A stretch of 64,000 bases of DNA from Myxococcales bacterium. GTDB taxonomy: Bacteria; Myxococcota; Myxococcia; Myxococcales; Myxococcaceae. Shown one piece after another: positions 1 through 64,000 of this stretch. Every line of letters begins with the position of its first letter. Position 1 is the first letter of the stretch. The stretch covers positions 1 through 64,000 of the forward strand of contig JAUXRI010000134.1 of assembly GCA_030681895.1 (NCBI GenBank), read 5' to 3'. Position numbers and translations under genes: made by a program. The notes beneath the pieces were generated by a model. It was not told the origin of the DNA and did no database searches. It saw nothing but the letters and a program-made list of their open reading frames with translations.

Positions 1-223
1 CGCCGGCGCCCGGGTAGGCCTCGTAGTTCGATGCCGACACGGTGCAGGTGCGCGTCGAAGCCGTCGAGCAGACGGCGAGTGGCAGGCAGAAGGTGGAGCT
101 GTTGCTGCTGTCGATACCGCAGCGAGGGCCGCCGGCGCCCGGGTAGGCCTCGTAGTTCGATGCCGACACGGTGCAGGTGCGCGTCGAAGCCGTCGAGCAG
201 ACGGCGAGTGGCAGGCAGAAGGT
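1..223. repeat. Tandem 129-bp repeat inside the left-edge lipoprotein gene
   Basis: Bases 1-94 and 130-223 are identical, giving a period of 129 bp (43 codons). A third, diverged copy begins near 245. The array continues past the left edge, so its copy number cannot be read here. The identity is at DNA level, which points to recent duplication or ongoing copy-number change, not old protein repeats. Confidence 0.9.
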
Positions 224-676
224 TGCCGAGCCCGCGATGTCGGTTCCGCAGCGAGGGCCTCCGGCGCCTGGGAACGCCTCATGTGGCCTCGGGAGGCCAC
301 CACCCATTCCGCCCGCCATCCCTCCTGCGGTGCCCCCTCCGGCCGCGCCGCCCGCCGTCATTCCGCCACCCACCCCGCTCCCTCCGGCCGTCGAACTTCC
401 ACCAGCCGTCGAGCTCCCGCCTCCGACGAGTCCGCCTGACGTCCCGCCCCCGGCGTTTGCCTGGCGCCCAGTGCAGCGGCCGAACGAACAGTCCTCTTGA
501 ACGCTGCACGCTGCGCAGGCCACTCCCGAAAACCCGCACGCGGCGAGCTCGCCCCCACGGAGGCACTCGCCCGTCGTCGAGCAGCAGCCGGTACACGTTC
601 GAGGGCTACACGGCTGCTGCACCGGGCCACACGTCAGGAGCGTCGACACCATCAGAAGGCCGGCGAGAACACGCAT
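1..676 (-). CDS. Repeat-containing lipoprotein, cut by the left edge
   Basis: The C-terminus lies outside the window. The reading frame from the ATG at 676 is open to base 1. A short hydrophobic segment ending in LLTC gives a lipobox with Cys at about residue 16, so an outer-surface lipoprotein is inferred. Next comes a Cys-rich segment (about 16-70), a Gly/Ala/Thr linker of GG-containing repeats (about 71-135), then tandem 43-residue repeats. Each repeat contains the motifs FCLPLAVC, RTCTVSASNYEAYPGAGGP and a CG pair. The same kind of Gly linker occurs in the lipoprotein at 2493-4049. Function is unknown; a cell-surface binding or adhesive role is only a guess. The gene is divergent from the GNAT-like gene at 782. 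Confidence 0.72.
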   Translation of the reverse strand, partial: MRVLAGLLMVSTLLTCGPVQQPCSPRTCTGCCSTTGECLRGGELAACGFSGVACAACSVQEDCSFGRCTGRQANAGGGTSGGLVGGGSSTAGGSSTAGGSGVGGGMTAGGAAGGGTAGGMAGGMGGGLPRPHEAFPGAGGPRCGTDIAGSATFCLPLAVCSTASTRTCTVSASNYEAYPGAGGPRCGIDSSNSSTFCLPLAVCSTASTRTCTVSASNYEAYPGAG

Positions 677-781
677 GGCGTCGCTCGTTAGGCAGGAGGG
701 GACGACGAGTCGAGTCCGTTCGACACCGCCCGGAACCAGGCGTCCATCCGACGGCGTTGCGCAGGGTCGTGCGCAGCCGGA

Positions 782-2068
782 ATGACGAAGCCGACGGCTC
801 GTTCCGTCCGCATGCCCACCGACGCCCGTCTTCGTTTCGACTCGATGTTGCCCCCGCCGCTGCGTGACGCCTTCGCTGGTTTCGAGCGGCGGCAGGCGGT
901 GCGCGCGCCGACGGGCCTGCGGTTCGCGTTCGCTGATTCCCTCTCGGCGCTCAACGCTACCGCGTGGGACGAGGTGACGGCGGGCAAGGGGCTGATGCTG
1001 TCGCGCGCGTATCTCGAGGCGCTCGAAGGCGCGGCCACGCCGAACGTCGAGCACCGCTACGCACTCGGCTTCGACGGCGCCCGGCCGGTCCTCGCGATGG
1101 CGATGCAGATCCTCGACGTCAGCATCGACCGCCTGCGGCCCGCGGCAGCGAAGAGCGTCATCGAAGGGCTCGACACCGCGGCGCTCGAACACTCGGTTCG
1201 TCAGCGCGTGCTGGTCTGCGGCAACCTGCTCTCGGCAGGGCTCGATGGCGTCGCGACGACGCTGGACTCCGCGCTCGCGTTTCGTGCCGTCGGTGAGGTG
1301 CTCTATCGCGTGCGCCGCGCCGAGAAGCTGAACGGCCACACCAACCTCGTCGTCGTGAAAGACCTCTCGGCCGGGCAACGTGACGAGAGCCGCGCGCTCG
1401 AGTCGCTCAGCTATCGGGTGATGGAGGGTGGGCCGACCATGGTGCTGCCGCTCGACGCTGCGTGGAGAACGCACGACGACTACCTCGCCAGCATGGTCTC
1501 GAAGTACCGCAGCGCCGTGAAGCGCAAGGTGTACGCGCCGGTGCTCGAGGCCGGGTGTCGCGTGGTGCGGCTGTCCGTCGAAGAGGTCGAGCGGCACGCC
1601 GAGCGGCTCCAGGCGCTGCATCTGGCCGTGCAGGACAACGCGAGCGTGCGGCCGGTGACGGTGTCGTCGTCGTATTGGCCAGCGATGGCGCGGCTGACGG
1701 AGGCGAACGTCTTCAACGCCATCATACGAGGTGACGAGGTGCTCGGCTTCCTGCTCGTGCAGGTCGATGGCGACGAGTCGCGCGCGGCGCAGATTGGCTT
1801 CGACCGTGAGGCCGCGAAGGACCTGCCGCTCTACCTGCGGTTGCTCCACACCGCGGTCGAGGTCGGGCTCGAGCGCGGCAGTGCGCGGGTGGTGCTCGGC
1901 CGAACTGCGCTGGAGCCCAAGGCGCGCATGGGCGCGAAGCCCGTCGACACGTTCATGTGGGTCCGCCATCGCGTACCCGTGGTGAATGCGCTGACGCGCG
2001 GGCTGGTCGACCTCGTGCGGCACGACCCGGCGCCCGACATCGATCCGTTCAAGCGCGGCGAGGCGTGA
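782..2068 (+). CDS. GNAT-superfamily / FemAB-like acyltransferase of unknown substrate
   Basis: A 428-aa protein with no signal peptide, so probably cytoplasmic. Its organisation resembles GNAT or FemAB-type proteins of the peptidogalycan-biosynthesis group. The conserved-looking segment KYRSAVKRK (about residues 239-247) is followed by a beta-alpha-beta region with VLGFLLVQVDG and, near 380, ARVVLGRTALEPKARMGAKP, which resembles the acyl-CoA binding end of such folds. The predicted role is transfer of an acyl or aminoacyl group, substrate unknown. A second ATG at 812 is possible. The upstream SD is weak. The gene stands alone, divergent from the left-edge lipoprotein and followed by a 424-bp gap. 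Confidence 0.7.
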   Translation: MTKPTARSVRMPTDARLRFDSMLPPPLRDAFAGFERRQAVRAPTGLRFAFADSLSALNATAWDEVTAGKGLMLSRAYLEALEGAATPNVEHRYALGFDGARPVLAMAMQILDVSIDRLRPAAAKSVIEGLDTAALEHSVRQRVLVCGNLLSAGLDGVATTLDSALAFRAVGEVLYRVRRAEKLNGHTNLVVVKDLSAGQRDESRALESLSYRVMEGGPTMVLPLDAAWRTHDDYLASMVSKYRSAVKRKVYAPVLEAGCRVVRLSVEEVERHAERLQALHLAVQDNASVRPVTVSSSYWPAMARLTEANVFNAIIRGDEVLGFLLVQVDGDESRAAQIGFDREAAKDLPLYLRLLHTAVEVGLERGSARVVLGRTALEPKARMGAKPVDTFMWVRHRVPVVNALTRGLVDLVRHDPAPDIDPFKRGEA

Positions 2069-2492
2069 GGTCGCCGGGCGGAGCGCCCTCGCGCCCAACA
2101 TGGACGTGAGCAACCTGGCGGCGTCCAGTGCCGGTTGGGCGACAGGATCGCGGCGGCTTCGAAGGCGCCTCACGACGCCTGCCCGCCCCCGACGGCCGCC
2201 TTCCAGCGTGAGGAGCCGCGCCCGCGTGCGGTCTATCACTTTCCTGCAGTGCCTCTTCGGGAAGGTATGCAGGGACCCGGGCGTGAATTCGACCGCGGCG
2301 CGGCATGCTCCCTCTCGCGAGAAACCTCGAGACGGCGTGTCTGGTCGCCAGGGCATCTGGCGATGGCGCGACTTCTGCGCCGCGCGGCGCTTCACCTCGA
2401 ACTCGCGAGAGCGCCGATTCGTTCGAGGCCTGCTTCCGTGGCACAGTCGCCCGCTCGTCGCGCACGAGCGTCGTCGCCAGCCCGGAGTCACC
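2069..2492. other. 424-bp gap without a supported gene
   Basis: No reading frame here has a convincing start, ribosome site or protein-like composition. Long open frames on both strands are Arg/Pro/Ala-rich shadows of the high-GC sequence. The right end carries the SD (GGAG at 2484-2487) for the lipoprotein starting at 2493. No terminator or inverted repeat stood out. Confidence 0.5.
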
Positions 2493-4049
2493 ATGCGAGC
2501 TCTCCTTCCCTTCTGTTGCATTTCCCTGTCGATGAGCTGTTCGCCGGCGCCAGGCCCGTCTGCCACTGGTGGAGGCACGGCGAGCGTCGGTGGTGGCGTC
2601 GCCAGTGTGGGTGGCGGCAACGCTGCCGTCGGCGGTGGCCTCGCTGGCGGGAGCGCGACTGCCGGTGGGCAAGCTGGCGGGAGCGCGATGGCTGGCGGGA
2701 GCGCGATGGCAGGCGGAAGCGCGATGGCAGGCGGAACCGCGACGGCAGGCGGAACGGCCATGGCGGGCGGAAGCGCGATGGCTGGTGGAACCGCGATGGG
2801 CGGTGGCATGGCTGGCGGCGGCACGGCGAGCACCGGCGGCGTCGGCACCTTCATTCGTGTGGGCTTCTACAACCAGTACCTCGCCGCGGGCCCCGACGGC
2901 TCGATGCACCTCACCTTCCTCGATGGCGCCGCCGAGCGTGCGTACTACGCACACTGCGACGTCCGCTGCGGCGACCCCGCGTCGTGGAGCCCGGTGCTCC
3001 TCAAGAGCAACACGCAGCTCGGGCTCGCGACCGTCGGCCCCTACGGCATCGGCGTCGATTCAACAGGGCGGGTCCACATTCTCCTCAGCGGCGTGACGAC
3101 GTCCGGCCAGTCGGCGAACGCGCTCGTCTACGCGACCTGCTCGAGCGCCTGCGGCAACGTCGCGAGCTGGACGTTCCTCGACGTTTCGTCGGTGTCGAGT
3201 GGCCACAACGCCGTGCTCACGGAGCGGCCCTTCATGGTCGAGCCGAGCGGGCGGGTGTCGTTCTTCACCTCGGACCCCGGCGTGTACTTCGCCTGCACCA
3301 GCGGCTGCACGACGCTGAGCAACTGGTCGGCGAACGTCTCGCTCAACAATGGAGTGCTCCACGCTGCGGTCGACGGCACCGGCGTCACGCACGTGCTGCT
3401 CCGGGGCGGCACGACGGCGGCCAACGAGCGAATCCTCAAGTACGCCCGCTGCGCGTCGAACTGCACCGTGCCCGCGAGCTGGCAGATCTCGAACCTGGGC
3501 TTCCTGCACAACGCGAACGACTACTCGGCGAGCCTCACCGCGACGGCGAGCGGGCGCGTCTTCATCGCCTACAACCAGGGCGTCATCACCGTCTCGACGT
3601 CCGAGAACCAGAAGATGATGGTGAACTCCTGCGCGGGTGCGAACTGCCTCGACCTGAACACCTGGTCGAGCATCTCGTTGGGCGTGCTCAACGAAGGCGT
3701 CGAAGGCGCGTGGCTCGAGGCCTCGGACGAGGGCGTCGCGTTGGCCAGCGTGTCGCAGTTCGACCTGAACCTGCGCGGGTGTGAGCGCGACTGCCACCTG
3801 GCGGCCTCGTGGGTCGCCGGCGTCGTCGCAGACAGCGCGACGGCGATGAACGCAGCGCTGCCTCCCGATATGGGCACCCGCTGCTCGGGCACCTCGCAGT
3901 CGGCGTCGTGGTGGCCGTCGTTGCCCGCGGTGGGGGTCAGCAGCCGCGGCGTCGTGGTGGTGCACAACCCCTACGCCATCGTGAAGTGCCCGCAGGACAC
4001 CAACCCGTTCCGCGTGCCGCCCATCGGCCGGGTCATCTCGACGTTCTGA
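2493..4049 (+). CDS. Gly-linker lipoprotein with propeller-like repeats
   Basis: A 518-aa exported protein. The ATG at 2493 has GGAG five bases upstream and begins a short signal peptide ending SLSMSC (Cys16), a plausible lipobox; the frame is open further upstream but without signal-like sequence. Residues about 20-125 form a low-complexity linker of GGSAMA, GGTATA and similar units. From about 130 onward there are repeats of roughly 50-60 residues with pattern CxxxCxxxxxW, for example CSSACGNVASW and CERDCHLAASW, interleaved with GVDSTGRVHILL-type strands. This looks like a beta-propeller of the sialidase/BNR kind, though no catalytic residues were recognised. It is probably surface-exposed; its binding partner is unknown. 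It converges with the hydrolase gene ending at 4056. Confidence 0.78.
   Translation: MRALLPFCCISLSMSCSPAPGPSATGGGTASVGGGVASVGGGNAAVGGGLAGGSATAGGQAGGSAMAGGSAMAGGSAMAGGTATAGGTAMAGGSAMAGGTAMGGGMAGGGTASTGGVGTFIRVGFYNQYLAAGPDGSMHLTFLDGAAERAYYAHCDVRCGDPASWSPVLLKSNTQLGLATVGPYGIGVDSTGRVHILLSGVTTSGQSANALVYATCSSACGNVASWTFLDVSSVSSGHNAVLTERPFMVEPSGRVSFFTSDPGVYFACTSGCTTLSNWSANVSLNNGVLHAAVDGTGVTHVLLRGGTTAANERILKYARCASNCTVPASWQISNLGFLHNANDYSASLTATASGRVFIAYNQGVITVSTSENQKMMVNSCAGANCLDLNTWSSISLGVLNEGVEGAWLEASDEGVALASVSQFDLNLRGCERDCHLAASWVAGVVADSATAMNAALPPDMGTRCSGTSQSASWWPSLPAVGVSSRGVVVVHNPYAIVKCPQDTNPFRVPPIGRVISTF
2562..2850. repeat. 18-bp minisatellite coding for the Gly-rich linker
   Basis: Imperfect repeats of an 18-bp unit resembling gcgatggcaggcggaagc encode GGSAMA-type hexapeptides. 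Several neighbouring units differ by one or two bases. Such arrays can change length by slippage and would vary the stalk length of the lipoprotein. Confidence 0.75.
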
Positions 4050-4055
4050 CGTCCT

Positions 4056-4850
4056 TCAGCCCTGCTGCACGAGGCGTCGCATCGCGTCGGCCACCTCGAC
4101 GCCGTGGAACTTCTGCACGTCGTGCCCGCCATCGGGGAACTGCAGGTGCTGCCAGTCGGGCCGCGCGCGCGCGAGCTCTTCGTGGAAACGCCGGGGCACG
4201 AGGGCGTCGTCATCGGCCCACGTCTGCAGCACCGGCACCTTCGTGCGCGCGATGTTCTCGCGGTGCCGCGTGAAGCTGGTGTGGGCGGCGTCGACGACGG
4301 TGCGCAGCGCCCCTTCGTCCGTCATGTCGCGCAACGAGAAGCCCAGGCGCCCGAAGGCGAAGCGCGCGACGCGACTGAGCACAGGCTGGAGCGGACGAAC
4401 GCTCAGGACGTTCGCCATGCCGCGCCACGCGTGCTCCGGGTAGTGCGCGGTCGGCCCGGGTGTCGCGACCAGCGTGGCGGAGCGGACCCGGCGCGCGTGC
4501 CGCACCGCCACCTCGAGCGCGATGATGCCGCCCATGGAGTGACCGACGAGCGAGACGTCGTGCAGGTCGAGCGCCTCGAGCGCGCGCGCGACCAACTCTC
4601 CACGCGCCTCGAGTGACAGCGCCTTCACCGGCCCTGGCATCGCCGCCGCTCCGAAGCCCGGCAGCTCGAGGCGAACGAAGCGCGCCCAGTCGAACAGCGG
4701 CGTCGCCAGCCAACGCCAGTGGTGGTGCGCGCCAGGGAGCCCCGACAGCCCGACGACGACCGGCCCCGTGCCTTCATCGGTGTACGAGAGCGTGACGCCG
4801 GGGAGCTGGAGCGTCGAGCGTGGCGGGTCACGAGGTGCTGCGGGCTGCAT
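4056..4850 (-). CDS. Alpha/beta-hydrolase fold protein
   Basis: A 264-aa cytoplasmic-type hydrolase. The nucleophile elbow GHSMGG places the catalytic Ser at residue 105; an acidic residue follows in WADDDALVP (about 215) and the catalytic His is in DGGHDV (His243). The oxyanion-hole region is LSGLPGAHHHW (35-45). The set is complete, so an active esterase, lipase or C-C hydrolase is expected, but the substrate cannot be told. The start used is the ATG at 4850; the frame extends 12 codons further to 4886 with no better ribosome site. It is divergent from the gene at 4901, sharing a 50-bp promoter interval. Confidence 0.88.
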   Translation of the reverse strand: MQPAAPRDPPRSTLQLPGVTLSYTDEGTGPVVVGLSGLPGAHHHWRWLATPLFDWARFVRLELPGFGAAAMPGPVKALSLEARGELVARALEALDLHDVSLVGHSMGGIIALEVAVRHARRVRSATLVATPGPTAHYPEHAWRGMANVLSVRPLQPVLSRVARFAFGRLGFSLRDMTDEGALRTVVDAAHTSFTRHRENIARTKVPVLQTWADDDALVPRRFHEELARARPDWQHLQFPDGGHDVQKFHGVEVADAMRRLVQQG

Positions 4851-4900
4851 GGCCACGCGTCTGTCCCGTTTCTTTCCGGCCCGCAACCGCCGCCATCGCT

Positions 4901-5680
4901 ATGCTGCCGGGCGACGTGACGTCTTCGAAGTCTCAGCACGACACCGTGAGCCGCGCGTTGATTCGCCAGCGGGGCTTCTTCCGGCCCGGGCGTGGGCTTC
5001 AGGCACGGGTGCGGCGCGTGGCATCGCTGCGCGCAGAAGAGCGGGAGGCGATGTGGGTGCTCTTCGCGGCCTCGTACGACGGGGCGAGGCGCTCCGACTT
5101 CGACCGCGACCTCTCCGAGAAGCACCACGTCATCGTGATGAAGGACGTCGACCGAAACGTGAAGGGCTTCTCGACGCTGCTGGCCATCGAAGAGCCCGGC
5201 CAGTGGTGCGCCGTGTTCTCGGGAGACACCATCGTCGCGCCCGGCTTCTGGGGGCAGACGGCGCTCCAGCGCGCGTTCATCTGGTACCTGATGGCGCAGC
5301 GGCTCAAGCGCGGCCTTCCGGTGTTCTGGTTCCTCATCACCAAGGGCTACCGGACCTACCTGTTGCTCACGCGCTACTTCCCGACGCACTGGCCGAGGCA
5401 CGACGCTCCGACGCCGGCGTTCGAGCGCGGGCTGCTCGACACGTTGTGCACGCGGAAGTTCGGCGCCTCGTGGGACCAGCAGTCGGGGCTCTTGCGCTTC
5501 ACCGGTGACGTGGTGCGGCTGACCGAGGACCTGGCCGACGTGCCCGCGCGGCTGCTGAAAGACGCCGATGTCGCGTTCTTCCTCGCGACGAATCCGCGAT
5601 GGCGTGAAGGTGATGAACTCTGCTGTCTCGCGGCGGCTGACGACCTGTTCGTGCAGAAGACGACCCGCACGTTCCTCTGA
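4901..5680 (+). CDS. Unidentified 259-aa protein, possibly acyltransferase-like
   Basis: The family is not recognised. The start is the ATG at 4901; the frame is open to 4820 but that stretch overlaps the divergent hydrolase gene and reads as shadow. There is no signal peptide. The middle part, VIVMKDVDRNVKGFSTLL then VFSGDTIVAPGFWGQTALQRAFIWYLM, has the look of a GNAT-like beta-strand/helix succession, and a Tyr/Trp-rich stretch (TKGYRTYLLLTRYFPTHWPR) follows. An acyltransferase role is an inference from this pattern only. Its close divergence from the hydrolase may mean shared regulation. Confidence 0.68.
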   Translation: MLPGDVTSSKSQHDTVSRALIRQRGFFRPGRGLQARVRRVASLRAEEREAMWVLFAASYDGARRSDFDRDLSEKHHVIVMKDVDRNVKGFSTLLAIEEPGQWCAVFSGDTIVAPGFWGQTALQRAFIWYLMAQRLKRGLPVFWFLITKGYRTYLLLTRYFPTHWPRHDAPTPAFERGLLDTLCTRKFGASWDQQSGLLRFTGDVVRLTEDLADVPARLLKDADVAFFLATNPRWREGDELCCLAAADDLFVQKTTRTFL

Positions 5681-5684
5681 AAGG

Positions 5685-6407
5685 TCAGCGAGCGGCCTCG
5701 TCGCGACACAGCTCGTCCTGCATTTCAGTCAGCGCCTTCTTCGCGCGCAGCGGCTCGCACGCGTTCTTCAACAGGTACGACGACGCGTGCACCATGGCCT
5801 GCTTCATCGCCGGCGCGAGCGCGGTCCAACACGTCTCGAACGCCAGCTTGCGTGCAGCGGCGGCGCGGGTCGCGTCACGAGGGAGCTCCAGGGCCGCGAG
5901 CACCGACTCCGACAGGCCTGCGTCGGAGCACGTCTCTTTCGCGCTCGCCGCAGCGTCGGCGTACAGCTCGACGGGCGCGGCCGGGTTCCACTGCTTGCGA
6001 AGGAGTCGTGCCGCCTCAACCAGCGCGTCGGCCTTCGGGTTTGTCTTGCGGAACGTCGACACGCACTCGGTCAACGCGTCCTTCAGGTCGTCACGTCGCA
6101 GGCACTTCTCGAGCGTCGCCACCGACGCGGTGCCCTGCAGCTTCGAGAACCCGGGCTCCTTCGCGAGGAAGCCGTAGCGCGTCGACAGGGCCTGCGCGCG
6201 CGACTCGTCGGTCTGCACCACCGCCGTCGCCGCCTTCGTCACCAGGCCGCGCCACGCGTCGTTGCGCTTCGCCGGCGGCACGTCTTCGGCGCGCTCCAGC
6301 AGCTCGACCCACGCCGACTGGCCCGCGAGCGCCTCGAGGTCTTCGAGGGTCGCCGTGCCAGCGAAGGCCGGCAGCGCGAGGAGCATCGACAGCAGCAGCG
6401 TCTTCAT
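5685..6407 (-). CDS. Exported hypothetical protein, third gene of a three-gene operon
   Basis: A 240-aa protein with an N-terminal signal peptide (KTLLLSMLLALPAFAG) and probable periplasmic or secreted location. It is mostly helical with several paired Cys residues (for example EKCLRR, TECVS, KETCSDAG, FETCW, KNACEP), suggesting disulfides. The start ATG at 6407 overlaps the stop of the upstream gene as ATGA, so translation is coupled. No family was recognised. It converges with the gene ending at 5680, only 4 bp away. Confidence 0.75.
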   Translation of the reverse strand: MKTLLLSMLLALPAFAGTATLEDLEALAGQSAWVELLERAEDVPPAKRNDAWRGLVTKAATAVVQTDESRAQALSTRYGFLAKEPGFSKLQGTASVATLEKCLRRDDLKDALTECVSTFRKTNPKADALVEAARLLRKQWNPAAPVELYADAAASAKETCSDAGLSESVLAALELPRDATRAAAARKLAFETCWTALAPAMKQAMVHASSYLLKNACEPLRAKKALTEMQDELCRDEAAR

Positions 6408-7153
6408 CGTCCGAGCTCCTGCTGCACGAAGGCGGTGGTGACGCCTTTGGTGGTGGTGGTGATGCGCAGCACACCCTCGAGCCGCTCGACCGCGGGCGTC
6501 GCGCCCAGCTGGCAGACGACGGCCGGGCGTTGCTTCACGGCGGCGCACTTCGACTGCAGCGCGGCCACCATCGGCGCGCACAACTTCCACGCGTCGACGT
6601 TCGCCATCGTCTCGTCATCGAACGTCGCCCATCGGAACGTCACGGTGCTTTGGACGCCGCACGACTTCGACACGCTCGCTGCAGCCTCTGCGGCCTTCTT
6701 CTCGTACTTCGAAACGATGTTCGGCCACTCGGCCTTCTCGGCGAGCGCGATGGAGTCGTCGGCCAGTTGCGAGAGGTGCACCTTCACCACTTCGGCTGGG
6801 TTTCCGGCCGTCGTCGAGGCCTCGTCGTACTTCACGCGAAACGACTCACTGCGGCCTGGCATCGAGACGTCGACGTCGCCGTCGCGGTTGGTGGTGAGCG
6901 TCCAGTCCTTCCCGGCGTACTTCATGACGAACGAGCGGCCCTGCTCACGCAGGGTGCCGCGAAAGACGAGTCCGTCACGCTCGCTCCCCGAGCCCGTCAC
7001 GCGTACGAGCGCGTTCGGGGTCGCCCCCTTCCCTGGTTGCTGCGGAGCGAGCGCGACGACCTCGACCCGCTGCCCATCTCTGCCGCGGTACACCTTGAGG
7101 CTCTGCGCCGTCAGGGCCTGCGACGTCACCATCGAGACGAGCAGCGTGAGCAT
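6404..7153 (-). CDS. Exported hypothetical protein, second gene of the operon
   Basis: A 249-aa protein starting MLTLLVSMVTSQALTAQ, which reads as a signal peptide. The first half is beta-rich (LKVYRGRDGQRVEVVAL, YAGKDWTLTTNRDGDVDVS); the second half is helical with Cys residues at KSCGV, KLCAP, SKCAAV and VVCQ. A GAGAAGG SD lies at the end of the upstream gene and the gap to it is 3 bp. It overlaps the downstream gene by 4 bp. Function is unknown; co-transcription with two other small exported proteins suggests a shared envelope or extracellular process. Confidence 0.75.
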   Translation of the reverse strand: MLTLLVSMVTSQALTAQSLKVYRGRDGQRVEVVALAPQQPGKGATPNALVRVTGSGSERDGLVFRGTLREQGRSFVMKYAGKDWTLTTNRDGDVDVSMPGRSESFRVKYDEASTTAGNPAEVVKVHLSQLADDSIALAEKAEWPNIVSKYEKKAAEAAASVSKSCGVQSTVTFRWATFDDETMANVDAWKLCAPMVAALQSKCAAVKQRPAVVCQLGATPAVERLEGVLRITTTTKGVTTAFVQQELGR

Positions 7154-7156
7154 GGC

Positions 7157-7636
7157 TTAGTTGAACGCCTTCTCGAGAACCGCCTTGCCGTTGTCGGTCA
7201 GGTTCGAGTGGTCCTTGTGGAAGGTGTAGCTGAAGACGCCCTTGTCGAGCTTGATGTGCGCCTGCGTGTGGGCGTTGTAGTTCTCGTCCTTCGCGGGGGC
7301 CTTGCCGCCGGCGACGTTGCAGCGCAGCGACGTCACCTTCTTCACGACGACCTTCTTGTACGCGGGACGGTCACAGAGCGACGAGAGGGTGTCGACGAGG
7401 GCTGCACTGCAGTAGCTCGAGAGCGAGGTGTTGCCGATGGCCTCCTTGCTGTAGTTCTTCCAGTCGACCGTGGGGATCGCGAGCTTGGTGCCGCACTTCT
7501 CGTTGGCCGTCTTCACGTTGTCCTCGATCTCCTTCTCGAAGGCCTCTTTCGCCTCTTCCTGAGCAGGCTTGAGGTCGTCATCGGCGAAGGCAGTGAAAGC
7601 GAACAGTGCGGCGGCGGTGAGAACGACGTTCTTCAT
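7157..7636 (-). CDS. Exported hypothetical protein, first gene of the operon
   Basis: A 159-aa protein with a clear signal peptide (KNVVLTAAALFAFTAFA) cleaved before DDDLKPAQ. The mature part begins with an acidic helix and has Cys at EKCGTK, SSYCSAA, SLCDR and RCNV. GGAGCC lies upstream of the ATG. It leads the minus-strand operon that continues with the genes ending at 6404 and 5685; the 163 bp between it and the divergent gene at 7800 must hold both promoters. Family not recognised. Confidence 0.78.
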   Translation of the reverse strand: MKNVVLTAAALFAFTAFADDDLKPAQEEAKEAFEKEIEDNVKTANEKCGTKLAIPTVDWKNYSKEAIGNTSLSSYCSAALVDTLSSLCDRPAYKKVVVKKVTSLRCNVAGGKAPAKDENYNAHTQAHIKLDKGVFSYTFHKDHSNLTDNGKAVLEKAFN

Positions 7637-7787
7637 CGTGAGGCTCCGGTTGGATGGGTGGATTCAGCAGGTTCACGACGCTGATGCAGCGGCAGCGCGT
7701 CGCGTGCGCGACTCAATCGCCTTTCGCAACCGGCCGGAACTTCGAATCCTTCCCGTTGTTGGCGGGTTGCAGCATCGACTTTCCGGG

Positions 7788-7793
7788 TACTCT
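7788..7793 (+). promoter_or_regulatory. Candidate -10 box (TACTCT) of a leaderless transcript
   Basis: TACTCT fits the TANNNT consensus and ends 6 bases before the ATG at 7800, which has no SD. That geometry would start the transcript at or next to the ATG. Two other SD-less genes in the window (20156 and 52860) show the same arrangement. Confidence 0.35.
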
Positions 7794-7799
7794 CCACCC

Positions 7800-8477
7800 A
7801 TGCCCAACGTCAGCCGTGCCTCCATCCACCACGCTCTCGACAGAGCGGCGAAGACCATCACCGCAGCCGCCGGCAACGACGGTCGCGCGAGCCGCGCCGA
7901 GGTGACGCAGAAGCTCAAGGAGCTCACCGGCGTCGAGCGCCAGCTCGTCGACACGTTCTATCGGTTCATCGACCATCGCGACGCGAAGCCCGGCGCGGTG
8001 GTGACGAAGAGCGACGTCGCGAAGGCGCTGGCCGAGGCGAAGGACAAGCTCGTCAGCGCGTACGACCTCGACCGCAACGGCCTCTCTCCAGCGGAGCGCG
8101 CGAAGATGGGGAAGGTGGGGCAGCTCGCCGCGACCCTCGCCGAGACCTTCCGCACCCCGAGCCACGCAGCGCGTGACGCAGCGAAGGTGCTGGTGTCTCC
8201 GAAGTGGGCTCCGAACGCGCTCCCGGCGGTCGCTGTCGAGGCGCTGTCGCCCTCGGCGCGCAGGTCGTTCGAGGCGATGGCCCGTCGCGCGGTACAAAGC
8301 GGCGATCTGCTCGACCCGCCCATCGCGCGGCGCCTCACCGCTGGTGGCGAGCCTTTCACCGTCGTGGCGCAGTTCACCCACGACTCGTTCAACATCGAGC
8401 TCTACAACTCGAATGGTCGCAAGGTGGCCGGTGGTGATGGGTGGAACACGAGCGCTGACCCCATCTCCTGGCGGTGA
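7800..8477 (+). CDS. EF-hand-like helical protein (paralogue set in this window)
   Basis: A 225-aa protein without a signal peptide. The start is the ATG at 7800, since upstream frame sequence is Arg-rich shadow overlapping the divergent gene. The N-terminal two thirds are helical and contain an EF-hand-like loop, YDLDRNGLSPAERAKM (about residues 93-108), with Asp, Asp and Asn at calcium-ligand positions. The C-terminal end is beta-like: FTVVAQFTHDSFNIELYNSNGRKV. It resembles in layout the genes at 41115 and 55659. Calcium binding is inferred from the loop; the cellular role is unknown. Confidence 0.72.
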   Translation: MPNVSRASIHHALDRAAKTITAAAGNDGRASRAEVTQKLKELTGVERQLVDTFYRFIDHRDAKPGAVVTKSDVAKALAEAKDKLVSAYDLDRNGLSPAERAKMGKVGQLAATLAETFRTPSHAARDAAKVLVSPKWAPNALPAVAVEALSPSARRSFEAMARRAVQSGDLLDPPIARRLTAGGEPFTVVAQFTHDSFNIELYNSNGRKVAGGDGWNTSADPISWR

Positions 8478-8504
8478 CGCGGTGGGGTGCCGGTCGAGGT
8501 GAGA

Positions 8505-9170
8505 ATGGTAACGATGGGTCGTGCACGCCTGCTGTCCGCGCTGAGCATCGTCCTCGCCGCCTCGGTGGCAGCGAAACCACTCGACGGCGTCCAGTCCGAA
8601 GGCGCCACGGCGGCTGACTTCGCGCTGAAGGGCTGGAAGGTCGAGTCGACGCTCTCGGCCGACCTCGACGGTGTCGCGCCGCCCGATCTCGTCGTCGTGC
8701 TGCTCGGCCCCGGTGACGTCGATCAGCCGCGCGCGCTGGTCTGGCTCCATGGTCGCGCAAAGGGAGGGTTCACCCTCATCGACTCGAACGTGGGCTTGCT
8801 CGCCTGCATGCAGTGCCTCGGGATGAAGGGCGGAGATGGGGCGCCTGAACTCTCGGTGAAGAAGCGTGTGCTGACGGTGACGTCGATGGGTGGCTCGCGC
8901 GAGTCGTACAGCGCGACGCACCGCTTCCGCTTCGAGGGGGGCCTGGTGCGGCTCATCGGCGTCGATCACTGGAGCGGCGACACGCTGAGCGGCGAGGGTC
9001 GCACGCGCAGCGACAACCTGCTCACCGGGGTCACCATCGTCGAGGAAGAGCCGCCTCAGCAGGACGAGGAAGGAAAGCCGACCGGTCGCAAGCCCACGCG
9101 GACGACGACCCGGTCGCCGCCGAAGCCGCCCATTCCTCTTCGGGACGTGAAGGAGTTCGGTGGCGGCTGA
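8505..9170 (+). CDS. Exported protein with FG-GAP/VCBS-like strand
   Basis: A 221-aa protein beginning with a signal peptide (ARLLSALSIVLAASVAA). GAGGTGAG at 8496-8503 is the ribosome site; either the ATG at 8505 or the one at 8514 could be used, the latter having better spacing. The segment STLSADLDGVAPPDLVVVLLG has the Asp-rich strand-turn pattern of VCBS/FG-GAP-like proteins. A CxxC (ACMQCLG) and an RFRFEGG...LIGVDHW segment follow, and the C-terminus is a Pro/Thr/Arg-rich tail. The last 11 bp overlap the next gene, so the two are probably translated together. Confidence 0.74.
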   Translation: MVTMGRARLLSALSIVLAASVAAKPLDGVQSEGATAADFALKGWKVESTLSADLDGVAPPDLVVVLLGPGDVDQPRALVWLHGRAKGGFTLIDSNVGLLACMQCLGMKGGDGAPELSVKKRVLTVTSMGGSRESYSATHRFRFEGGLVRLIGVDHWSGDTLSGEGRTRSDNLLTGVTIVEEEPPQQDEEGKPTGRKPTRTTTRSPPKPPIPLRDVKEFGGG

Positions 9171-10779
9171 CCTCCGCGCGGCCGTGACGACCCTCCTGAC
9201 GACGGCGTGGGCGGTGAGTCGCCGAGCGGCCGTACGTCAATTCGACGAGGCCTCTCGTGAGCCGCGACGCGCTCAAGAGGAGTGGCTGGCGCGTGCGTCG
9301 TCGTCACTGTCCGAGAGCGCGCGTGGCGTGGCGCTCGGGCTGAGTGGAGCGACGTCGCTCGAAGACTTCAGGCATCGCGCGCCGCTGGTGACGTGGGACG
9401 AGCTGGCGCCGTTCGTCGAGCGCATCGCGAACGGCGAGCCGCGGGTGCTGACGACGGACCCGGTGCTCGTCTTCGAGCGCACCAGCGGCTCCACCTCGCT
9501 CCCCAAGCGGGTGCCGTACACGCAGGGCCTGCTCGACGACTTCTCTGCTGCGACCGCGCCCTGGCTCGACGACCTCTTCCGTCACTTCCCGTCGATGTTC
9601 CGCACGCGTCAGTACTGGTCGGTGTCTCCTGCGGCGAGGGCGCCCGAGACGACGCCATCTGGCCTGCGCGTCGGCTTCGAAGACGACACCGAGTACTTCG
9701 GCCCGGCGACGCGCCTCGCGATGAAGCAGTTGATGGCGGTGCCGTCGTCGGTCGCGCGCTCGAGAGACATCGAGACGTGGCGGGACGAGACGCTGCTCCA
9801 CTTGCTCGAGGCCGAAGACCTCGGCTTCATCAGCATCTGGAACCCGTCCTTCCTCACCGTCATCCTCGAGGCGTTGGTGTCCCGGTGGACGTCGCTCGAG
9901 GCCAGGCTGACGATGCGGCGCCGTGCAGCGCTTCAGGCCTCGCTCGACCGTCACGGTGGACTGAACGCCGAGGTGCTGTGGCCCTCACTGCAACTCGTCT
10001 CGTGTTGGACCGACGGCTGGGCCTCCGAGGCCGTGCCCGCGCTGCGCCAGTCCTTTCCGCGCACGCCGTTTCAGGGGAAGGGTCTGCTCGCGACCGAAGG
10101 CGTCGTCTCGTTCCCGCTCTGGGGTGTGCCAGCGCCCGTCGCCGCGGTGACCAGCCACCTGCTCGAGTTCGAAGCCCTCGATGATTCCGGCCGGCCCGCG
10201 CGCTTCGTCGACGAGCTGCGCGAAGGCGCTGCGTATTCACCCATCATCACCACGCGCGGAGGCCTCGTGCGCTACCGGCTGCCCGACGTCGTGCGGTGTG
10301 TCGGGAAGTGGCGCGCGCTCCCGTTGTTGCGGTTCGAAGGCCGGCTCGACAAGACGAGCGACCTGCGCGGCGAGAAGTTGTCGGCGGTCGTCGTCGAGGC
10401 GGCGCTGCGTCGGGTGCTGCGTGACGTTCCGGTCGACTTCGTGCTGGTCGCGCCGTCGCTCACGCCGTCGCCGCACTACGCCCTGTTCCTCGACACCGTG
10501 GCATCCGAGGCCGACTGCGAACGGGTTTGCGCCACGCTGGAGACGGCGTTCCTCGAGGAGCACCACTATCGCTACTGCCGCGAGCTGGGGCAGCTCGCTC
10601 CGCTGACGCTCCATCGCGTACACGACGGCCGGCGTCGCTGGAGCTCGGTCATGCAGGCCCGTGGGCTCAAGCTCGGTGACGTGAAGCCCTCGGCGTTCGA
10701 CATCCTTCCCGGCTGGGAAGTGCACCTTGCAGGCACGGGCGCTGCACAGGCCTCGGACCATGCCGAGTGGAGTGGATGA
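9160..10779 (+). CDS. GH3-family acyl-acid adenylating enzyme (amido synthetase type)
   Basis: A 539-aa member of the GH3/auxin-responsive superfamily of acyl-adenylate enzymes, which activate a carboxylic acid with ATP and, in known members, join it to an amine. The ATP-binding P-loop-like motif is ERTSGSTSLPKRVPYT (Thr/Ser/Gly run at about 108-112). Other family marks are the LLATEGVVSFPLWG segment, VRYRLPDVVRC, and the hinge-like LDKTSDLRGEKLS. The start is a GTG at 9160 with AAGGAG five bases before it. It overlaps the previous gene by 11 bp and the following coiled-coil gene by 20 bp, so a four-gene unit 8505-11571 is likely. The substrate is unknown. Confidence 0.87.
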   Translation: MAADLRAAVTTLLTTAWAVSRRAAVRQFDEASREPRRAQEEWLARASSSLSESARGVALGLSGATSLEDFRHRAPLVTWDELAPFVERIANGEPRVLTTDPVLVFERTSGSTSLPKRVPYTQGLLDDFSAATAPWLDDLFRHFPSMFRTRQYWSVSPAARAPETTPSGLRVGFEDDTEYFGPATRLAMKQLMAVPSSVARSRDIETWRDETLLHLLEAEDLGFISIWNPSFLTVILEALVSRWTSLEARLTMRRRAALQASLDRHGGLNAEVLWPSLQLVSCWTDGWASEAVPALRQSFPRTPFQGKGLLATEGVVSFPLWGVPAPVAAVTSHLLEFEALDDSGRPARFVDELREGAAYSPIITTRGGLVRYRLPDVVRCVGKWRALPLLRFEGRLDKTSDLRGEKLSAVVVEAALRRVLRDVPVDFVLVAPSLTPSPHYALFLDTVASEADCERVCATLETAFLEEHHYRYCRELGQLAPLTLHRVHDGRRRWSSVMQARGLKLGDVKPSAFDILPGWEVHLAGTGAAQASDHAEWSG

Positions 10780-11158
10780 CAGGACGCAGGTGCAGCTGGT
10801 TTCGTTGAAGGCCGAGGCGCAGGTCCTCAAAGAGTGGATGGCGCGCCGCGCTGACGTGGCTCGACGACGACGCGATGGGCCGCTCCAGGTGCTCCGCGAG
10901 CGGGTGGCGATGGTCGAGCGTGAGCTGCCGCGACTCGAGCGTGAGGTGCTGACGCTCGAGAAGGACACCGTGCGCCGCCCCCGGCAACCCGTCGCGCTGG
11001 TGATGATGGGCGCCTTGCGCGGAGCGGGACTCGGCGTCGCCGCGATGACGTGGGTGGTGGGCCTCACGCTGCTCACGCCGGACGCCCCTGCGGAACATCC
11101 ACTGCGGCTGGCGGCGATGCTCGCCGTCGTCGCCGTCGTCGCGCTGAGCCGTCGCTGA
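10760..11158 (+). CDS. Coiled-coil protein with two C-terminal membrane helices (paralogue A)
   Basis: A 132-aa protein. Residues about 10-75 form a charged coiled coil; two hydrophobic helices follow (ALRGAGLGVAAMTWVVGLTLL and LRLAAMLAVVAVVAL), ending in RR. The ATG at 10760 overlaps the end of the GH3 gene, indicating translational coupling. The next gene encodes the same layout, so the pair looks like a tandem duplication and might form a heteromer at the inner membrane. Function unknown. Confidence 0.65.
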   Translation: MPSGVDDRTQVQLVSLKAEAQVLKEWMARRADVARRRRDGPLQVLRERVAMVERELPRLEREVLTLEKDTVRRPRQPVALVMMGALRGAGLGVAAMTWVVGLTLLTPDAPAEHPLRLAAMLAVVAVVALSRR

Positions 11159-11178
11159 CCCCTGAGGAAGCTGTCGTC

Positions 11179-11571
11179 ATGACTGAACGAGCCACCGAGT
11201 TGTCGTCGCTGAAGCAGGAAGTCGCAGAGCTGTGGAGCCGCTATCGCAAAGACGAGCCGGTGCCCGGCGACGAGGTTGAAAAGCAGAGTCTGGGAGTGCA
11301 GCTCCGAGCGCTCGAGGTGAAGCACCGCGAGTGGGTCGACCGCCGGTCGGTACTGCGCAGCGCCCTCGAGGCCGAACGTCGGCGCGTCTCCGTCTTCGCG
11401 CCGGTTCTCCAGGTGTGTGGAGCCGTGGTGGGCGTCCTCGTCAGCGCGCTGGCCATCGGTGCCGTGCTCCCCGCGGTCGCCGACTGGAGCCTGTCTCTCG
11501 GAGCACTCCACGGCGCGCTCGCAGTCGGGCTCAGCACGCTGTCGCTTCCGTTCCTGCTCGCATCACGCTGA
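11179..11571 (+). CDS. Coiled-coil protein with two C-terminal membrane helices (paralogue B)
   Basis: A 130-aa protein, 20 bp after its paralogue. It starts MTERATELSSLKQEVAELW, a heptad-like helix, continues charged to about residue 72, then has two membrane helices (VLQVCGAVVGVLVSALAIGA and LGALHGALAVGLSTLSLPFL). It shares the SLKQE/SLKAE-type start and overall length with the upstream gene. The same operon as the GH3 enzyme is likely. No known family was recognised. Confidence 0.68.
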   Translation: MTERATELSSLKQEVAELWSRYRKDEPVPGDEVEKQSLGVQLRALEVKHREWVDRRSVLRSALEAERRRVSVFAPVLQVCGAVVGVLVSALAIGAVLPAVADWSLSLGALHGALAVGLSTLSLPFLLASR

Positions 11572-11650
11572 GCCTTCCGTGCGGGAGATCACCGAGGCCG
11601 GCACGTCGAACGCATCGTGAGCGCACGTTGCCGGTGTTTCAGCGAGGCGC

Positions 11651-12046
11651 TCACTCGAGCTGGTCGGCCTCGAGGCACGCGCGCGCGATGATGGCGCGGA
11701 GCACGGCATCACGGTTGCCGCCCGAGGCGCGCATCGACACCGCGCCGAGCACCCGTCGGTCGACCCCGCGCACGCCGACGAGCTTGAGCGACAGGCCCTT
11801 CGGGAGCACCTCGAGGCTCGGCGTCAGGACGATGAGCGCCGACTCCGAGCTCGTCTCGACGACGGTCGCGCCGCGGCGGCGGAGCTCTTCACGGAGCCGA
11901 CGGTCGACCTGCTCGATGAGCGCGCGTCGTTCTGGCGTGACGTCTCCACCACGCTCCCAGCGCACGGCGTAGACGCGGCCGTGCGAGGCGGCGTTGACGG
12001 ACGATGCGGCGAGCAGCACGGCGACCAACGCGAGGCGTGCGAGCAT
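11651..12046 (-). CDS. Small exported hypothetical protein
   Basis: A 131-aa protein with signal peptide MLARLALVAVLLAASSVNA. GGGAGAG precedes the ATG at 12046. The mature part has a conserved-looking pattern: a first strand (GRVYAVRW), a long helix (ERRALIEQVDRRLREELRRRGATVVE) and strands (ALIVLTPSLEVLPKGLSLKLVGV), with a C-terminal helix containing one Cys. The layout resembles small periplasmic domains that handle 'level'-type outputs, but no family could be assigned. Stands alone between convergent and divergent neighbours. Confidence 0.65.
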   Translation of the reverse strand: MLARLALVAVLLAASSVNAASHGRVYAVRWERGGDVTPERRALIEQVDRRLREELRRRGATVVETSSESALIVLTPSLEVLPKGLSLKLVGVRGVDRRVLGAVSMRASGGNRDAVLRAIIARACLEADQLE

Positions 12047-12212
12047 GACTCTCCCGTTCGGGAGCGACGCGCGTCGTTTCCCGGGCGTTCTGGTGACGGC
12101 AGTGAGGAGGAGCGCCGGTGCGACTGGCGTGAAGCAACCTGTTGCAGACGGTATCAGCGAGCGTCGAGGCGGCGAGTTTTCGACCGGCGCTCGCGACAAC
12201 CCACGACGAACA

Positions 12213-13292
12213 CTACGGCTCTTTGGGCAGCTCGAAGCCGCGCTCGTACACCAGCCGGGCGACGCGTTCGCCGAGGTGCTCGAGCGGGAAGCGGGTGAAG
12301 GGCGCGCGTTCTTCGACGCGAAGCTGCGCGCGGCAGAGCAGCGGCATGGCGTGCGCGACGGTCGTCCAGCTTCGTGAGGCCGTCAGCCCCAGTCCATCAG
12401 CGAGCGCATCGCCGAGCAGGTGGCGAGAGATGGCGGCGAGCGCGTTGGCAGGGAGGAAGAGCGGACGCCGGCTCGCCAGCGCGCCGATGAGGCTCTGCGC
12501 CAGCACCCGGCTGTCGTCGTCGGGGTGCAGTTGGCGACGCGTGATGAGCGCGTACAGCTGCTGCTCCTGCGCGCGGTCGACGGTGAGCAGCTCGGGCGTG
12601 ATGCCCATGAGGTGGCCCACCCAGCGGTAGAGGTGATGCACCGACGCTTCTTCTTCGGCGGTCGGGGTCGCGCCCAGCCGCGCCATGCTGCGCAGGTACA
12701 CGTGACAGAAGACGAGCAGCGTCGAGGCCGAGTCCTCCTGGTTCACCGGGTGGCCCCAGGCGCCGTTCCAGTCGCCGCGCTTGAGCATGCCGTGGCGGAC
12801 GAAGGCGTGGACGAGGCGCGTGCGCACGACGTGACGGTGCGCGGTGGTTCCCGGCATCGGCGCACGTGAGGCGGCGATCTCCAGCACGAAGGTGGTGGTG
12901 TCGCGCAGCCGCTGGAGCACGTGCTTCGTCAGCATGCCGCCGCGGATGAGCACCTTGGCGCCCTTCGCCGAGCCGTAACTCTCCATCAGGCTGCCGAGGA
13001 TGAGAGAGACCGACGACTGCATTGGCGTGCGCAGGCCGAGCTGCGCGCCCACCTTCATCTCGGGGAAGCGGACCCACGAGGGCACCGTGAAGCAGTGCTC
13101 CATCAGCGCCTGGCACGCGCGGCCACCGGCTTTCGCGTGACGCTCGAGCGCACCGACGAGGTCGCCTCCAGCTGCGCGCATGGCGCCGGCGCTGATCAAC
13201 TCCGCGACGGCGGCGTCGGCGAGCACGTCACCAACGCGTCTGGCCGCGTCGAGCGTGGCGTCGAGGTCTTCCGTGGAGCGCGTGAAGTCCAT
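12213..13292 (-). CDS. DUF2236 protein (MpaB / latex-clearing-protein type)
   Basis: A 359-aa protein of the DUF2236 group, whose characterised member Lcp is a haem b oxygenase that cleaves rubber. Family-like features are the helical core with RLVHAFVRHGMLKRGDWNGAWGHPVNQEDSASTLL in two parts (a His/Arg-rich helix, then NQEDSASTLLVF), a long string of helices, and LHPDDDSRVLAQSL. The His/Arg residues of the first segment are where haem ligands sit in the family. No signal peptide. A TTG one codon upstream is possible but the ATG at 13292 is preferred. Divergent from the small Lys-rich gene at 13390. Substrate unknown; many relatives are uncharacterised. Confidence 0.8.
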   Translation of the reverse strand: MDFTRSTEDLDATLDAARRVGDVLADAAVAELISAGAMRAAGGDLVGALERHAKAGGRACQALMEHCFTVPSWVRFPEMKVGAQLGLRTPMQSSVSLILGSLMESYGSAKGAKVLIRGGMLTKHVLQRLRDTTTFVLEIAASRAPMPGTTAHRHVVRTRLVHAFVRHGMLKRGDWNGAWGHPVNQEDSASTLLVFCHVYLRSMARLGATPTAEEEASVHHLYRWVGHLMGITPELLTVDRAQEQQLYALITRRQLHPDDDSRVLAQSLIGALASRRPLFLPANALAAISRHLLGDALADGLGLTASRSWTTVAHAMPLLCRAQLRVEERAPFTRFPLEHLGERVARLVYERGFELPKEP

Positions 13293-13389
13293 CAACGAGT
13301 GACGCTACACCCGCGCGCCTTCCGTGCTGGAGACCCCGGCCGGCCAGCGAATGACGCACGCCATCACGAGGGACGCGCTACGAAGGCTG

Positions 13390-13557
13390 ATGCCGACGAC
13401 TCCGAAGAAGACCGACGCGAAGAAGCCCTCAGCGAAGAAGACTCCGAAGACGCCTGCGGCCAAGGCGGCGACCAACCCGTTCCTCGCGCTGCACCCGCCC
13501 CGCTCGGGCCATGCCGGCGCAGGCCTGTCGAGGGGCACCAAGCGGGGGAACCACTAG
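13390..13557 (+). CDS. Small Lys/Ala/Pro-rich (histone-tail-like) protein
   Basis: A 55-aa very basic protein: MPTTPKKTDAKKPSAKK then TPKTPAAKAATNPFLALHPP and a short Arg/Gly end. The KK/KTP/AKK pattern resembles histone H1-like C-terminal tails used for DNA binding in bacteria. A GTG at 13324 would add 22 residues. The SD is weak (GAAGGCTG), so expression is uncertain. A similar Lys/Pro/Thr tail begins the protein at 39213-39911. Confidence 0.5.
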   Translation: MPTTPKKTDAKKPSAKKTPKTPAAKAATNPFLALHPPRSGHAGAGLSRGTKRGNH

Positions 13558-13582
13558 CGCGCACCATCGACTCCGAAATTTT

Positions 13583-13622
13583 CGACATTCAGTGTGCTGC
13601 TTTTCCGACTCGCTGAATGTCG
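13583..13622. promoter_or_regulatory. Perfect 10-bp inverted repeat with 20-bp spacer
   Basis: CGACATTCAG (13583-13592) and its exact complement CTGAATGTCG (13613-13622) are separated by 20 bp, centre to centre 30 bp, about three helical turns. It lies in the AT-richer 158-bp gap before the lipoprotein gene at 13716. It fits a dimeric regulator operator better than a terminator, because the loop would be long and no T tract follows. Confidence 0.45.
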
Positions 13623-13715
13623 CCTCGGCCCACCAGCGCTGTCGGGTCGAGCCGACAGGTTTGTGAGCGCCGCACGGCCACGGCGGCTGGCGCGGGGGTT
13701 GCTCTGGGCCTGCAG

Positions 13716-15320
13716 ATGCTCAAAGTCCTGCCGCTCTCGGTGTGCCTCGTCCTCGGTTGCGGCGCAGCGCCTTCGCCCGCCACCGGCACCTTCCCGCTCG
13801 AGGTTGGCCCGGGCGGTGCCATCATCGAAGGGGCTGCGGGCACCGAGTTCGACGGTGTGCGGCTCGAGATTCCCGCGGGAGCGGTGAGCGGTACCGTCAC
13901 CATCGACGCCGTCTTCACCGACGAAGAGCCCGAGCTTGGACCGGGCGCGCAGTTCGTGGGGCCGAGCTTCGAGTTCTCGCCTCGCGCACAGACCTTCGCG
14001 AAGCCCGTGAGGCTGACGTTGCCGGTGGCGCCCACGCGATTGGTCCGTCTGGAGCAGACGACCGCGGACTGTCTGATGTGGCTGCGTGCGGCCGATGCGA
14101 CGTGGGGTCAGGCCACGCCCGTGTCGACGACGGAAGGCTCGGTGACCGTCGAGACGACGACGCTCGTGCAGGCCGCCGTCGGTGCGAAGAGCCAGTTTCT
14201 CGGCGCGCCGCCACACCCGCTCACCCGGCCCTGCCTGGAGGCCGATGGGTTCTGTGTCGACCTCAACCCGGAGCGCCTCAAGCCGCTCAACTCGGGCTGG
14301 TCGAAGCTCTCTGGCCGCAAGCTGCTGTACCGCCGCACGGAGTCCGACGGCGGCGTCAAGCGCACCTTTGTGTCGGAGTACGACCTGGCCCTCGGCCGAC
14401 ACACCTCCGAGTCGGCGCCGTACACGCCGCCGCTGGGCACTCCTACCAACTTCGCGCCCGGCGCGAACACGCAGGGGCCCGTCGTGCGCGGGCCCGACAA
14501 CGTCGCCTGGTCTCCCGTGGTGCATGGGTTGGTGCGTTTCCCGGTGACTGGCGCGCCGTCGCTGCTCCTCGACACCGTGGAGACGGGGAAGACGATGGGC
14601 GTGGCCTTCACGGCCGACGGCAGGCGGCATCGCCAGTTCGTGTCGGGCATCTCGCGCGGGTCGAGCCCACTCGTGATGCGGGTGTCGTCGACGGTCGGCG
14701 CGAATGAGCCAGCGCCCGTGGTGCTCGAAAGCGAGAACGAGGTGACCGCGTTCGACGGGTACCCGTTCTTTCAGGCCGGCCAGTCGAACACGCTCGTCTA
14801 TCTCTACCGGCGCAGCCGCGTGCAGAAGCTGGTCGAGCTGCCGGCCGCACCCGCTGCGGGTTCCCTCGTGGCGCTCCACCCCGCAGCGCTGCGGGAACGC
14901 GCGTTCTTCGATGCGGTGGCGGTGAGCGACGACGGCAACGTGACCGCGGTGTCGGCCGTCGGCCCCGCCTTGTCAGAGCGGTCGCTCTCGGTGCAGTCGC
15001 GCGATGGCAGCCTCTCTCGCGTCATTACCGGGCTGCCGCGCCTGACTTCGCTCGAGTTCGGTGAGCCCGGCTTTCTGTACTGCGGGGCCTCGGACGCCGC
15101 GCACGTGTACCGGGTCGAGCTCTCGAGCGGGGCGATTCAGACCATCGAGCTGACGAGCTCGACCGTGCCGACCGACATTCAGGCCCGGCTGCCGCAGGCC
15201 CTGCGCCACGTCGTGGTGCCCGCGAGCGGCGCCACGCCAGAGCGCCACCTCCTGTATGTCATTGCAGGCACGAGCCACAGCAACCGCAGCGTGCTGCTGG
15301 TTCGCCCGTCGATGCGGTGA
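13716..15320 (+). CDS. Lipoprotein with ZU5-like domain and propeller-like region
   Basis: A 534-aa lipoprotein. The ATG at 13716 starts MLKVLPLSVCLVLGCGAAPS with the lipobox Cys at residue 15; the 33 codons upstream look non-coding. Residues about 25-150 look like a ZU5-type domain: GPGGAIIEGAAG, VRLEIPAGAVSGTVTI, SFEFSPRAQTFAKPVRLTLPV. The rest (about 200-534) is beta-rich with repeated strands and may form a propeller (LLYRRTESDGG, VAFTADGRRHRQFVSG, VSDDGNVTAVSAVG). ZU5 domains occur in eukaryotic and bacterial surface proteins as interaction modules. The probable role is surface binding; the partner is unknown. It converges with the gene ending at 15325. Confidence 0.78.
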   Translation: MLKVLPLSVCLVLGCGAAPSPATGTFPLEVGPGGAIIEGAAGTEFDGVRLEIPAGAVSGTVTIDAVFTDEEPELGPGAQFVGPSFEFSPRAQTFAKPVRLTLPVAPTRLVRLEQTTADCLMWLRAADATWGQATPVSTTEGSVTVETTTLVQAAVGAKSQFLGAPPHPLTRPCLEADGFCVDLNPERLKPLNSGWSKLSGRKLLYRRTESDGGVKRTFVSEYDLALGRHTSESAPYTPPLGTPTNFAPGANTQGPVVRGPDNVAWSPVVHGLVRFPVTGAPSLLLDTVETGKTMGVAFTADGRRHRQFVSGISRGSSPLVMRVSSTVGANEPAPVVLESENEVTAFDGYPFFQAGQSNTLVYLYRRSRVQKLVELPAAPAAGSLVALHPAALRERAFFDAVAVSDDGNVTAVSAVGPALSERSLSVQSRDGSLSRVITGLPRLTSLEFGEPGFLYCGASDAAHVYRVELSSGAIQTIELTSSTVPTDIQARLPQALRHVVVPASGATPERHLLYVIAGTSHSNRSVLLVRPSMR

Positions 15321-15324
15321 GCCG

Positions 15325-16434
15325 TCACAGGCCGACTTGCGCGTAGATCGAGAACTGCACCGCGCTCCGCTGCGCGGGGAAGACGTCGAGCGCGAACACC
15401 GCGCCGACCCACGGCCAGTGGAGCGACACCTGCGCCCGGCCGCCCACGCCGGGTGACGGCATGATCCGCACGGGAACGCCGAGCCCGAAGCCGAACGAGG
15501 GAATGATGTTGAGCAGCGAGTCGACGACCGCCTCGGCCGCCGGCACGACGACGTACTGATTGGTGAAGTTGGTCTCGACGCAGAGCGACCAGAGCAGCCA
15601 GCCCGGCGCCGCGAACTCGCCACCGAGGCGGAACCTGAGGCCAGAGGGCGCCAGGACCGTGCCTCCGAGGCCCACCATGATTCCGCCGGCGAAGAGCCTG
15701 GGGCGAGGGAGCGTCACGCGAATCGACAGGCGCTCCGTCACCGAGCTCTCGAGGACGAAGTCGGTGCCCGTCACCACCCGCGGCGACGAGGCGCCGGTGT
15801 CATTCACGGTGACCTCTGGCGCTCCCCACGCGTCAGGGGTCGTCACCGAGACCGAGACGCGCGGCGAGCCAGCCCAGCTGCGCAGCGGAGAGATGAGGTA
15901 GTCGAGGTCGAACGTCGTGGGCCGTGAGGTGCGCGCACCGAACAGCGGGTGGCGAATGACGGTCGCGTCGCGCAGGTAGCTGGGCACCGTGAGCCGGCCC
16001 GGAATCAAGATGCCGGTGGCGGTGATGGTGGTGGCGGCGCCGGGCTCGAGCGTGAACTCCAGCGCAGCGGCTCGGGGGTCGAAGGCGTCATTCCACTCCG
16101 CGAGGAACGGCGCGGCCTCTTCTGCCGACAACACGCGGTGTATCGCCTTCGCGCTCTCGACGACCTCGACCTCGTCCGTGCGGGTGCCGATGAAGGCGAC
16201 GGTCGCGCGTTGGGGCTGCGTCGTCGGGTTGACGACGTCGTACGTGGCGACGAAGCGGCAGATGGGCTCCTCGCCCACCGCCCTGCAGTTGAAGTCGAGC
16301 GTCTCGGCGCGCACCTCGAGCGGAGTCCCAGCGGTGCCCGTCAGCCCGCCGATGGCCGGGTCGCGCGTCACGGCGCCGAGGTTGGCGAATGCCTGGCTGC
16401 TCAGGAGTGAGACCAGAGCCAACAGCAGGCGCAT
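15325..16434 (-). CDS. Exported beta-rich protein coupled to the thiol lipoprotein gene
   Basis: A 369-aa exported protein with signal peptide MRLLLALVSLLSSQAFA. The ATG at 16434 overlaps the stop of the upstream DsbA-like gene as TGATG, so the pair is translationally coupled; a GTG one codon earlier is also possible. The N-terminal half has CRAVGEEPICRFVATYDVVNP, a Cys pair that could be a disulfide substrate of the neighbour, and an AEW-type helix. The C-terminal half consists of amphipathic strands (LRFRLGGEFAAPGWLLWSLCVE, VSLHWPWVGAVFALDVF, FSIYAQVGL) and ends in Leu, compatible with an outer-membrane barrel. Family not recognised. Confidence 0.72.
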   Translation of the reverse strand: MRLLLALVSLLSSQAFANLGAVTRDPAIGGLTGTAGTPLEVRAETLDFNCRAVGEEPICRFVATYDVVNPTTQPQRATVAFIGTRTDEVEVVESAKAIHRVLSAEEAAPFLAEWNDAFDPRAAALEFTLEPGAATTITATGILIPGRLTVPSYLRDATVIRHPLFGARTSRPTTFDLDYLISPLRSWAGSPRVSVSVTTPDAWGAPEVTVNDTGASSPRVVTGTDFVLESSVTERLSIRVTLPRPRLFAGGIMVGLGGTVLAPSGLRFRLGGEFAAPGWLLWSLCVETNFTNQYVVVPAAEAVVDSLLNIIPSFGFGLGVPVRIMPSPGVGGRAQVSLHWPWVGAVFALDVFPAQRSAVQFSIYAQVGL

Positions 16435-17138
16435 CACTTCGCCGAGGCCCGAATCGCGGCGGCGAGGGCCTGGGGCGACTGCGCGCCGTTCAGCGACTGA
16501 CCGCCGATGACGAAGTGCGGAACGCCGGTGATGCCTCGAGTCGTCGCGGCAGCAGCTTCGGCGCGCGCGGCGTTTCGACGGGCAGGGTCATTCAGCGCAA
16601 CGCGTACAGCGTCGGCATCGAGGCCACGGGCGCGCGCGAGCCCGGTGAGGACCTCGACGTCTCCCAGGTTCTGCCCGTCTTCGAAGTGCGCCCGATGAAT
16701 CGCCTCGAGCAGGCCCGCGCGCTGCTCGACCGGAGCCCACGCGAGCAGCACGTGCGACGCCGTCGTGTCGGGCGAGACGCGCACTTTGTCCCACGCGAAA
16801 CGAACGCCATACGGAGCGCCCGCCGCCGAGACGCGCTCGAACATCGCGTCGAGCCGGTCGAGGCCACCGAACTTCGCGCCGAGGTGCGCACGGAAGTCAC
16901 GGCCCTCGGCCGGCGTCTCGGGGTCGAGCAGGAAGGCGTGGTGCACGACGTCGACGCGCACGTCCTTCGTCTCGGCGACGACGGTGTCGAGGTTGTGCAA
17001 GCCGATGCGGCACCAGGGACAGATGGTGTCGTGCCACACATCGACGCGCACGGTCGGAAGGGGCGGCGCCGTGACTGCGGGCTGTGAGCGGGTGCACGAG
17101 ACGAGGCTCAGCACGAGGACGAGCAGCGAAGAACGCAT
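16434..17138 (-). CDS. FrnE/DsbA-like thiol oxidoreductase lipoprotein
   Basis: A 234-aa thioredoxin-fold protein of the DSBA-like (FrnE) family. A short signal ends LSLVSC (Cys15), so it should be membrane-tethered in the periplasm. The active site is C40-P-W-C43 in the context DTICPWCRIG, and the cis-Pro loop is GITGVPHFVIGG near the C-terminus; both are intact. The long helical insertion (about 75-190) is usual for FrnE. Cytoplasmic FrnE proteins are common; the lipoprotein signal makes this one unusual. It probably forms or isomerises disulfides in exported Cys-rich proteins, which abound nearby, including the coupled downstream gene product. Confidence 0.88.
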   Translation of the reverse strand: MRSSLLVLVLSLVSCTRSQPAVTAPPLPTVRVDVWHDTICPWCRIGLHNLDTVVAETKDVRVDVVHHAFLLDPETPAEGRDFRAHLGAKFGGLDRLDAMFERVSAAGAPYGVRFAWDKVRVSPDTTASHVLLAWAPVEQRAGLLEAIHRAHFEDGQNLGDVEVLTGLARARGLDADAVRVALNDPARRNAARAEAAAATTRGITGVPHFVIGGQSLNGAQSPQALAAAIRASAK

Positions 17139-17282
17139 GCGCGTGAGTCACTCGACACGACAGGGCAGTCAAGTCGAAGGGAGTTGCTCTGCGGCAGCAC
17201 CCAGCGAACAGGGCGGAGCGTTCTCGCGGAGACGGCTGCGAGGACGAGCGACGGCGACACGACCTGAAGGGGCTCCCCTCGC

Positions 17283-17735
17283 CTACGGCTTCTTTGGCTT
17301 TGGCCGCGCGAAGAACACGTCCACGTAGTCGACGACGTTCTTGCCCTCGCAGTTGCTCATCTCCTTCAGCCGCCAGTACTTCCGAGCGCCAGTGATGCCG
17401 AAGGTGAAGCGCCCGCTCCGCTCGCAGACCTGGCCACCGTTCACGTAGCTCACCTTCGTCGTCACCGTGCCGTCGAGCTCGAAGGTCTTCGCCGTCACCT
17501 TCGTGATGCGGCCCTTCACCGACGCGAAGTCGCCCTTGGCGTTCTCCTGAATGGCCTCGAGCTGAAGCTCACCCTTCGTCGGCTCAGTCAGCTTCGCCAC
17601 TCCGGGCGGGTCGCCAATCCACTGCAGGTTGAAGACGTGTTCGCCCATCAGTTGGTCCGCCATCTTCGGGTCGTCGATGGTGGTGGGCTGGCACAGCGTG
17701 AGCGCGACGAGGAGCGTGAGCACGAGCAGGAGCAT
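17283..17735 (-). CDS. Small lipoprotein of unknown function
   Basis: A 150-aa protein with hydrophobic start MLLLVLTLLVALTLCQ; Cys15 fits a lipobox (LTLC). The mature part has two Trp-containing strands (FNLQWIGDPPG, KYWRLKEMSNC), a Glu/Lys-rich beta region and a KKP C-terminus. CERSGRFTFG and SNCEGK supply two further Cys. The fold might be a small lipocalin-like or immunoglobulin-like barrel, but this is not demonstrable. It lies 33 bp from the hemolysin III gene on the same strand. Confidence 0.68.
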   Translation of the reverse strand: MLLLVLTLLVALTLCQPTTIDDPKMADQLMGEHVFNLQWIGDPPGVAKLTEPTKGELQLEAIQENAKGDFASVKGRITKVTAKTFELDGTVTTKVSYVNGGQVCERSGRFTFGITGARKYWRLKEMSNCEGKNVVDYVDVFFARPKPKKP

Positions 17736-17768
17736 CGCACAGCGCCGCGCCCCGACGGTGCGGTCAGC

Positions 17769-18443
17769 TCATGGGAGTTGCTGAATGCGCCACACCGCCG
17801 CGTAGTGCAGCGCCGCCGCGAGCAGCACGAGCAGGTGGAAGATCTCGTGGTACCCGAACACCGACGGCTTCGGGTTCGGCCACCGCTTCGCATAGACGCC
17901 CGCGCCGGTGATGTAGACGACGGCGCCAGCGAGCAGGAGGGACACGGGCCCCCAGCCGATGGTCGCGGGCAACGAGAAGACGAGCGGCGAGGCCGACAAG
18001 CCCAGCACCACGTACACGCCCGCGCGCAGGCCGCGGTGGCCATGGTCGTTGACGAAGGCGTGCACGATGCCGGCGACGCCGCCCAGCCACATGCCGACGA
18101 GGCCGAGGGTCCAGCTGTGGGGTGAGACGAGCGCGGCGAACGGCGTGTACGTGCCCGCGATGAGGAAGAAGATGCCGCAGTGGTCGACGAGGCGCAGGCG
18201 GGCGCGCGCAGCGTGGCTCCACATCGGCCGGTGGTAGAGCGCCGAGAGGCCCAGCATGCCGGCGACCGACGCGCCGTAGATGAGGCCTGCCACGTATCGC
18301 CAGCCGGACTGTGGGGCGAAGGCGAGCTCCACCGCGCCCCCGAGCGCCACGAAGAAGCCGAGGAAGTGGAACACGCCGCGGAGCGCGGGCTTCACCTTCT
18401 CGGGCTCTGTCGCACCCATCACGGCATCGGCGGTCATCGTCAT
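17769..18443 (-). CDS. Hemolysin III family (PAQR/TrhA-like) membrane protein
   Basis: A 224-aa protein with seven predicted membrane helices, the PAQR-superfamily layout. Metal-site residues are visible: SALYHRP with HAARARLRLVDHCGIFFLIAGTYTP (split across two segments) and the C-terminal GYHEIFHLLVLLAAALHY, giving the three His and one Asp typical of the zinc site. Relatives influence membrane energetics or fluidity (TrhA) and are misnamed as hemolysins. The ATG at 18443 is used; one at 18437 is possible. Next upstream on the same strand is the PAP2-desaturase fusion, 71 bp away. Confidence 0.88.
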   Translation of the reverse strand: MTMTADAVMGATEPEKVKPALRGVFHFLGFFVALGGAVELAFAPQSGWRYVAGLIYGASVAGMLGLSALYHRPMWSHAARARLRLVDHCGIFFLIAGTYTPFAALVSPHSWTLGLVGMWLGGVAGIVHAFVNDHGHRGLRAGVYVVLGLSASPLVFSLPATIGWGPVSLLLAGAVVYITGAGVYAKRWPNPKPSVFGYHEIFHLLVLLAAALHYAAVWRIQQLP

Positions 18444-18514
18444 CAAAGGAATCGTCGCACCGACACCGTCACTGAATGGTCATCGCGCTTCGACGAGAAG
18501 AGCTTGGCAGGCGG

Positions 18515-20065
18515 TCAGGTCGAGCGGGGAACCGTCAACGGCAGTGACTCGGCTTCGTCCGCCCGCGGCACGGCGATGGCTTCAGGCTGGGGGCCCTTCA
18601 CGAAGAAGCGAATGAACGACGCGAGGTACGGCGGCCGGCGTCGCGACGCGTCGTCGAACGACGGCAGATACAGCCACGGCACCTTCGGGTGCTGGTGATG
18701 CGCGAGGTGCCAGTTGAAGTGGAGCAACAGCGCCTCGTACAGCCGCGGCGCCTTCAGGTTGTGCGCGCCGTCGAGCGCGTCGCGAGGCGAACCGGCGTGC
18801 GTGACGTATTGCTGCGACGCCCAGCACAGCCCGCCTGCCGCCTGGAGCAGCGCCCACGTCCACCCGAACGTCACCACGCCCAGCGTCTGCACCACCACCG
18901 CGCCGAGCGCCTCGAGCCGCACGCGTCGCAGCACCGAGTCCGTCACGCCCTTCACCATCGCGTCGGCGTCGGCGTGGAGCGGCGCGAACTTCGTGCGCAG
19001 CGCCTGTGGCCACACCACCAGCAACACCGTCGCCAGCGGCACCACCGCCCAGAAGCCGCCGAGGTAGAGGAAATAGAAGTACGCCCGTCGCGCGAACACG
19101 TCGTCGTGCGGCTCGAGAATGTCGAAGCGCTCCACCTCGCTGCGGTTTCGCCGGTGGTGCCCGAGGTGGCACATGCGCAGGAAGCTGAAGCTGCCCGGGA
19201 AGCAGAAGGCGAGCAGCACCCCGAACGTCTCATTGAGCCAGTGCGTCTCGTGAAAGATGCCGTGCTCCGCGTCGTGCAGCAGCGTGTACGCAGGCAGAAA
19301 GAGGAACGCGAAGGCGATGGTGGGGAAGACGAGGCCCACGGTGGAGCTCGACCGCGAAGCGAGCCACTGACAGCTCACCAGCAGGCCCATGATGCCGAGC
19401 GCGAGCGCCACGTTGAGGCCCGAGGGCGGGCGGGGAATGAGCGCTCCCGGACGCGCTGGTTCGACGCGCGGCGGAAAGAAGACCGCGTTCACCGCGAACG
19501 CGAGCAGCCCACCGGCGACGACGTCAGCGACGAAGTGCTGCTTCACCGTGAGCGTCGAGACGGCGATGGCGAGCGCCCAGAGGAGCCAGAGCGGACCGCC
19601 CTTCGCCTCACGCAGCCGCAGCGCCACCAACGTCGACGTGGTGACGTGAATCGAGGGCAGGGTGTTGCCGGGCAGGTCGTCGCTCCACATCGAGGCGAGC
19701 GCGGCGTGCAGCCAGGCAGGGTCGACACCATCGAGTGACGGCCGTGGGTAGTGAGAGGGCACCAGTACGAAGCCGAGCCAGCACAGGACGTTCGCCGTCA
19801 GCACCGCGCCGAGCGTCTTCGGGTACTCGCCCGGCTTCGCCCACCACGCGGCGAGCGGGAGCATCACGTAGAAGGACACGTAGATGAGCCACGAGAGGGG
19901 AAGGAACGGAATCCACCCGTCGAGCGGCACGAAGAAGTCGAAGCGCGGGGTGAGCGCAGCGTTGAGCCACTGGTAGATGACGAGCGTGCCGGCGACGAGC
20001 CCGAGCGTGCTCCCGATGCGCGTCGCGAAGTTCTTGTCGAGCAGCGCGATGAGGCGTGCGGTCAC
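18515..20065 (-). CDS. PAP2-type phosphatase/phosphotransferase fused to a fatty-acid desaturase
   Basis: A 516-aa two-domain membrane protein. Start: the GTG at 20065, because GGGAGGGG lies six bases before it; the frame opens further with a TTG at 20116. Residues about 1-220 form a PAP2/Aur1-Ipt1-like domain: SIHVTTSTLVAL with the SxH motif (about 138-140) and KQHFVADVVAGG (His near 178, Asp near 182), the second His-Asp pair. Residues about 230-490 carry the three desaturase His boxes: HDAEHGIFH (about 263), HLGHHRRN (about 300) and HLAHHQHP (about 452). Aur1-like enzymes move inositol phosphate or related heads onto ceramide. A combined head-group and acyl-chain modifier, perhaps for sphingolipids, is inferred. 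Both active sites look intact. Confidence 0.86.
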   Translation of the reverse strand: MTARLIALLDKNFATRIGSTLGLVAGTLVIYQWLNAALTPRFDFFVPLDGWIPFLPLSWLIYVSFYVMLPLAAWWAKPGEYPKTLGAVLTANVLCWLGFVLVPSHYPRPSLDGVDPAWLHAALASMWSDDLPGNTLPSIHVTTSTLVALRLREAKGGPLWLLWALAIAVSTLTVKQHFVADVVAGGLLAFAVNAVFFPPRVEPARPGALIPRPPSGLNVALALGIMGLLVSCQWLASRSSSTVGLVFPTIAFAFLFLPAYTLLHDAEHGIFHETHWLNETFGVLLAFCFPGSFSFLRMCHLGHHRRNRSEVERFDILEPHDDVFARRAYFYFLYLGGFWAVVPLATVLLVVWPQALRTKFAPLHADADAMVKGVTDSVLRRVRLEALGAVVVQTLGVVTFGWTWALLQAAGGLCWASQQYVTHAGSPRDALDGAHNLKAPRLYEALLLHFNWHLAHHQHPKVPWLYLPSFDDASRRRPPYLASFIRFFVKGPQPEAIAVPRADEAESLPLTVPRST

Positions 20066-20143
20066 GGAAAGCCCCTCCCGGCGGCGCACCGTGGAGGGAA
20101 GCGCTGTCGCCGTCAATCGCAGGCGTCAGCCGCGAAGGCTGGT

Positions 20144-20149
20144 TACCGT
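20144..20149 (+). promoter_or_regulatory. Candidate -10 box (TACCGT) of a leaderless transcript
   Basis: TACCGT, a TANNNT match, ends six bases before the lipocalin ATG at 20156, which lacks an SD. The 90-bp gap is shared with the divergent PAP2-desaturase gene. Confidence 0.33.
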
Positions 20150-20155
20150 GCAGAC

Positions 20156-20695
20156 ATGAAGACGCTCTGCCTCGCCTCTGCCGTGATGCTCGCAACAGGC
20201 TGTGCGGTCTCCAGCACCGAGCGCCTCAAGCTCCCGCCCTTGCAGACCGTCGAGCGCGTCGAGCTCAGCCGCTATCTCGGCACCTGGTACGAGCTCGCCA
20301 GCTTCCCGCAGTCGTTCCAGAAGGGCTGCACCGCCACGACGGCGAGCTACGCGCTCCGTGACGATGGCGAGATCGACGTCACCAACCGCTGTCGCAAAGG
20401 CGCGCTCGACGGCCCTGAGAACGTCGCGACCGGCCGTGCGCGTGTCGTCGACTCGAAGTCCAACGCGCGCCTCGAGGTGAGCTTCTTCCGCCCGTTCTGG
20501 GGCCCGTATTGGGTCATCGATCTCGAGCCGGAGTACGCCTTCGCCGTCGTGGGCCACCCGAGCCGCGACTATCTCTGGATTCTCAGCCGCACGCCGACGG
20601 TCCAGCCCGAGGTCTACGACGGCATCATCGCCCGCCTCGAGGCGAAGGGGTACGAGACGGGCCGACTCGTGAAGACGGCACACCCAGCGCCGTGA
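20156..20695 (+). CDS. blc: Bacterial lipocalin (Blc-type outer-membrane lipoprotein)
   Basis: A 179-aa lipocalin. The signal peptide ends MLATGC (Cys16), a lipobox. The first structurally conserved lipocalin motif is YLGTWYELASFPQSFQKGC (G-x-W at about 43-45), followed by ATYAL-like and DGEIDVTNRC strands; the third motif region is DYLWILSRTP, the usual Blc form. The length matches Blc. Such proteins bind lysophospholipids or fatty acids at the outer membrane and act in membrane repair. Its position, divergent from the lipid-modifying PAP2-desaturase fusion, suggests a lipid-related neighbourhood. Confidence 0.92.
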   Translation: MKTLCLASAVMLATGCAVSSTERLKLPPLQTVERVELSRYLGTWYELASFPQSFQKGCTATTASYALRDDGEIDVTNRCRKGALDGPENVATGRARVVDSKSNARLEVSFFRPFWGPYWVIDLEPEYAFAVVGHPSRDYLWILSRTPTVQPEVYDGIIARLEAKGYETGRLVKTAHPAP

Positions 20696-20811
20696 ACGAA
20701 ACGGGAGGCTCGTCACACCCAACGACACGCGCGTCACCCGCGTGCTCGGCGAGCGCAAAGCCGTCGAGACGGTGTCGACCAGCAAAGGGCGCGCGGCGAG
20801 GCGAGGTCAGC

Positions 20812-21453
20812 TCAGTTGCTCCCTTGCGCCATGATGCCCAGGCGCACCGGGTCCTTCACGCGCACGTGCCGCCCCGACTCGATGACGCCCATGTCGACGA
20901 GCTGGCGCAGGCAGCGCGACAACGTCTCGGCCCGCATGCCGAGAATTCGCGCCACGTGCTGCTTCGAGAACGGCGCCTTTCGCCCTGCGTCGACGAGCTT
21001 CGCGAACTCGAGCAGGAACCGCGCGAGCCTCGCCAGGGACGGCCCGCTGCGCAGGTTGGTGTCTCGCGCCGCGCGCGCGTTCTCGTCGACGAGCAGACCC
21101 ACGAGTGAGGCAGCAGGGGTGGTGGGGCCGACCCATTGTTTGAGGGCCGAGGGTGGGCTGGTGCAGACCGTCGAGTCGGTGAGCGCCTCGACCGAGGAGT
21201 GCGCTGGCCGGCTGGCGAGGCTCTCGGTCCCCAGCAAGGAGCGCGGACCCCGCACGGCGGACAACGACTCGCTCCCGCTCGGCTCGGTCGTCGAGATGCT
21301 CAGCAGCCCGTCGCGAACGAAGAGGACCTCCTGGGGAACGTCGCCTTGCAGCCAGAGCTGTTCGCCGGCTCTGACTTTGCGCGTCGTGAAGGGGCACGGA
21401 CTGGCTGCACCGACTGCACACTCACTGCATCGTGTGACTGATTCCTCGAGCAT
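20812..21453 (-). CDS. Crp/Fnr-family regulator with FNR-type cluster cysteines
   Basis: A 213-aa transcription regulator. The N-terminus has C9-x2-C12-x7-C20-PF, and C97 lies in ALTDSTVC; these match the positions of the four [4Fe-4S] ligands of E. coli FNR (CQDCSISQLCIPF and ETSMVC). A cyclic-nucleotide-type barrel spans about 20-115, a dimer helix about 118-155 and a winged HTH about 160-213. The recognition helix RAETLSR carries E176, S179 and R180, the Glu-x-x-Ser-Arg set FNR uses to read TTGAT-N4-ATCAA. An oxygen-sensing regulator is therefore inferred. No clear FNR box was seen in neighbouring promoters. It converges with the lipocalin gene. Confidence 0.88.
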   Translation of the reverse strand: MLEESVTRCSECAVGAASPCPFTTRKVRAGEQLWLQGDVPQEVLFVRDGLLSISTTEPSGSESLSAVRGPRSLLGTESLASRPAHSSVEALTDSTVCTSPPSALKQWVGPTTPAASLVGLLVDENARAARDTNLRSGPSLARLARFLLEFAKLVDAGRKAPFSKQHVARILGMRAETLSRCLRQLVDMGVIESGRHVRVKDPVRLGIMAQGSN

Positions 21454-21572
21454 GGCGACCTGCCGAGCACCGGGCGTGCCACCTCGGACTTGCTGGAGAT
21501 CACGAGAAGGGGCTGCGCAGGACTGACGCTGGGCACTTTCCCCGCGCAAACTTGGCGTCAGGGGCCTGTTCG

Positions 21573-22010
21573 TCATTCTGATGGCGTGACCTCGAGCAGG
21601 TCGACCCGTTTGATGCGGAGGTCGACCTCGAGCCGCGTGTATTCCCACGCGCCGCCCGCCCTCTTCTTCGCCACCACGTACAAGGTGGCCGCCTTTCTGG
21701 GGCCCTCGAGCGGAATCTCGAGGTCTGCCTCGCCGACGCCGTTCGCCTCTTCGATGGAGCCCTGGACAAGGAAGCCAGGGGTGATGGGCGTGCCGAGCGC
21801 GCTCTTCACCTCGTCGCTGGCTGACGCGCGGGCGAGGCTCTCGGCGTAGACGCTCGAGTTGCGAATGGCGGCGCTGACCCCGACGAGGGTGACGGTGCCG
21901 AACACACCGCAGCAGAGCACCGGCACCACGCAGCCCACCGGAATGAGCCACTTCAGGTTCTTCTTGAACCAGCGTCGCGGCGCAGGAGGAGCGTTCGGGC
22001 CCGGGGTCAT
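21573..22010 (-). CDS. Membrane protein with Coa1-like domain
   Basis: A 145-aa protein with one membrane helix near the N-terminus (WLIPVGCVVPVLCCGVFGTVTLVG) preceded by a basic, Pro-rich cytoplasmic tail. The following domain (SSVYAESLARASASDEVKSALGTPI then GEADLEIPLEGPRKAATLYVVAKK) looks like the Coa1 family, named for a mitochondrial cytochrome-oxidase assembly factor and common as a module in Myxococcota. The ATG at 22010 is used; a GTG at 22028 would add six residues. It lies just upstream, on the same strand, of the FNR-type regulator (119 bp gap), so oxygen-linked co-regulation is possible. Confidence 0.74.
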   Translation of the reverse strand: MTPGPNAPPAPRRWFKKNLKWLIPVGCVVPVLCCGVFGTVTLVGVSAAIRNSSVYAESLARASASDEVKSALGTPITPGFLVQGSIEEANGVGEADLEIPLEGPRKAATLYVVAKKRAGGAWEYTRLEVDLRIKRVDLLEVTPSE

Positions 22011-22046
22011 GGCCGCGAAAGAGAGCACGTCGCGGCGGGCGTGACG

Positions 22047-22721
22047 ATGGAGCAGAGTGCGCCGATGCGCCTGGCCGTGGTGGTGCTGATGCTGGTTGGG
22101 TGTCGCGAGGCCCGCGCGCCAATCGCCACACGCGGCGCCGTCTTCTTCCGCGACTTCGTCCCCGGCTACCAGAGGGTCGCCTCACGCGAGTACACGTTGT
22201 CGGCCTTCGGGAGTGCGTGGGAGCACGTGGAGTATCTCGAAGCGACGCCGACCGATGACGGGCGTGTCCGGTGCCTCGACGCCGTTCGTGCCCGCGCCGC
22301 CGCCGACGCGACGGTCGACGTCTTCTTCCTCTCGAACGGCGACTCGTACGCCCGGTGGCTCGGAGACCTCGAGGCGCCCGTGCGGCAGAAGCTGCGGCTC
22401 GTCTACAGCACCGGTGCCGGTGGCGCGTCGCAGGGCCCGTCGATGCTCCGGCTCGGCGTGCGCGCGTACGTCGGACACCCGGGAGGCAACGTCGCGCCGC
22501 TGTTCTACCGCGCGTTCCTCTCGCGGTGGGTCGGTGGGGCGTCGCTGCACAAGGCGGTGGACGATGGCAACGCCGAGACGAAGGACGACCTCACGGGCTC
22601 GATGATGAAGGGCCTGGCGCGGGGGCTCGATGCCGTCGGCGGGCCGCACCTCGATCCACCGGGCCTGTGGGCCGGCACCGAAGCGCAGCTCTTCGGAGAC
22701 ACGTCGCTGCTCCAGCGCTGA
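22047..22721 (+). CDS. Lipoprotein, possibly a catalytically dead caspase-like fold
   Basis: A 224-aa lipoprotein with lipobox LMLVGC. The ATG at 22047 is used; that at 22065 would give a shorter signal, and a GTG at 22041 is also possible. The fold pattern, VDVFFLSNGDS, then KLRLVYSTGAGGAS, then LGVRAYVGHPGGNVAPLFYRAFLSRWVGGASLHKAV (in parts), resembles the core strands of caspase/CHAT proteins, where an active Cys normally follows the second strand. Here that place reads STGAGG with no Cys, so if the fold is right the protein is an inactive relative. This is inference from pattern only. Confidence 0.66.
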   Translation: MEQSAPMRLAVVVLMLVGCREARAPIATRGAVFFRDFVPGYQRVASREYTLSAFGSAWEHVEYLEATPTDDGRVRCLDAVRARAAADATVDVFFLSNGDSYARWLGDLEAPVRQKLRLVYSTGAGGASQGPSMLRLGVRAYVGHPGGNVAPLFYRAFLSRWVGGASLHKAVDDGNAETKDDLTGSMMKGLARGLDAVGGPHLDPPGLWAGTEAQLFGDTSLLQR

Positions 22722-22777
22722 CGTCGGGGCGCCGGTGCCTCCGAGGACTCGTGGAGGTCACCAGCGTCTTCACCCCG

Positions 22778-24343
22778 TCAGCGGAGCGAGAGCAGGTGAC
22801 TCTCGCGCCACGGCGTCTGCGAGGTGTCGACGTAGAACGCCGCGCGTTTCCCCATCGCCGTCGCGTCGACCGAGCCCCCTGCGCCGACGACCACGAAGCC
22901 GCCATGCGACGCCATTCGAGGAGGCGCGTCGACAGGCAGCTCGAAGACGAAGCGCTGGCCGCCTTCGAGGTAGGTGAACGACAACGGAGCGGGCGTGCCC
23001 TGCGGCGAGAGCGGCGCGACGGTGGGGGGGTAGAGCAGCTGGCGCGCGTACGAGGCCGCCGCGGCACCGCCTCCCCCGCCGCCGAGCGACGAGACCGACG
23101 AGACGGCCGCAGCGCCCATGATGCACGCGTCGTCGCCGAGGGTCGCCGCGATGCAGCCCGTCGAGCCCATGGTGGACGTGCTGGTGAACACGAGGGGCCG
23201 CCGCACGTTGCCGACGGCGTTCTTGGCGGTCTCATGTTTCCTGCGCAGCATGAGCGGCGCGTTCTCAGAGGCGATGATGAGCAGGTCTTCGCCACCCAGC
23301 GCGTCGCAGGTCAGCCCGGGCCCACAGTGGAGCGCAGGCAGCGCCGTCGTCGACGTGGTGCCGCCGAACGTCGACGAGACACTCGAGACGGCCGCCGACA
23401 CGATGCCGGCACCGGGCAGCGCACCACGCGCCAGGAGAGCGCGCGCGACGACGGCCGTCGACACCCGCGTGAGGCTCGCGGCCGGCACGTCGGCGGCGAG
23501 CTCGATGCCGTCGAAGCGCACGGTGGCCGGCTGCCGCTCGGCGTTCACGTTCAGCACGTAGACGTCGGGCAGCGCGCGCTGGAGCACCGTCGCCCGCAGG
23601 TGGCTCGTCTTGCCGCTCGGCGGTGAGGGGCGCACCCAGGCGATGGCCGGGCTGCCGTCGGCAGAGAGAAGGTACGGAATGGCCTCGGCGTCGACGTCGC
23701 CCGGCCGAACGAAGACATGGGCCTCGGGGCACGGCATCAACCCGTCGGGGCTCGCGAGGAGCTGCACCGTCGCGACCGTGCCCACCGCTCCACCCACGTC
23801 GGTCTTGCAGTCGCCGTCGAGGTCGAGGCGTTGAGCCAGCGCGCCGCCCGCGGCGTGAAGGCCAGCGTTCACCTTCTCTCCGAAGGTCGCGCCCTGGGTC
23901 TGCTTCGGCACCGTCACGTTCATCGAGATGCGGCCATCTGCTGCCTCGCTCGGCGACAACACCAGCGTGACTTCTTCGCCAGCCGGCACCTCGGTCTCGA
24001 GCGAGACGTCTTCGACACCGCCGTCGACCTGCGCGAGCCGCACCTGCGTCTTGAGCGTGTCTTTGAGTCCGCTGGTGGCCTTCTCGACCACCTTCCGTTC
24101 CTGAAACGGGCCCACCTGAAGGCCTGCGTCATCGCCGCTCAGCCGAACCGTGGCAGGGGCGCCAGAGAGGTTGATGAACCGGTAGCTCAGCTCGACGAGC
24201 GCCACCCCTGCGTCGGTTGCCCCGGGCGCGCCTGCGTCGGCCACCTCGCACATCACCGGCGGGACAGGCTTGTCAGTGGGGAGAACGCACGACAGGGCAG
24301 ATGCACCCACAGTAACCACGGTCAACCACTTGGTTTTTATCAT
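22778..24343 (-). CDS. Large lipoprotein downstream of the sigma/alpha-2-macroglobulin genes
   Basis: A 521-aa lipoprotein; signal MIKTKWLTVVTVGASALSC with Cys19. Residues about 45-130 (VELSYRFINLSGAPATVRLSGDD) resemble DUF4397-like surface domains. The rest is beta-rich and Ala/Gly-rich, with two SSVSS-type Ser runs, a TSTSTMGSTGCIAATLGDDAC segment and a GGGGGG run near 430. No catalytic motif was seen. The start region is AT-richer than the gene body. It follows the anti-sigma/alpha-2-macroglobulin gene by 95 bp on the same strand and may be its last operon member or a target of the sigma factor. Confidence 0.72.
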   Translation of the reverse strand: MIKTKWLTVVTVGASALSCVLPTDKPVPPVMCEVADAGAPGATDAGVALVELSYRFINLSGAPATVRLSGDDAGLQVGPFQERKVVEKATSGLKDTLKTQVRLAQVDGGVEDVSLETEVPAGEEVTLVLSPSEAADGRISMNVTVPKQTQGATFGEKVNAGLHAAGGALAQRLDLDGDCKTDVGGAVGTVATVQLLASPDGLMPCPEAHVFVRPGDVDAEAIPYLLSADGSPAIAWVRPSPPSGKTSHLRATVLQRALPDVYVLNVNAERQPATVRFDGIELAADVPAASLTRVSTAVVARALLARGALPGAGIVSAAVSSVSSTFGGTTSTTALPALHCGPGLTCDALGGEDLLIIASENAPLMLRRKHETAKNAVGNVRRPLVFTSTSTMGSTGCIAATLGDDACIMGAAAVSSVSSLGGGGGGAAAASYARQLLYPPTVAPLSPQGTPAPLSFTYLEGGQRFVFELPVDAPPRMASHGGFVVVGAGGSVDATAMGKRAAFYVDTSQTPWRESHLLSLR

Positions 24344-24438
24344 TGATGTATGACCCGGAAGTCAGCGTTCGGCCAACGGCCCCCGGGGTCTCTTGCTTGT
24401 CGTCTCGAGAGGGCTGGAAGGTGCTCGTCTCGGGAGGT

Positions 24439-27400
24439 CTACCGCACTGCCACCGCCACCGGTGGCGCCGACGCTCGAACCGCCGGGTCGTAATAGAGGT
24501 ACGCGAGGCTGCCCGCGCCCTTCGTGTCGACCGGCATCGTCGCCTTGAACCGCAGCGACAGCTTCAGCCGCTCTCCAGGGCTCAGCCGGTCCAGGTAGAG
24601 CCGCAGCTTCCCGCCCGACACCTGGAACTTCGCGACCCGGCCCATCTTCAGATTCTGGAGGTCCTCCATCATCGGCGTCAGGCCCGCAGGTACGCCGAGC
24701 TCGACGAGCGCCATGCCCGACGCCTCGCTGCCGCGATAGGTCAGCAACACGTCGACCGGCACCACGTCGCCGACGTCCACCTTGCGCGCGGCGTAGTCCA
24801 CCGTGAGCGCGAGCGGCTTGCCGTCGTCTTCACCTTGCTGACGCCAGGGCAGCGTGAACGTCGCCGTCGCGAGGAACGGCGCGTCGACGTCTGACGACAG
24901 CTCCACCACGTTGATGCCCTTGCGCGCGCGGTCACCCAGCACGAGCACCTTCGGCTTCCCGTCGGCCAGCGAGAACGCGCCGACCGCCGTGCCGTTGATG
25001 GAGACGTTCACCTTCGGCACGCCCTTCGACTCGGTGCCCGCCAGCAGCGCCTTGAGCGCGAGCGTGGTGGCCTGCGTCGAGGCCCACGCGCCGTGTCCCA
25101 ATCGCCGCGCCAGCAGGAAGTCGAGCGCGCCTTTCACCAGCGCAGGCTCGCGGCCGGCCTTCGCCAACGCGTACGCAGCCAGCGCGGTCGTCTCGACGTC
25201 GGCCGCAGCGCCGCGCCCGTAGTAGGCCGTCGCGCCGGTGGGGCTGAAGAAGACGAGCCCGTCGACCTGCTTCGCGCGCTTCGTCAGCATCGCCGCCGCG
25301 CGCGCCGTCTCGGGGTGGCGTGTCTTCGCGAAGCCCGCCGTCATCAACGCGAGCGTGTACGGGTCGTCAGCGCCCTCGAGGTTCTCGACCAGGAACCGCT
25401 GCGCGCGCTCCACGGCCTCTGACGTGAGGCCCGACTCCGTCAGCGCCCACGTGAGGTACGCCGTCACCGTCACCCGGCCGCGGTGCTCCGAGCGAAACAG
25501 GCCATCACGAATCATCTGGGTGTCGACGTCCCACGAGCCGTCCGACTGCTGCCTCGACACCAGGAAGTGCTGCGTGCGCTCGATGAGCTCCGGCTCGACG
25601 GGGAAGACCCGCTTCATGTCCGAGAACTCCATCAGGCCGTACGCCGTCAGCACCTGGTTGGCGGGCGCGCGGCCGAACCACTCGAAGCCGCCGCCAGGCA
25701 CCTCGAAGGCCACCAGCTTCTGGTAGCCCAGCGAGAGCAGGCGCGTGATGCGGCGCTCGAGCTCTGGCGTCAGCCGGTTCTCGCGGCGCAGGAACTCCTC
25801 CACCAGCACGTTGGGGTACGTCGTCGCCGAGGTCTGCTCGAAGCAGCCGGTGGGTTGCCCCAGCGTGCCTTCGATGCCGTCGAGCGCCGTGGCGGCGAGT
25901 GATGGGTAGAGCTTCACCAGCACCTGCGTCGCGCCCGTCGCTGCCTCGGGGACCAGCAACGACACCTTCGTCGCCGCGCCGGCCGTGAGTCTGCCCGACA
26001 CCGAGACCTGGTCTTCGCGCCCTGCCTCGGTGACCAACAACTCTCTGGCGACGACGTCGCTCTCGCTGGCGCCGTCTGCGCGAACGATGAGCTTGTGCTC
26101 GCCGGGCTCGAGCACGCGCAGGCGCAGCGAGCGGCCCTCGACACCACCAGCCGCGAGCGTCACCTTCTTCGGCGCTTCGCCCAGCAGCTCGAACCACGGC
26201 GCCTTCTCGACCTCGAGCCGCACGTCCTGAGACGTCTCGAGGTAGTTGTAGATGGCGATGGGCACGGTGGCCTCGTCGCCGCGAACCAGCGCGACGGGCA
26301 CGTCGAGGTCCACGAAGAAGTCCTGGAAGACCTTCAGCGGCGCGTCCATCGAGCCGAGCTTTCCGTCAGCCGACGAGGCGAGCGCGCTCACCCGCCACGC
26401 GGTGATGGAGTCGGCCAGCGGCACCGTCAGCTCCGCCACGCCCTTCTCATCCGAGATGAGCTGCGGGTGCACGTAGAGCGTCTCGGGGAAGTGCTGGCGC
26501 ACGCGTACCTCGCGGCGCGGCGGCTCGGGGGCTGCTGGCGCTGGTGCTGGTGCGACCATGCCGAGGGCGTTTGCTTTCGGGCCGTGAGCGCTCAGCGAGC
26601 CGATGTCATCGGCGCTCAGCGCGAGGACGCCCATCGTGCCCACCTGCTTCATCACCCTCTTCGCTTCCGGCCTCTTCTCCTCCTTCTTCGTGTCCACGCT
26701 CTCCGCCACTGCGGTCCGGGCGGACGGCGTCGCCGCCACCAGCTTCTCCTCGAGCCGCGTGGAGAAGAGCCCGTCTTCTTCGGGCGCTCGGGTCCAGAAC
26801 GACGCGGCGAGGGCGATGATGGGCATGACGACCAGAGCCGACCGGAGCTCTGCGTGTCGGCCGCGCAGGGCCCAGAGCGAGGCGCCAGCGATGACGACCC
26901 CGGTGACGAGCTGCGGCAGCCACGGCAACTGCAGCCACCCTGCGGCCAGAATCGAGCCCGCCACGAGCATGCCGCCCGCGACCGGCCCGACGCGCACCGA
27001 GAGGCTGACGACGAGCACGAGCAGCAGCAGCAAGGCAGCGCCGGGCCCGACCACCAGCGCGGCCTCACGCCACCGCATTTCTTCGGCTTCGCGCGCGACC
27101 AGCTTCTCGGCCACGGTGGACCTGGCGTAGCGCTGCGGCGTGGCGGCCAGGCTGAACTGGTTCGCGCTCATCGACAACAGGAGCCGGCCCGCCACCTGCT
27201 GCTCCTCCGTCCACGACTTCGACGAGAGCAGCTCGCCGGCGTTGAGGCCGTAGCGCGGCGTGAGCAACGCGCGCTCGACGAGGAAGAAGGCGCGCACCAC
27301 ATCGGGCGTGTTCGCAGTCAGCGCGAAGAGGCTCTCGTCCACCACCGAGAGGCCGAGCGCCGCGACCTTCGGCTTGCCCTGGGCGTCGGTCACCGTGAAG

Positions 27401-29853
27401 CGCAGCGTGGCGGGCTCACCCGGCCGGTAGGTGGGCTTGTCGGTGCTCATCGCGACCGAGAGCGCAGCGGGCTCTGCGACGACGATGCGTCGCGAGGCGT
27501 TCAGGTTCGGCAGCCTCAGCTCGAGCGTCCCCACGAAGTCTCTCGGGAGAATGAGTGACGCGGTTGCTCGGGCCCCTTCGACACCCATCAGCTTCATCGG
27601 CGTGTGGGCGATGAGTCGACCCTCGCTGCGGGCCTCCAGCTCCACGAGGGCCACCGCGCTCGACTGCACCTCCGCGAGCACGGTCTCGCCCGGACGGTAG
27701 AAGGCCTTGTCCGTCGTGAGCAACGAACCGGAGCCGTTCGAGAGCACGACTTCACGGCTCGTCTTGCGGCCCTCGGCGTCCTCGACGCGAACCTGGAAGA
27801 CCAGCTCGCCTTCCGGCCGGAACTGGAACCGGCCGAGGCCGTTCTCGGCGGTGCGCACAGAGATCGCCTGGCCCACCGCCAGCGGCGCCGAGACGGGTGG
27901 GAGGCTGGGCCTCCACGGCGCGACGTGCGCGAACGTGTTCAGGTCTCTGAACATGAACGGGAAGACGATGGTGCCGCCGCTGCTCGTCTGCGGAAACCGC
28001 CAGGTCCTGACCCGAGCGAGGACGCAGGCCTCGAGCTCAGGGTTCCGCACGGTGGAGGACCTGGACCGCGCGGACTTCACGGCGCCGATGTTCGAGACCT
28101 GCCACTCGACCACCAGCTTTCCCGCGACGTCTGGCGTCTTCAGGAGGGCGCGCTCGGCGCACGCCGACACCTCTCCCAGCTTCGAGTTGATGACCCTCGC
28201 CAACATCTCCTTGTCCATCGCGCCGCCTACGACGCTGATCTGGCGAGAGGCCGCCGTTCCGACCTGGCCTGGCCCCGGCGGCCTCGTCAGCCTCGCGGGA
28301 TTCAACAGCGCCGCAAGCCCTGACAGGTCCGCCGAGCCCGACATCGGCTGCACCTCGACCTTCGCGGGCACCGGCCGGCCATCGGGCCTCGTCGTCACCA
28401 CGAAGAACGTGTTCTCGAGACCTCTCACGGCGCTGCCTTCGGCGAGCACGTCGACCATCAACAGCTCGCGCGAGACGGTGAGCGCGCGCTCGGTGTGCTC
28501 CTGCTGACCTGCGACGTCCTTCGCCTCGAGCTGCAGCACCACCCCCTCCGGCATCCCGGGAGCGGCCAGCGTCGAGGGCAGCTCGGCCTCGAGCGTCAGC
28601 GTGCCATCGCCGTCGGTCTTGCCCTTCAGCTCGGCGAGCACGACGCCGTCACGCTTCAACAGCACGCCCTGCACCTGCGCGCCCACCACCGGCTTGCCGA
28701 AGAAGTAGCGCGCGGTGACGCGGGCCTTCACTCGTTCGCCGGCGAGGTACGTCTCCTTGTTGGGGACGATGGCGAGCTTGTACTTGGGCAGCGTGTAGCG
28801 GCCGACCTCGACCTGCGCGTCGGCGGTGACGCCCTCGACGGTGGCGGTCAGCTTCCACGCGCCGAGCGCCACGTCGTCGGACAGCTCGAGGTCGGTGCTG
28901 GCGATGCCGTAGCTGCTGACGGGCACGCTCTTCGAGAAGAGCCGGGCGTTGCGGGCGTCGCGCACCTCGAACAGCACGCTCTTGTCCGAGGCGGGCTCGG
29001 GCCGTGGGCTGCGCATCACCAGGCTGCGCAGGTGAATCGTCTGGCCCGGCTGGTACATCGGCTTGTCGGTGCTGAGGTGCACCTTGTACGAGCGCTGCAG
29101 CTGGAGCGGCACGCTCACCACGTCGGTCTCGTCGCCCGCGCGCGTGGTCACCTCGAGCAGCGGCGACGCTTCGGCGGTCGACGGCACGGTGACGCTGAGC
29201 TCGGCGTTCCCGAGAGAATCGGTGCGCCCGTCGGTGAGCGCGATGCGGCCGGTGCTCGTCACCAGCGCGAGCGACAGCGGCGCGTCGGGAATCGCCACGC
29301 CCTCGCGGCGCACCTCGACGCGCACCAGCCCGTGTCCACCGGCCTGCAGCGACGACTCGCCGGAGATGATGGTCTCCATCGGCGCCAGGCGCGACGACAG
29401 GTACAGCCTGCTGCCGCCGATGAACGCGGGGCTCAGCACGAGCAGCGCCAGCGTCGCCAGGCGAAGGGGCCGCGCAGAACCTCCGGCCGTCACGCCGAGC
29501 CACGCCCAGAAGCCCGGTAACGGTTCGTCGGCGCGCTCGGCCGAGACGACCGTGACGGGCAGGGGCGCAGGCGCCGGGGCAGGCGCGACGGGATGCGCTT
29601 CTCCAGTCGCCCGCTTGCGCACGCTGACCTCGAAGGCCGCCGTGGCGCGCTCGAGCGCCTTCGCCAGCGTCGCTTCGTCAGCCGTGCCCTCGACGTCGTA
29701 CGCGCCCAGGCGCTCGATGCGCTCGCCGAGCTTCGCGTAGGTCCTGGTGCAGTCGGAACACGTGCGCAGGTGCTCCGCGACCTCGGCCGCCTCGTCTCGC
29801 TCGAGGGTGCCGAAGCGGTACTGCAGCAGCGTCTCTTCGAGTGGGTGGCTCAT
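24439..29853 (-). CDS. Zinc anti-sigma domain fused to membrane alpha-2-macroglobulin
   Basis: A 1,804-aa fusion. Residues 1-40 are a zinc anti-sigma (zf-HC2) domain with H28-x3-C32-x2-C35 (AEHLRTCSDC). A membrane helix lies near 129-150, then macroglobulin (MG) domains with VHLSTDKPMYQPGQTIHLR. Residues about 541-640 are an AgmX/TonB-like domain (WRFPQ, IVFPFMF) set inside the MG array. Four further membrane helices occupy about 930-1020, then a Pro/Ala-rich stretch and FPETLYVHP (about 1121). The thioester GCFEQ is at 1336-1340, intact, and receptor-like domains end the protein. Alpha-2-macroglobulins trap proteases that cut their bait. With N-terminus inside and five helices, both MG parts would be periplasmic. 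It overlaps the sigma gene by 4 bp (ATGA). The usual partner PbpC is absent. Confidence 0.93.
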   Translation of the reverse strand: MSHPLEETLLQYRFGTLERDEAAEVAEHLRTCSDCTRTYAKLGERIERLGAYDVEGTADEATLAKALERATAAFEVSVRKRATGEAHPVAPAPAPAPLPVTVVSAERADEPLPGFWAWLGVTAGGSARPLRLATLALLVLSPAFIGGSRLYLSSRLAPMETIISGESSLQAGGHGLVRVEVRREGVAIPDAPLSLALVTSTGRIALTDGRTDSLGNAELSVTVPSTAEASPLLEVTTRAGDETDVVSVPLQLQRSYKVHLSTDKPMYQPGQTIHLRSLVMRSPRPEPASDKSVLFEVRDARNARLFSKSVPVSSYGIASTDLELSDDVALGAWKLTATVEGVTADAQVEVGRYTLPKYKLAIVPNKETYLAGERVKARVTARYFFGKPVVGAQVQGVLLKRDGVVLAELKGKTDGDGTLTLEAELPSTLAAPGMPEGVVLQLEAKDVAGQQEHTERALTVSRELLMVDVLAEGSAVRGLENTFFVVTTRPDGRPVPAKVEVQPMSGSADLSGLAALLNPARLTRPPGPGQVGTAASRQISVVGGAMDKEMLARVINSKLGEVSACAERALLKTPDVAGKLVVEWQVSNIGAVKSARSRSSTVRNPELEACVLARVRTWRFPQTSSGGTIVFPFMFRDLNTFAHVAPWRPSLPPVSAPLAVGQAISVRTAENGLGRFQFRPEGELVFQVRVEDAEGRKTSREVVLSNGSGSLLTTDKAFYRPGETVLAEVQSSAVALVELEARSEGRLIAHTPMKLMGVEGARATASLILPRDFVGTLELRLPNLNASRRIVVAEPAALSVAMSTDKPTYRPGEPATLRFTVTDAQGKPKVAALGLSVVDESLFALTANTPDVVRAFFLVERALLTPRYGLNAGELLSSKSWTEEQQVAGRLLLSMSANQFSLAATPQRYARSTVAEKLVAREAEEMRWREAALVVGPGAALLLLLVLVVSLSVRVGPVAGGMLVAGSILAAGWLQLPWLPQLVTGVVIAGASLWALRGRHAELRSALVVMPIIALAASFWTRAPEEDGLFSTRLEEKLVAATPSARTAVAESVDTKKEEKRPEAKRVMKQVGTMGVLALSADDIGSLSAHGPKANALGMVAPAPAPAAPEPPRREVRVRQHFPETLYVHPQLISDEKGVAELTVPLADSITAWRVSALASSADGKLGSMDAPLKVFQDFFVDLDVPVALVRGDEATVPIAIYNYLETSQDVRLEVEKAPWFELLGEAPKKVTLAAGGVEGRSLRLRVLEPGEHKLIVRADGASESDVVARELLVTEAGREDQVSVSGRLTAGAATKVSLLVPEAATGATQVLVKLYPSLAATALDGIEGTLGQPTGCFEQTSATTYPNVLVEEFLRRENRLTPELERRITRLLSLGYQKLVAFEVPGGGFEWFGRAPANQVLTAYGLMEFSDMKRVFPVEPELIERTQHFLVSRQQSDGSWDVDTQMIRDGLFRSEHRGRVTVTAYLTWALTESGLTSEAVERAQRFLVENLEGADDPYTLALMTAGFAKTRHPETARAAAMLTKRAKQVDGLVFFSPTGATAYYGRGAAADVETTALAAYALAKAGREPALVKGALDFLLARRLGHGAWASTQATTLALKALLAGTESKGVPKVNVSINGTAVGAFSLADGKPKVLVLGDRARKGINVVELSSDVDAPFLATATFTLPWRQQGEDDGKPLALTVDYAARKVDVGDVVPVDVLLTYRGSEASGMALVELGVPAGLTPMMEDLQNLKMGRVAKFQVSGGKLRLYLDRLSPGERLKLSLRFKATMPVDTKGAGSLAYLYYDPAVRASAPPVAVAVR

Positions 29854-30431
29854 GACAGCTCCTCACCGAGGCCGGCCAGCAGCCCACGAAGGTGCACGAG
29901 CGCGGCGTTCATGCGCGACTTGACGGTGCCGAGCGGTGCGCTGGTCGCGATGGCGACCTCTTCGTACGAGAGCTGCGTGTAGTGATGGAGCACGAAGACC
30001 TCGCGTTGCACGTCGGGGAGCGTCGCCAGCGCCTCGGCGATGCGCTGACCTGTCTGGTTGGCGGCGACGGCCTGCTCGGGGTCGGGCAGGCGGCTGGCGA
30101 TGGCGCTGACGGCACCGAGCGAGCGCTCGCCCGCGCGGCTCTGCGTGCGGCGGAAGTTGCGGCACAGGTTCGACGCGATGGTGAAGGCCCACGGCTTGAA
30201 CGACTCGGGTGAGCTGCAGGTGTCGATGCGGTCGAGGATGCTCAGCAGGGTCTGCTGGTACACATCGCGCGCGTGGGTGCGGTTGCCCAGCTGCCGCGCG
30301 ATGAAGCCATACAGCGGCCGCTCGTATCGTTTGATCAGCACCTCGAACGCCATGGCGTCTCCCAGGTCGCGCAGCCCGAGCACCAGCGCCCCGTCCGTCC
30401 GCTCATCCGTGCGGTTGTCCTCCGTGCTCAT
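29850..30431 (-). CDS. ECF-type RNA polymerase sigma factor
   Basis: A 193-aa sigma-70-family factor of the extracytoplasmic-function type. Region 2 contains YERPLYGFIARQLGNRTHARDVYQQT and FKPWAFTIASNLCRNFRR; region 4 contains ALATLPDVQREVFVLHHY and the HTH LSYEEVAIATSAPLGTVKSRM. Regions 1.1 and 3 are absent, as expected for ECF factors. The ATG at 30431 follows GGGAGGG at good spacing. The stop overlaps the start of the anti-sigma/alpha-2-macroglobulin gene, so the two are made together in fixed ratio. The 163-bp upstream gap is AT-richer and should hold its promoter; no confident -35/-10 was assigned. Its targets are unknown. Confidence 0.93.
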   Translation of the reverse strand: MSTEDNRTDERTDGALVLGLRDLGDAMAFEVLIKRYERPLYGFIARQLGNRTHARDVYQQTLLSILDRIDTCSSPESFKPWAFTIASNLCRNFRRTQSRAGERSLGAVSAIASRLPDPEQAVAANQTGQRIAEALATLPDVQREVFVLHHYTQLSYEEVAIATSAPLGTVKSRMNAALVHLRGLLAGLGEELS

Positions 30432-30594
30432 GATCCCTCCCCGGGACCACGCGCCTTCCCCTGGCTCGTGGCGCTTAAGAAACACCACGACGAATTAAGT
30501 TCGACGCGGCCTGCGAAAGTTCAGGCGCACGACGATACCCCGGGCCAGGTGCCCGGAACGATTGATGGTTCTGGGGAGTCGGAGGCCCGGGCCG

Positions 30595-32637
30595 TCAGCG
30601 CTTCACGGAATAGACGAACGTCGCCTTCGGCGCGCGCAGCCACCGCTCGGTGATCAGCTCGCGCTTCTTGGCCCACTCGTCCTTCGCGTCGACGAACTCG
30701 GCCACCATCGCCTCGGCGTCCTTCTTGTCGCCCTTGCCCTTGGCCATCAGCACGCGCTTCGCGAGCACGTCGACCGCGGGCTTCCACTTCGCGAAGTCGA
30801 TGTCGAAGCAGCCGACGTCGGCGCCGTTGGCCGTCTTCTCGTCGGCTTTGAACGTCAGCGCGCCGGCCTTCATCAAGGTGCCGAGCTGAATCGACGCGAG
30901 GTGGCTGTAGTTCCGCGGCTTGTTGTCAGCCGTGTACATGCCGCGGCTCACGTGCCCGAAGCCCCACGCGACGTCGCGCACCACGGCCGCATCGGCCTCG
31001 GCCTGGGTGATGAGGTTCTTCGTCACCAGCCACTGCGCGAAGTAGAGCGCCGAGGTCTGGGCCTTGAGCTCCTCCATCGTCGAGGCGAGCGGGCCGCCGA
31101 AGATCTCGTCGTCCTCCTGGCCCTTCACCTTGTACTCGTGGCTCGGGCCCAGGTTGTGCGAGGCCTCGTGCAGCACCACGCTCATGATGGCGGGCTTCGC
31201 GTCGGTGGTGGCCTTCGTCATCAGCGCGCTGCAGAACAGCGACGCCATCTGCGCCTCGAGCGCCTTCTGGCTGTCGAGGTCGGTGTAGAGGTTCGTCATC
31301 ACCACCGTGCGGCCACCCTTCTCGGCGACCTTGCCCCAGTTGGGCAGCGACTGACCGATGGTGGCGCCGTGCGCGTTTCGCGCGTCACCGGCGTTGAGCA
31401 CCATGTCGATGAAGTCGGGCAGCTTGAACTTCACGTCGCGCGCTTTGTACGGAGGCCCCGCCAGCGTCGCGAGCGCCTTCTCGAGCTCGCCCTTCACCGG
31501 CTCGAGCTTCTGCTGCCACGCCAGCGAGTCGAGGTTGATGCGCGCGAAGCTGACCGCGAACCCGGCCTTCCACGCGCACGGCTCGTAATAGACCTCGTCG
31601 GGCGCGAGCCGCAGGTACCACTTGGAGTTGGTCGGGCCCATGGCGACCCACGCTTCGTTCGCGGGCTCCCAGTCGTTGGTGCGGAACGACGTCGCCGTCG
31701 CGCGCAGGTACTTCTGAAACGCCTTCTCTCCTTCCGACGTGATGGCGTTCGCAGCCGCCTCGAGCGAGGTGGCGATGGACTCCATGTCGGCCTTGTACGC
31801 CTCGGAGTACGGCACCGCCTTGAAGCCCGTGCCGTCGGCGACGACGACCGAGAAGTGGCCCATCAGGTCCTTCGCGTTCTTCGCCTTCGAGAGCGTCTCG
31901 CAGAACTTCGGGTCGGCCTGAATCGCGGCGGGGTAGAGGCCCGACAGCCGCGGCGGCTTCGGAGCGATGGCCATGCACTCGGCCTCGTTCTCGGTCTTCG
32001 GCGCAGCGCAGAACGGGCCCTGGTTGCGGTGGAGCAGCGAGCGTGACGCCGCGTCCTTCGCGACCATGCCGTCGGTGCCCAGCTGCTTCGCGTGAATGCG
32101 CTCGATGGCGTTCGCCGCCGCGAAGACGTGCTGGATGATGGCCTTGTCTTCGTCGGTGCCCTTCGAGAGGTCGGTCTCGACGAGCGTGGGCCGGCCCTGC
32201 GAGAGCTCGAGGCGCACGAGGCTCAGGCGCTTCTGCTCTGCGGCCGGCAGCGCCTTGTCGTCAGCGGTCTTCAGCATCGTCTCGTAGGCCGCGAGGAAGG
32301 CCGCGGTGAAGTGGCCCTTCTCGTCGACGAAGGTGGATCGCATCGCGTCTTGCGGGCCCCAGAGGATCGCGAGCTCCGCCGGCTCGAGCACCTTGTTGCC
32401 GTCGTTGTCGTCACGCCAGAAGAAGGGAAGGAAGTGCTCCTGGGCGCGCACGTTGAAGTCGATGCGCGAGAGGCGGTCGTAGGTTGCCATCGGCGCAGTG
32501 GGAGGCGTCGCCACCGCTGCCGTGACTTTGGGCTCTTCCTTCACGGCTTCTTTGGCGCAGCCAGCGAACGAGAGGGCGGTCGCGGCGGTGAGGCCGAGGA
32601 ACAGGCGCTGCGCCGAGTGAGTCGGGTGATGTCGCAT
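30595..32637 (-). CDS. Zinc metallopeptidase-like lipoprotein (M49-like)
   Basis: A 680-aa lipoprotein; signal ends LSFAGC (Cys27) with CTGGAG before the ATG. The zinc motif is HEASH in VVLHEASHNLGPSHEY (about residue 489), followed some 30 residues later by STMEELKAQTSALYF (about 520), where the Glu pair matches the third-ligand motif EExxA of the M49/dipeptidyl-peptidase III group. The same His motif also reads HExxHxxGxxH, the metzincin form, so the assignment to M49-like is a judgement from the EELKAQ segment. An EF-hand-like DDNDGNKVLEPAE occurs near 77. It lies upstream of the ECF sigma and alpha-2-macroglobulin genes on the same strand, a protease beside a protease trap. Confidence 0.82.
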   Translation of the reverse strand: MRHHPTHSAQRLFLGLTAATALSFAGCAKEAVKEEPKVTAAVATPPTAPMATYDRLSRIDFNVRAQEHFLPFFWRDDNDGNKVLEPAELAILWGPQDAMRSTFVDEKGHFTAAFLAAYETMLKTADDKALPAAEQKRLSLVRLELSQGRPTLVETDLSKGTDEDKAIIQHVFAAANAIERIHAKQLGTDGMVAKDAASRSLLHRNQGPFCAAPKTENEAECMAIAPKPPRLSGLYPAAIQADPKFCETLSKAKNAKDLMGHFSVVVADGTGFKAVPYSEAYKADMESIATSLEAAANAITSEGEKAFQKYLRATATSFRTNDWEPANEAWVAMGPTNSKWYLRLAPDEVYYEPCAWKAGFAVSFARINLDSLAWQQKLEPVKGELEKALATLAGPPYKARDVKFKLPDFIDMVLNAGDARNAHGATIGQSLPNWGKVAEKGGRTVVMTNLYTDLDSQKALEAQMASLFCSALMTKATTDAKPAIMSVVLHEASHNLGPSHEYKVKGQEDDEIFGGPLASTMEELKAQTSALYFAQWLVTKNLITQAEADAAVVRDVAWGFGHVSRGMYTADNKPRNYSHLASIQLGTLMKAGALTFKADEKTANGADVGCFDIDFAKWKPAVDVLAKRVLMAKGKGDKKDAEAMVAEFVDAKDEWAKKRELITERWLRAPKATFVYSVKR

Positions 32638-32766
32638 GGAAACTCCAGAGGGAAACGAGACGCCGGTCGTCTAGCGCGAGGCCGAACCCCGTTCGCGCAA
32701 AATCACGCCTCACGCCTCGAGCGACGGCTCGCGTCGTCGCTCGAGGCTCGTTGGCGCACCGTCGTG

Positions 32767-33336
32767 ATGAAGCGGTATGACGCAGAGATGACGCTCCGGG
32801 CTGTACGGCACGAGTCGCAGTCTCAGCTGAGGTGGAGCGCGCTGACGGTCGCCCTGTCGCTCGGCCTCTCGGCCTGTCAGTCGCCTCCTGCAGCACCGGC
32901 TCCGGTGGCGGCGGTCGTCGTCGTCGTTCGTGACGCGGGCGTCATCGCTGACGCGCTCCCGAAGAAGACCCGCGGGTACCCGCTGGAGCTTCCCTTCACC
33001 ACCGGCATTCGCGTCGGTGACCACCTCGACGTGCTGCGCGCGACGGGCGCGGGCGCCGAGGTGATGAGCTCGACGCTCCTGCAGAACTGCGTCGTGGTGT
33101 GGGTCGACCAGACGCCTGCAGGAAAGACGGTGGTGTGGCTGCTCGTCATTCCCGAAGAGGCGGTGCTCCTCGCCGTGGCCATGCGAGCAGGTGACGTCAC
33201 GGTGACCGTTCGCAACGCCGATGACTTCGACGTGCTCGAGGAGAAGAAGGCCAACCTCGCGACGGTGGAGAACGGAACGCCCGTCCCCTCGGCGTCCCGG
33301 GGCCACGTTCACACCATCACCGTGCCCGCGAAGTGA
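32767..33336 (+). CDS. CpaB/RcpC-like lipoprotein without pilus genes
   Basis: A 189-aa protein. The hydrophobic segment LRWSALTVALSLGLSAC ends in a lipobox Cys (about residue 37); an ATG at 32788 would give a more usual signal length. The mature part matches the CpaB/RcpC pilus-assembly domain: ELPFTTGIRVGDHLDVL, ENCVVVW-like LQNCVVVWVD, then VVWLLVIPEEAVLLAVAMRAGDVTVTVRN. In Flp/Tad pili CpaB sits in the periplasm near the secretin. No other tad/flp gene is in the window, so this is an orphan copy, perhaps acting with a remote system or repurposed. Confidence 0.72.
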   Translation: MKRYDAEMTLRAVRHESQSQLRWSALTVALSLGLSACQSPPAAPAPVAAVVVVVRDAGVIADALPKKTRGYPLELPFTTGIRVGDHLDVLRATGAGAEVMSSTLLQNCVVVWVDQTPAGKTVVWLLVIPEEAVLLAVAMRAGDVTVTVRNADDFDVLEEKKANLATVENGTPVPSASRGHVHTITVPAK

Positions 33337-33389
33337 TCAGCGAGCGACGAGCGCCCTGACGACGCGGGCGTTTCCGCGCCAGGCTGACG

Positions 33390-36300
33390 TCAGTCGCGGC
33401 AGCAGACGACGCCGTCTTCACCGCGCTGCCGACAGCCAGACGCACGCCCGCCGATGGTGACCGACGCCGCGCAACACTGCGCGTCGATGCGGCTTCGGTC
33501 GGCGAGGCACGTGGCTCCTCCATCAGGAATCGACGACGGCGCGCGGCTCACCCCCGAGACGAGCAGACAGCCGCGGCCCATGCCGGCCATGTCGTCGCGG
33601 GCGGGGTTGCCCTGGCACTCGAGCGGCTCGCACCCGTCGAAGCCGTCGTTCGACGCGCGGTACGCGAAGCACCCGGCGAAGGCGGTGGCCTGCGCGAAGT
33701 TCACGGTCGAGAGCTCGGTGTCCGCTGGCGTACAGACGTGGAAGTTCGCGCCGCACACCGCATCGGTCGCGGCCGACAGGTCTCCGGCCCACGTCGCCTG
33801 GCACGCGGCGATGTTCGGCCACGCGACGTCGTCGACGAAGCCCTCGCGCGTTCCATCGGCGCAGCCCGCTTGTACGACGCCGGCATCGACGACGCTGCAG
33901 GTGCCGTTGCGACAGGTCCCCGCGCAGACGAGGCCACAGCCGCCACAATTCGCGGTGCTCGTCGTGATGTCGACGCAGGCTCCGCCACACCGCTGCTGGC
34001 CCGAGTTGCAACGCAGCGACACCATCGCCGTCACGCGCATGCCGAGGTGCGGCGCGATGTACCGCCACACCTGGTCTCGCTGCGGGTCACGAACGTCGCC
34101 GCCATCGGGCGTCCACGGCGGCTCGACGGACCCCGACTGGGTCGAGGAGCCCCACCGCTCGTAGATGATGCCGTTCGGCACGGCCGGGCGCACGCGCTGC
34201 TGGAACACGTACGACGCATCGGGCTGCCACACGGGCACCGGGTCGCCGAGGTCGCTGCTCGCGAACCAGTCGGTGCCCAGCTGCGTCCACGTGAGGCCCT
34301 CGTCGCTCGAGGTCATGAGGGGCGGTGATGCGTTCTGGTTCGCAATGACGAGCGCGTCGTCGGCGCCTCGCACCATTCCGCTCAGTGACAGCACCGGTGT
34401 CGTCGGGAGCGGCCGCAGTGAGAACGCCGCGCCGCGGTTGGCGCTGAACCACACGCCCGTGCCCGAGGTGACGAAGATGGAGTCTCCGGGGCCGTAGACG
34501 GCGCAGTCGGCGCAGGTGCCGCCGATGGGGCCTGCGCTCCCGCCGTCGAGGAAGCGCAGGTCGGCCGCTGCGACGAACGGCGTGCCCTGGCCGAGCGCGT
34601 CGTAGAGCAGCCGCGTGCCGGCGGGACCGTACATGTTCGAAATTCTCACGCCGCCATCGGTGGGAAACAGGCCGTTCTGTTGGTTGTTGTTGGATGTGGG
34701 GATGACGACCAGCGCAGGGCTGACCCCTGAGACGGTGGCGCGATTGCCAGCGCCGTCTCCCACGCCGTTCATTACGCGCAGCCAGGTCGAGCCGTTGTCC
34801 GCGCTGCGCAGCGCGCCCGCGAAGGTGTTCCCCGGGCCGCCGTTGACGCCGATGGTGATGGCTCCAGTGACGAAGTCCACCGCGGCGGCCGCGACGACGC
34901 CGGTGACGTTTCGGTTCGAGCCGTCGAAGACCTTCGCCCAGCCCACACCGTCGGGTGAGCGCCAAAGACTGCCTTCTTCGGGCGCCGCCGCGACGTCGTC
35001 GGTGACTGCGAAGAGCCACTGCCCATCGGCCGACGCCACGAGCTGAATCACCGGCGGGAGCGCGGTCACGTTGACCCGACTCCACCCGGCCGGCGTGAGC
35101 GTGGCGATGACCGTCTCAGGCGTCAGGTTGGTGCGGCCCTCTGGGTAGGTGAGGCCAGCGACGAAGAGGCCCGTCGAGTTGCACTGGCCATTGCGGCACA
35201 ACGAGCCGGCGGGGCAGGTGAGGCCCTGACACGCCTGGTCGACGCAGCGCCCGCCGAGGAACACGAAGCCCGGCGCACAGCCAGTGCCCGTCTGGCTCGA
35301 GGTCGGCAGGCAGACGCCACCCAGACACGAGTGTTGTGGCGCGCACGTGACGTCGACGCACCGCACGTCCTGGCAGTTGGCGTTGACGCAGACGGTCCCG
35401 GGCCCGCACGTGCCGTAGCGGCACAGCTGCGAGATGCAGCGGCCGTTCGCGCAGAGTGCGCCCGAGGCACAGGCGACTCCGGCGCACGCCAACGGCTTGC
35501 AGGTGACGCCGTCGCAGACTTCGCCGACCCCACACGTCGTCGTCGCGCCGCACGAGGCGCCATAGCAGCGGCCGTCGTTGCAGGAGGCCGCGCAGCTCTG
35601 CAGCCCGCACGCCGCGCTCTGGCATTCGATGGAGGCGGAGCAGAAGAAGCCCGCGCTGCACGCTCCGGCACAGTCGAGCGGAGCGCCCGCGTCGACGGAG
35701 CCAGCATCGGCAGCGCCAGCATCGACGCCAGCGTCGGGTTCGCCAGCATCGACGCCCGCGTCGGGTTCGCCTGCATCGACGCCAGCGTCGGGTTCGCCAG
35801 CATCGACGCCAGCGTCGGGTTCGCCTGCATCGACGCCAGCGTCGGGTTCGCCTGCATCGACGCCCGCGTCGGGAGCGCCAGCATCGACGCCAGCATCGCG
35901 TGCGCCCGCGTCGAGAGCGGCGCCACCATCAGGCGTGGGCGGCGTTTGCCCTGCGTCGAGGCTCAGGACCGTCGAGGTGCCTGGCGCGAGGGCAATCACC
36001 CCGAGGTCATTGGCCCCGGGAAGGAAGAGCCGTTGTCCCAGCTTCGCGCTCACGAAGCCGCTCGCTTCGACGCCCACCACCCACGCGCCCGAAGGAACCG
36101 GCCCCAACTGGAAACGCCCCTCGGCGTTCGTCGTCGCACCAGCCGAGCCGAGGAACGACACGGCGCGAATCCGCGCTCCCGCGACCGGCCCGCTCGCCGA
36201 CGTCACCAGGCCTGTCGTCGTCGCGGCTTCGCTCGGGCTTGGAATCAACAGCACGTCGGCCAGGCGCTTGTCTTCCCCCGCCTCGAGCACCACCTCGCGC

Positions 36301-36863
36301 GCGTCGGCCAGGTAGTTCTGACGGAAGAACGCCACCGTGAGCGGTCCCTCGGGCAAGCCGTCGAGTGTCCAGCTGCCGTTGTCGGCGCTGAAGGTGGTGA
36401 ACTCCATGCCCGCGATGAAGACGGTGGTGCCGAGGTGGAACGTGTCGGGCCCGAGGTCCTGACGAAGCACGCGGCCCGAGAGGCGGCCGTTGCGTCCCAG
36501 CACCACGTCTCCCAACGCGACGTCTCGACCCGGCCCCGCGTTGATGGTCTCGATGGCGATGAGGCGTTGGCGGTCGGGAGCTCCGTCACCATCGAGGTCG
36601 GCGGTGAAGCGCACGATGCCAGTGGGCGCCGTGACACCCGCGAGCAGGAAACGGCCTTCGGCGTCGGTGCGCGCTTCGAGCGACGAGCCCAGCAGGGCGA
36701 CGCGGCCTTCCCGCGCGGCGAGCAACCCTGCGCGACCCGGCTCCGAGTACTTCAGCGTTCCCTGAATCGTCCCGGGTCCTGCTGGCGGTGGCGTGCCGGG
36801 AAGCGACAGCTCGAAGCAGCCCGACAGCGCGAGCGCCGACATCACCACGACCCTGACGTTCAT
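33390..36863 (-). CDS. 1,157-aa modular surface lipoprotein
   Basis: A large lipoprotein. The ATG at 36863 begins MNVRVVVMSALALSGCFE (lipobox Cys16). Order of parts: carboxypeptidase-regulatory-like/CNA-B-type beta domains (about 35-305, with DAEGRFLLAGV and NAEGRFQLGPV); a DAGEPDAGV repeat stalk (about 315-395); a Cys-rich block of CxxxxC knots resembling EGF/dickkopf-type modules (about 400-560); a BNR/propeller-like region with SADNGSTW and SSDEGLTWTQL Asp-box-like signatures (about 565-990); and a second Cys-rich C-terminal block (about 1000-1157). It is anchored and extended by the stalk, so adhesion or glycan recognition is plausible. It converges with the CpaB-like gene. Confidence 0.8.
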   Translation of the reverse strand: MNVRVVVMSALALSGCFELSLPGTPPPAGPGTIQGTLKYSEPGRAGLLAAREGRVALLGSSLEARTDAEGRFLLAGVTAPTGIVRFTADLDGDGAPDRQRLIAIETINAGPGRDVALGDVVLGRNGRLSGRVLRQDLGPDTFHLGTTVFIAGMEFTTFSADNGSWTLDGLPEGPLTVAFFRQNYLADAREVVLEAGEDKRLADVLLIPSPSEAATTTGLVTSASGPVAGARIRAVSFLGSAGATTNAEGRFQLGPVPSGAWVVGVEASGFVSAKLGQRLFLPGANDLGVIALAPGTSTVLSLDAGQTPPTPDGGAALDAGARDAGVDAGAPDAGVDAGEPDAGVDAGEPDAGVDAGEPDAGVDAGEPDAGVDAGEPDAGVDAGAADAGSVDAGAPLDCAGACSAGFFCSASIECQSAACGLQSCAASCNDGRCYGASCGATTTCGVGEVCDGVTCKPLACAGVACASGALCANGRCISQLCRYGTCGPGTVCVNANCQDVRCVDVTCAPQHSCLGGVCLPTSSQTGTGCAPGFVFLGGRCVDQACQGLTCPAGSLCRNGQCNSTGLFVAGLTYPEGRTNLTPETVIATLTPAGWSRVNVTALPPVIQLVASADGQWLFAVTDDVAAAPEEGSLWRSPDGVGWAKVFDGSNRNVTGVVAAAAVDFVTGAITIGVNGGPGNTFAGALRSADNGSTWLRVMNGVGDGAGNRATVSGVSPALVVIPTSNNNQQNGLFPTDGGVRISNMYGPAGTRLLYDALGQGTPFVAAADLRFLDGGSAGPIGGTCADCAVYGPGDSIFVTSGTGVWFSANRGAAFSLRPLPTTPVLSLSGMVRGADDALVIANQNASPPLMTSSDEGLTWTQLGTDWFASSDLGDPVPVWQPDASYVFQQRVRPAVPNGIIYERWGSSTQSGSVEPPWTPDGGDVRDPQRDQVWRYIAPHLGMRVTAMVSLRCNSGQQRCGGACVDITTSTANCGGCGLVCAGTCRNGTCSVVDAGVVQAGCADGTREGFVDDVAWPNIAACQATWAGDLSAATDAVCGANFHVCTPADTELSTVNFAQATAFAGCFAYRASNDGFDGCEPLECQGNPARDDMAGMGRGCLLVSGVSRAPSSIPDGGATCLADRSRIDAQCCAASVTIGGRASGCRQRGEDGVVCCRD
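35721..35909. repeat. 27-bp minisatellite coding for DAGEPDAGV stalk
   Basis: Seven consecutive 27-bp units differ by one or a few bases, mostly A/C or A/T swaps at one site; the last two diverge more. Each encodes one nine-residue Asp-Ala-Gly unit on the minus strand. Copy-number change would alter stalk length in steps of nine residues without a frameshift. Confidence 0.88.
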
Positions 36864-37249
36864 TCGGCGCACTTGAGTGTGGCGTGATGGGGGCCTCAAG
36901 CGCCTTCTGGCTCGCCTCCCATGCGCGCGCGTGATCCGCTGTGGGCGCCCTCCGCCGATCAGCCGACGATCGCCCCTGTCTCCTTCCTGTTCATGTCAGT
37001 TCGCATCGACCTGATTCAGGCCACCCGTCATCGATGAATCTGTCTCGCAATGAGACGATTCTGACACACGATAACATTCTGATGTTCGGTTGATTCTTAG
37101 ACGTCGAGAACGATTGTTGGAAAGTTCAGATACAACCACATGGACTCGGAGCTTTTCCGGGCACTTAGGCGTACATCCAGTAAATTCATGGGATTGGACG
37201 TGGCAAGGAAGCTGCTTTGGGCTCCTGCTGTCTGAATCAAGGAGTGCTC
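36864..37249. other. 386-bp AT-richer intergenic region with regulatory elements
   Basis: Bases about 36990-37200 are clearly less GC-rich than flanking genes. The stretch holds a palindrome CCTGATTCAGG (37010-37020), a direct repeat ATTCTGA at 37058-37064 and 37076-37082 (18-bp period), and the sigma-54-like promoter at 37201. No gene is supported. It separates the large lipoprotein gene (minus) from the metzincin gene (plus). Confidence 0.55.
37201..37217 (+). promoter_or_regulatory. Candidate sigma-54 (-24/-12) promoter
   Basis: TGGCAAGGAAGCTGCTT has the invariant GG and GC with exactly ten bases between them and the surrounding T/CA and T residues of the RpoN consensus. Transcription would start near 37227, about 23 bases before the metzincin ATG, leaving room for the AAGGAG at 37239-37244. 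Putative upstream activator elements lie 145-215 bases before the start. Confidence 0.5.
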
Positions 37250-38743
37250 ATGAATCGGTCGGTCCTGTCAGCAACGGTCATCCTCTTCGCAGCCTGCGGC
37301 ACGAACGAGGCGACGCTGGGCGGAGCAGAAGACGTGACGACCGCGACGGGCACCCGGCTCAGCTACGAAGACTTCAAGGCGCGCTACGCCCACTTCGACG
37401 CCGACCGCCAGGTCTTCATCGCCGACGGCGACACGGTCTTCGTCAACGAGAAGCAGCTGCGCGAGTTCTACGAGCTCAACGTTCGTGAGGGCCAGCTCAT
37501 CGTCAACCGCGTCGGCAACACCGACGACCTCTGGGACACCTCGCGCCGGCAGAACCTCTCGTACTGCGTCTCGAACGACTTCGGCACCCGCAAGGCCACC
37601 GTCGTCAGCTCGATGCAGGCCGCCGCCCAGTCGTGGATGGCCGTCGCCAACGTGAAGTTCCTCTACGTCGCCGCGCAGGACGGCAGCTGCACGCGGACCA
37701 ACACCAACGTGCTCTTCAACGTGCGCCCCATCAACGCGAATGGCTCGTACCTCGCGGCCGCGTTCTTTCCCTCGAACGGCCGCTCGGCCCGTGAGCTCGT
37801 CATCGACGCGTCGCTCTTCGGCGGCGGTGTCTCGGTGACCGGCGTGCTGCGCCACGAGCTCGGCCACATCCTCGGCTTCCGTCACGAGCACACGCGCCCC
37901 GAGGCCGGCACCTGCTTCGAGGACAACGCCTGGCGCGCCGTCACCGCGTACGACTCGAACTCGGTGATGCACTACCCGCAGTGCAACGGCACCAACACCT
38001 GGAACCTGCCGCTCACGCAGCTCGACATTCAGGGCGTGCAGGCCCTCTACGGCGCGCCGGCCACCTCGCCGAACCCGACGCCGACGCCCGCGCCGAACCC
38101 GGCCACCACCATCCGCAACTTCCAGGACACCGTCGCCGCCAACGCCAACAAGACGTACGGCCCCTTCGCGGTGCAGCCCGGCACGGCCTTCCGCGCCACG
38201 ATGACCGGCTCGGGTGACGCCGACCTCTACGTCCGCTTCGGCACCTCGCCGACCGCCTCGTCGTACGACTGCCGCCCGTACCTCGGCGACTCGAACGAAG
38301 AGTGCCGCCTCACCTCGCCCACCACGCCCGCGAGCGCGTACATCACCATCGTCGGCTACTCGGCGGCGACGTACACCCTGCAGCTCGAGTTCATCAGCGG
38401 CGGCGTGTCGGGAACGCCGACGCCGGCGCCCTCGACGGGCACGCCCACCGTGTCGACCGTCTCGAACACCATCGTGAAGGGCACGCAGCAGGCCTGGCCG
38501 GGCATCGCGGTGGTGCCGGGCACGCGCTTCGTCGTCACCATGACGGGCACGGGCGACCCCGACCTCTACGTGAAGTTCGGCGCCGCGCCGACGGTCACCG
38601 CCTTCGACTGCCGCCCCTACGCCAACGGCGCGAACGAGGTGTGCACGCTGACGGTCCCCGCCGGCCAGACGCAGGCCTTCGTGATGGTGCAGGGCTACGC
38701 CGCCGGCAGCTTCTCGTTGAACATCGAATACACGCGGCCGTGA
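37250..38743 (+). CDS. Secreted metzincin peptidase (M57-like) with two PPC domains
   Basis: A 497-aa lipoprotein-type protease. AAGGAG precedes the ATG at 37250; the signal ends ILFAAC (Cys16). The catalytic zinc motif is H202-E203-L-G-H206-ILGFRH212-E213, the HExxHxxGxxH of metzincins, followed by NSVMHYP, the Met-turn. This matches the HEIGH/M57 (myxobacterial) protease group. Two bacterial pre-peptidase C-terminal domains follow, about 284-383 and 402-496, each with GSGDADLYVRFG or GTGDPDLYVKFG. They are joined by Pro/Thr linkers. PPC domains are often removed after export. Use in predation or nutrient release is plausible. The upstream sigma-54 element suggests activator-dependent expression. 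Confidence 0.93.
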   Translation: MNRSVLSATVILFAACGTNEATLGGAEDVTTATGTRLSYEDFKARYAHFDADRQVFIADGDTVFVNEKQLREFYELNVREGQLIVNRVGNTDDLWDTSRRQNLSYCVSNDFGTRKATVVSSMQAAAQSWMAVANVKFLYVAAQDGSCTRTNTNVLFNVRPINANGSYLAAAFFPSNGRSARELVIDASLFGGGVSVTGVLRHELGHILGFRHEHTRPEAGTCFEDNAWRAVTAYDSNSVMHYPQCNGTNTWNLPLTQLDIQGVQALYGAPATSPNPTPTPAPNPATTIRNFQDTVAANANKTYGPFAVQPGTAFRATMTGSGDADLYVRFGTSPTASSYDCRPYLGDSNEECRLTSPTTPASAYITIVGYSAATYTLQLEFISGGVSGTPTPAPSTGTPTVSTVSNTIVKGTQQAWPGIAVVPGTRFVVTMTGTGDPDLYVKFGAAPTVTAFDCRPYANGANEVCTLTVPAGQTQAFVMVQGYAAGSFSLNIEYTRP

Positions 38744-38810
38744 CCCTCACCGCCTGACCCGACAGTTCGGCTACCGCGTTCGAAGACCGCTGGGCAGCTC
38801 GAGAACTCGG

Positions 38811-39173
38811 TCAACGCCTGAGGCGAAGCCGAATCGGTCCGCGCGCCGTGGAACCATCGACGACCCGGCCGCCCTGCGTGATGTCGAGGACTCCGGTGGC
38901 GACGAGCCGCCGTGCCGCTTCGCGAACGGGCTCCATCAACGGGCGCCAGTCGTCAGGCGCTGCGGACCGCGCAATCTCGGACGGGCAGATGGTCGCGTCG
39001 CCGGCTCGCTGTGACAACGCCTCGAGGATGCGCCGCTCGAGGGTGTCGTCGCCCGCCTGACGTTTGCGCTTCCGACAGCCCTCGGAGCAGTACTTCACCT
39101 CGTTCCACGTGCGCGCCCACTTCTTGCGCCACTCGATGGTTCGGCCGCAGACGGCACACGACTTCGATTCCAT
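38811..39173 (-). CDS. DUF2256-DUF3253 fusion protein
   Basis: A 120-aa protein. Residues 1-40 match DUF2256, a treble-clef zinc module: CAVCGRTIEWRKKW and YCSEGCRKRK give C-x2-C and C-x3-C. Residues about 45-120 match DUF3253, a winged-helix-like domain (ILEALSQRAGDATICPSEIARS, EAARRLVATGVLDITQGG). The fusion of these two domains is a recurring architecture; its role is unknown, though zinc plus winged helix hints at nucleic-acid binding. A 5-bp inverted repeat CATAC-N7-GTATG spans its start codon and could be an autoregulatory site. Confidence 0.86.
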   Translation of the reverse strand: MESKSCAVCGRTIEWRKKWARTWNEVKYCSEGCRKRKRQAGDDTLERRILEALSQRAGDATICPSEIARSAAPDDWRPLMEPVREAARRLVATGVLDITQGGRVVDGSTARGPIRLRLRR

Positions 39174-39212
39174 ACGTCGTCTGTATGTCCGCGGCCGCGC
39201 GCCGGCGCACGG

Positions 39213-39911
39213 TCACGTCTGGAGCAGAATGGACTGGTGCACCCGCCAGTCGAGGCGCTGCACGCTGGCGGCGTCTTCGCTGCCTCCCAGGGAGAGCGCG
39301 GGCACGAAGCCGTAACACTCGTTCGGCGCGCACGGCCCGAGCCGCCGCTTCACCTCGGCGAACATCGAGCGGCGCAGGAAGGCCTCCTGGAAGTCGGCGT
39401 CGTCGAGGCTGTCGAGGAATGCCTCGATGGAGTTGCCCAGCACCGTCATCTTCTTGAAGTGCACGTCGATGAGCGCCACGTCGGATTCGCGCTCCGGGTC
39501 GCCGACCCCGAGCTCGTGCGCGCGCTCGCGCAGGTCGCGGAACACCAGCAGCTCTCCGAAGGCCGTGCGCCCGATGGAGCGGCGGCCGGCCACGTTCCCC
39601 ATCAGCCAGTCGTGCAGCGCGTCGTCGAGCGCTCCCGGCGCCGTGATGACGAGGAGCCCACCGGCGTAGCTGCCAGGCCTCAGCCGCTTCGTGAGGCTGA
39701 TGAACGCGGGGTGGTCCTCGAGGCGCGCTGACTTCGTGGTGCGCTTCGGCGCGGGCCTTGCCTTCGCGCGAGTCACCGTCTTCTTCGTCGTCGCCCGCTT
39801 CGGCTTCGGCTTCGATTTCGACGTCTTCAGCGTCGTCGTCGGCCTCGGCTTCCGCGTTTTCGGCGTCTTCGGCGTCTTCTTCTTCTTCGCGGGCGCAGGT
39901 CGTCGGGCCAT
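39213..39911 (-). CDS. Lys-rich histone-tail-like N-terminus fused to a DUF1851/Tdi1-like domain
   Basis: A 232-aa protein. Residues about 1-65 are almost wholly Lys, Pro, Thr, Arg and Ala (KKKKTPKTPKTRKP, SKSKPKPKRATTKK), like a histone H1 tail. Residues about 70-232 resemble the GAD-like/DUF1851 domain seen in the Tdi1 immunity protein: IGRTAFGELLVFRDL, then CYGFVPALSLGGSEDAASVQRLDWRVHQSIL. Tdi1 neutralises a type VI DNase effector; no effector gene is adjacent. The frame is open upstream to 40178 but that part overlaps the divergent gene. A nucleoid-associated immunity or regulatory role is conjecture. Confidence 0.74.
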   Translation of the reverse strand: MARRPAPAKKKKTPKTPKTRKPRPTTTLKTSKSKPKPKRATTKKTVTRAKARPAPKRTTKSARLEDHPAFISLTKRLRPGSYAGGLLVITAPGALDDALHDWLMGNVAGRRSIGRTAFGELLVFRDLRERAHELGVGDPERESDVALIDVHFKKMTVLGNSIEAFLDSLDDADFQEAFLRRSMFAEVKRRLGPCAPNECYGFVPALSLGGSEDAASVQRLDWRVHQSILLQT

Positions 39912-40002
39912 GGGTTCGAAGCCTCTCGTTGCGACGCGCGTCTGGCGAGCAGAATCTCCTCGTCTCCGTCTCGATGCGCTCGCAAACTCGTGAACGGTCG
40001 TC

Positions 40003-40920
40003 ATGCCCCGCCCGGCGCTCTTCTTCTTCAACGAGCAGGACTCCGATTCGCTCGCGGCGACCTTCAGCCCTGTCGTCATCACCCAGCTCTCGCTGCTGAA
40101 AGCGGGCGTCTCGATGGGCCTGCGAGACCTCTCGTCGGCGCGCGCCGAGGTGGTTCGCCAGCTCAACGGCGCGAACATTCCAGTGACCGCGTGGCTGCTG
40201 CTCTCGCGAGACGAGGGCTACTTCGCGACACACACGAACGTCGAGGCCGTCGAGCGGGCGTACGCGCGCCTGCTGGAGTGGGCGCGCCATCACCAGCTCC
40301 GCATCGCGGGCCTGGGCCTCGACTTCGAGCCCGACCTTCGAGAGCTCGACGAGCTGATGTCGCGCCCCGGGCTGACCCTGGCGCGGTGGCTGCTGCGGCG
40401 TGGGCGAGGACCGCTCGTCGAGCAGGCTCGCGCCGCGTACCAGCGCCTCGTCGAGCGTGCGCGCGGCGACGGCCTTCGCGTCGAGACCTACCAATTCCCC
40501 GTCATCATCGATGACCGCCGCGCGGCCTCTGACTTCTGGCAGCGCACGATGGGAGCGCTCGCGCTGGAGGCCGACCGCGAAGTGGCGATGGTCTACACGA
40601 GCCTGCTCGGCGCCGCGGGGCCGGGCCTGCTGGAGCACTGGGCTCCTCATTGCCGCGCCATCGCCGTTGGCAGCACCGGTGGCGGCATCGACCCGTTTCC
40701 CAAGCTGAGCTGGGCCGAGCTGGAGCGCGACCTCGTCGTCGCAGCCCGTCACGCGCGGGAGGTGTTCATCTTCAGCCTGGAAGGGTGTGTCGAGCAGGGC
40801 CTGCTGGAGCGCCTCGCGTCGGTCGAGTGGGAGCGCACCGTCATTCGGGGGCCTCCGTCCCACCGAATGCTGGCCGGCGGAGCCGCTCGGGTGATCGGCG
40901 CCCTCGCGCGCTGGTTCTGA
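40003..40920 (+). CDS. TIM-barrel-like protein, possible glycoside hydrolase relative
   Basis: A 305-aa protein without a signal peptide. Strand-helix alternation is regular: VITQLSLLKAGVSMGL, IPVTAWLLLSRDEGYF, LRIAGLGLDFEPD, LRVETYQFPVII, EVAMVYTSLLG, CRAIAVGSTGGG, EVFIFSLEG. The fourth strand LGLDFEP recalls the acidic strand of GH18/GH25-like barrels, and W and E residues lie where such enzymes bind sugar. No full catalytic signature was confirmed. Intracellular location would be unusual for a chitinase-like enzyme. Divergent from the DUF1851 gene, 91 bp gap, no SD seen. Confidence 0.7.
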   Translation: MPRPALFFFNEQDSDSLAATFSPVVITQLSLLKAGVSMGLRDLSSARAEVVRQLNGANIPVTAWLLLSRDEGYFATHTNVEAVERAYARLLEWARHHQLRIAGLGLDFEPDLRELDELMSRPGLTLARWLLRRGRGPLVEQARAAYQRLVERARGDGLRVETYQFPVIIDDRRAASDFWQRTMGALALEADREVAMVYTSLLGAAGPGLLEHWAPHCRAIAVGSTGGGIDPFPKLSWAELERDLVVAARHAREVFIFSLEGCVEQGLLERLASVEWERTVIRGPPSHRMLAGGAARVIGALARWF

Positions 40921-41114
40921 CCGCCTCACCGCCAAGTGCCTGAACTCTGAGCCAGAACTCGAGAACCCGTCTTCCTGATCCACGACGGTGGGCACTTGTG
41001 GGCTTGTAACCCCTCTGAATTTCGTCTCTTCTTCGTTTCTCACCCCGAAATGTCCCGCGGAAATCGGCTGTCGAGTCTTATCCCCATACTCGCTGTCCAC
41101 TGAGGAACACGAAC

Positions 41115-42107
41115 ATGCTCATCAACAAGAACCTGAACAACATCATCCAGGGCGCCGGTACTCGCGGCCAGATTGCTGGAGCGAAGTCTGACGGCAAGGT
41201 CACCACGCAGGAAGCCAACGCGCTCATCGCCCGCGCCAAGTCCGGTGGCGTGCAGCCCTCCGAGCTGGCTGCGCTCCGTGCCCTGGCCCTCGAGTCGCGC
41301 AACAGCAACAAGTTCGACGCTGGCGCGAAGGCCGCTCTGAACAACTTCCTGGGGAACAGCGCTGACAAGTCGTACGCGTCGGGCCGCCTGCCTCCTGAGG
41401 CGAACCTTCCGCAGCGCCTCGGCATCTTCGCCGGCGGCCTCGACAAGGCGCGCATGAACGCCCTCGACAAGCACTTCAAGAAGGACGACGGCCGCATCGG
41501 TGAGAAGGAGATGGGCACCATCCTCAAGAACGTCTTCAAGGACGGCAACGTGTCGCCGCAGGAGAAGAAGTACTTGCAGGAGAAGCTGAAGGACCCGAAC
41601 GTGAGCGCCGAGGCGAAGAAGGACATCCGCCTCATCCTGTCGATGCTCCCCGGCTCGCGCTTCACGGGTGACGGCGTCCTGGTTCGTCCGCGCTGGCCGC
41701 GGCCGATGCCGCAGCCCCCGGTGCTCACGCCTCCCAAGCCGCCGGTGACGACGGCGCCTCCTCCGCCCCCCACCTCTGGTACCAGCCCCTCGACTGGCAC
41801 GGGCGGCTCGACGGGCACCACCCCGACGCCTCCGAACGCCACCACCATGCCGGTCCCCACCACGCCGGGCGGCAGCACTGGCGGCGCGACGGGTGTCGGA
41901 TCAGGCGCCACCCCCTCGGGCGGCTTCGCCAAGTACCCCACGCCGCCGAGCGACCCGAAGGACCTGACGGCGCAGAACAAGTTCCAGGAAGACATGTTCA
42001 ACTTCCAGCAGCAGTCGCAGAACCTGAACATGTACTGGCAGATGATGCAGAACACCCTGAAGTCGATGGGTGACACGCTCCGCAACTCCATCGGCGCGCT
42101 CCGCTAA
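41115..42107 (+). CDS. EF-hand-like, Pro-rich protein of unknown function
   Basis: A 330-aa protein with AGGA before the ATG and no signal peptide. Residues about 1-185 hold three calcium-loop-like pieces: KSDGKVTTQEANALI, KDDGRIGEKEMGTIL and KDGNVSPQEKKYLQ. Residues about 190-280 are a Pro/Thr/Gly linker. The last 45 residues form an amphipathic helix rich in Gln, Asn and Met (NKFQEDMFNFQQQSQNLNMY then MQNTLKSMGDTL), like small coiled-coil secretion substrates. Codon use is biased to C/G-ending codons and a strong terminator follows, which suggests high expression. Related in layout to the genes at 7800 and 55659. Confidence 0.75.
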   Translation: MLINKNLNNIIQGAGTRGQIAGAKSDGKVTTQEANALIARAKSGGVQPSELAALRALALESRNSNKFDAGAKAALNNFLGNSADKSYASGRLPPEANLPQRLGIFAGGLDKARMNALDKHFKKDDGRIGEKEMGTILKNVFKDGNVSPQEKKYLQEKLKDPNVSAEAKKDIRLILSMLPGSRFTGDGVLVRPRWPRPMPQPPVLTPPKPPVTTAPPPPPTSGTSPSTGTGGSTGTTPTPPNATTMPVPTTPGGSTGGATGVGSGATPSGGFAKYPTPPSDPKDLTAQNKFQEDMFNFQQQSQNLNMYWQMMQNTLKSMGDTLRNSIGALR

Positions 42108-42130
42108 ACACAGACGGCGACGCTGCATCG

Positions 42131-42160
42131 AGAGGGCCTCCTGGTTTCAGGGGGCCCTCT
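42131..42160 (+). terminator. Rho-independent-type terminator after the EF-hand-like gene
   Basis: AGAGGGCCTCCTG, loop GTTT, CAGGGGGCCCTCT: a 13-bp stem with one wobble pair, GC-rich, followed by TCGTTTGT. It lies 23 bases after the stop codon at 42107. Confidence 0.85.
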
Positions 42161-42310
42161 TCGTTTGTGCGGTGTGCTTCGCGACGTTCGCATCGCGCAC
42201 TCTCGGGGCCTGCTGCCGCGTGGCGTCTGGTGCAGGGACCCGGTTCAGGTGGACTTGCGAGTTTCCGACCGCCTGCGCTCAGGGGACGACACCTCGCGTG
42301 CACTGTCGTC

Positions 42311-44287
42311 TCAGTTCCGCACGCACGCCGGCACGGGCGCCGTCACGGCGTCGCACGGGTGCCAGAGTCGGCCGAGCTGGTTGGGCGCGAGAATACCGTT
42401 GGGCTGGTTGCCGCCCATCACCGTGCCGCACGAGTCGACCGCGTCGAACCCGATGCCGCTGCAGTCGACCGACGCCGAGAGGTAGGGCGCGATGCGCGAG
42501 ATGGCTGCCGACGCGGCGAAGGTGGGCGTCGAGCCCGTGGGAATCGAGCCCGGCGCGAGGCGCAGCTCGCTCTGACCACCGCCGCTGTTGTTGAACCAGC
42601 CATTGCAGAGGTTCGAGCCCAGCATCGCGAGCTGCGAGACGCGAAGACCGAACAAGCCGGGGCTGTCGGGGCCCAGCGACGCGCTGCACGTCGGCGCGTA
42701 CGGGCGCCCTCGAATCGCCACGTAGACGCCACGCGGAGGGATGACGTCGGCCGCCCCGAAGTTCATCCACCTCAGGCTGGCCATCGAGGCCGTCGAGTTG
42801 CGGTAGGCAAAGTGGAAGCCGTTGAGCGTGACGGGGCAGTTCGAGAGGTTGGTGATCTCCACCGCCTCGCCAGCCTGGCAGGTGTCCATCGTCGCGCAGT
42901 TCGGCGAGGGGCAGGAGCCTTCGCCGTTCACCACGTACTCGCTGATCAACACGTTCGAGGGCGTTGGCGTCGTCGGCGTCGCGCAGTCCTCGACCACGTT
43001 CACGCTCAGTGACGCCGGCGCCGAGCAGCAGGTCGGGTCGCTGGCGCGACAGGCGCGCACGGCGAGCGGGAGCGGGGTTCCTCCAGGAGGTGGCCCACCC
43101 ACTGCCGCGCGCATCGCAGGGCGCAGGTGATTGTGGCCTGCAGACGCCGTCGCGAGCACCGCGTTCGAGGGGCCCACGAGCTCGTAGACGAGGCCGCTGG
43201 GCACCGGGGCGAACTCGACGATGGGCCGTCCATCCCAGCTGGTGCCGCAGGCCGTGCTGACAGGCGGAGACGGCGGTGAGGCACATGCGGTCGTCGACAG
43301 CCTCGTCGTGCAGCACGCCGACAGCCCGTGGTCGTCGGTGGCGCAGAACGACAGCGTGAAGGTGCCAGCCTGGTCGGGCGTGAAGCCAGTGACTCGAGCC
43401 GCTGGTGCCGCAGGCGTCGCGGTCGACCCGGCAGGGCGCGCCGCCACCGTCCACGAGGTCGACGCGATGGTGCCGTCGGGGTCGCTCGCGGCGCCGGTGA
43501 GCGTGACGGGGGTGTTCGCGACGACGGTGAGCGCGGCTGGGCACATCACGACCGGCGGCAGGCACGTGCCCGGGTCGTCGGCCGTGCCGTTGCAGTCGTT
43601 GTCGAGGCGGTCGCAGACCTCGGCCGCTGGCCGCACGTCGCCCTCACACGCGCTCCACACGCCGGCGTCGGTGCAGGTGCGGGAGCCCTCACGACACGTG
43701 CCCGTCATCGAGCCACAGCGCTCGGCCAGACCCTCACGACACTGACAGCCCTCGTCCACCATGCCGTCACAGTCATCGTCGAGCGTGCCGTCGCAGCGCT
43801 CGGGAACCGGCGCCGTCGCTCCCACGCACGCGCCCCACGCCGCGTCGGTGCAGGCCTCGACGCCGGGCCGGCAGGCGCCCACCGACGTTCCGCACGGGCG
43901 GGTCAGCTCGTCATCGTTGGCGCCATCGCAGTCGTCATCGAGTCCATTGCACGTCTCGACCGCCGGCCCGACACCGCCGACACACGAGCCCCAGCGCCCT
44001 TCGAGGGAGCAATACCGTTGCCCTGCTTCACAGGCTCCGATGTCGACGCCGCAGCGCTGCGCCGGCCCGCCCACCACACACTCGCAGACGTCGCTCACCT
44101 TCAGGCACGGGCAGCCTTCGTCGGCCAGCCCATCACAGTCGTCGTCACGGTCGTTGCCGCACACCTCGATGTCGCAGACCAGGCCAGCATCTTCGACAGC
44201 CTGCACGCGCCCACGGTCGCACTGGCACGAGGCGACGAGCACGAGGACCAGCAGCCAGTGGCACCGACGTGCGCTCACGGGCGGCAC
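42311..44287 (-). CDS. MopE-like Asp/Cys-motif lipoprotein with C-terminal lamin-tail-like domain
   Basis: A 658-aa lipoprotein; hydrophobic start WLLVLVLVASC (Cys21). GTG codons at 44287 and 44278 are both possible starts. Residues about 35-230 contain four copies of the MopE-type putative metal-binding motif: NDRDDDCDGLADEGC, NGLDDDCDGANDDE, DGTLDDDCDGMVDEGC and DRLDNDCNGTADD. A PKD/Ig-like domain follows (about 245-330; DPDGTIASTSWTV, GTFTLSFCATDDHG). The C-terminal third (about 440-650) looks like a lamin-tail domain (NVLISEYVVNGEG, AVEITNLSNCPVTLNGFHF). The protein is probably disulfide-rich and surface-exposed; metal binding is inferred. Confidence 0.84.
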   Translation of the reverse strand: MPPVSARRCHWLLVLVLVASCQCDRGRVQAVEDAGLVCDIEVCGNDRDDDCDGLADEGCPCLKVSDVCECVVGGPAQRCGVDIGACEAGQRYCSLEGRWGSCVGGVGPAVETCNGLDDDCDGANDDELTRPCGTSVGACRPGVEACTDAAWGACVGATAPVPERCDGTLDDDCDGMVDEGCQCREGLAERCGSMTGTCREGSRTCTDAGVWSACEGDVRPAAEVCDRLDNDCNGTADDPGTCLPPVVMCPAALTVVANTPVTLTGAASDPDGTIASTSWTVAARPAGSTATPAAPAARVTGFTPDQAGTFTLSFCATDDHGLSACCTTRLSTTACASPPSPPVSTACGTSWDGRPIVEFAPVPSGLVYELVGPSNAVLATASAGHNHLRPAMRAAVGGPPPGGTPLPLAVRACRASDPTCCSAPASLSVNVVEDCATPTTPTPSNVLISEYVVNGEGSCPSPNCATMDTCQAGEAVEITNLSNCPVTLNGFHFAYRNSTASMASLRWMNFGAADVIPPRGVYVAIRGRPYAPTCSASLGPDSPGLFGLRVSQLAMLGSNLCNGWFNNSGGGQSELRLAPGSIPTGSTPTFAASAAISRIAPYLSASVDCSGIGFDAVDSCGTVMGGNQPNGILAPNQLGRLWHPCDAVTAPVPACVRN

Positions 44288-44426
44288 GGTCGCTCACCCG
44301 CGTCGTTTCGTCGAGGGCTGGCTCGGTGACGTCTCGATGGCTTTTGGCGCCACTGAAGTCACGGCGCTGTCTGCTTGCCTTTGGAGTTCCCGTCGGCTCG
44401 TCTGTTGGTCTTCTTCCGGGGGACGC

Positions 44427-45419
44427 ATGAAACGAGTGATGAAGGGGCTTCTGGCGACGGTCGCGTTCATGGTGCTCGCGCTCGGCGGTGCGTTCGCCCT
44501 GGCGCAGAGCAAGGCGATGGGGCGTCTCGACAAGACGTGGCAGGCGCACACCATCGAGCTGCCGGTGCCGTTTCCGCTGTCGGAGGCCGAGCTCGCCGCG
44601 CTCCGCGCCGAGAAGAGCGCCGCGCTGGGGGTGGACGCTGGCGCCGACGACGTGCTCGCGGGCGTCGACCTCACCGCCGTCGCGACCCAGCGCGCGCTCG
44701 AGCGTGGCAAGCACCTGCTCGAGTCACGCTACGGCTGCTTCGAGTGTCACGGCACCGACCTCGGCGGCGGCACGATGATGGACGCTCCGCCCGTGGGCCG
44801 CTTCTTCGGCCCGAACCTCACGAGCGGGAAGGGTGGCGTCGTCTCGAAGTACACGGTCGCCGACTGGGACCGCATCGTGCGTCACGGCATCAAGCCCGAC
44901 GGCAAGGGGACGGTGATGCCGTCGGTCGACTTCCTCTCGATGTCGGACCAGGAGCTGTCGGACATCATCACCTCCGTCCGTGCTCGACCGCCCGTCGACC
45001 GCGAGCAGCCACGGCCCGAGTTCGGCCCCGTCGGGCTTCTTCTGATGGCGAAGGGCGACATCAACGTCAGCGCAGAGCTCGTCGACCACCAGCGGGCGCA
45101 CGAGCAACTGCCTCCCGAGGTGGCGTCGAAGGAGTTCGGGCACCACCTCGCGCAGGTCTGCACCGGCTGTCACGGCCCGGCGCTCAAGGGCGGGCCCATC
45201 GCTGGAGGAGACCCCTCGTGGCCGCCCTCCGCCGACCTGTCGACGAAGGCCCTCGCCGGGTGGACGTATGAAGACTTCAAGCGCGCGCTCACCGAAGGAA
45301 AGCGGAAGGACGGCACCGAGCTGAAGGCACCGATGTCGTTCATCACGAAGTACGGCGTGAAGTACACCGACGCCGAGCTGAAGGCGTTGTGGAGCTACCT
45401 GCAGACCGTCAGCGGCTGA
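44427..45419 (+). CDS. Dihaem cytochrome c
   Basis: A 330-aa exported electron-transfer protein. GGGGGA precedes the ATG at 44427. A membrane segment (LLATVAFMVLALGGAFAL) at the N-terminus is either a signal peptide or an anchor. Two haem c sites are present: CFECH (about 103) and CTGCH (about 245), each with later Met residues that could be sixth ligands (VMPSVDFLSM; APMSFI). The two domains are a tandem cytochrome c layout seen in alcohol or aldehyde dehydrogenase subunits and in oxidase donors, but no dehydrogenase gene is adjacent. Divergent from the MopE-like gene. Confidence 0.9.
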   Translation: MKRVMKGLLATVAFMVLALGGAFALAQSKAMGRLDKTWQAHTIELPVPFPLSEAELAALRAEKSAALGVDAGADDVLAGVDLTAVATQRALERGKHLLESRYGCFECHGTDLGGGTMMDAPPVGRFFGPNLTSGKGGVVSKYTVADWDRIVRHGIKPDGKGTVMPSVDFLSMSDQELSDIITSVRARPPVDREQPRPEFGPVGLLLMAKGDINVSAELVDHQRAHEQLPPEVASKEFGHHLAQVCTGCHGPALKGGPIAGGDPSWPPSADLSTKALAGWTYEDFKRALTEGKRKDGTELKAPMSFITKYGVKYTDAELKALWSYLQTVSG

Positions 45420-45551
45420 GGCGCTCACCCTTCAGCAGCGCGAGCGATTGAGCCGTCACCGGGTCGCGATGGGTCCGGCCACCCGAGCATCGGTCACAGC
45501 AGCGCTCGTGCGTTTGTCGGTCACCCCACTGGCGGGCCGAGACGGTGTTCG

Positions 45552-46670
45552 TCAGGGCTTCGGGTGGTCGACGAAGAACTGCAGCACCACCTCGCCCCAG
45601 ACGAAGGCGTTGGGCGGCGCGCAGCTGAAGAACATGGTCTGCCCCAGGGCGCCGTTGGAGCGCAGGTCATCGCCTCCGGGAATGCAGTGCCCCGCGAGCG
45701 GGACCGGCACGTACGGCGTCGTGACGGCGTAGGCGTGCTGCAGGTACTCGACGACGAGGCCCGAGGCCGACGTGTAGCGCGTGCGGGTGTGCTGCGCGTC
45801 GCTCGACACCACCATCGGCGCGCCGAGGTTCCACGCGGCGACGATGGCGTCGCGCTGCTGCTGGCCCTTGGCGATGGGCACCAGCCCGTCAGAGGCGCCG
45901 TGCATCTGCAGCACGGGCACTTCGCGTGACGGCGAGCGCGCGGGCGTGAAGGGACAGTCGAGCACGAACGGAGGGCTGTTGCTCGAGAGCGACTGCGCAT
46001 CGGCGGCGGCGACGGGCGCGACGGACGCGAAGACGTCGGCGTGCGCGCAGAGCATGCGCCACGTCATCGCGCCGCCCTGAGAGAACCCCGTCATGTGCAC
46101 GCGCTTCGGGTCGATGACGAGCGCGGTGCGGAGTTGCTGGAGGAAGGCCCAGACCTTCGGGTCGTCGGAGCCGGGCGTCCACGACGGGCCGAGCGCGGTC
46201 GATGGCGCCGTCGGCTGCGCGATGACGAAGCCACGGGGCGGGCCGAGGCTGCGCAGCTTCGTGCTCTTGTCCTGCGAGTTGCCGTTCATCGTCATCCCAT
46301 GCACGTCGACGACGAGACCGCAGCCACCACGTGCACACGCGGGTGAGAGCTCGAGCTCCCAGGTGATGCCGTCACAGCGCAGCGCGTGGTGGCCCGCCGC
46401 GACGGTGGTGATGCAGCCGACCGGCATGGGGCCGCTCACCCCTGCGTCGACGACCGTGCCTGCATCGACGACTCCAGCGTCAGCGGAGCTGCCCGCATCG
46501 AAGGGCACGCTCGCGTCCAGCGGCGCGCCTGCGTCAGAGCGCCCAGCGTCGGTGACCGCGGTGCCTCCACCGGTGCCGCCAGCGTCGAGCGGGTCCGACG
46601 TCATCGGCGCTCCGCAAGCGGCGCTCATCGCCACCATCACCAGGGCAAACCATCGGTCGAGAGTGTGCAC
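45552..46670 (-). CDS. Poly(3-hydroxybutyrate)-depolymerase-type esterase lipoprotein
   Basis: A 372-aa lipoprotein enzyme. The start is the GTG at 46670, decided by AGGAG five bases before it; signal ends MSAAC (Cys19). A linker with DAG units (DAGRSDAGAPLDA, DAGVVDAGTVVDAG) covers about 30-90. The catalytic domain has CGLVVDVHGMTMNG (oxyanion region), GFSQGGAMTW with nucleophile Ser near 195, HGASDGLVP (Asp near 258) and LAGHCIPGG (His near 326). This is the LpqC/PHB-depolymerase family layout, but feruloyl or acetyl-xylan esterase activity is equally possible. It should act outside the cell, tethered by the linker. Confidence 0.88.
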   Translation of the reverse strand: MHTLDRWFALVMVAMSAACGAPMTSDPLDAGGTGGGTAVTDAGRSDAGAPLDASVPFDAGSSADAGVVDAGTVVDAGVSGPMPVGCITTVAAGHHALRCDGITWELELSPACARGGCGLVVDVHGMTMNGNSQDKSTKLRSLGPPRGFVIAQPTAPSTALGPSWTPGSDDPKVWAFLQQLRTALVIDPKRVHMTGFSQGGAMTWRMLCAHADVFASVAPVAAADAQSLSSNSPPFVLDCPFTPARSPSREVPVLQMHGASDGLVPIAKGQQQRDAIVAAWNLGAPMVVSSDAQHTRTRYTSASGLVVEYLQHAYAVTTPYVPVPLAGHCIPGGDDLRSNGALGQTMFFSCAPPNAFVWGEVVLQFFVDHPKP

Positions 46671-46909
46671 GTGAGCTCCTGCGGTGCGCGTGTAGCGCGA
46701 GCGCCGGCCGTTGCGGAAGAGCCAGTCGGGAACGCCTCTGTGCACGTGACTTCCCACCTGTTCGCTCCCTCAGCGTGAGCGCCCAGGCGCACCCGGGCAC
46801 ATCAGAGTGATGCGCTCTCGCAGGTAACCCCTCGCGGTTGGTGGCGAACGCGGTGGCGCGGCCGCTGCTCTTCCACGGGGCGTCGTCCTACCCATCCTCA
46901 GGAGCGCTG

Positions 46910-47386
46910 ATGAAGAACCCCCAACCGTCGAGTCCCTCCTCGTTCTCACCCAAGGCCAACAACCCGCAGACCTGGCGGCCCTCCTATTGGAACAAGGAGC
47001 ACGGCTCTGCGTGGAGCCGCGTTCGCGAGGCGTTCAGCCGCGACTGGGAGCAGACGAAGACTGATGTCACCGGCAAGGGCCCCGACCTCAAGCAGGACGT
47101 GCCCGACACCGTGAAGCAGGCTGCGGGCACCGAGCCGATTCCGCCGGCGGGACAGCCGAACATCGAGACGGACACCGCGTCGAAGGGCTCGTGGCAGGAC
47201 GCTGAGCCCGGGGTCCGGTACGGCTTCGGCGCGCGGCAGCAGTACGGCAAGGACAGCCCCGAGTGGGACGAGACCCTCGAGAAGAAGCTCGAGTCGGAGT
47301 GGGACGCCGAGAAGACTGGCAAGCCCTTCTCGGCCGTGAACCGGTTCGTTCGTGCAGGCTGGAACCAGAACAAGAAGAAGGAGTGA
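46910..47386 (+). CDS. Hydrophilic 158-aa protein of unknown function
   Basis: AGGAG lies five bases before the ATG at 46910; the frame upstream is not needed. The protein is highly charged and Pro/Gly-rich: an N-terminal disordered stretch, YWNKEHGSAWSRVREAFSRDWEQTKTD in two parts, then GVRYGFGARQQYGKD and FVRAGWNQNKKKE. No signal or membrane segment. The Trp-containing pairs suggest a small fold of the stress-protein or ligand-binding sort, but nothing was recognised. It is followed after 8 bp by a glycine-zipper membrane protein and is probably co-transcribed with it. Confidence 0.7.
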   Translation: MKNPQPSSPSSFSPKANNPQTWRPSYWNKEHGSAWSRVREAFSRDWEQTKTDVTGKGPDLKQDVPDTVKQAAGTEPIPPAGQPNIETDTASKGSWQDAEPGVRYGFGARQQYGKDSPEWDETLEKKLESEWDAEKTGKPFSAVNRFVRAGWNQNKKKE

Positions 47387-47394
47387 GGGACGCC

Positions 47395-47793
47395 ATGGAA
47401 AACAAAGTCGTCGAGTCGGTGAAGCGCAAGGTTCAGAACGGCGCCCGTGGGCCCGCGTTGTCGGCGCTCAAGAAGGTGCCGACGCAGATGAAGCAGCTCG
47501 AGAAACGCGCGGGGGCGGAGCTCAAGAAGGCCGAAGGAAGCCTGAAGAAGGCCGCGCGCTCGGCCGGTGCGCTCGCGAAGAAGTACCCGGGAGCGACGGC
47601 AGGCGCGCTGGTCGGTGCCGGCGTGCTGGTCGGCGTCGCTGCCACGAGGGCGCTGCATCACGAGCCCACCGTCGGCGAAGTGGTGATGAGCGCGATCAAG
47701 CGCAACGCGTCGAAGGTCTCGAAGCGGCTGGCCACCACGGCTGCAGCAGGGATGAGCGCAGGAAGAGCCCGCGCCCGTCGCGCCCTGCGCTGA
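47395..47793 (+). CDS. DUF883/YqjD-like basic membrane protein
   Basis: A 132-aa basic protein. Residues about 15-65 form a Lys-rich helix (KKVPTQMKQLEKRAGAELKK then SLKKAARSAGALAKK). A glycine-zipper-type membrane helix follows: YPGATAGALVGAGVLVGVAATRA. A positively charged C-terminus (VSKRLATTAAAGMSAGRARARR) ends it. The layout resembles the ElaB/YqjD (DUF883) proteins that tether ribosomes to the membrane, though orientation and length differ. Forms a two-gene unit with the 158-aa protein. Confidence 0.66.
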   Translation: MENKVVESVKRKVQNGARGPALSALKKVPTQMKQLEKRAGAELKKAEGSLKKAARSAGALAKKYPGATAGALVGAGVLVGVAATRALHHEPTVGEVVMSAIKRNASKVSKRLATTAAAGMSAGRARARRALR

Positions 47794-47886
47794 CGCCAGT
47801 TTCGGCTGTGCCTCGAAGTGAAGTGTGGAACCCTGCGGCCGTCGCGCGTGTTGTCCCGCCGCGCTGGCCGTTGAAGGGGAAACCAC

Positions 47887-49836
47887 ATGACGCTGCTGCT
47901 CCCATCACTCCTCGCACTTGGCGCGGTCCAGGCTCCAGTGACGCAGGTGACGGTCTTCACCGACCAGGCGCGCATCGTGCGCTCGGCGCAGGTGACGTCG
48001 CCCGGCGTCGTGGAGTTCCCCGCGTTGCCCGACACCATCGACGTGTCGTCCGTTCGGGTCGAGGCGACCGGTGCCGAGGTGCGCCGCGTCGACCTCGAGC
48101 GCCTGACGCCCGCGGCCTTTCAGACGGCCGAGGCGAAGCAGTTGCTGTCTGCGCTCGACGCCATCGACACCGAGCTCGTCCGTCTGGGCCGCGAACAGAT
48201 GGCGATTCGTGAACACCGCGACGCGCTCTCGCGCCTGCACCCCTCGCTCCCCGCCAACGACAACGTTCGGCCCGCCGTGCGGCTGTCGCCGGGCGGTTGG
48301 AACACGGCGCTTCAATTTCAGTCAGCGCAGCTCGACGCGGCGCAGAAGAAGCTGCGTGACGTCGAGCTCGCGCAGCGCGCCGCGACCCGAAAGCGCGAAG
48401 GGCTCGTCGACAAGGCGAACCGGCTGGGCAACCCCGAGTTCCGCAGCGGCTGGCGCGTCACGGCGGTGCTCGCCGGCGGAGGCCCCGCCACCGTCTCGCT
48501 CACCTACCTCGTGCGTCAGGCCCGGTGGACGCCGACCTGGGACGTGCAGCTCGACCCCGAGAAGAGCCTCGTCACGGTGTCGCTCGCAGGCCTCGTGTCG
48601 CAAGACTCGCTCGAAGACTGGGAGGACGCGCAGCTGACGTTGTCGACGGCGATTCCGTCGTCGGCGGTGAAGGCGCCGAAGCTGCTCACCTGGAAGATTG
48701 GCACCACCGAGCGCTTCATTCCGACGCCCAACCCGGTGCAGGACTTCGTGCGAGGGGTTCCGTCGCCCGCGAGGCCCGTGCTGGTGCGCAGCGAAGAGTC
48801 GCTGGTGCGTGGCTGGTTGTCGCAGGCCACTGGCCGCTCCTTCCCCGCGCAGCCAGAGGAGCCGGAAGCGCTCGAGTTCGACCAGAGGCCGGCAGACCGC
48901 CGTCGCGGCGAGATGAAGAAGCTCTCGAAGTCTGCGCCGCCGCCGCCGCCGCCGATGAACGCGCCGAGGGCGCCGAGCCCGATGCCGATGGCCGTCAAAG
49001 AGGAGCAGGGGCGCTTCGACTTCGACTCGGACGAAATCTCTAGCGAGCTCTCACAGGCCGAGAGCACGGTCAGCAGCACCCCTGGCTCCGCGATGGGCTT
49101 CTCGTCCTCACGCGTGCAGCAGCCGACGGCCGCGTTCAGCCTCATGCCGCCGCCCGGGTACCGCGCGCCGTCGTACGGCGCCGACAGCCCGGTCACGCTC
49201 GCCGGTGGCTACGACCTGAGCTTCGCCTCGCGCCAGAAAGAGACGATTCCTTCGTCGAAGGGCGCCCGCCGCGTGGCGCTGTGGAGCCAGCAGTGGCCGG
49301 TGACGGTCGAGCGCAAGGTCTACCCCGCGCTCTCGAAAGAGGCGTACCTGTCGGCCGAATTGAAGAACCCCTCGCAGCAGGTGCTCCCCGGCGGGCCGGC
49401 GACGTTGTCGGTCGGCGCAGACCCCGCAGGCACGGCGCAGCTCAAGCTCGTCTCGCCCGGTGAAGTCGTCACGCTGCCGCTCGGCCTCGACCGCGCCATC
49501 AAGACGGTGCGCAACGTCTCGGTCGTCGACGCGACCGAAGGTGTCGTCTCGAAGGATGACGTGTCGACCTACGCCGTCACCATCGAGCTGGTGAACCCGT
49601 ACCGCACCAGCGTCGCGTTGCGCGTGTTCGACCAGTGGCCGCTCCCGCAGCCCAACCAGCGAGACGTCGAGACGAAGCTGCTCGACTCGAAGCCCGGCGC
49701 CATTCAGGACACGGCGACCGGCAAGCTCGAGTGGCGGCTGACCCTCAAGCCCAACGAGAAGCAGACGCTCACGTTCAACTACCAGGTGAAGCGCCCCAGA
49801 GGATGGAAGCTGTACCAGCAGGAGGTGCGGCGATGA
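47887..49836 (+). CDS. DUF4139 (mucoidy-inhibitor-like) protein, first of a tandem pair
   Basis: A 649-aa exported protein; signal TLLLPSLLALGAVQA. N-terminal part (about 17-190) has VTQVTVFTDQARIVRSAQV and a coiled coil; the middle has the DUF4139 hallmark SLTYLVRQARWTPTWDVQL, then SLEDWEDAQLTLST. A Pro/Met/Ser-rich insertion (about 345-450; SAPPPPPPMNAP, LSQAESTVSST) is unlike the second copy. The C-terminal DUF4139 domain runs about 450-649 (YPALSKEAYLSAELKN, VFDQWPLPQPNQRDVETKLL). Members are predicted periplasmic; MuiA relatives affect exopolysaccharide in Vibrio or Pseudomonas. It overlaps the next gene by 4 bp. Confidence 0.88.
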   Translation: MTLLLPSLLALGAVQAPVTQVTVFTDQARIVRSAQVTSPGVVEFPALPDTIDVSSVRVEATGAEVRRVDLERLTPAAFQTAEAKQLLSALDAIDTELVRLGREQMAIREHRDALSRLHPSLPANDNVRPAVRLSPGGWNTALQFQSAQLDAAQKKLRDVELAQRAATRKREGLVDKANRLGNPEFRSGWRVTAVLAGGGPATVSLTYLVRQARWTPTWDVQLDPEKSLVTVSLAGLVSQDSLEDWEDAQLTLSTAIPSSAVKAPKLLTWKIGTTERFIPTPNPVQDFVRGVPSPARPVLVRSEESLVRGWLSQATGRSFPAQPEEPEALEFDQRPADRRRGEMKKLSKSAPPPPPPMNAPRAPSPMPMAVKEEQGRFDFDSDEISSELSQAESTVSSTPGSAMGFSSSRVQQPTAAFSLMPPPGYRAPSYGADSPVTLAGGYDLSFASRQKETIPSSKGARRVALWSQQWPVTVERKVYPALSKEAYLSAELKNPSQQVLPGGPATLSVGADPAGTAQLKLVSPGEVVTLPLGLDRAIKTVRNVSVVDATEGVVSKDDVSTYAVTIELVNPYRTSVALRVFDQWPLPQPNQRDVETKLLDSKPGAIQDTATGKLEWRLTLKPNEKQTLTFNYQVKRPRGWKLYQQEVRR

Positions 49837-51395
49837 TGACGCTCACGTTGCTGGTGCTGGCGTCGACGACGTCGCCCGACGAGGTGGTGGTGTACCCGGA
49901 CCGCGCGCAGGTGACGCGCGTGACGCAGGTGACGTGTGGCTCTCGCACGGCGCTGGTGTTCGAAGGCGTGCCGCCCGCTGCGGTCGGTGACTCGTTCCGC
50001 GCGCGCATGTCTGAGGGCACGGTCGATGGCCTGCGCGCCGAGCTGGTTCGCCAGGAGAAGGTGTTCAGCGAGAAGGCCGAACTGCTCGAGAAGAAGCTCG
50101 AGCAGCTCTCCGACGAGGGGCGCGTCATCGACGACCAGGTGGCTCGTGCCGAAGGTCAGCGCGTGCTGGCGACGCGGCTGCGTGAGGTGGCCGAGCAGGG
50201 CCTCGCGAAGGAGCTCGCCGCCGACAAGCCCGACGTGAAGTCCTGGCAGTCGGCGCTCGACACGCCGTTGTCGACGACGCTCGCGATGGCGAAGCAGGTG
50301 GCCGAATTGCAGGCGAAGCGCCGCGAGCTCAACCGCACGATGGATGACGTGCGCCGCCAGCTCGACGAGACGCGGGTCGGCGCGCAGAAGCAGGCGTTCC
50401 GCGTCGAGGTGCTCGTCACCTGCCCGCAGGGAAAGTCGGCGCAGCTGTCGCTCAGCTACCTGGTGGGCGGCGCCTCGTGGACGCCGGCGTACGAAGCGCG
50501 CGCGGCCGAGGCGAGCCGGAGCGTCGACTTCGCGACCTTCGCCACCGTCACGCAGGTGACCGGCGAAGACTGGTCGGGCGTGAAGCTCTCGTTGTCGACC
50601 GCGGTGCCCTCGCAGAACGCCACGCCGCCGGCGATGAACAAGCTGCTCGTCGGCGCCACCGAGCGCGCGCCCGAGAAGAAGGTGCTCACCCGTCGTGACG
50701 AGTTCGTCGAGTCGGCGTCGGTCGCGGTGTCGGCGGGCCCGACGTCGAGGGACACCGGCCTCGTCGCGAAGTCACAGGGGTTGTCGGTGCAGCTCGAGGT
50801 GCGAGACCCGGCGAAGGTGCCGGGCGACGGCGCGCCGGTGCGGCTGTTCGTCGGCGAGACGAAGCTCACCGCCGCGTTCGAGCTGCGCGTGATGCCCAAG
50901 CTGTACCCGGTGGCGTTCCGCGTGGCCGAGGTGTCGAACTCTGGCGCGTGGCCGCTGCTGCCGGGCCGCGTCGATGCGTTCCGCTCCACGGGCCTCGTCG
51001 GCCGCTACGAGCTCGAGCGCGTGGCCCAGGGCGCGTCGTTCTCGCTCACCTTCGGCATCGACGACTCGGTTCGCGTCAAGCGCACCGTCACCGAGGAGCT
51101 CAAGAAGGACTCGGGCGTCTTCAACTCGAAGAAGCGCTTCACGTACGCGTACACGTTCGACCTCGCCAACTACGGCAAGGCGCCCATCGAGGTGTCGGTG
51201 TCGGACCACCTGCCCGTCGCCGAGGTGAACGACATCGAGGTGGCGCTGACCGAGAAGACGACGGCCGGCGCGCAGGTGAACAAGGCGTCAGGCGTCGCGA
51301 CGTGGAAGGTGGCGCTCAAGCCCCAGGAGAAGAAGAGCGTCGTCTTCGGGTTCCGCGTCGACGTGCCCACCAGCTACGACATGGGCGGACTGTAG
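49833..51395 (+). CDS. DUF4139 (mucoidy-inhibitor-like) protein, second of a tandem pair
   Basis: A 520-aa paralogue of the preceding protein. GGAGG lies seven bases before the ATG at 49833, which overlaps the upstream stop as ATGA. The signal MMTLTLLVLASTTS is short. It has the same strands (VVVYPDRAQVTRVTQV, LSLSYLVGGASWTPAYEAR, GEDWSGVKLSLST) and a coiled coil (about 70-170), but lacks the long Pro-rich insertion. The C-terminal domain ends with FDLANYGKAPIEVSVSDHLP and FGFRVDVP. The pair probably act together, perhaps as a heteromer in the envelope. Confidence 0.88.
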   Translation: MMTLTLLVLASTTSPDEVVVYPDRAQVTRVTQVTCGSRTALVFEGVPPAAVGDSFRARMSEGTVDGLRAELVRQEKVFSEKAELLEKKLEQLSDEGRVIDDQVARAEGQRVLATRLREVAEQGLAKELAADKPDVKSWQSALDTPLSTTLAMAKQVAELQAKRRELNRTMDDVRRQLDETRVGAQKQAFRVEVLVTCPQGKSAQLSLSYLVGGASWTPAYEARAAEASRSVDFATFATVTQVTGEDWSGVKLSLSTAVPSQNATPPAMNKLLVGATERAPEKKVLTRRDEFVESASVAVSAGPTSRDTGLVAKSQGLSVQLEVRDPAKVPGDGAPVRLFVGETKLTAAFELRVMPKLYPVAFRVAEVSNSGAWPLLPGRVDAFRSTGLVGRYELERVAQGASFSLTFGIDDSVRVKRTVTEELKKDSGVFNSKKRFTYAYTFDLANYGKAPIEVSVSDHLPVAEVNDIEVALTEKTTAGAQVNKASGVATWKVALKPQEKKSVVFGFRVDVPTSYDMGGL

Positions 51396-51421
51396 AGCCC
51401 GCTCGTCGTGGCGATGCCGCC

Positions 51422-52696
51422 TCAGAACGTGAAGGAATCGCCCTGGGTGTACGCGATGCCAGCGCCGACGCCGGCTGTCGGGCCATAGCCCCACGTCGGA
51501 ATGGCGTACTGGCCGGGAATCGCCCATTCGACGAACGCGACGGCGCCAGCGAAGTAGGCCGCGCCGCCCGACACGCCGATGGCCATGCCCGGAACGTCGT
51601 CGAGCGTGCCCGGCGCGACCGAGAAGGTCAGGTCGAACTCCGCGCGCCCCTGAATGCCCGCGCTGAAGCCGACCGACACGAGGCCCTTCACGTTGCCCTC
51701 GTCGTCCCAGGTGACGCCGATGCTCGCGGCCCCACCGGCGCCTGGCGCGATGCTGATGTTCACCGTCACCGCGTAGGTGTGCTCGTACATCTTCGGCTCC
51801 GACTTCTTCGTCTTCTTCTTCTTCGGCGCGGCGGCCTTGGCCACGGGCGCGACTTCGTTCCCCTTCAGGTCGGCCTCGGCGTCTTCGTCGTCCGCGTCGA
51901 CCATCATTCGAACGCGCGGGAAGCCCGGGAATGACGGCAGCAGAATCGGCCGCTTGTCTTCTGCCGGGTCCCAGCCCTTCACCCTCAACAGCGCGGTCAG
52001 CTCGGCGAGATCCTTCTTCAGGTCCTTATCGAGGTCCTTCTTCGCGGCCTTCAGCACGATGCGCTGCATGAGGGCGTAGGTCTTCGGGTCCTTCAGCGCG
52101 TCGCCCCACTTGTCGAGCTTCTTGGTGACGTAGACGCGGTAGGGCGCCATCGTGGCGGGCAGCTCCTGCAGCTTGGTGCTGACCAGCGCCACCTCGGGCG
52201 GCTTCAGCTTCTCGAACCGTTTGAGCGCCTCGGCGCCATGGTTCGCCGTGAAGGCCGCCGTCAGCTCGGCCTTCCATGCGCCCGGAAACGCCTCGCAGTT
52301 GGGGACCCGCGAGAAGCACGTCTTCGGCCTCTCGCACTCGAACTCGATGTCGCACGTCTTCGCGACCTTGCACGACTTCGGCTGCTTGCACGACTTCGGC
52401 TTCCGACAACTGCACTTCGTTCCAAGCGAGCCGACGCACTCGGCGCCGCACTTCGCCACGCTGGTGAAGTTGTCCCACCCGCACGCGGCGCCGTCGGTGA
52501 CGGTCTCGGTGCCACACTTCGACGCGCTCTTGATCTTCTTGAGCCCGCACTCCGCCTCGTCCGTCACCTCTTTCGTGCAGGTGGCGAGCTCCGTGCCTCC
52601 GCATTTGAGGGCGTCGCTGACCTCGACCAGACAGGTTTCTGCGAGCGACTCGGCGGAAAAGAGAAGTGAGAGGATGACTGCCAAACGAAGGGTCAT
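51422..52696 (-). CDS. Exported Cys-rich protein with N-terminal Cys repeats
   Basis: A 424-aa protein; AAGGAAG precedes the ATG and the signal is AVILSLLFSAESLA. Residues about 20-130 contain repeats of about 20 residues with two Cys each: SDALKCGGTELATC, TDEAECGLKKIKSASKC, TDGAACGWDNFTSVAKC, then SCRKPKSCKQPKSCKVAKTC. Residues about 135-270 are helical; a Lys-rich KAAAPKKKKTKKSEPK joint (about 290-305) leads to a glycine-rich C-terminal beta domain (about 310-424; GAGGAASIGVTWDDEG, VGFSAGIQGRAEFDLTF, YGPTAGVGAGIAYTQG), possibly a barrel. Function unknown. No family recognised. Confidence 0.74.
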   Translation of the reverse strand: MTLRLAVILSLLFSAESLAETCLVEVSDALKCGGTELATCTKEVTDEAECGLKKIKSASKCGTETVTDGAACGWDNFTSVAKCGAECVGSLGTKCSCRKPKSCKQPKSCKVAKTCDIEFECERPKTCFSRVPNCEAFPGAWKAELTAAFTANHGAEALKRFEKLKPPEVALVSTKLQELPATMAPYRVYVTKKLDKWGDALKDPKTYALMQRIVLKAAKKDLDKDLKKDLAELTALLRVKGWDPAEDKRPILLPSFPGFPRVRMMVDADDEDAEADLKGNEVAPVAKAAAPKKKKTKKSEPKMYEHTYAVTVNISIAPGAGGAASIGVTWDDEGNVKGLVSVGFSAGIQGRAEFDLTFSVAPGTLDDVPGMAIGVSGGAAYFAGAVAFVEWAIPGQYAIPTWGYGPTAGVGAGIAYTQGDSFTF

Positions 52697-52848
52697 GGGA
52701 CTTCCTTTGACGACGTGGGGGTGGGTGACCTGATCAGGGTGTCGCTCGGCAGAGGTCCATTACCCAAAGCCGTGCGCTCGACGCTCATTCTACATGGCAG
52801 GAACGTCACCTCGCGCTCGAAGTCCCCGGGAACCCAACTCGCCGTGGG

Positions 52849-52854
52849 TAGACT
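52849..52854 (+). promoter_or_regulatory. Candidate -10 box (TAGACT) of a leaderless transcript
   Basis: TAGACT is a TANNNT match that ends five bases before the kinase ATG at 52860, where no SD exists. It supports that start over the GTG/ATG choices further upstream. Confidence 0.35.
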
Positions 52855-52859
52855 GCGGC

Positions 52860-55565
<2,706 letters not shown>

Positions 55566-55658
55566 CGGCTCGGTGGGACGCCTGAGCTCCACGCGCGCCC
55601 TCGGTGCCTCACTGGAACGCGAGTCTGGTCGGCACGTCGAAGTCGAAGGCGACGCGGT

Positions 55659-56435
55659 TCAGGGGTTCGGCATGATGGGCGCGGCCGGGTTCTTGAACTT
55701 GAGCGACGAGAGCCCCAGCGACTTCGCGTAGGCGTCGAAGAGCGGCTTCGCCTTCGGGGTGACGGCGGCGCACCCGAACACCGACACTTCCGTGCGGCCG
55801 GCCAGCTCGGTCAGCACCGACTTCTGGCGTGCCGGGTAGAGGTTCTTGAGTGCCTGCACCATCTCCTTCGCCTCAGAGACGTCGATGACGTACCGCGCAG
55901 ACATGCCACGCTGTTCGTATGGCGTGCCCCACATCGGCCAGTGGTTGTCGTTGGAGCGGATGCTGAAGGCGGCGAGCAGGCTCTGAGCGACCTCGGGAGG
56001 GCTGCCGTTCCACTTGAAGCGCGGCCGGTTCTCCGGCGGTGGCGGGGGCATGGTGAAGTCGGACACCTGGTGGTTCTTCGCGACGCCGACGAAGCCCAGC
56101 AGCGACTTCTCGCCCGCGGTCTTGAGCTTCTTCTGCTCGGCCTCCGAGAGCACGCCGTCGCCATCTTTGTCGGCTGCGCGCACGCGGGCCTTGAGGTCGT
56201 CGATGGACTTCTTCACGTCGGCGAGCGGCTGAGGGCCCGTGGCCCGCCCAAACCCGTGCGCACCCTGGAGCGCGGCCAGCGTCTTCGGGTCCTTCGTCAC
56301 GCCCTTCGCGGCCTCGCGGAGGTAGCTGATCTCTTCGCGCGAGAGCGCGCCGTCTTTCATCACGTCTGCCCGGTCGACGACCTTCTTGAGCAGCGAAGCG
56401 GCCTTCGTCACGTCGGTCAGCTTGATGCCTGGCAT
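55659..56435 (-). CDS. EF-hand-containing helical protein
   Basis: A 258-aa protein; GGGGGAA before the ATG at 56435. There is a canonical EF-hand loop, DKDGDGVLSEAEQ (near 104-116), with Asp at positions 1, 3 and 5 and Glu at 12, and a weaker partner, DVMKDGALSREEISYL (near 24-39). The C-terminal half has VSDFTMPPPPPENRPRF and Trp/Tyr-rich YEQRGMSARYVIDV segments. No signal peptide. It shares the helical EF-hand layout with the genes at 7800 and 41115. Calcium binding is well supported by the first loop; the function is not known. Confidence 0.8.
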   Translation of the reverse strand: MPGIKLTDVTKAASLLKKVVDRADVMKDGALSREEISYLREAAKGVTKDPKTLAALQGAHGFGRATGPQPLADVKKSIDDLKARVRAADKDGDGVLSEAEQKKLKTAGEKSLLGFVGVAKNHQVSDFTMPPPPPENRPRFKWNGSPPEVAQSLLAAFSIRSNDNHWPMWGTPYEQRGMSARYVIDVSEAKEMVQALKNLYPARQKSVLTELAGRTEVSVFGCAAVTPKAKPLFDAYAKSLGLSSLKFKNPAAPIMPNP

Positions 56436-56507
56436 GTGGTGTTCCCCCGTTGAGAGCAGGAGATCTTGCCACACCGCGCGACGCTTTCACGGCACGCCGC
56501 GCTTTCG

Positions 56508-58532
56508 TCAGCGCGCGCGGCCGTTGCGTGACGGCGAGCCGCTCCGGCCGACCCAGCCACCCGACTCGACGTCGAGCTCCGGAACCGAGAAGCCTGACAG
56601 CGAACCGTTGCCGAACACGTACGCGACGCCCCGGACGATGGCGGTCGCGCTCTCGGCCTTCGTCGGCAACACGCACGAGAGCAGGGGAGCGCCGCGGCCG
56701 TCGATGGCGCCGAGGACGCCGCCGTCGGTGTACGAGCCGGTCCACGCGACGCCGCCGTCTTTCACCAGCTGGAAGTCGGCCGAGGCGCCGAGCTCGAGCG
56801 CCCGCGTCTGAAACCGGTGCGTTCCGCTCGTCACGTCGGTGGCCATCAGGCCGTTGGTGCTGTCCCAGGTGATGAGCTCGTTGCCGCGCAGCAGCACGGC
56901 CGAGGGTGCGGATGACACGCCCATCGTCGAGAGGTTGGTGAGCGAGAGCGATCGGTCGATGAGCCACGTCGCGTTGCCTGCGCGGCCGATGCCGAAGCCG
57001 GCCCACGCCGTCGACGGGTAGAGCTCGTGAAACCGCGTGGCCTGCGCGACGCCAGACGGGGCGACGCGCGTCAGCTCTCCGGCCGCGGCCCAGCAGTTCG
57101 CCGACGAGAGCCAGAGTTCTCCGGTGTGGTCGACGCCCGTGCCGTAGAGGTGCCCCTTCTTGTGGAGCTGCCAACCCTGGGTCCCCGTCGCGCGGTCGAA
57201 CGTGCGCACGTACACGTGGTGGTCGCTGACGCCTTCGCTGAGTGGAACGCCGACGAGCGTGTCTCCGATGAGCAGTGGCGCAGAGAGCGAGAACGAGCCG
57301 CCGCCGTCGGGCCGACGGTCATACGTCGGCACACCCAGCGTGACGTCCTGCGCCCACAGCAACCTGCCGTCGTCGAGGCTGTGCGCCTGAAGCATCGAGC
57401 GCGCAGCCAGGAAGACGCGGCGGCCTGCGGTGTCGACCGCGAGCGCGAGGCCGTACTGGCAGGACGAGCAGTCGGAGACAGCGATCTCCTTGAAGCGCAC
57501 GACGCCATCCCGAGAGAGCGACAGCAGCGCGGTGACGGGCACGTCCCTGACGTTGCCGGTGTCGCTCTGAAGCCAGCTCTCGGTCGCAAACGCGTTCCCC
57601 TCGTCGTCGACGGTGCCGAAGAAGCGCAGGGTGTGCCCGGCTGGAGGAACGTAGCTCCACCGTGGCGTCATCGGCGCGGCGGGCGGCACCTCGCACTGTT
57701 GGCCGTGACACACGCCCGCCTCTCGACACGTCGTCTTCGGAGCGCAGGCGCTGCCCTCGGGCGCGGTCCGGCTCACGCACGCGCCGCCGACGCAGACGCG
57801 CGCGGTGGTGCAGTCGTTGGGGCCACACGCAGTGCCATCGGTGACGGGCACGAGGCCGCAGCCAGAGACGGGCTCGCACACCGGCGCGAGGCAGGGGTTG
57901 GTCGAGAGGGGACAGGCCTGGCTCACGTCGTCGTGCCGGCAGCCCGCGGCGCTGTCACACGAGTCCGCAGTGCACGCGTTGCCGTCGCTGCAGTCGCGGG
58001 GTCGACCCATGCACGTCCCCGAGACACACGCGCCCGCGACGAGGCACTGGTCCGTCGCGCCACACGAGGTGCCATCGGGGGCGACGGTGTCGACACACGC
58101 GCCCGTCGTGGCGTCGAAGGTCACTTCGCGACAGTCGGCCGCAGGGCAGAACGGAATCGCGGCGACGTCGGCAGACACCGGCACCTCGAGGCTCGAGGCG
58201 TTCCACGCGAGCCGAACCGCGCCTGTGACCGAGCCCGCGCTCGTCGCGTCGAGCACGACGTCGACCTCGCGCTCATCGCCGCCGCCCAGCGTCAGCTCGG
58301 TGACGGTCGAGAAGGGTGCCTGAGTCGAGAGCGCCACCTCGATGGGCGCGCGGCCCTCGTTGCGCAGCGTGAGCTGGGCCGTCGCGCGTCGTCCGACCCA
58401 GGCTCGCCCGAACACGACTTCCTGTGGGGTGATGATCAGCGTGCTCTCGGCCCCCGACAGCTCATCCCCGCGACATGACACGAGGACGAAGCCGAGCAGG
58501 CTCGCGACCATCAACTTTTCGAGGGAGATCAT
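56508..58532 (-). CDS. Lipoprotein with Cys-rich block and PQQ/propeller-like domain
   Basis: A 674-aa lipoprotein; the ATG at 58532 gives a signal ending GFVLVSC (Cys20); an ATG at 58511 is also possible. Residues about 25-120 form an ASPM/HYDIN-like Ig domain (LIITPQEVVFGRAWVGRRAT, LTLRNEGRAPIEVALS). About 125-285 is Cys-rich with repeated CGATDQC / CSDGNACTADSC knots. About 290-670 is a beta-propeller of the PQQ type, with ALAVDTAGRRVFLAARS and LDDGRLLWAQDV strands. This is a typical myxobacterial surface lipoprotein; ligand unknown. The gene is read toward the EF-hand gene on the same strand. Confidence 0.8.
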   Translation of the reverse strand: MISLEKLMVASLLGFVLVSCRGDELSGAESTLIITPQEVVFGRAWVGRRATAQLTLRNEGRAPIEVALSTQAPFSTVTELTLGGGDEREVDVVLDATSAGSVTGAVRLAWNASSLEVPVSADVAAIPFCPAADCREVTFDATTGACVDTVAPDGTSCGATDQCLVAGACVSGTCMGRPRDCSDGNACTADSCDSAAGCRHDDVSQACPLSTNPCLAPVCEPVSGCGLVPVTDGTACGPNDCTTARVCVGGACVSRTAPEGSACAPKTTCREAGVCHGQQCEVPPAAPMTPRWSYVPPAGHTLRFFGTVDDEGNAFATESWLQSDTGNVRDVPVTALLSLSRDGVVRFKEIAVSDCSSCQYGLALAVDTAGRRVFLAARSMLQAHSLDDGRLLWAQDVTLGVPTYDRRPDGGGSFSLSAPLLIGDTLVGVPLSEGVSDHHVYVRTFDRATGTQGWQLHKKGHLYGTGVDHTGELWLSSANCWAAAGELTRVAPSGVAQATRFHELYPSTAWAGFGIGRAGNATWLIDRSLSLTNLSTMGVSSAPSAVLLRGNELITWDSTNGLMATDVTSGTHRFQTRALELGASADFQLVKDGGVAWTGSYTDGGVLGAIDGRGAPLLSCVLPTKAESATAIVRGVAYVFGNGSLSGFSVPELDVESGGWVGRSGSPSRNGRAR

Positions 58533-58589
58533 GCCGGGTGGGGCACCTGAGCAAGGCGGGTGCCACGGCGGCGTCACTAGACGACGGCG

Positions 58590-59093
58590 TCACTTCTTCG
58601 CGCGAATGACTCCGCAGGCGATGCGCGCGCCCGAGTTGCCGGCAGGGTCGGTCTTCAAGTCGTCAGCGTCAGCGTGCAGCACGAGCGAGGTGCCGTCTTT
58701 CTTCAGCAGGCCTCCTGGCGCCGAGTCGAGTGACGCGCGGAGCACGATGAACTCGCCGGTGCCGTCACCCTTCACGTCGACCGCGAGGTTGTCGAGGTCT
58801 CCGACGTGCGCGCCGCTCGGGTTCGAGCCGCCGTGCTTCTTCTCGTCTGGGTTGAAGTGACCGCCCGCAGAGATGAAGTCGGGACCCACGCAGGAGCCCA
58901 GCTCGTGCACGTGAAAGCCGTGTGGCCCCGGGGAGAAGCCCTTCACCTTCAACGTGACGTGAACGCCGCCGTCGACGGACGTGAAGTCGGCCGTGCCCAC
59001 CTTCTTCCCCTCGGTGTTGCGCAAGAGGGCCTGCGCTCTGGGAGCGGCGAACGCAAACGATGACACCAGCAGCGCGATGACGGTCACACGCAT
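58590..59093 (-). CDS. sodC: Cu/Zn superoxide dismutase
   Basis: A 167-aa periplasmic enzyme that converts superoxide to hydrogen peroxide and oxygen. GAGGAG precedes the ATG at 59093; the signal peptide is MRVTVIALLVSSFAFA. Metal ligands are visible: GFHVHELGSC (two Cu His), SAGGHFNPDEKKHGG (bridging and Zn His), HVGDLDN (Zn His and Asp) and SLVLHADADD (Cu His). The disulfide Cys are in GSC and ARIACGVI. Length is usual for bacterial SodC. It sits alone, 57 bp from the lipoprotein gene on the same strand. Confidence 0.96.
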   Translation of the reverse strand: MRVTVIALLVSSFAFAAPRAQALLRNTEGKKVGTADFTSVDGGVHVTLKVKGFSPGPHGFHVHELGSCVGPDFISAGGHFNPDEKKHGGSNPSGAHVGDLDNLAVDVKGDGTGEFIVLRASLDSAPGGLLKKDGTSLVLHADADDLKTDPAGNSGARIACGVIRAKK

Positions 59094-59315
59094 CGGGACT
59101 CCTCGAGTGAAGAAGGACGGCGCAGGAGTGCGTTGCAAGCCAGCGCCCATGGCGCATCCGTCGAGAACCTCGAAGGCGCGCGCGCTGCCGGGCGGCACCA
59201 GAATGACGCGGCGGATTCAAGGTGATGGCGTGGGCCGCACGAAGTTCAGCTGTGAGTGAACGGTGACGCGGTACGGTCGGCGCTTTCACAGCTCGCAGCA
59301 CGGGGGACCCACCGC

Positions 59316-61862
59316 ATGCCGATTCCTGACGCCGTTGGACTCGAGATTCTCGAAGCGATGCGCGGCGAAGTGACGCGCCTGTCGAACGGCTCGGTCGAGG
59401 CCATCTCGTTCTCGACGACGCAGGTCATCAGCTCGCTCAACCAGTTCATCAAAGGCCGGTCGCACGTCTGCCAGGTGTCGGGCGGCACCGTGAAGTGGAG
59501 GGACGGCCTGTTCCCCCGCAGCTTCCCCATCACCGGCGGCGCCATCGAGATGTTCATCGCGACGACGCCGAGCAAGCGCGAGAAGGCCTTCGAGTTCAAC
59601 ATCGAGTTCACCGGCCCTGGCGGCGCGCCGCATCGCCTGACGGGCAGCAAACGCCTGAAGGCCGATGGGGCCGTGCAGGCCCTCGACGCGATGGGCGACC
59701 TCTCGACGTTGCATGACGTCACCATCTGGGACCGCACGCGCGCGGACAGCGAGGTGGCGAAGGGCACGTTGCGGGTCGCGCTGCCGGACCTCATCGATCA
59801 GCTCGGCTCCATCACGTTCCCCGGCGCCTCGACGCCCGCCGAAGCGGCGACCGCGCAGCAGAACTTCCTGGCCTTCATGGTCGACCAGCTGTCCGACGTG
59901 TACTCGGTGGTGCCGCTCTTCTTCCGCGAGAGCCGCAGTCTGCTGTGGCACCAGCACCTGCTCGTCGGAATGCTGCTCGAGGTCTTCATCCCTGGGCCGA
60001 AGATGGCGAGCCCCGCCGACGTCATCGAGCAGCTCGAGAAGTACCTGGCCAACTCGTCGACCGACCTTGGTGAGCTGCTCTCGGGAGCCGTGCGCACCAT
60101 CGGCGGCAACCTCGGGCAGGTCGACCCGGTCGCGATGCGCAACCTCGTGCGTGACGTGCTGGAGCAGCCGGTGACCGACCTGCCACGCAAGCTCCTGCGC
60201 GACTCGTTTCAATCGCTGCACACCATCCTCGTCGCGGCCTACTACGCGTGTCCTGGCGTCGATGCCTCCATCGGCTACCAGCGCTCGCCGACGTCGCCGG
60301 GGCCTGGCTCGAAGAAGCTCGCCATCAAGAAACAACCGGTCGGCCAATACGATGTGCTCATCGCGGGGTCCGGCGTCGCTGGCAGCCTGCTCGCGTGCCG
60401 GCTCGCGAAGGCGGGGAAGAAGGTCTGTCTGCTCGAGGCGGGCCGGTACCACCACGAGCCTTCGTTCTCGAGTGACGAGCTCGACGGGCTCTCCCGCACG
60501 TACGCGATGGGCGGGCTGCAGACGGCCGTCGACGTCGGCCGGCCCCTGGCGCACCCGCTCAAGCACCGGAACATCACCGTGCTCCAGGCCCGCGGCGTCG
60601 GCGGCGGTGGCCTGGTGAACAACGCCGTCTGCTTCCGCCTGCCGAAGCCCGTCTTCGACCGGTGGGCGAACGTCGATTTTCCGGTGAGTGAGGCCGAGCT
60701 GAAGCGCGCGTATGACGCCGTCGCCCTCGAGCTCGACATCATTCCTGCGAGTGCAGCGCTGGCTCCGGGCGCGAAGCTGAACCCCGCGCTGAAGTACATC
60801 GAGCAGGCGTGGGGCCCGGTGTCGAAGCACCCTGCTGGCCTGCCCAACGCTCCCGGTCTCTACGAGTGCAACGTCAACATCAAGAAGGCGAAGTGCACGG
60901 GCTGCGGCTACTGCAACGTCGGCTGCACCTTCGAAGCGAAGCGCAACAGCCTGCAGGTGCACCTGAAAGAGGGCATCGCGACGGGCAACCTCGAGGTCGT
61001 CGAGCTCGCGCGCCTGCACAGCCTCGAGGTCACGGGCAAGAAGGTCACGGCGGCGAACGTGATGCTGGGCGCGAGTACGCAGTCGATGAAGGTGAAGGCG
61101 AAACAGTACGTGGTGTCGTGCGGGCCGATTCAGAGCTCGGCGGTGCTCAAGCGCTCCGGGCTCACGCATCAACGCATCGGCATGCGGCTGTCGGCGAACA
61201 TCGGCGCGCCGGTGCTCGCGTTCCTTCAGGAGCCCATTCAGTCGTACGGCTCGCTGCAGATCTCCCACTTCTTCTGGCCCAACGAGCCGGGCCCGCGCTT
61301 CGTCATCGAGTCCTGGTTCAACGCGCCGGCTGCGCAGGCGATGGTGGTGCCCGGCTACCTCGAGGTGCACCAGGACCGGATGCAGAACTACGGCAACTTC
61401 GCCGTGCTCGCGCCGCTCGTCGGCACGCTCGCCTCAGGCACCGTCGACCGTGACGGGAAGGTGCAGCTGCCGCTCGGGCTCGACGACCTCTCTCGCGTGC
61501 ATCAAGGGCACGGGATGATCGCCCGCGCGCTGATGGACCCGGGCAACCCCGAGCCGATCAACGAGCTGATCATGCCGACGCGTCACGGCTTCGTGGTGTC
61601 TGACGCGAACGAGCTCAAAGCGTACGAGACGCAGCTGCCTGACCTGCGCGAGCTCGTGGTGGGCACCGGGCACCCGCAAGGTGGCAACGGCATGAGCACC
61701 GACGACGCCATCGGCTGCGTGGAGCCCGACTTCCGCGTGCGCGGCATGGACAACCTGCGCGTGTGTGACGGCTCGCTGTTCCCCGACTGCGCCGGCATCA
61801 ACCCTCAGTGGACCATCATGGCGCTCGCGCACCTGTGCGGGGAGCACATGGCGACGCTGTGA
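59316..61862 (+). CDS. GMC-family FAD oxidoreductase with four-Cys motif and N-terminal domain
   Basis: An 848-aa protein. The ATG at 59316 follows GGGGGA; a GTG at 59256 would add 20 residues. Residues 1-340 are an extra domain: a beta-rich first half (SFPITGGAIEMFIATTP, FNIEFTGPGG) resembling N-termini of cholesterol-oxidase-like GMC proteins, then a helical half. The FAD motif is GSGVAGSLLACRLAKAGKKV (near 350-375). Near 528-538, CTGCGYCNVGC gives C-x2-C-x2-C-x3-C, a ferredoxin-like spacing seen in some long-chain alcohol and sterol oxidases. The active-site region is TGHPQGGNGM and NPQWTIMALA. An alcohol or sterol substrate is inferred. Confidence 0.87.
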   Translation: MPIPDAVGLEILEAMRGEVTRLSNGSVEAISFSTTQVISSLNQFIKGRSHVCQVSGGTVKWRDGLFPRSFPITGGAIEMFIATTPSKREKAFEFNIEFTGPGGAPHRLTGSKRLKADGAVQALDAMGDLSTLHDVTIWDRTRADSEVAKGTLRVALPDLIDQLGSITFPGASTPAEAATAQQNFLAFMVDQLSDVYSVVPLFFRESRSLLWHQHLLVGMLLEVFIPGPKMASPADVIEQLEKYLANSSTDLGELLSGAVRTIGGNLGQVDPVAMRNLVRDVLEQPVTDLPRKLLRDSFQSLHTILVAAYYACPGVDASIGYQRSPTSPGPGSKKLAIKKQPVGQYDVLIAGSGVAGSLLACRLAKAGKKVCLLEAGRYHHEPSFSSDELDGLSRTYAMGGLQTAVDVGRPLAHPLKHRNITVLQARGVGGGGLVNNAVCFRLPKPVFDRWANVDFPVSEAELKRAYDAVALELDIIPASAALAPGAKLNPALKYIEQAWGPVSKHPAGLPNAPGLYECNVNIKKAKCTGCGYCNVGCTFEAKRNSLQVHLKEGIATGNLEVVELARLHSLEVTGKKVTAANVMLGASTQSMKVKAKQYVVSCGPIQSSAVLKRSGLTHQRIGMRLSANIGAPVLAFLQEPIQSYGSLQISHFFWPNEPGPRFVIESWFNAPAAQAMVVPGYLEVHQDRMQNYGNFAVLAPLVGTLASGTVDRDGKVQLPLGLDDLSRVHQGHGMIARALMDPGNPEPINELIMPTRHGFVVSDANELKAYETQLPDLRELVVGTGHPQGGNGMSTDDAIGCVEPDFRVRGMDNLRVCDGSLFPDCAGINPQWTIMALAHLCGEHMATL

Positions 61863-61865
61863 CCC

Positions 61866-62537
61866 TCACGACTTCCCTGACGTCAGCTTCCACACGATGA
61901 CGGTGAGGATGACGAGCACGCCGACCAGCGTGGTGACGGGGTTCGAGTACGGAACCGTCTCCTCATCGTCTTCCGTTGCCTCACCGGCGAATTGGCTGGC
62001 GTAGTCGGCGAGGTCGACGAGGTCGCCTCCGTGGTCGACGAGGAACGAGCTGGTGCCATCGGCGTTGTTCACCCGCTTCACGGGAAACTGCTTCGCGCCT
62101 TCCATCACCGCGAGCTCAGCGTCGAGGGGCAACGCCGCGAGCGCTTCCGGTGTCGCGGCGACCGACGGGTCGAGCACGAGCCTGGGGGTGAGGCCAGGTT
62201 CAGCGAGCCCTGACACCGCTTTGCCGAGGTCGTCGACGACGGCTGGCGCGGTGCGAGAGGTGGCCATCATCAGCTCTCCGCTGGCTCCACGGGCGAGGTA
62301 GCCCGCGCGCGACGCATCACCGGCCAGGCCCACCATCGACGCTGCGGCGCGTTCGGCCACCACCACGGTCGATACCCCGGTCGCGACCTTCGCGAGGCGC
62401 GCCGCGCGGCTCAGCTTCACGGCGCCAGAGCCCACCCGGGCCGCATTCCCCGACTTGCTCAGCAGCGAGAGAATGCCGGCCTCGGACGAGAGCGGCACGA
62501 CGAGGCCGACGAGCACGACGAGAGAGGTCAGCCGCAT
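61866..62537 (-). CDS. Exported membrane-anchored protein of unknown function
   Basis: A 223-aa protein with an N-terminal signal (MRLTSLVVLVGLVVPLSSEA) and a C-terminal membrane helix (TTLVGVLVILTVIVWKL), ending KSGKS-like. Between them are an Ala/Ser-rich helical stretch (ARLAKVATGVSTVVVAERAA), LAALPLDAELAVMEGAKQFPVKRV and an acidic EATEDDEETVP before the helix. It converges with the GMC gene, 3 bp apart. No family was recognised. Confidence 0.7.
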   Translation of the reverse strand: MRLTSLVVLVGLVVPLSSEAGILSLLSKSGNAARVGSGAVKLSRAARLAKVATGVSTVVVAERAAASMVGLAGDASRAGYLARGASGELMMATSRTAPAVVDDLGKAVSGLAEPGLTPRLVLDPSVAATPEALAALPLDAELAVMEGAKQFPVKRVNNADGTSSFLVDHGGDLVDLADYASQFAGEATEDDEETVPYSNPVTTLVGVLVILTVIVWKLTSGKS

Positions 62538-62695
62538 GAGCGCATCTTCTGCCGCTCCGCGTGCCGCCGACAAGGCCTGACCTCGCGGACTTGCACGGGG
62601 CGTCGCTTAACACTCCTCAACAGAATGCCCGGAGGGGACGCCAGTCGAACTTCTCGCAGGCTGAAACAGTGACCTGCACCACACGGAGGAACACC

Positions 62696-63205
62696 ATGTT
62701 GAAGCACCTGTTCGTTGGCGCTGTTGGTCTCTCGTCGCTGGCCTTTGCGAATCCGTACCGGCACCCCGCGGTCCCGGTGCACCAGCCCGCGCCAGTCATC
62801 GCGGTCCCCGCAGTGCGTCCTCCGCCTCCGCCTCCGCAGGCGTTCGGGCCGCGGATGCAGGATGCCCAGGAGAACAGAGACGACCGCTTCGACGTGCGCA
62901 GGGCGAATGTGTTGATGCGCGAGTTCGACATGGCCATGGCTCGACGAGACTTGCGCGAGCTGCGCAACATCGAGGCGCGCTTCGAGAACTTCCTCGACCA
63001 GGAGCTCGCCGAGGCCCGGTTCAGCCGAGACCGCCGCATCGCGCAGAACGTGATGAACGTGCAGCGGCAGCTCAGCCGACTGACGGGGCGCATCGACCCG
63101 CATGCGCTGAACCAGAAGCGTGGCCTGTACTCGCGCGCGGTGGCGATCGCTGAGCAGGACCTTCGCGACAATCGGAACCGGGGTGGGTTTGGCCGGCGTG
63201 GGTAA
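62696..63205 (+). CDS. Small exported helical protein
   Basis: A 169-aa protein; GGAGGA lies before the ATG at 62696 and the signal is KHLFVGAVGLSSLAFA. A Pro/Val-rich stretch (HPAVPVHQPAPVIAVPAV and PPPPPP) follows, then a long helical bundle (about 65-155) rich in Arg, Asp and Met: VRRANVLMREFDMAMARRD, RRIAQNVMNVQRQLSRL. The C-terminus is RGGFGRRG. Such Spy/CpxP-like helical periplasmic proteins may be chaperones, but no LTxxQ motif was found. Divergent from the preceding membrane protein. Confidence 0.72.
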   Translation: MLKHLFVGAVGLSSLAFANPYRHPAVPVHQPAPVIAVPAVRPPPPPPQAFGPRMQDAQENRDDRFDVRRANVLMREFDMAMARRDLRELRNIEARFENFLDQELAEARFSRDRRIAQNVMNVQRQLSRLTGRIDPHALNQKRGLYSRAVAIAEQDLRDNRNRGGFGRRG

Positions 63206-63274
63206 GACGGAGCTGTTGAATTGGGAGCTGAGCCCCGGGTGTTGTCGCTCCGCCAGGGAGCGTATGACTGGGGG

Positions 63275-63739
63275 ATGCGCCTGCCGGCCGTCCTCACCTG
63301 GTGCCTCGCCGCTCACGCCTGGGCCGGTGACCTTCACACCCGCGACTATGCGGCGACCGTGAGCGGCGTGAAGCGGATGAAGGCCTTCACGTTCCCCGAT
63401 GCGCTCGCCAGGTTGTCCGATGAGAAGGCGGTTGCTCAGCGCGGCGGTCCCGCGTGCGAGCTGCGCCTCACGGTGAATGATCCATTCTTCAAAGACGTTC
63501 AGCTCGTCTACGCGAGCGAGCGGGCCTGCGAGAAGGTCAAGCGCGGCGCGAAGGTGATGGTGCAGTACCTGGGCCTCGCGACGTACGCCCAGTTCGTCTC
63601 GCTCCAGCTCGACGGTGTCTGGTACTCGTTGCCGCTCATGCGCCAGACCGCTGCGACGCTGCCCCGGCTTCGGGAGTGTCTCGACGGCGTGGATGGTGGC
63701 GCGCCGCACTGCTCGGTGTCGTCAGGGCCGCCCCTCTGA
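63275..63739 (+). CDS. Small exported hypothetical protein
   Basis: A 154-aa protein; GGGGG before the ATG at 63275 and signal MRLPAVLTWCLAAHAWA. Cys at PACELRL, ERACEKV, RECLDG and PHCSV could form two disulfides. The middle has FKDVQLVYASERACEK and VMVQYLGLATYAQFVSLQLDGVWYSL. No family was recognised. It starts 70 bp after the preceding gene on the same strand. Confidence 0.72.
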   Translation: MRLPAVLTWCLAAHAWAGDLHTRDYAATVSGVKRMKAFTFPDALARLSDEKAVAQRGGPACELRLTVNDPFFKDVQLVYASERACEKVKRGAKVMVQYLGLATYAQFVSLQLDGVWYSLPLMRQTAATLPRLRECLDGVDGGAPHCSVSSGPPL

Positions 63740-63778
63740 CGACGAGGTGGCTACGTCCGGGCCACGCGACCGTCGGCC

Positions 63779-63949
63779 ATGACGTACGCCCAGGACTCCG
63801 CGCGCATCCTGAATCGAGACCCGACCGACGCTGCTGTCATTCGAGTCGCTGTTCAGGGGCAACAGAGCTCGCCGTCGCCGCCGCCCCGCGCGCGCACCGA
63901 CATCGAGTCCGACGTCGTCACCAACAGCGGCCTCGCTTCGTTTCGGTGA
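63779..63949 (+). CDS. Possible small hypothetical protein (56 aa)
   Basis: The frame MTYAQDSARILNRDPTDAAV continues to RARTDIESDVVTNSGLASFR. Residue content is balanced and not the Arg/Pro-rich shadow type, but there is no SD and no homologue in mind. It fills part of the 260-bp end region. Confidence 0.28.
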   Translation: MTYAQDSARILNRDPTDAAVIRVAVQGQQSSPSPPPRARTDIESDVVTNSGLASFR

Positions 63950-63961
63950 AGGTGTTGCTTC

Positions 63962-64000
63962 TCAGCCCCTGAGCCACGCCGCCACCCCCAGGACCACGAG
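63962..64000 (-). CDS. C-terminus of a gene entering from the right edge
   Basis: Read on the minus strand the last 39 bases give LVVLGVAAWLRG and a TGA. The hydrophobic end is compatible with the tail of a membrane protein. Only 12 residues are in view, so the call rests on composition alone. Confidence 0.35.
   Translation of the reverse strand, partial: LVVLGVAAWLRG

Follow-up and report, generated by a model that had tools for sequence, protein, structure and literature searches.

Why would a bacterium build a zinc anti-sigma domain and an alpha-2-macroglobulin (A2M) into one protein, directly behind an ECF sigma factor gene? This question is raised by a 64,000-nucleotide stretch of DNA from a Myxococcales bacterium (contig JAUXRI010000134.1, hereafter the window), whose genome is a fragmented draft of 352 contigs. 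The sigma gene (29850-30431, reverse strand) encodes 193 aa with sigma region 2 (Sigma70_r2, PF04542, 51.5 bits) and region 4 (r4_2, PF08281, 48.8 bits) only, and matches the sigma70-ECF family above its cut-off at 87.3 bits, defining it as ECF type. It lies directly upstream of the fusion gene (24439-29853, reverse strand), which was delimited by its open frame and by Pfam and NCBIfam domains. The two genes share an ATGA, giving the 4-bp overlap described in a first-pass annotation of this DNA. That annotation also read one chain as running from a zinc anti-sigma domain through a membrane helix into an A2M. The frame, which runs through 1804 aa with no internal stop, and the domain matches agree with this reading, which proved to be an understatement.

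Residues 1-83 (29605-29853, reverse strand) form the predicted zinc anti-sigma domain, with H28, C32 and C35 at the positions previously assigned and H3 25 residues ahead of H28. Against a zf-HC2 cut-off of 22.2 bits, the domain scores just under it on the whole protein (20.9 bits) and over it in the genome scan (25.9 bits). The HxxxCxxC motif is invariant (H28-C32-C35) in all five Myxococcota rows and is found within the first 120 residues of 9 of 18 sigma-coupled proteins. A profile of the five Myxococcota N-termini, searched against 177,635 distinct PDB sequences, gave seven matches up to E 1. RsiW was first (1.5e-5), followed by ChrR (twice, 0.003), a weak match to 3hug chain B (0.028), and DdvA (0.11). 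Chain B of 3hug carries the PDB name probable conserved membrane protein and is presumably RslA. Residues 4-72 of a homologue, L275, likewise match RsiW in the PDB (1.7e-7). A model of residues 1-87 (mean pLDDT 82.3, pTM 0.51) predicts three helices plus a fourth (4-13, 19-31, 33-51, 60-82), which recur in a long model of the fusion and agree with the anti-sigma domain as outlined in PMC4598750.

These data identify the fusion N-terminus as an anti-sigma domain that is predicted to bind and inhibit the sigma factor. Counting against this, not every zf-HC2 domain is an anti-sigma domain, since in the same genome it also sits ahead of kinase-like domains. For L128, L131, L242, and L243 the N-terminus was taken as anti-sigma by position only; a Pfam search covering L131 and L242, of which L128 and L243 are near copies, returned no anti-sigma family. 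Following this domain, hydropathy places a membrane helix at residues 130-148 (29410-29466, reverse strand), which the model draws out to 125-153 with block means of 57-68, a low confidence. The first-pass picture of a single membrane helix is incomplete, as further hydrophobic helices occupy the bait position.

The remainder of the protein is an A2M in which the MG2, MG3, A2M_BRD, A2M, TED, and receptor domains all exceed their Pfam cut-offs. Residues 159-504 (28342-29379, reverse strand) hold the first macroglobulin beta domains, with MG2 at 257-345 and MG3 at 352-398 by Pfam, and are modelled as beta-rich, mostly at pLDDT >85. An A2M_BRD match (38.2 bits) at residues 712-845 (27319-27720, reverse strand) lies ahead of the bait position. 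The thioester domain spans residues 1324-1603 (25045-25884, reverse strand; TED_complement, 128.6 bits) and the receptor-binding, or last macroglobulin, domain residues 1711-1795 (24469-24723, reverse strand; A2M_recep, 39.8 bits). The GCFEQ motif (C1337-Q1340, 25834-25845) is intact, in line with the earlier description of a complete thioester A2M.

By sequence, this A2M is nearer the animal type than the YfhM type, with matches to CD109 (3.6e-60) and A2ML1 (2.8e-50) and a far weaker one to E. coli YfhM (5e-8), and protease trapping is predicted. A fold search with residues 1-1200 placed CD109 first (E 2e-28, TM 0.37) and E. coli ECAM at rank 14 (E 4.9e-26), so that animal and bacterial A2Ms are not separated by fold. 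No pbpC was found among the Pfam matches of the six neighbouring frames to which the scan was restricted. The meaning which the first-pass annotation had read into that absence did not hold up. The pairing with pbpC is described for yfhM in the relevant part of PMC4498604, and because the A2M of the window resembles animal CD109 and A2ML1 more than YfhM, the absence means little.

The bait position is the most informative feature of the protein and had previously been missed. Residues 914-1020 (26794-27114, reverse strand) contain hydrophobic helices, three at a strict hydropathy threshold and four at a looser threshold and in the model (block pLDDT 46-78). They are followed by a probably disordered linker, residues 1021-1113 (26515-26793, reverse strand; pLDDT <50), and by the plug motif RVRQHFPET, residues 1117-1125 (26479-26505, reverse strand), which aligns to HVRKHFPET of CD109. 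Across 34 aligned proteins, the six defined positions of the plug consensus R-x-R-x-x-F-P-E-T (R1117, R1119, F1122, P1123, E1124, and T1125) are each conserved in 90% or more. When the protein is divided into 12 segments and compared with the two closest relatives, G010 and G009, the helix and linker segments have diverged most. The linker is 37% and 36% identical to theirs, respectively, versus 86% and 77% for the segment that follows.

This arrangement extends to all 18 sigma-coupled A2Ms, in each of which at least two hydrophobic helices occupy the bait position and are followed by a linker and the conserved plug. Among 131 frames of at least 600 aa with a thioester-like motif, 106 were used to compare helices with coupling, after leaving out four cut near the motif, seven duplicates, and 14 that lacked the 5' end or upstream DNA. 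At least two bait-position helices were found in 18/18 coupled versus 7/88 uncoupled A2Ms examined. Fisher tests gave 1.1e-12 in a first count and 5e-15 in the 106-frame count, which used a wider distance rule; these are not prevalence figures, as relatedness is ignored and several loci were chosen for matches reaching the N-terminus. In the first count, stop-to-stop frames hid the sigma overlap of L037, L096, and L097, and these three rows were scored manually as coupled.

That the bait helices cross the membrane is suggested by their loops. Among coupled proteins, 12 have at least three helices, and in all of these K/R-rich and K/R-poor loops alternate; those of the fusion carry 1, 0, and 2 K/R. 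Several observations count against this topology. K/R also occur on the 15-residue helix flanks expected outside (1-5 before, 0-5 after), the single loops of L181 and L234 have none, and the helices are modelled at low confidence. Nor is it certain that the helices come in even numbers, as they do so in 15/17 proteins at the looser threshold and in 10/18 when a wider stretch is read at the strict threshold. No known membrane domain exceeded the Pfam cut-off in five bait-helix segments. A soluble, exposed bait would suit the low-confidence, fast-evolving linker, but hydrophobic helices precede it.

The fusion occurs in five Myxococcota loci. In G010 (69% identical) and G009 (61% identical, its 3' end cut by a contig end) the same 4-bp overlap is found, as it is in G139, while G137 has a 2-bp gap. 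Pairing of sigma with A2M extends to Verrucomicrobiota, Planctomycetota, and Armatimonadota, with gene gaps of -8 to +48 bp over the 18 coupled loci. The sigma gene is directly upstream in 5/5 Myxococcota loci. Five bait-helix A2Ms (L180, L182, L195, L244, and L277) have no coupled sigma. Sigma and A2M distances are correlated, with r = 0.87 over 17 loci (0/2000 permutations) and r = 0.71 over 14 loci once near copies are removed (1/2000).

The sigma-coupled A2Ms should not be read as many independent events because the data are compatible with descent of all bait-helix proteins from one ancestor. A single clade of all 26 bait-helix rows (p-AU 0.663) scored above the free tree, and repeated origin of the coupling was dropped, although a quick tree called for 11 coupling changes, at least seven of them forced. 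A phylogeny-aware pair test was not significant (two pairs the same way, none opposite, three with no difference). Since one origin is not rejected and the pair test is not significant, the 18/18 helix pattern may be one inherited accident.

The anti-sigma domain, the coupling, the A2M domains, the thioester motif, and the bait-position helices are all apparent at the level of sequence. What they may do together is a matter of proposal. We give an even chance to the pair being an ECF sigma factor and a membrane anti-sigma factor with an extracytoplasmic thioester A2M of animal-like sequence as its sensor, in which bait cleavage would collapse the trap and release sigma. A bolder version, with the trap as receptor and the bait as a transmembrane wire, is somewhat less likely than not. 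In the even-chance reading, the anti-sigma domain would at rest hold the sigma factor, while the bait would thread hairpins into the inner membrane and, past a flexible periplasmic linker, plug the A2M channel with its far end. A foreign or runaway protease would cut the linker, the plug would retract, the trap would close, and the thioester would grab the protease; plug retraction is the A2M trigger in the accounts given in PMC9352918 and PMC9156758. The bait helices, freed from the A2M body yet still beside the first membrane helix, could then shift in packing or expose that helix to site-1/site-2 proteolysis, freeing sigma, which would probably drive its own operon and so make more trap. 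Site-2 protease genes are present in the source genome but also in 14/14 control genomes. The bait helices in 18/18 coupled proteins lend weight to the proposal that the anti-sigma domain would receive a signal from bait cleavage.

It is less likely that the A2M senses a ligand, envelope damage or, via a TonB_C-like insert, an outer-membrane partner. The bait helices would then be an anchor only, and ligand binding with ordinary regulated proteolysis would release sigma, as lysozyme binding does for RsiV in the portion of PMC4183432 concerned. The insert is a myxo_SS_tail domain (AgmX/PglI C-terminal type; NF033768, 87.3 bits, cut-off 40) at residues 546-636 (27946-28218, reverse strand), which aligns in G010 and G009. 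Also consistent with such a sensor, insect TEP proteins lack demonstrated protease inhibition according to the relevant passages of PMC9156758. However, the insert is absent from L010, L096, and L097, the thioester and plug motifs are kept, and the bait segment evolves fast, as is said of bait regions where PMC9352918 discusses them. The myxo_SS_tail insertion had escaped the first-pass annotation.

Rather unlikely is a role in which the fusion only couples trap quantity to the activity of sigma. A spent, cleaved A2M would be degraded whole together with its attached anti-sigma domain, and free sigma would restock the trap, with the membrane helices carrying no signal. The single polypeptide, the short or overlapping gene spacing, and a promoter that may be self-regulating, being kept across three genomes and matched exactly once in the genome, would fit such a homeostat, but it leaves the bait-position helices of 18/18 coupled proteins unexplained. 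Improbable is a decoy, with the A2M inhibiting a periplasmic protease that would otherwise cut the anti-sigma factor, and sigma freed only once the trap is saturated. Monomeric A2M inhibitors rely on covalent protease capture, as stated in part of PMC9156758, but by reasoning alone a protease could still cut in cis when the trap and what it guards are parts of one chain. An artefact, a frameshift or chimeric assembly joining two genes in the fragmented draft, which the first-pass annotation had named as its possible undoing, is refuted with near certainty by the open frame, by the same layout in four further Myxococcota loci (one 3'-cut) and other phyla, and by an even GC3 of 0.80-0.95 along the whole fusion gene. 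Within its anti-sigma part, third positions hold 33/59 of the base differences to G010 and 34/66 of those to G009.

If the trap does act as a sensor, bacteria would be using a protease trap, which closes irreversibly, as a single-use detector of proteolytic attack. The A2M fold, an immune protein in animals, would gain a signalling use in bacteria, and the bait helices would be a new way to carry a cleavage event across a membrane. With a promoter as the output, the purpose of bacterial A2Ms would then be open to direct experiment. Searches of an open-access library, judged by titles, turned up no paper on the combination of A2M and anti-sigma.

A candidate for that promoter, picked by eye, is GAACTT-N13-GTTTC at 30479-30502 (reverse strand), a possible ECF-type footprint that precedes the sigma gene. 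In the form GAACYT-N13-GTTTC it is kept with the same spacing in the window, G010, and G009, and is a weak lead as the promoter of these three closest genomes. The exact footprint has one match in the genome, as does a reversed control, and two with one mismatch in the window, a number reached by 13/100 shuffles. A common ECF pattern, GAAC-N15..18-CGT, was rejected after matching only four of 18 upstream regions (L096, L097, L275, and L276) at scattered distances.

Among known systems, RsiW-SigW of B. subtilis shares the N-terminal zinc anti-sigma domain, RsiW being the best PDB match of that of the fusion. To our knowledge an A2M, a thioester and bait helices are all lacking in RsiW. It is trans-membrane and is cut by PrsW and RasP, as summarised in PMC4598750. 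RsiW is released by regulated intramembrane proteolysis, whereas for the window protein such a release is a proposal. In RsiV-SigV, as in the proposed system, the anti-sigma factor itself and not the site-1 protease would sense the attacking enzyme; RsiV binds lysozyme in the account of PMC4183432, whereas the sensor here would be a thioester protease trap.

The A2M part finds its closest sequence matches in the animal family of CD109, A2ML1, and human A2M, which shares its plug and thioester motifs. We know of no animal family member with an anti-sigma domain or with membrane helices in the bait. For DdvA-DdvS, a transmembrane anti-sigma factor is named in the title of a 2024 paper. The outer part of DdvA is CHAT-type, in agreement with its PDB name, whereas that of the window protein is an A2M; the domain profiles find, weakly, the PDB entries that bear the names antisigma factor DdvA and CHAT domain-containing protein. 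Both pairs would combine a myxobacterial ECF sigma with a transmembrane anti-sigma factor, DdvS being described as an ECF sigma of Myxococcus xanthus in the relevant text of PMC12288465. YfhM/ECAM and Salmonella A2M are also thioester A2Ms anchored at the inner membrane, as reported in sections of PMC4498604, but YfhM is not the closest in sequence. The YfhM type is further described as having two extra N-terminal MG domains, often with pbp1C in the operon (portions of PMC4498604 and PMC9156758). By its PDB name, YfhM is a lipoprotein.

The ECF sigma gene (29850-30431) and the anti-sigma/alpha-2-macroglobulin (A2M) fusion gene of 1804 codons (24439-29853) are open frames on the minus strand which overlap by ATGA. 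Pfam and NCBIfam place zf-HC2, MG2, MG3, myxo_SS_tail, A2M_BRD, A2M, thioester, and receptor domains along the fusion protein in this order. The myxo_SS_tail insertion within the A2M (27946-28218, minus strand; NCBIfam) is a gliding-machinery type tail, as in GltG/GltJ. It is found inside the A2Ms of the window and the related genomes G010 and G009, and is absent from those of loci L010, L096, and L097.

The first-pass annotation described a zinc anti-sigma domain fused to a complete A2M behind an ECF gene. This fusion is real, as the same architecture is present at five Myxococcota loci with a complete 5' end. Among 96 genomes from the same family, a protein search identified long relatives in G010 (69%) and G009 (61%, 3' end missing at the contig end), and a further relative in G048 (46%) that is truncated by the start of its contig. 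G137 and G139 emerged as additional fusion carriers when 145 genomes from the order were searched with a profile. In four of the five Myxococcota loci the end of the sigma gene overlaps the A2M start by 4 bp; in the fifth a gap of 2 bp separates the two. Seventeen further regions were fetched from the phylum, 15 of which contain an A2M frame by the set rule; L106 and L109 have no frame with the motif and fall outside this count. In these 15, HxxxCxxC is absent from the first 500 frame residues and no sigma gene immediately precedes the A2M.

By sequence, the N-terminus of the window protein is an anti-sigma domain, as a profile of the five Myxococcota N-termini finds RsiW first and ChrR next among 177,635 PDB sequences. 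The seven matches up to E 1 were RsiW (1.5e-5), ChrR (0.0033 and 0.0038), 3hug chain B (0.028), which we take to be RslA, DdvA (0.11), and two ubiquitin thioesterases (0.54 and 0.55). The spacing of H3 and H28-C32-C35 is presumably that of ChrR. A separate model of residues 1-87 predicts helices at 4-13, 19-31, 33-51, and 60-82 (mean pLDDT 82.3). An AlphaFold model of 1200 residues, built with 34 sequences (mean pLDDT 73.9, pTM 0.58), places them at 2-13, 19-31, 33-51, and 60-83, followed by a disordered stretch, a helix at 125-153 (block pLDDT 57-68), and beta domains. Four further helices occupy the bait position (914-955, 957-973, 979-997, and 1003-1020; pLDDT 46-78), after which pLDDT falls below 50 across residues 1014-1113 before beta structure resumes. 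In a Foldseek search of the PDB with this model human CD109 ranks first (E 2e-28), but with a TM of only 0.37, and E. coli ECAM ranks 14th (E 4.9e-26).

Coupling, with the ECF gene directly upstream of the A2M gene, extends to other phyla. A scan of named genomes considered the best 79 of 430 relatives, with an A2M frame by the set rule in 71. Among the matches listed, L125, L126, L128, L131, L181, and L190 are coupled. L125 and L126 (Archangium MAGs) are the same loci as G010 and G009; the other hosts are Verrucomicrobiota (L128, L131), Planctomycetales bacterium ZRK34 (L181), and Armatimonadetes (L190). L186 (Bipolaricaulota) has an N-terminus of the coupled type where its contig starts. At the chosen thresholds, matches occur in 15/298 genomes around L181, 3/387 around L131, and 72/251 around L190. 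From these searches 25 regions were read, selected in part for matches extending to the N-terminus; 23 contain an A2M frame and nine are coupled (L233-L236, L241-L243, L275, L276). This gives at least 18 coupled loci, with sigma-A2M spacings of -8 to +48 bp and the first membrane helix of 18 coupled proteins beginning at residue 77-139. Nine of the 18 sigma factors were compared with NCBIfam and all nine pass the general ECF model. L131 additionally passes Sig-70_gvs1; for the others, the highest-scoring specific models fall below cut-off, including NF009166, which ranks best for the window sigma and four others.

A second profile, of zinc-bearing N-termini from other phyla (L236, L275, L276), matches RsiW (2.1e-11) and RsrA (3e-4) in the PDB and the Myxococcota profile at 97.9% probability. 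A third profile comprises six N-termini, with the motif present in L233 and missing in L181, L186, L234, L235, and L241. It matches the second at 95.8% and has no PDB match below 0.05. Pfam detects zf-HC2 over cut-off in L190, L236, L275, and L276, slightly under it in L233, and not in L131, L181, L234, L241, or L242. The zinc-less N-termini are therefore assigned as anti-sigma by profile comparison only, and those of the L131 phylum by position alone.

The coupled proteins carry hydrophobic helices in the segment that runs from VDES, at the end of the front MG6 half, to the conserved FPET plug (RVRQHFPET in the window protein). At least two helices are found in the wider bait stretch of 18/18 coupled vs. 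7/88 uncoupled A2Ms, and at least one in the narrower stretch of 17/17 vs. 5/57. A looser threshold gives two helices in five of 17 coupled proteins, three in L097, four in six, six in four, and seven in L243; a strict threshold over the wider stretch gives two to seven in 18, with an odd number in eight. In all 12 proteins with three or more helices (looser threshold) each odd loop exceeds each even loop in K/R, and the five single loops of two-helix proteins contain 0-3 K/R. An alternating in/out topology is likely but not secure, as the outer flanks also bear K/R. The following linker (38-134 residues in 17 coupled proteins) has very low confidence in the window model. Linker and helices together are the protein's least conserved part. 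L180, L182, L195, L244, and L277 are A2Ms with 4-7 bait-position helices, no coupled sigma, and no anti-sigma N-terminus seen by eye. L200, a Lentisphaeria A2M with its 5' end cut, has ~11 hydrophobic segments there.

The coupled proteins are scattered over a rapidly built tree of 91 A2M cores (11 changes). A 50-row test does not reject a single clade of 26 bait-helix rows (p-AU 0.663), and the likelihood is higher with these rows held together than free. The simplest reading may be that the bait-helix proteins form a single old branch, with coupling common and sometimes lost. Sigma distances correlate with A2M distances across coupled loci, as expected for a cassette inherited as a unit.

Architecture, coupling, and conservation are established at the level of sequence. 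Anti-sigma domains are described as holding ECF sigmas until proteolysis or conformational change (PMC4598750, PMC8103513), and bait cleavage as retracting the plug and collapsing the A2M (PMC9352918). This places the bait helices directly upstream of the known trigger. The signal would be cleavage of the bait, conveyed by these helices. The sigma may also drive its own operon, since a footprint chosen by eye, GAACYT-N13-GTTTC, lies upstream of its gene and is kept in three genomes (window, G010, G009); it has one match in the source genome, as does the reversed control. The 25 bases before the sigma start (30432-30456) are identical in these genomes despite a differing upstream reading frame, so they seem to be conserved as DNA or RNA. 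ECF sigmas with a membrane anti-sigma and outer sensor are already known, the lysozyme sensor RsiV being nearest in logic. An A2M as anti-sigma sensor with a membrane-threaded bait was not found in searches of a largely open-access library.

As a caveat to the anti-sigma assignment, zf-HC2 has at least 18 matches in the source genome, with 150 of 306 candidates scored. Nine others were read by eye; none contains an A2M, five precede kinase-like domains, one precedes a VIT/vWA-like region, and three follow an ECF gene (L310, L311, L313). Large zf-HC2 fusions are therefore a common kind in this genome. In L306, L308, L309, L312, and L314 the motif lies ahead of domains resembling Ser/Thr kinases by eye. 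No ECF gene is coupled to them within the regions inspected, and a weak sigma match lies on the opposite strand at L306.

The minus strand also encodes, ~160 bp upstream of the ECF gene, a 680-aa protein (30595-32637) that weakly matches M49 dipeptidyl-peptidase III (18.8 bits, cut-off 21). Elsewhere in the window, a single frame combines a PAP2 phosphatase and fatty acid desaturase (18515-20116), and a cysteine-rich, carboxypeptidase-regulatory-like protein contains a repetitive DAGVDAGEP stretch (33390-36899).
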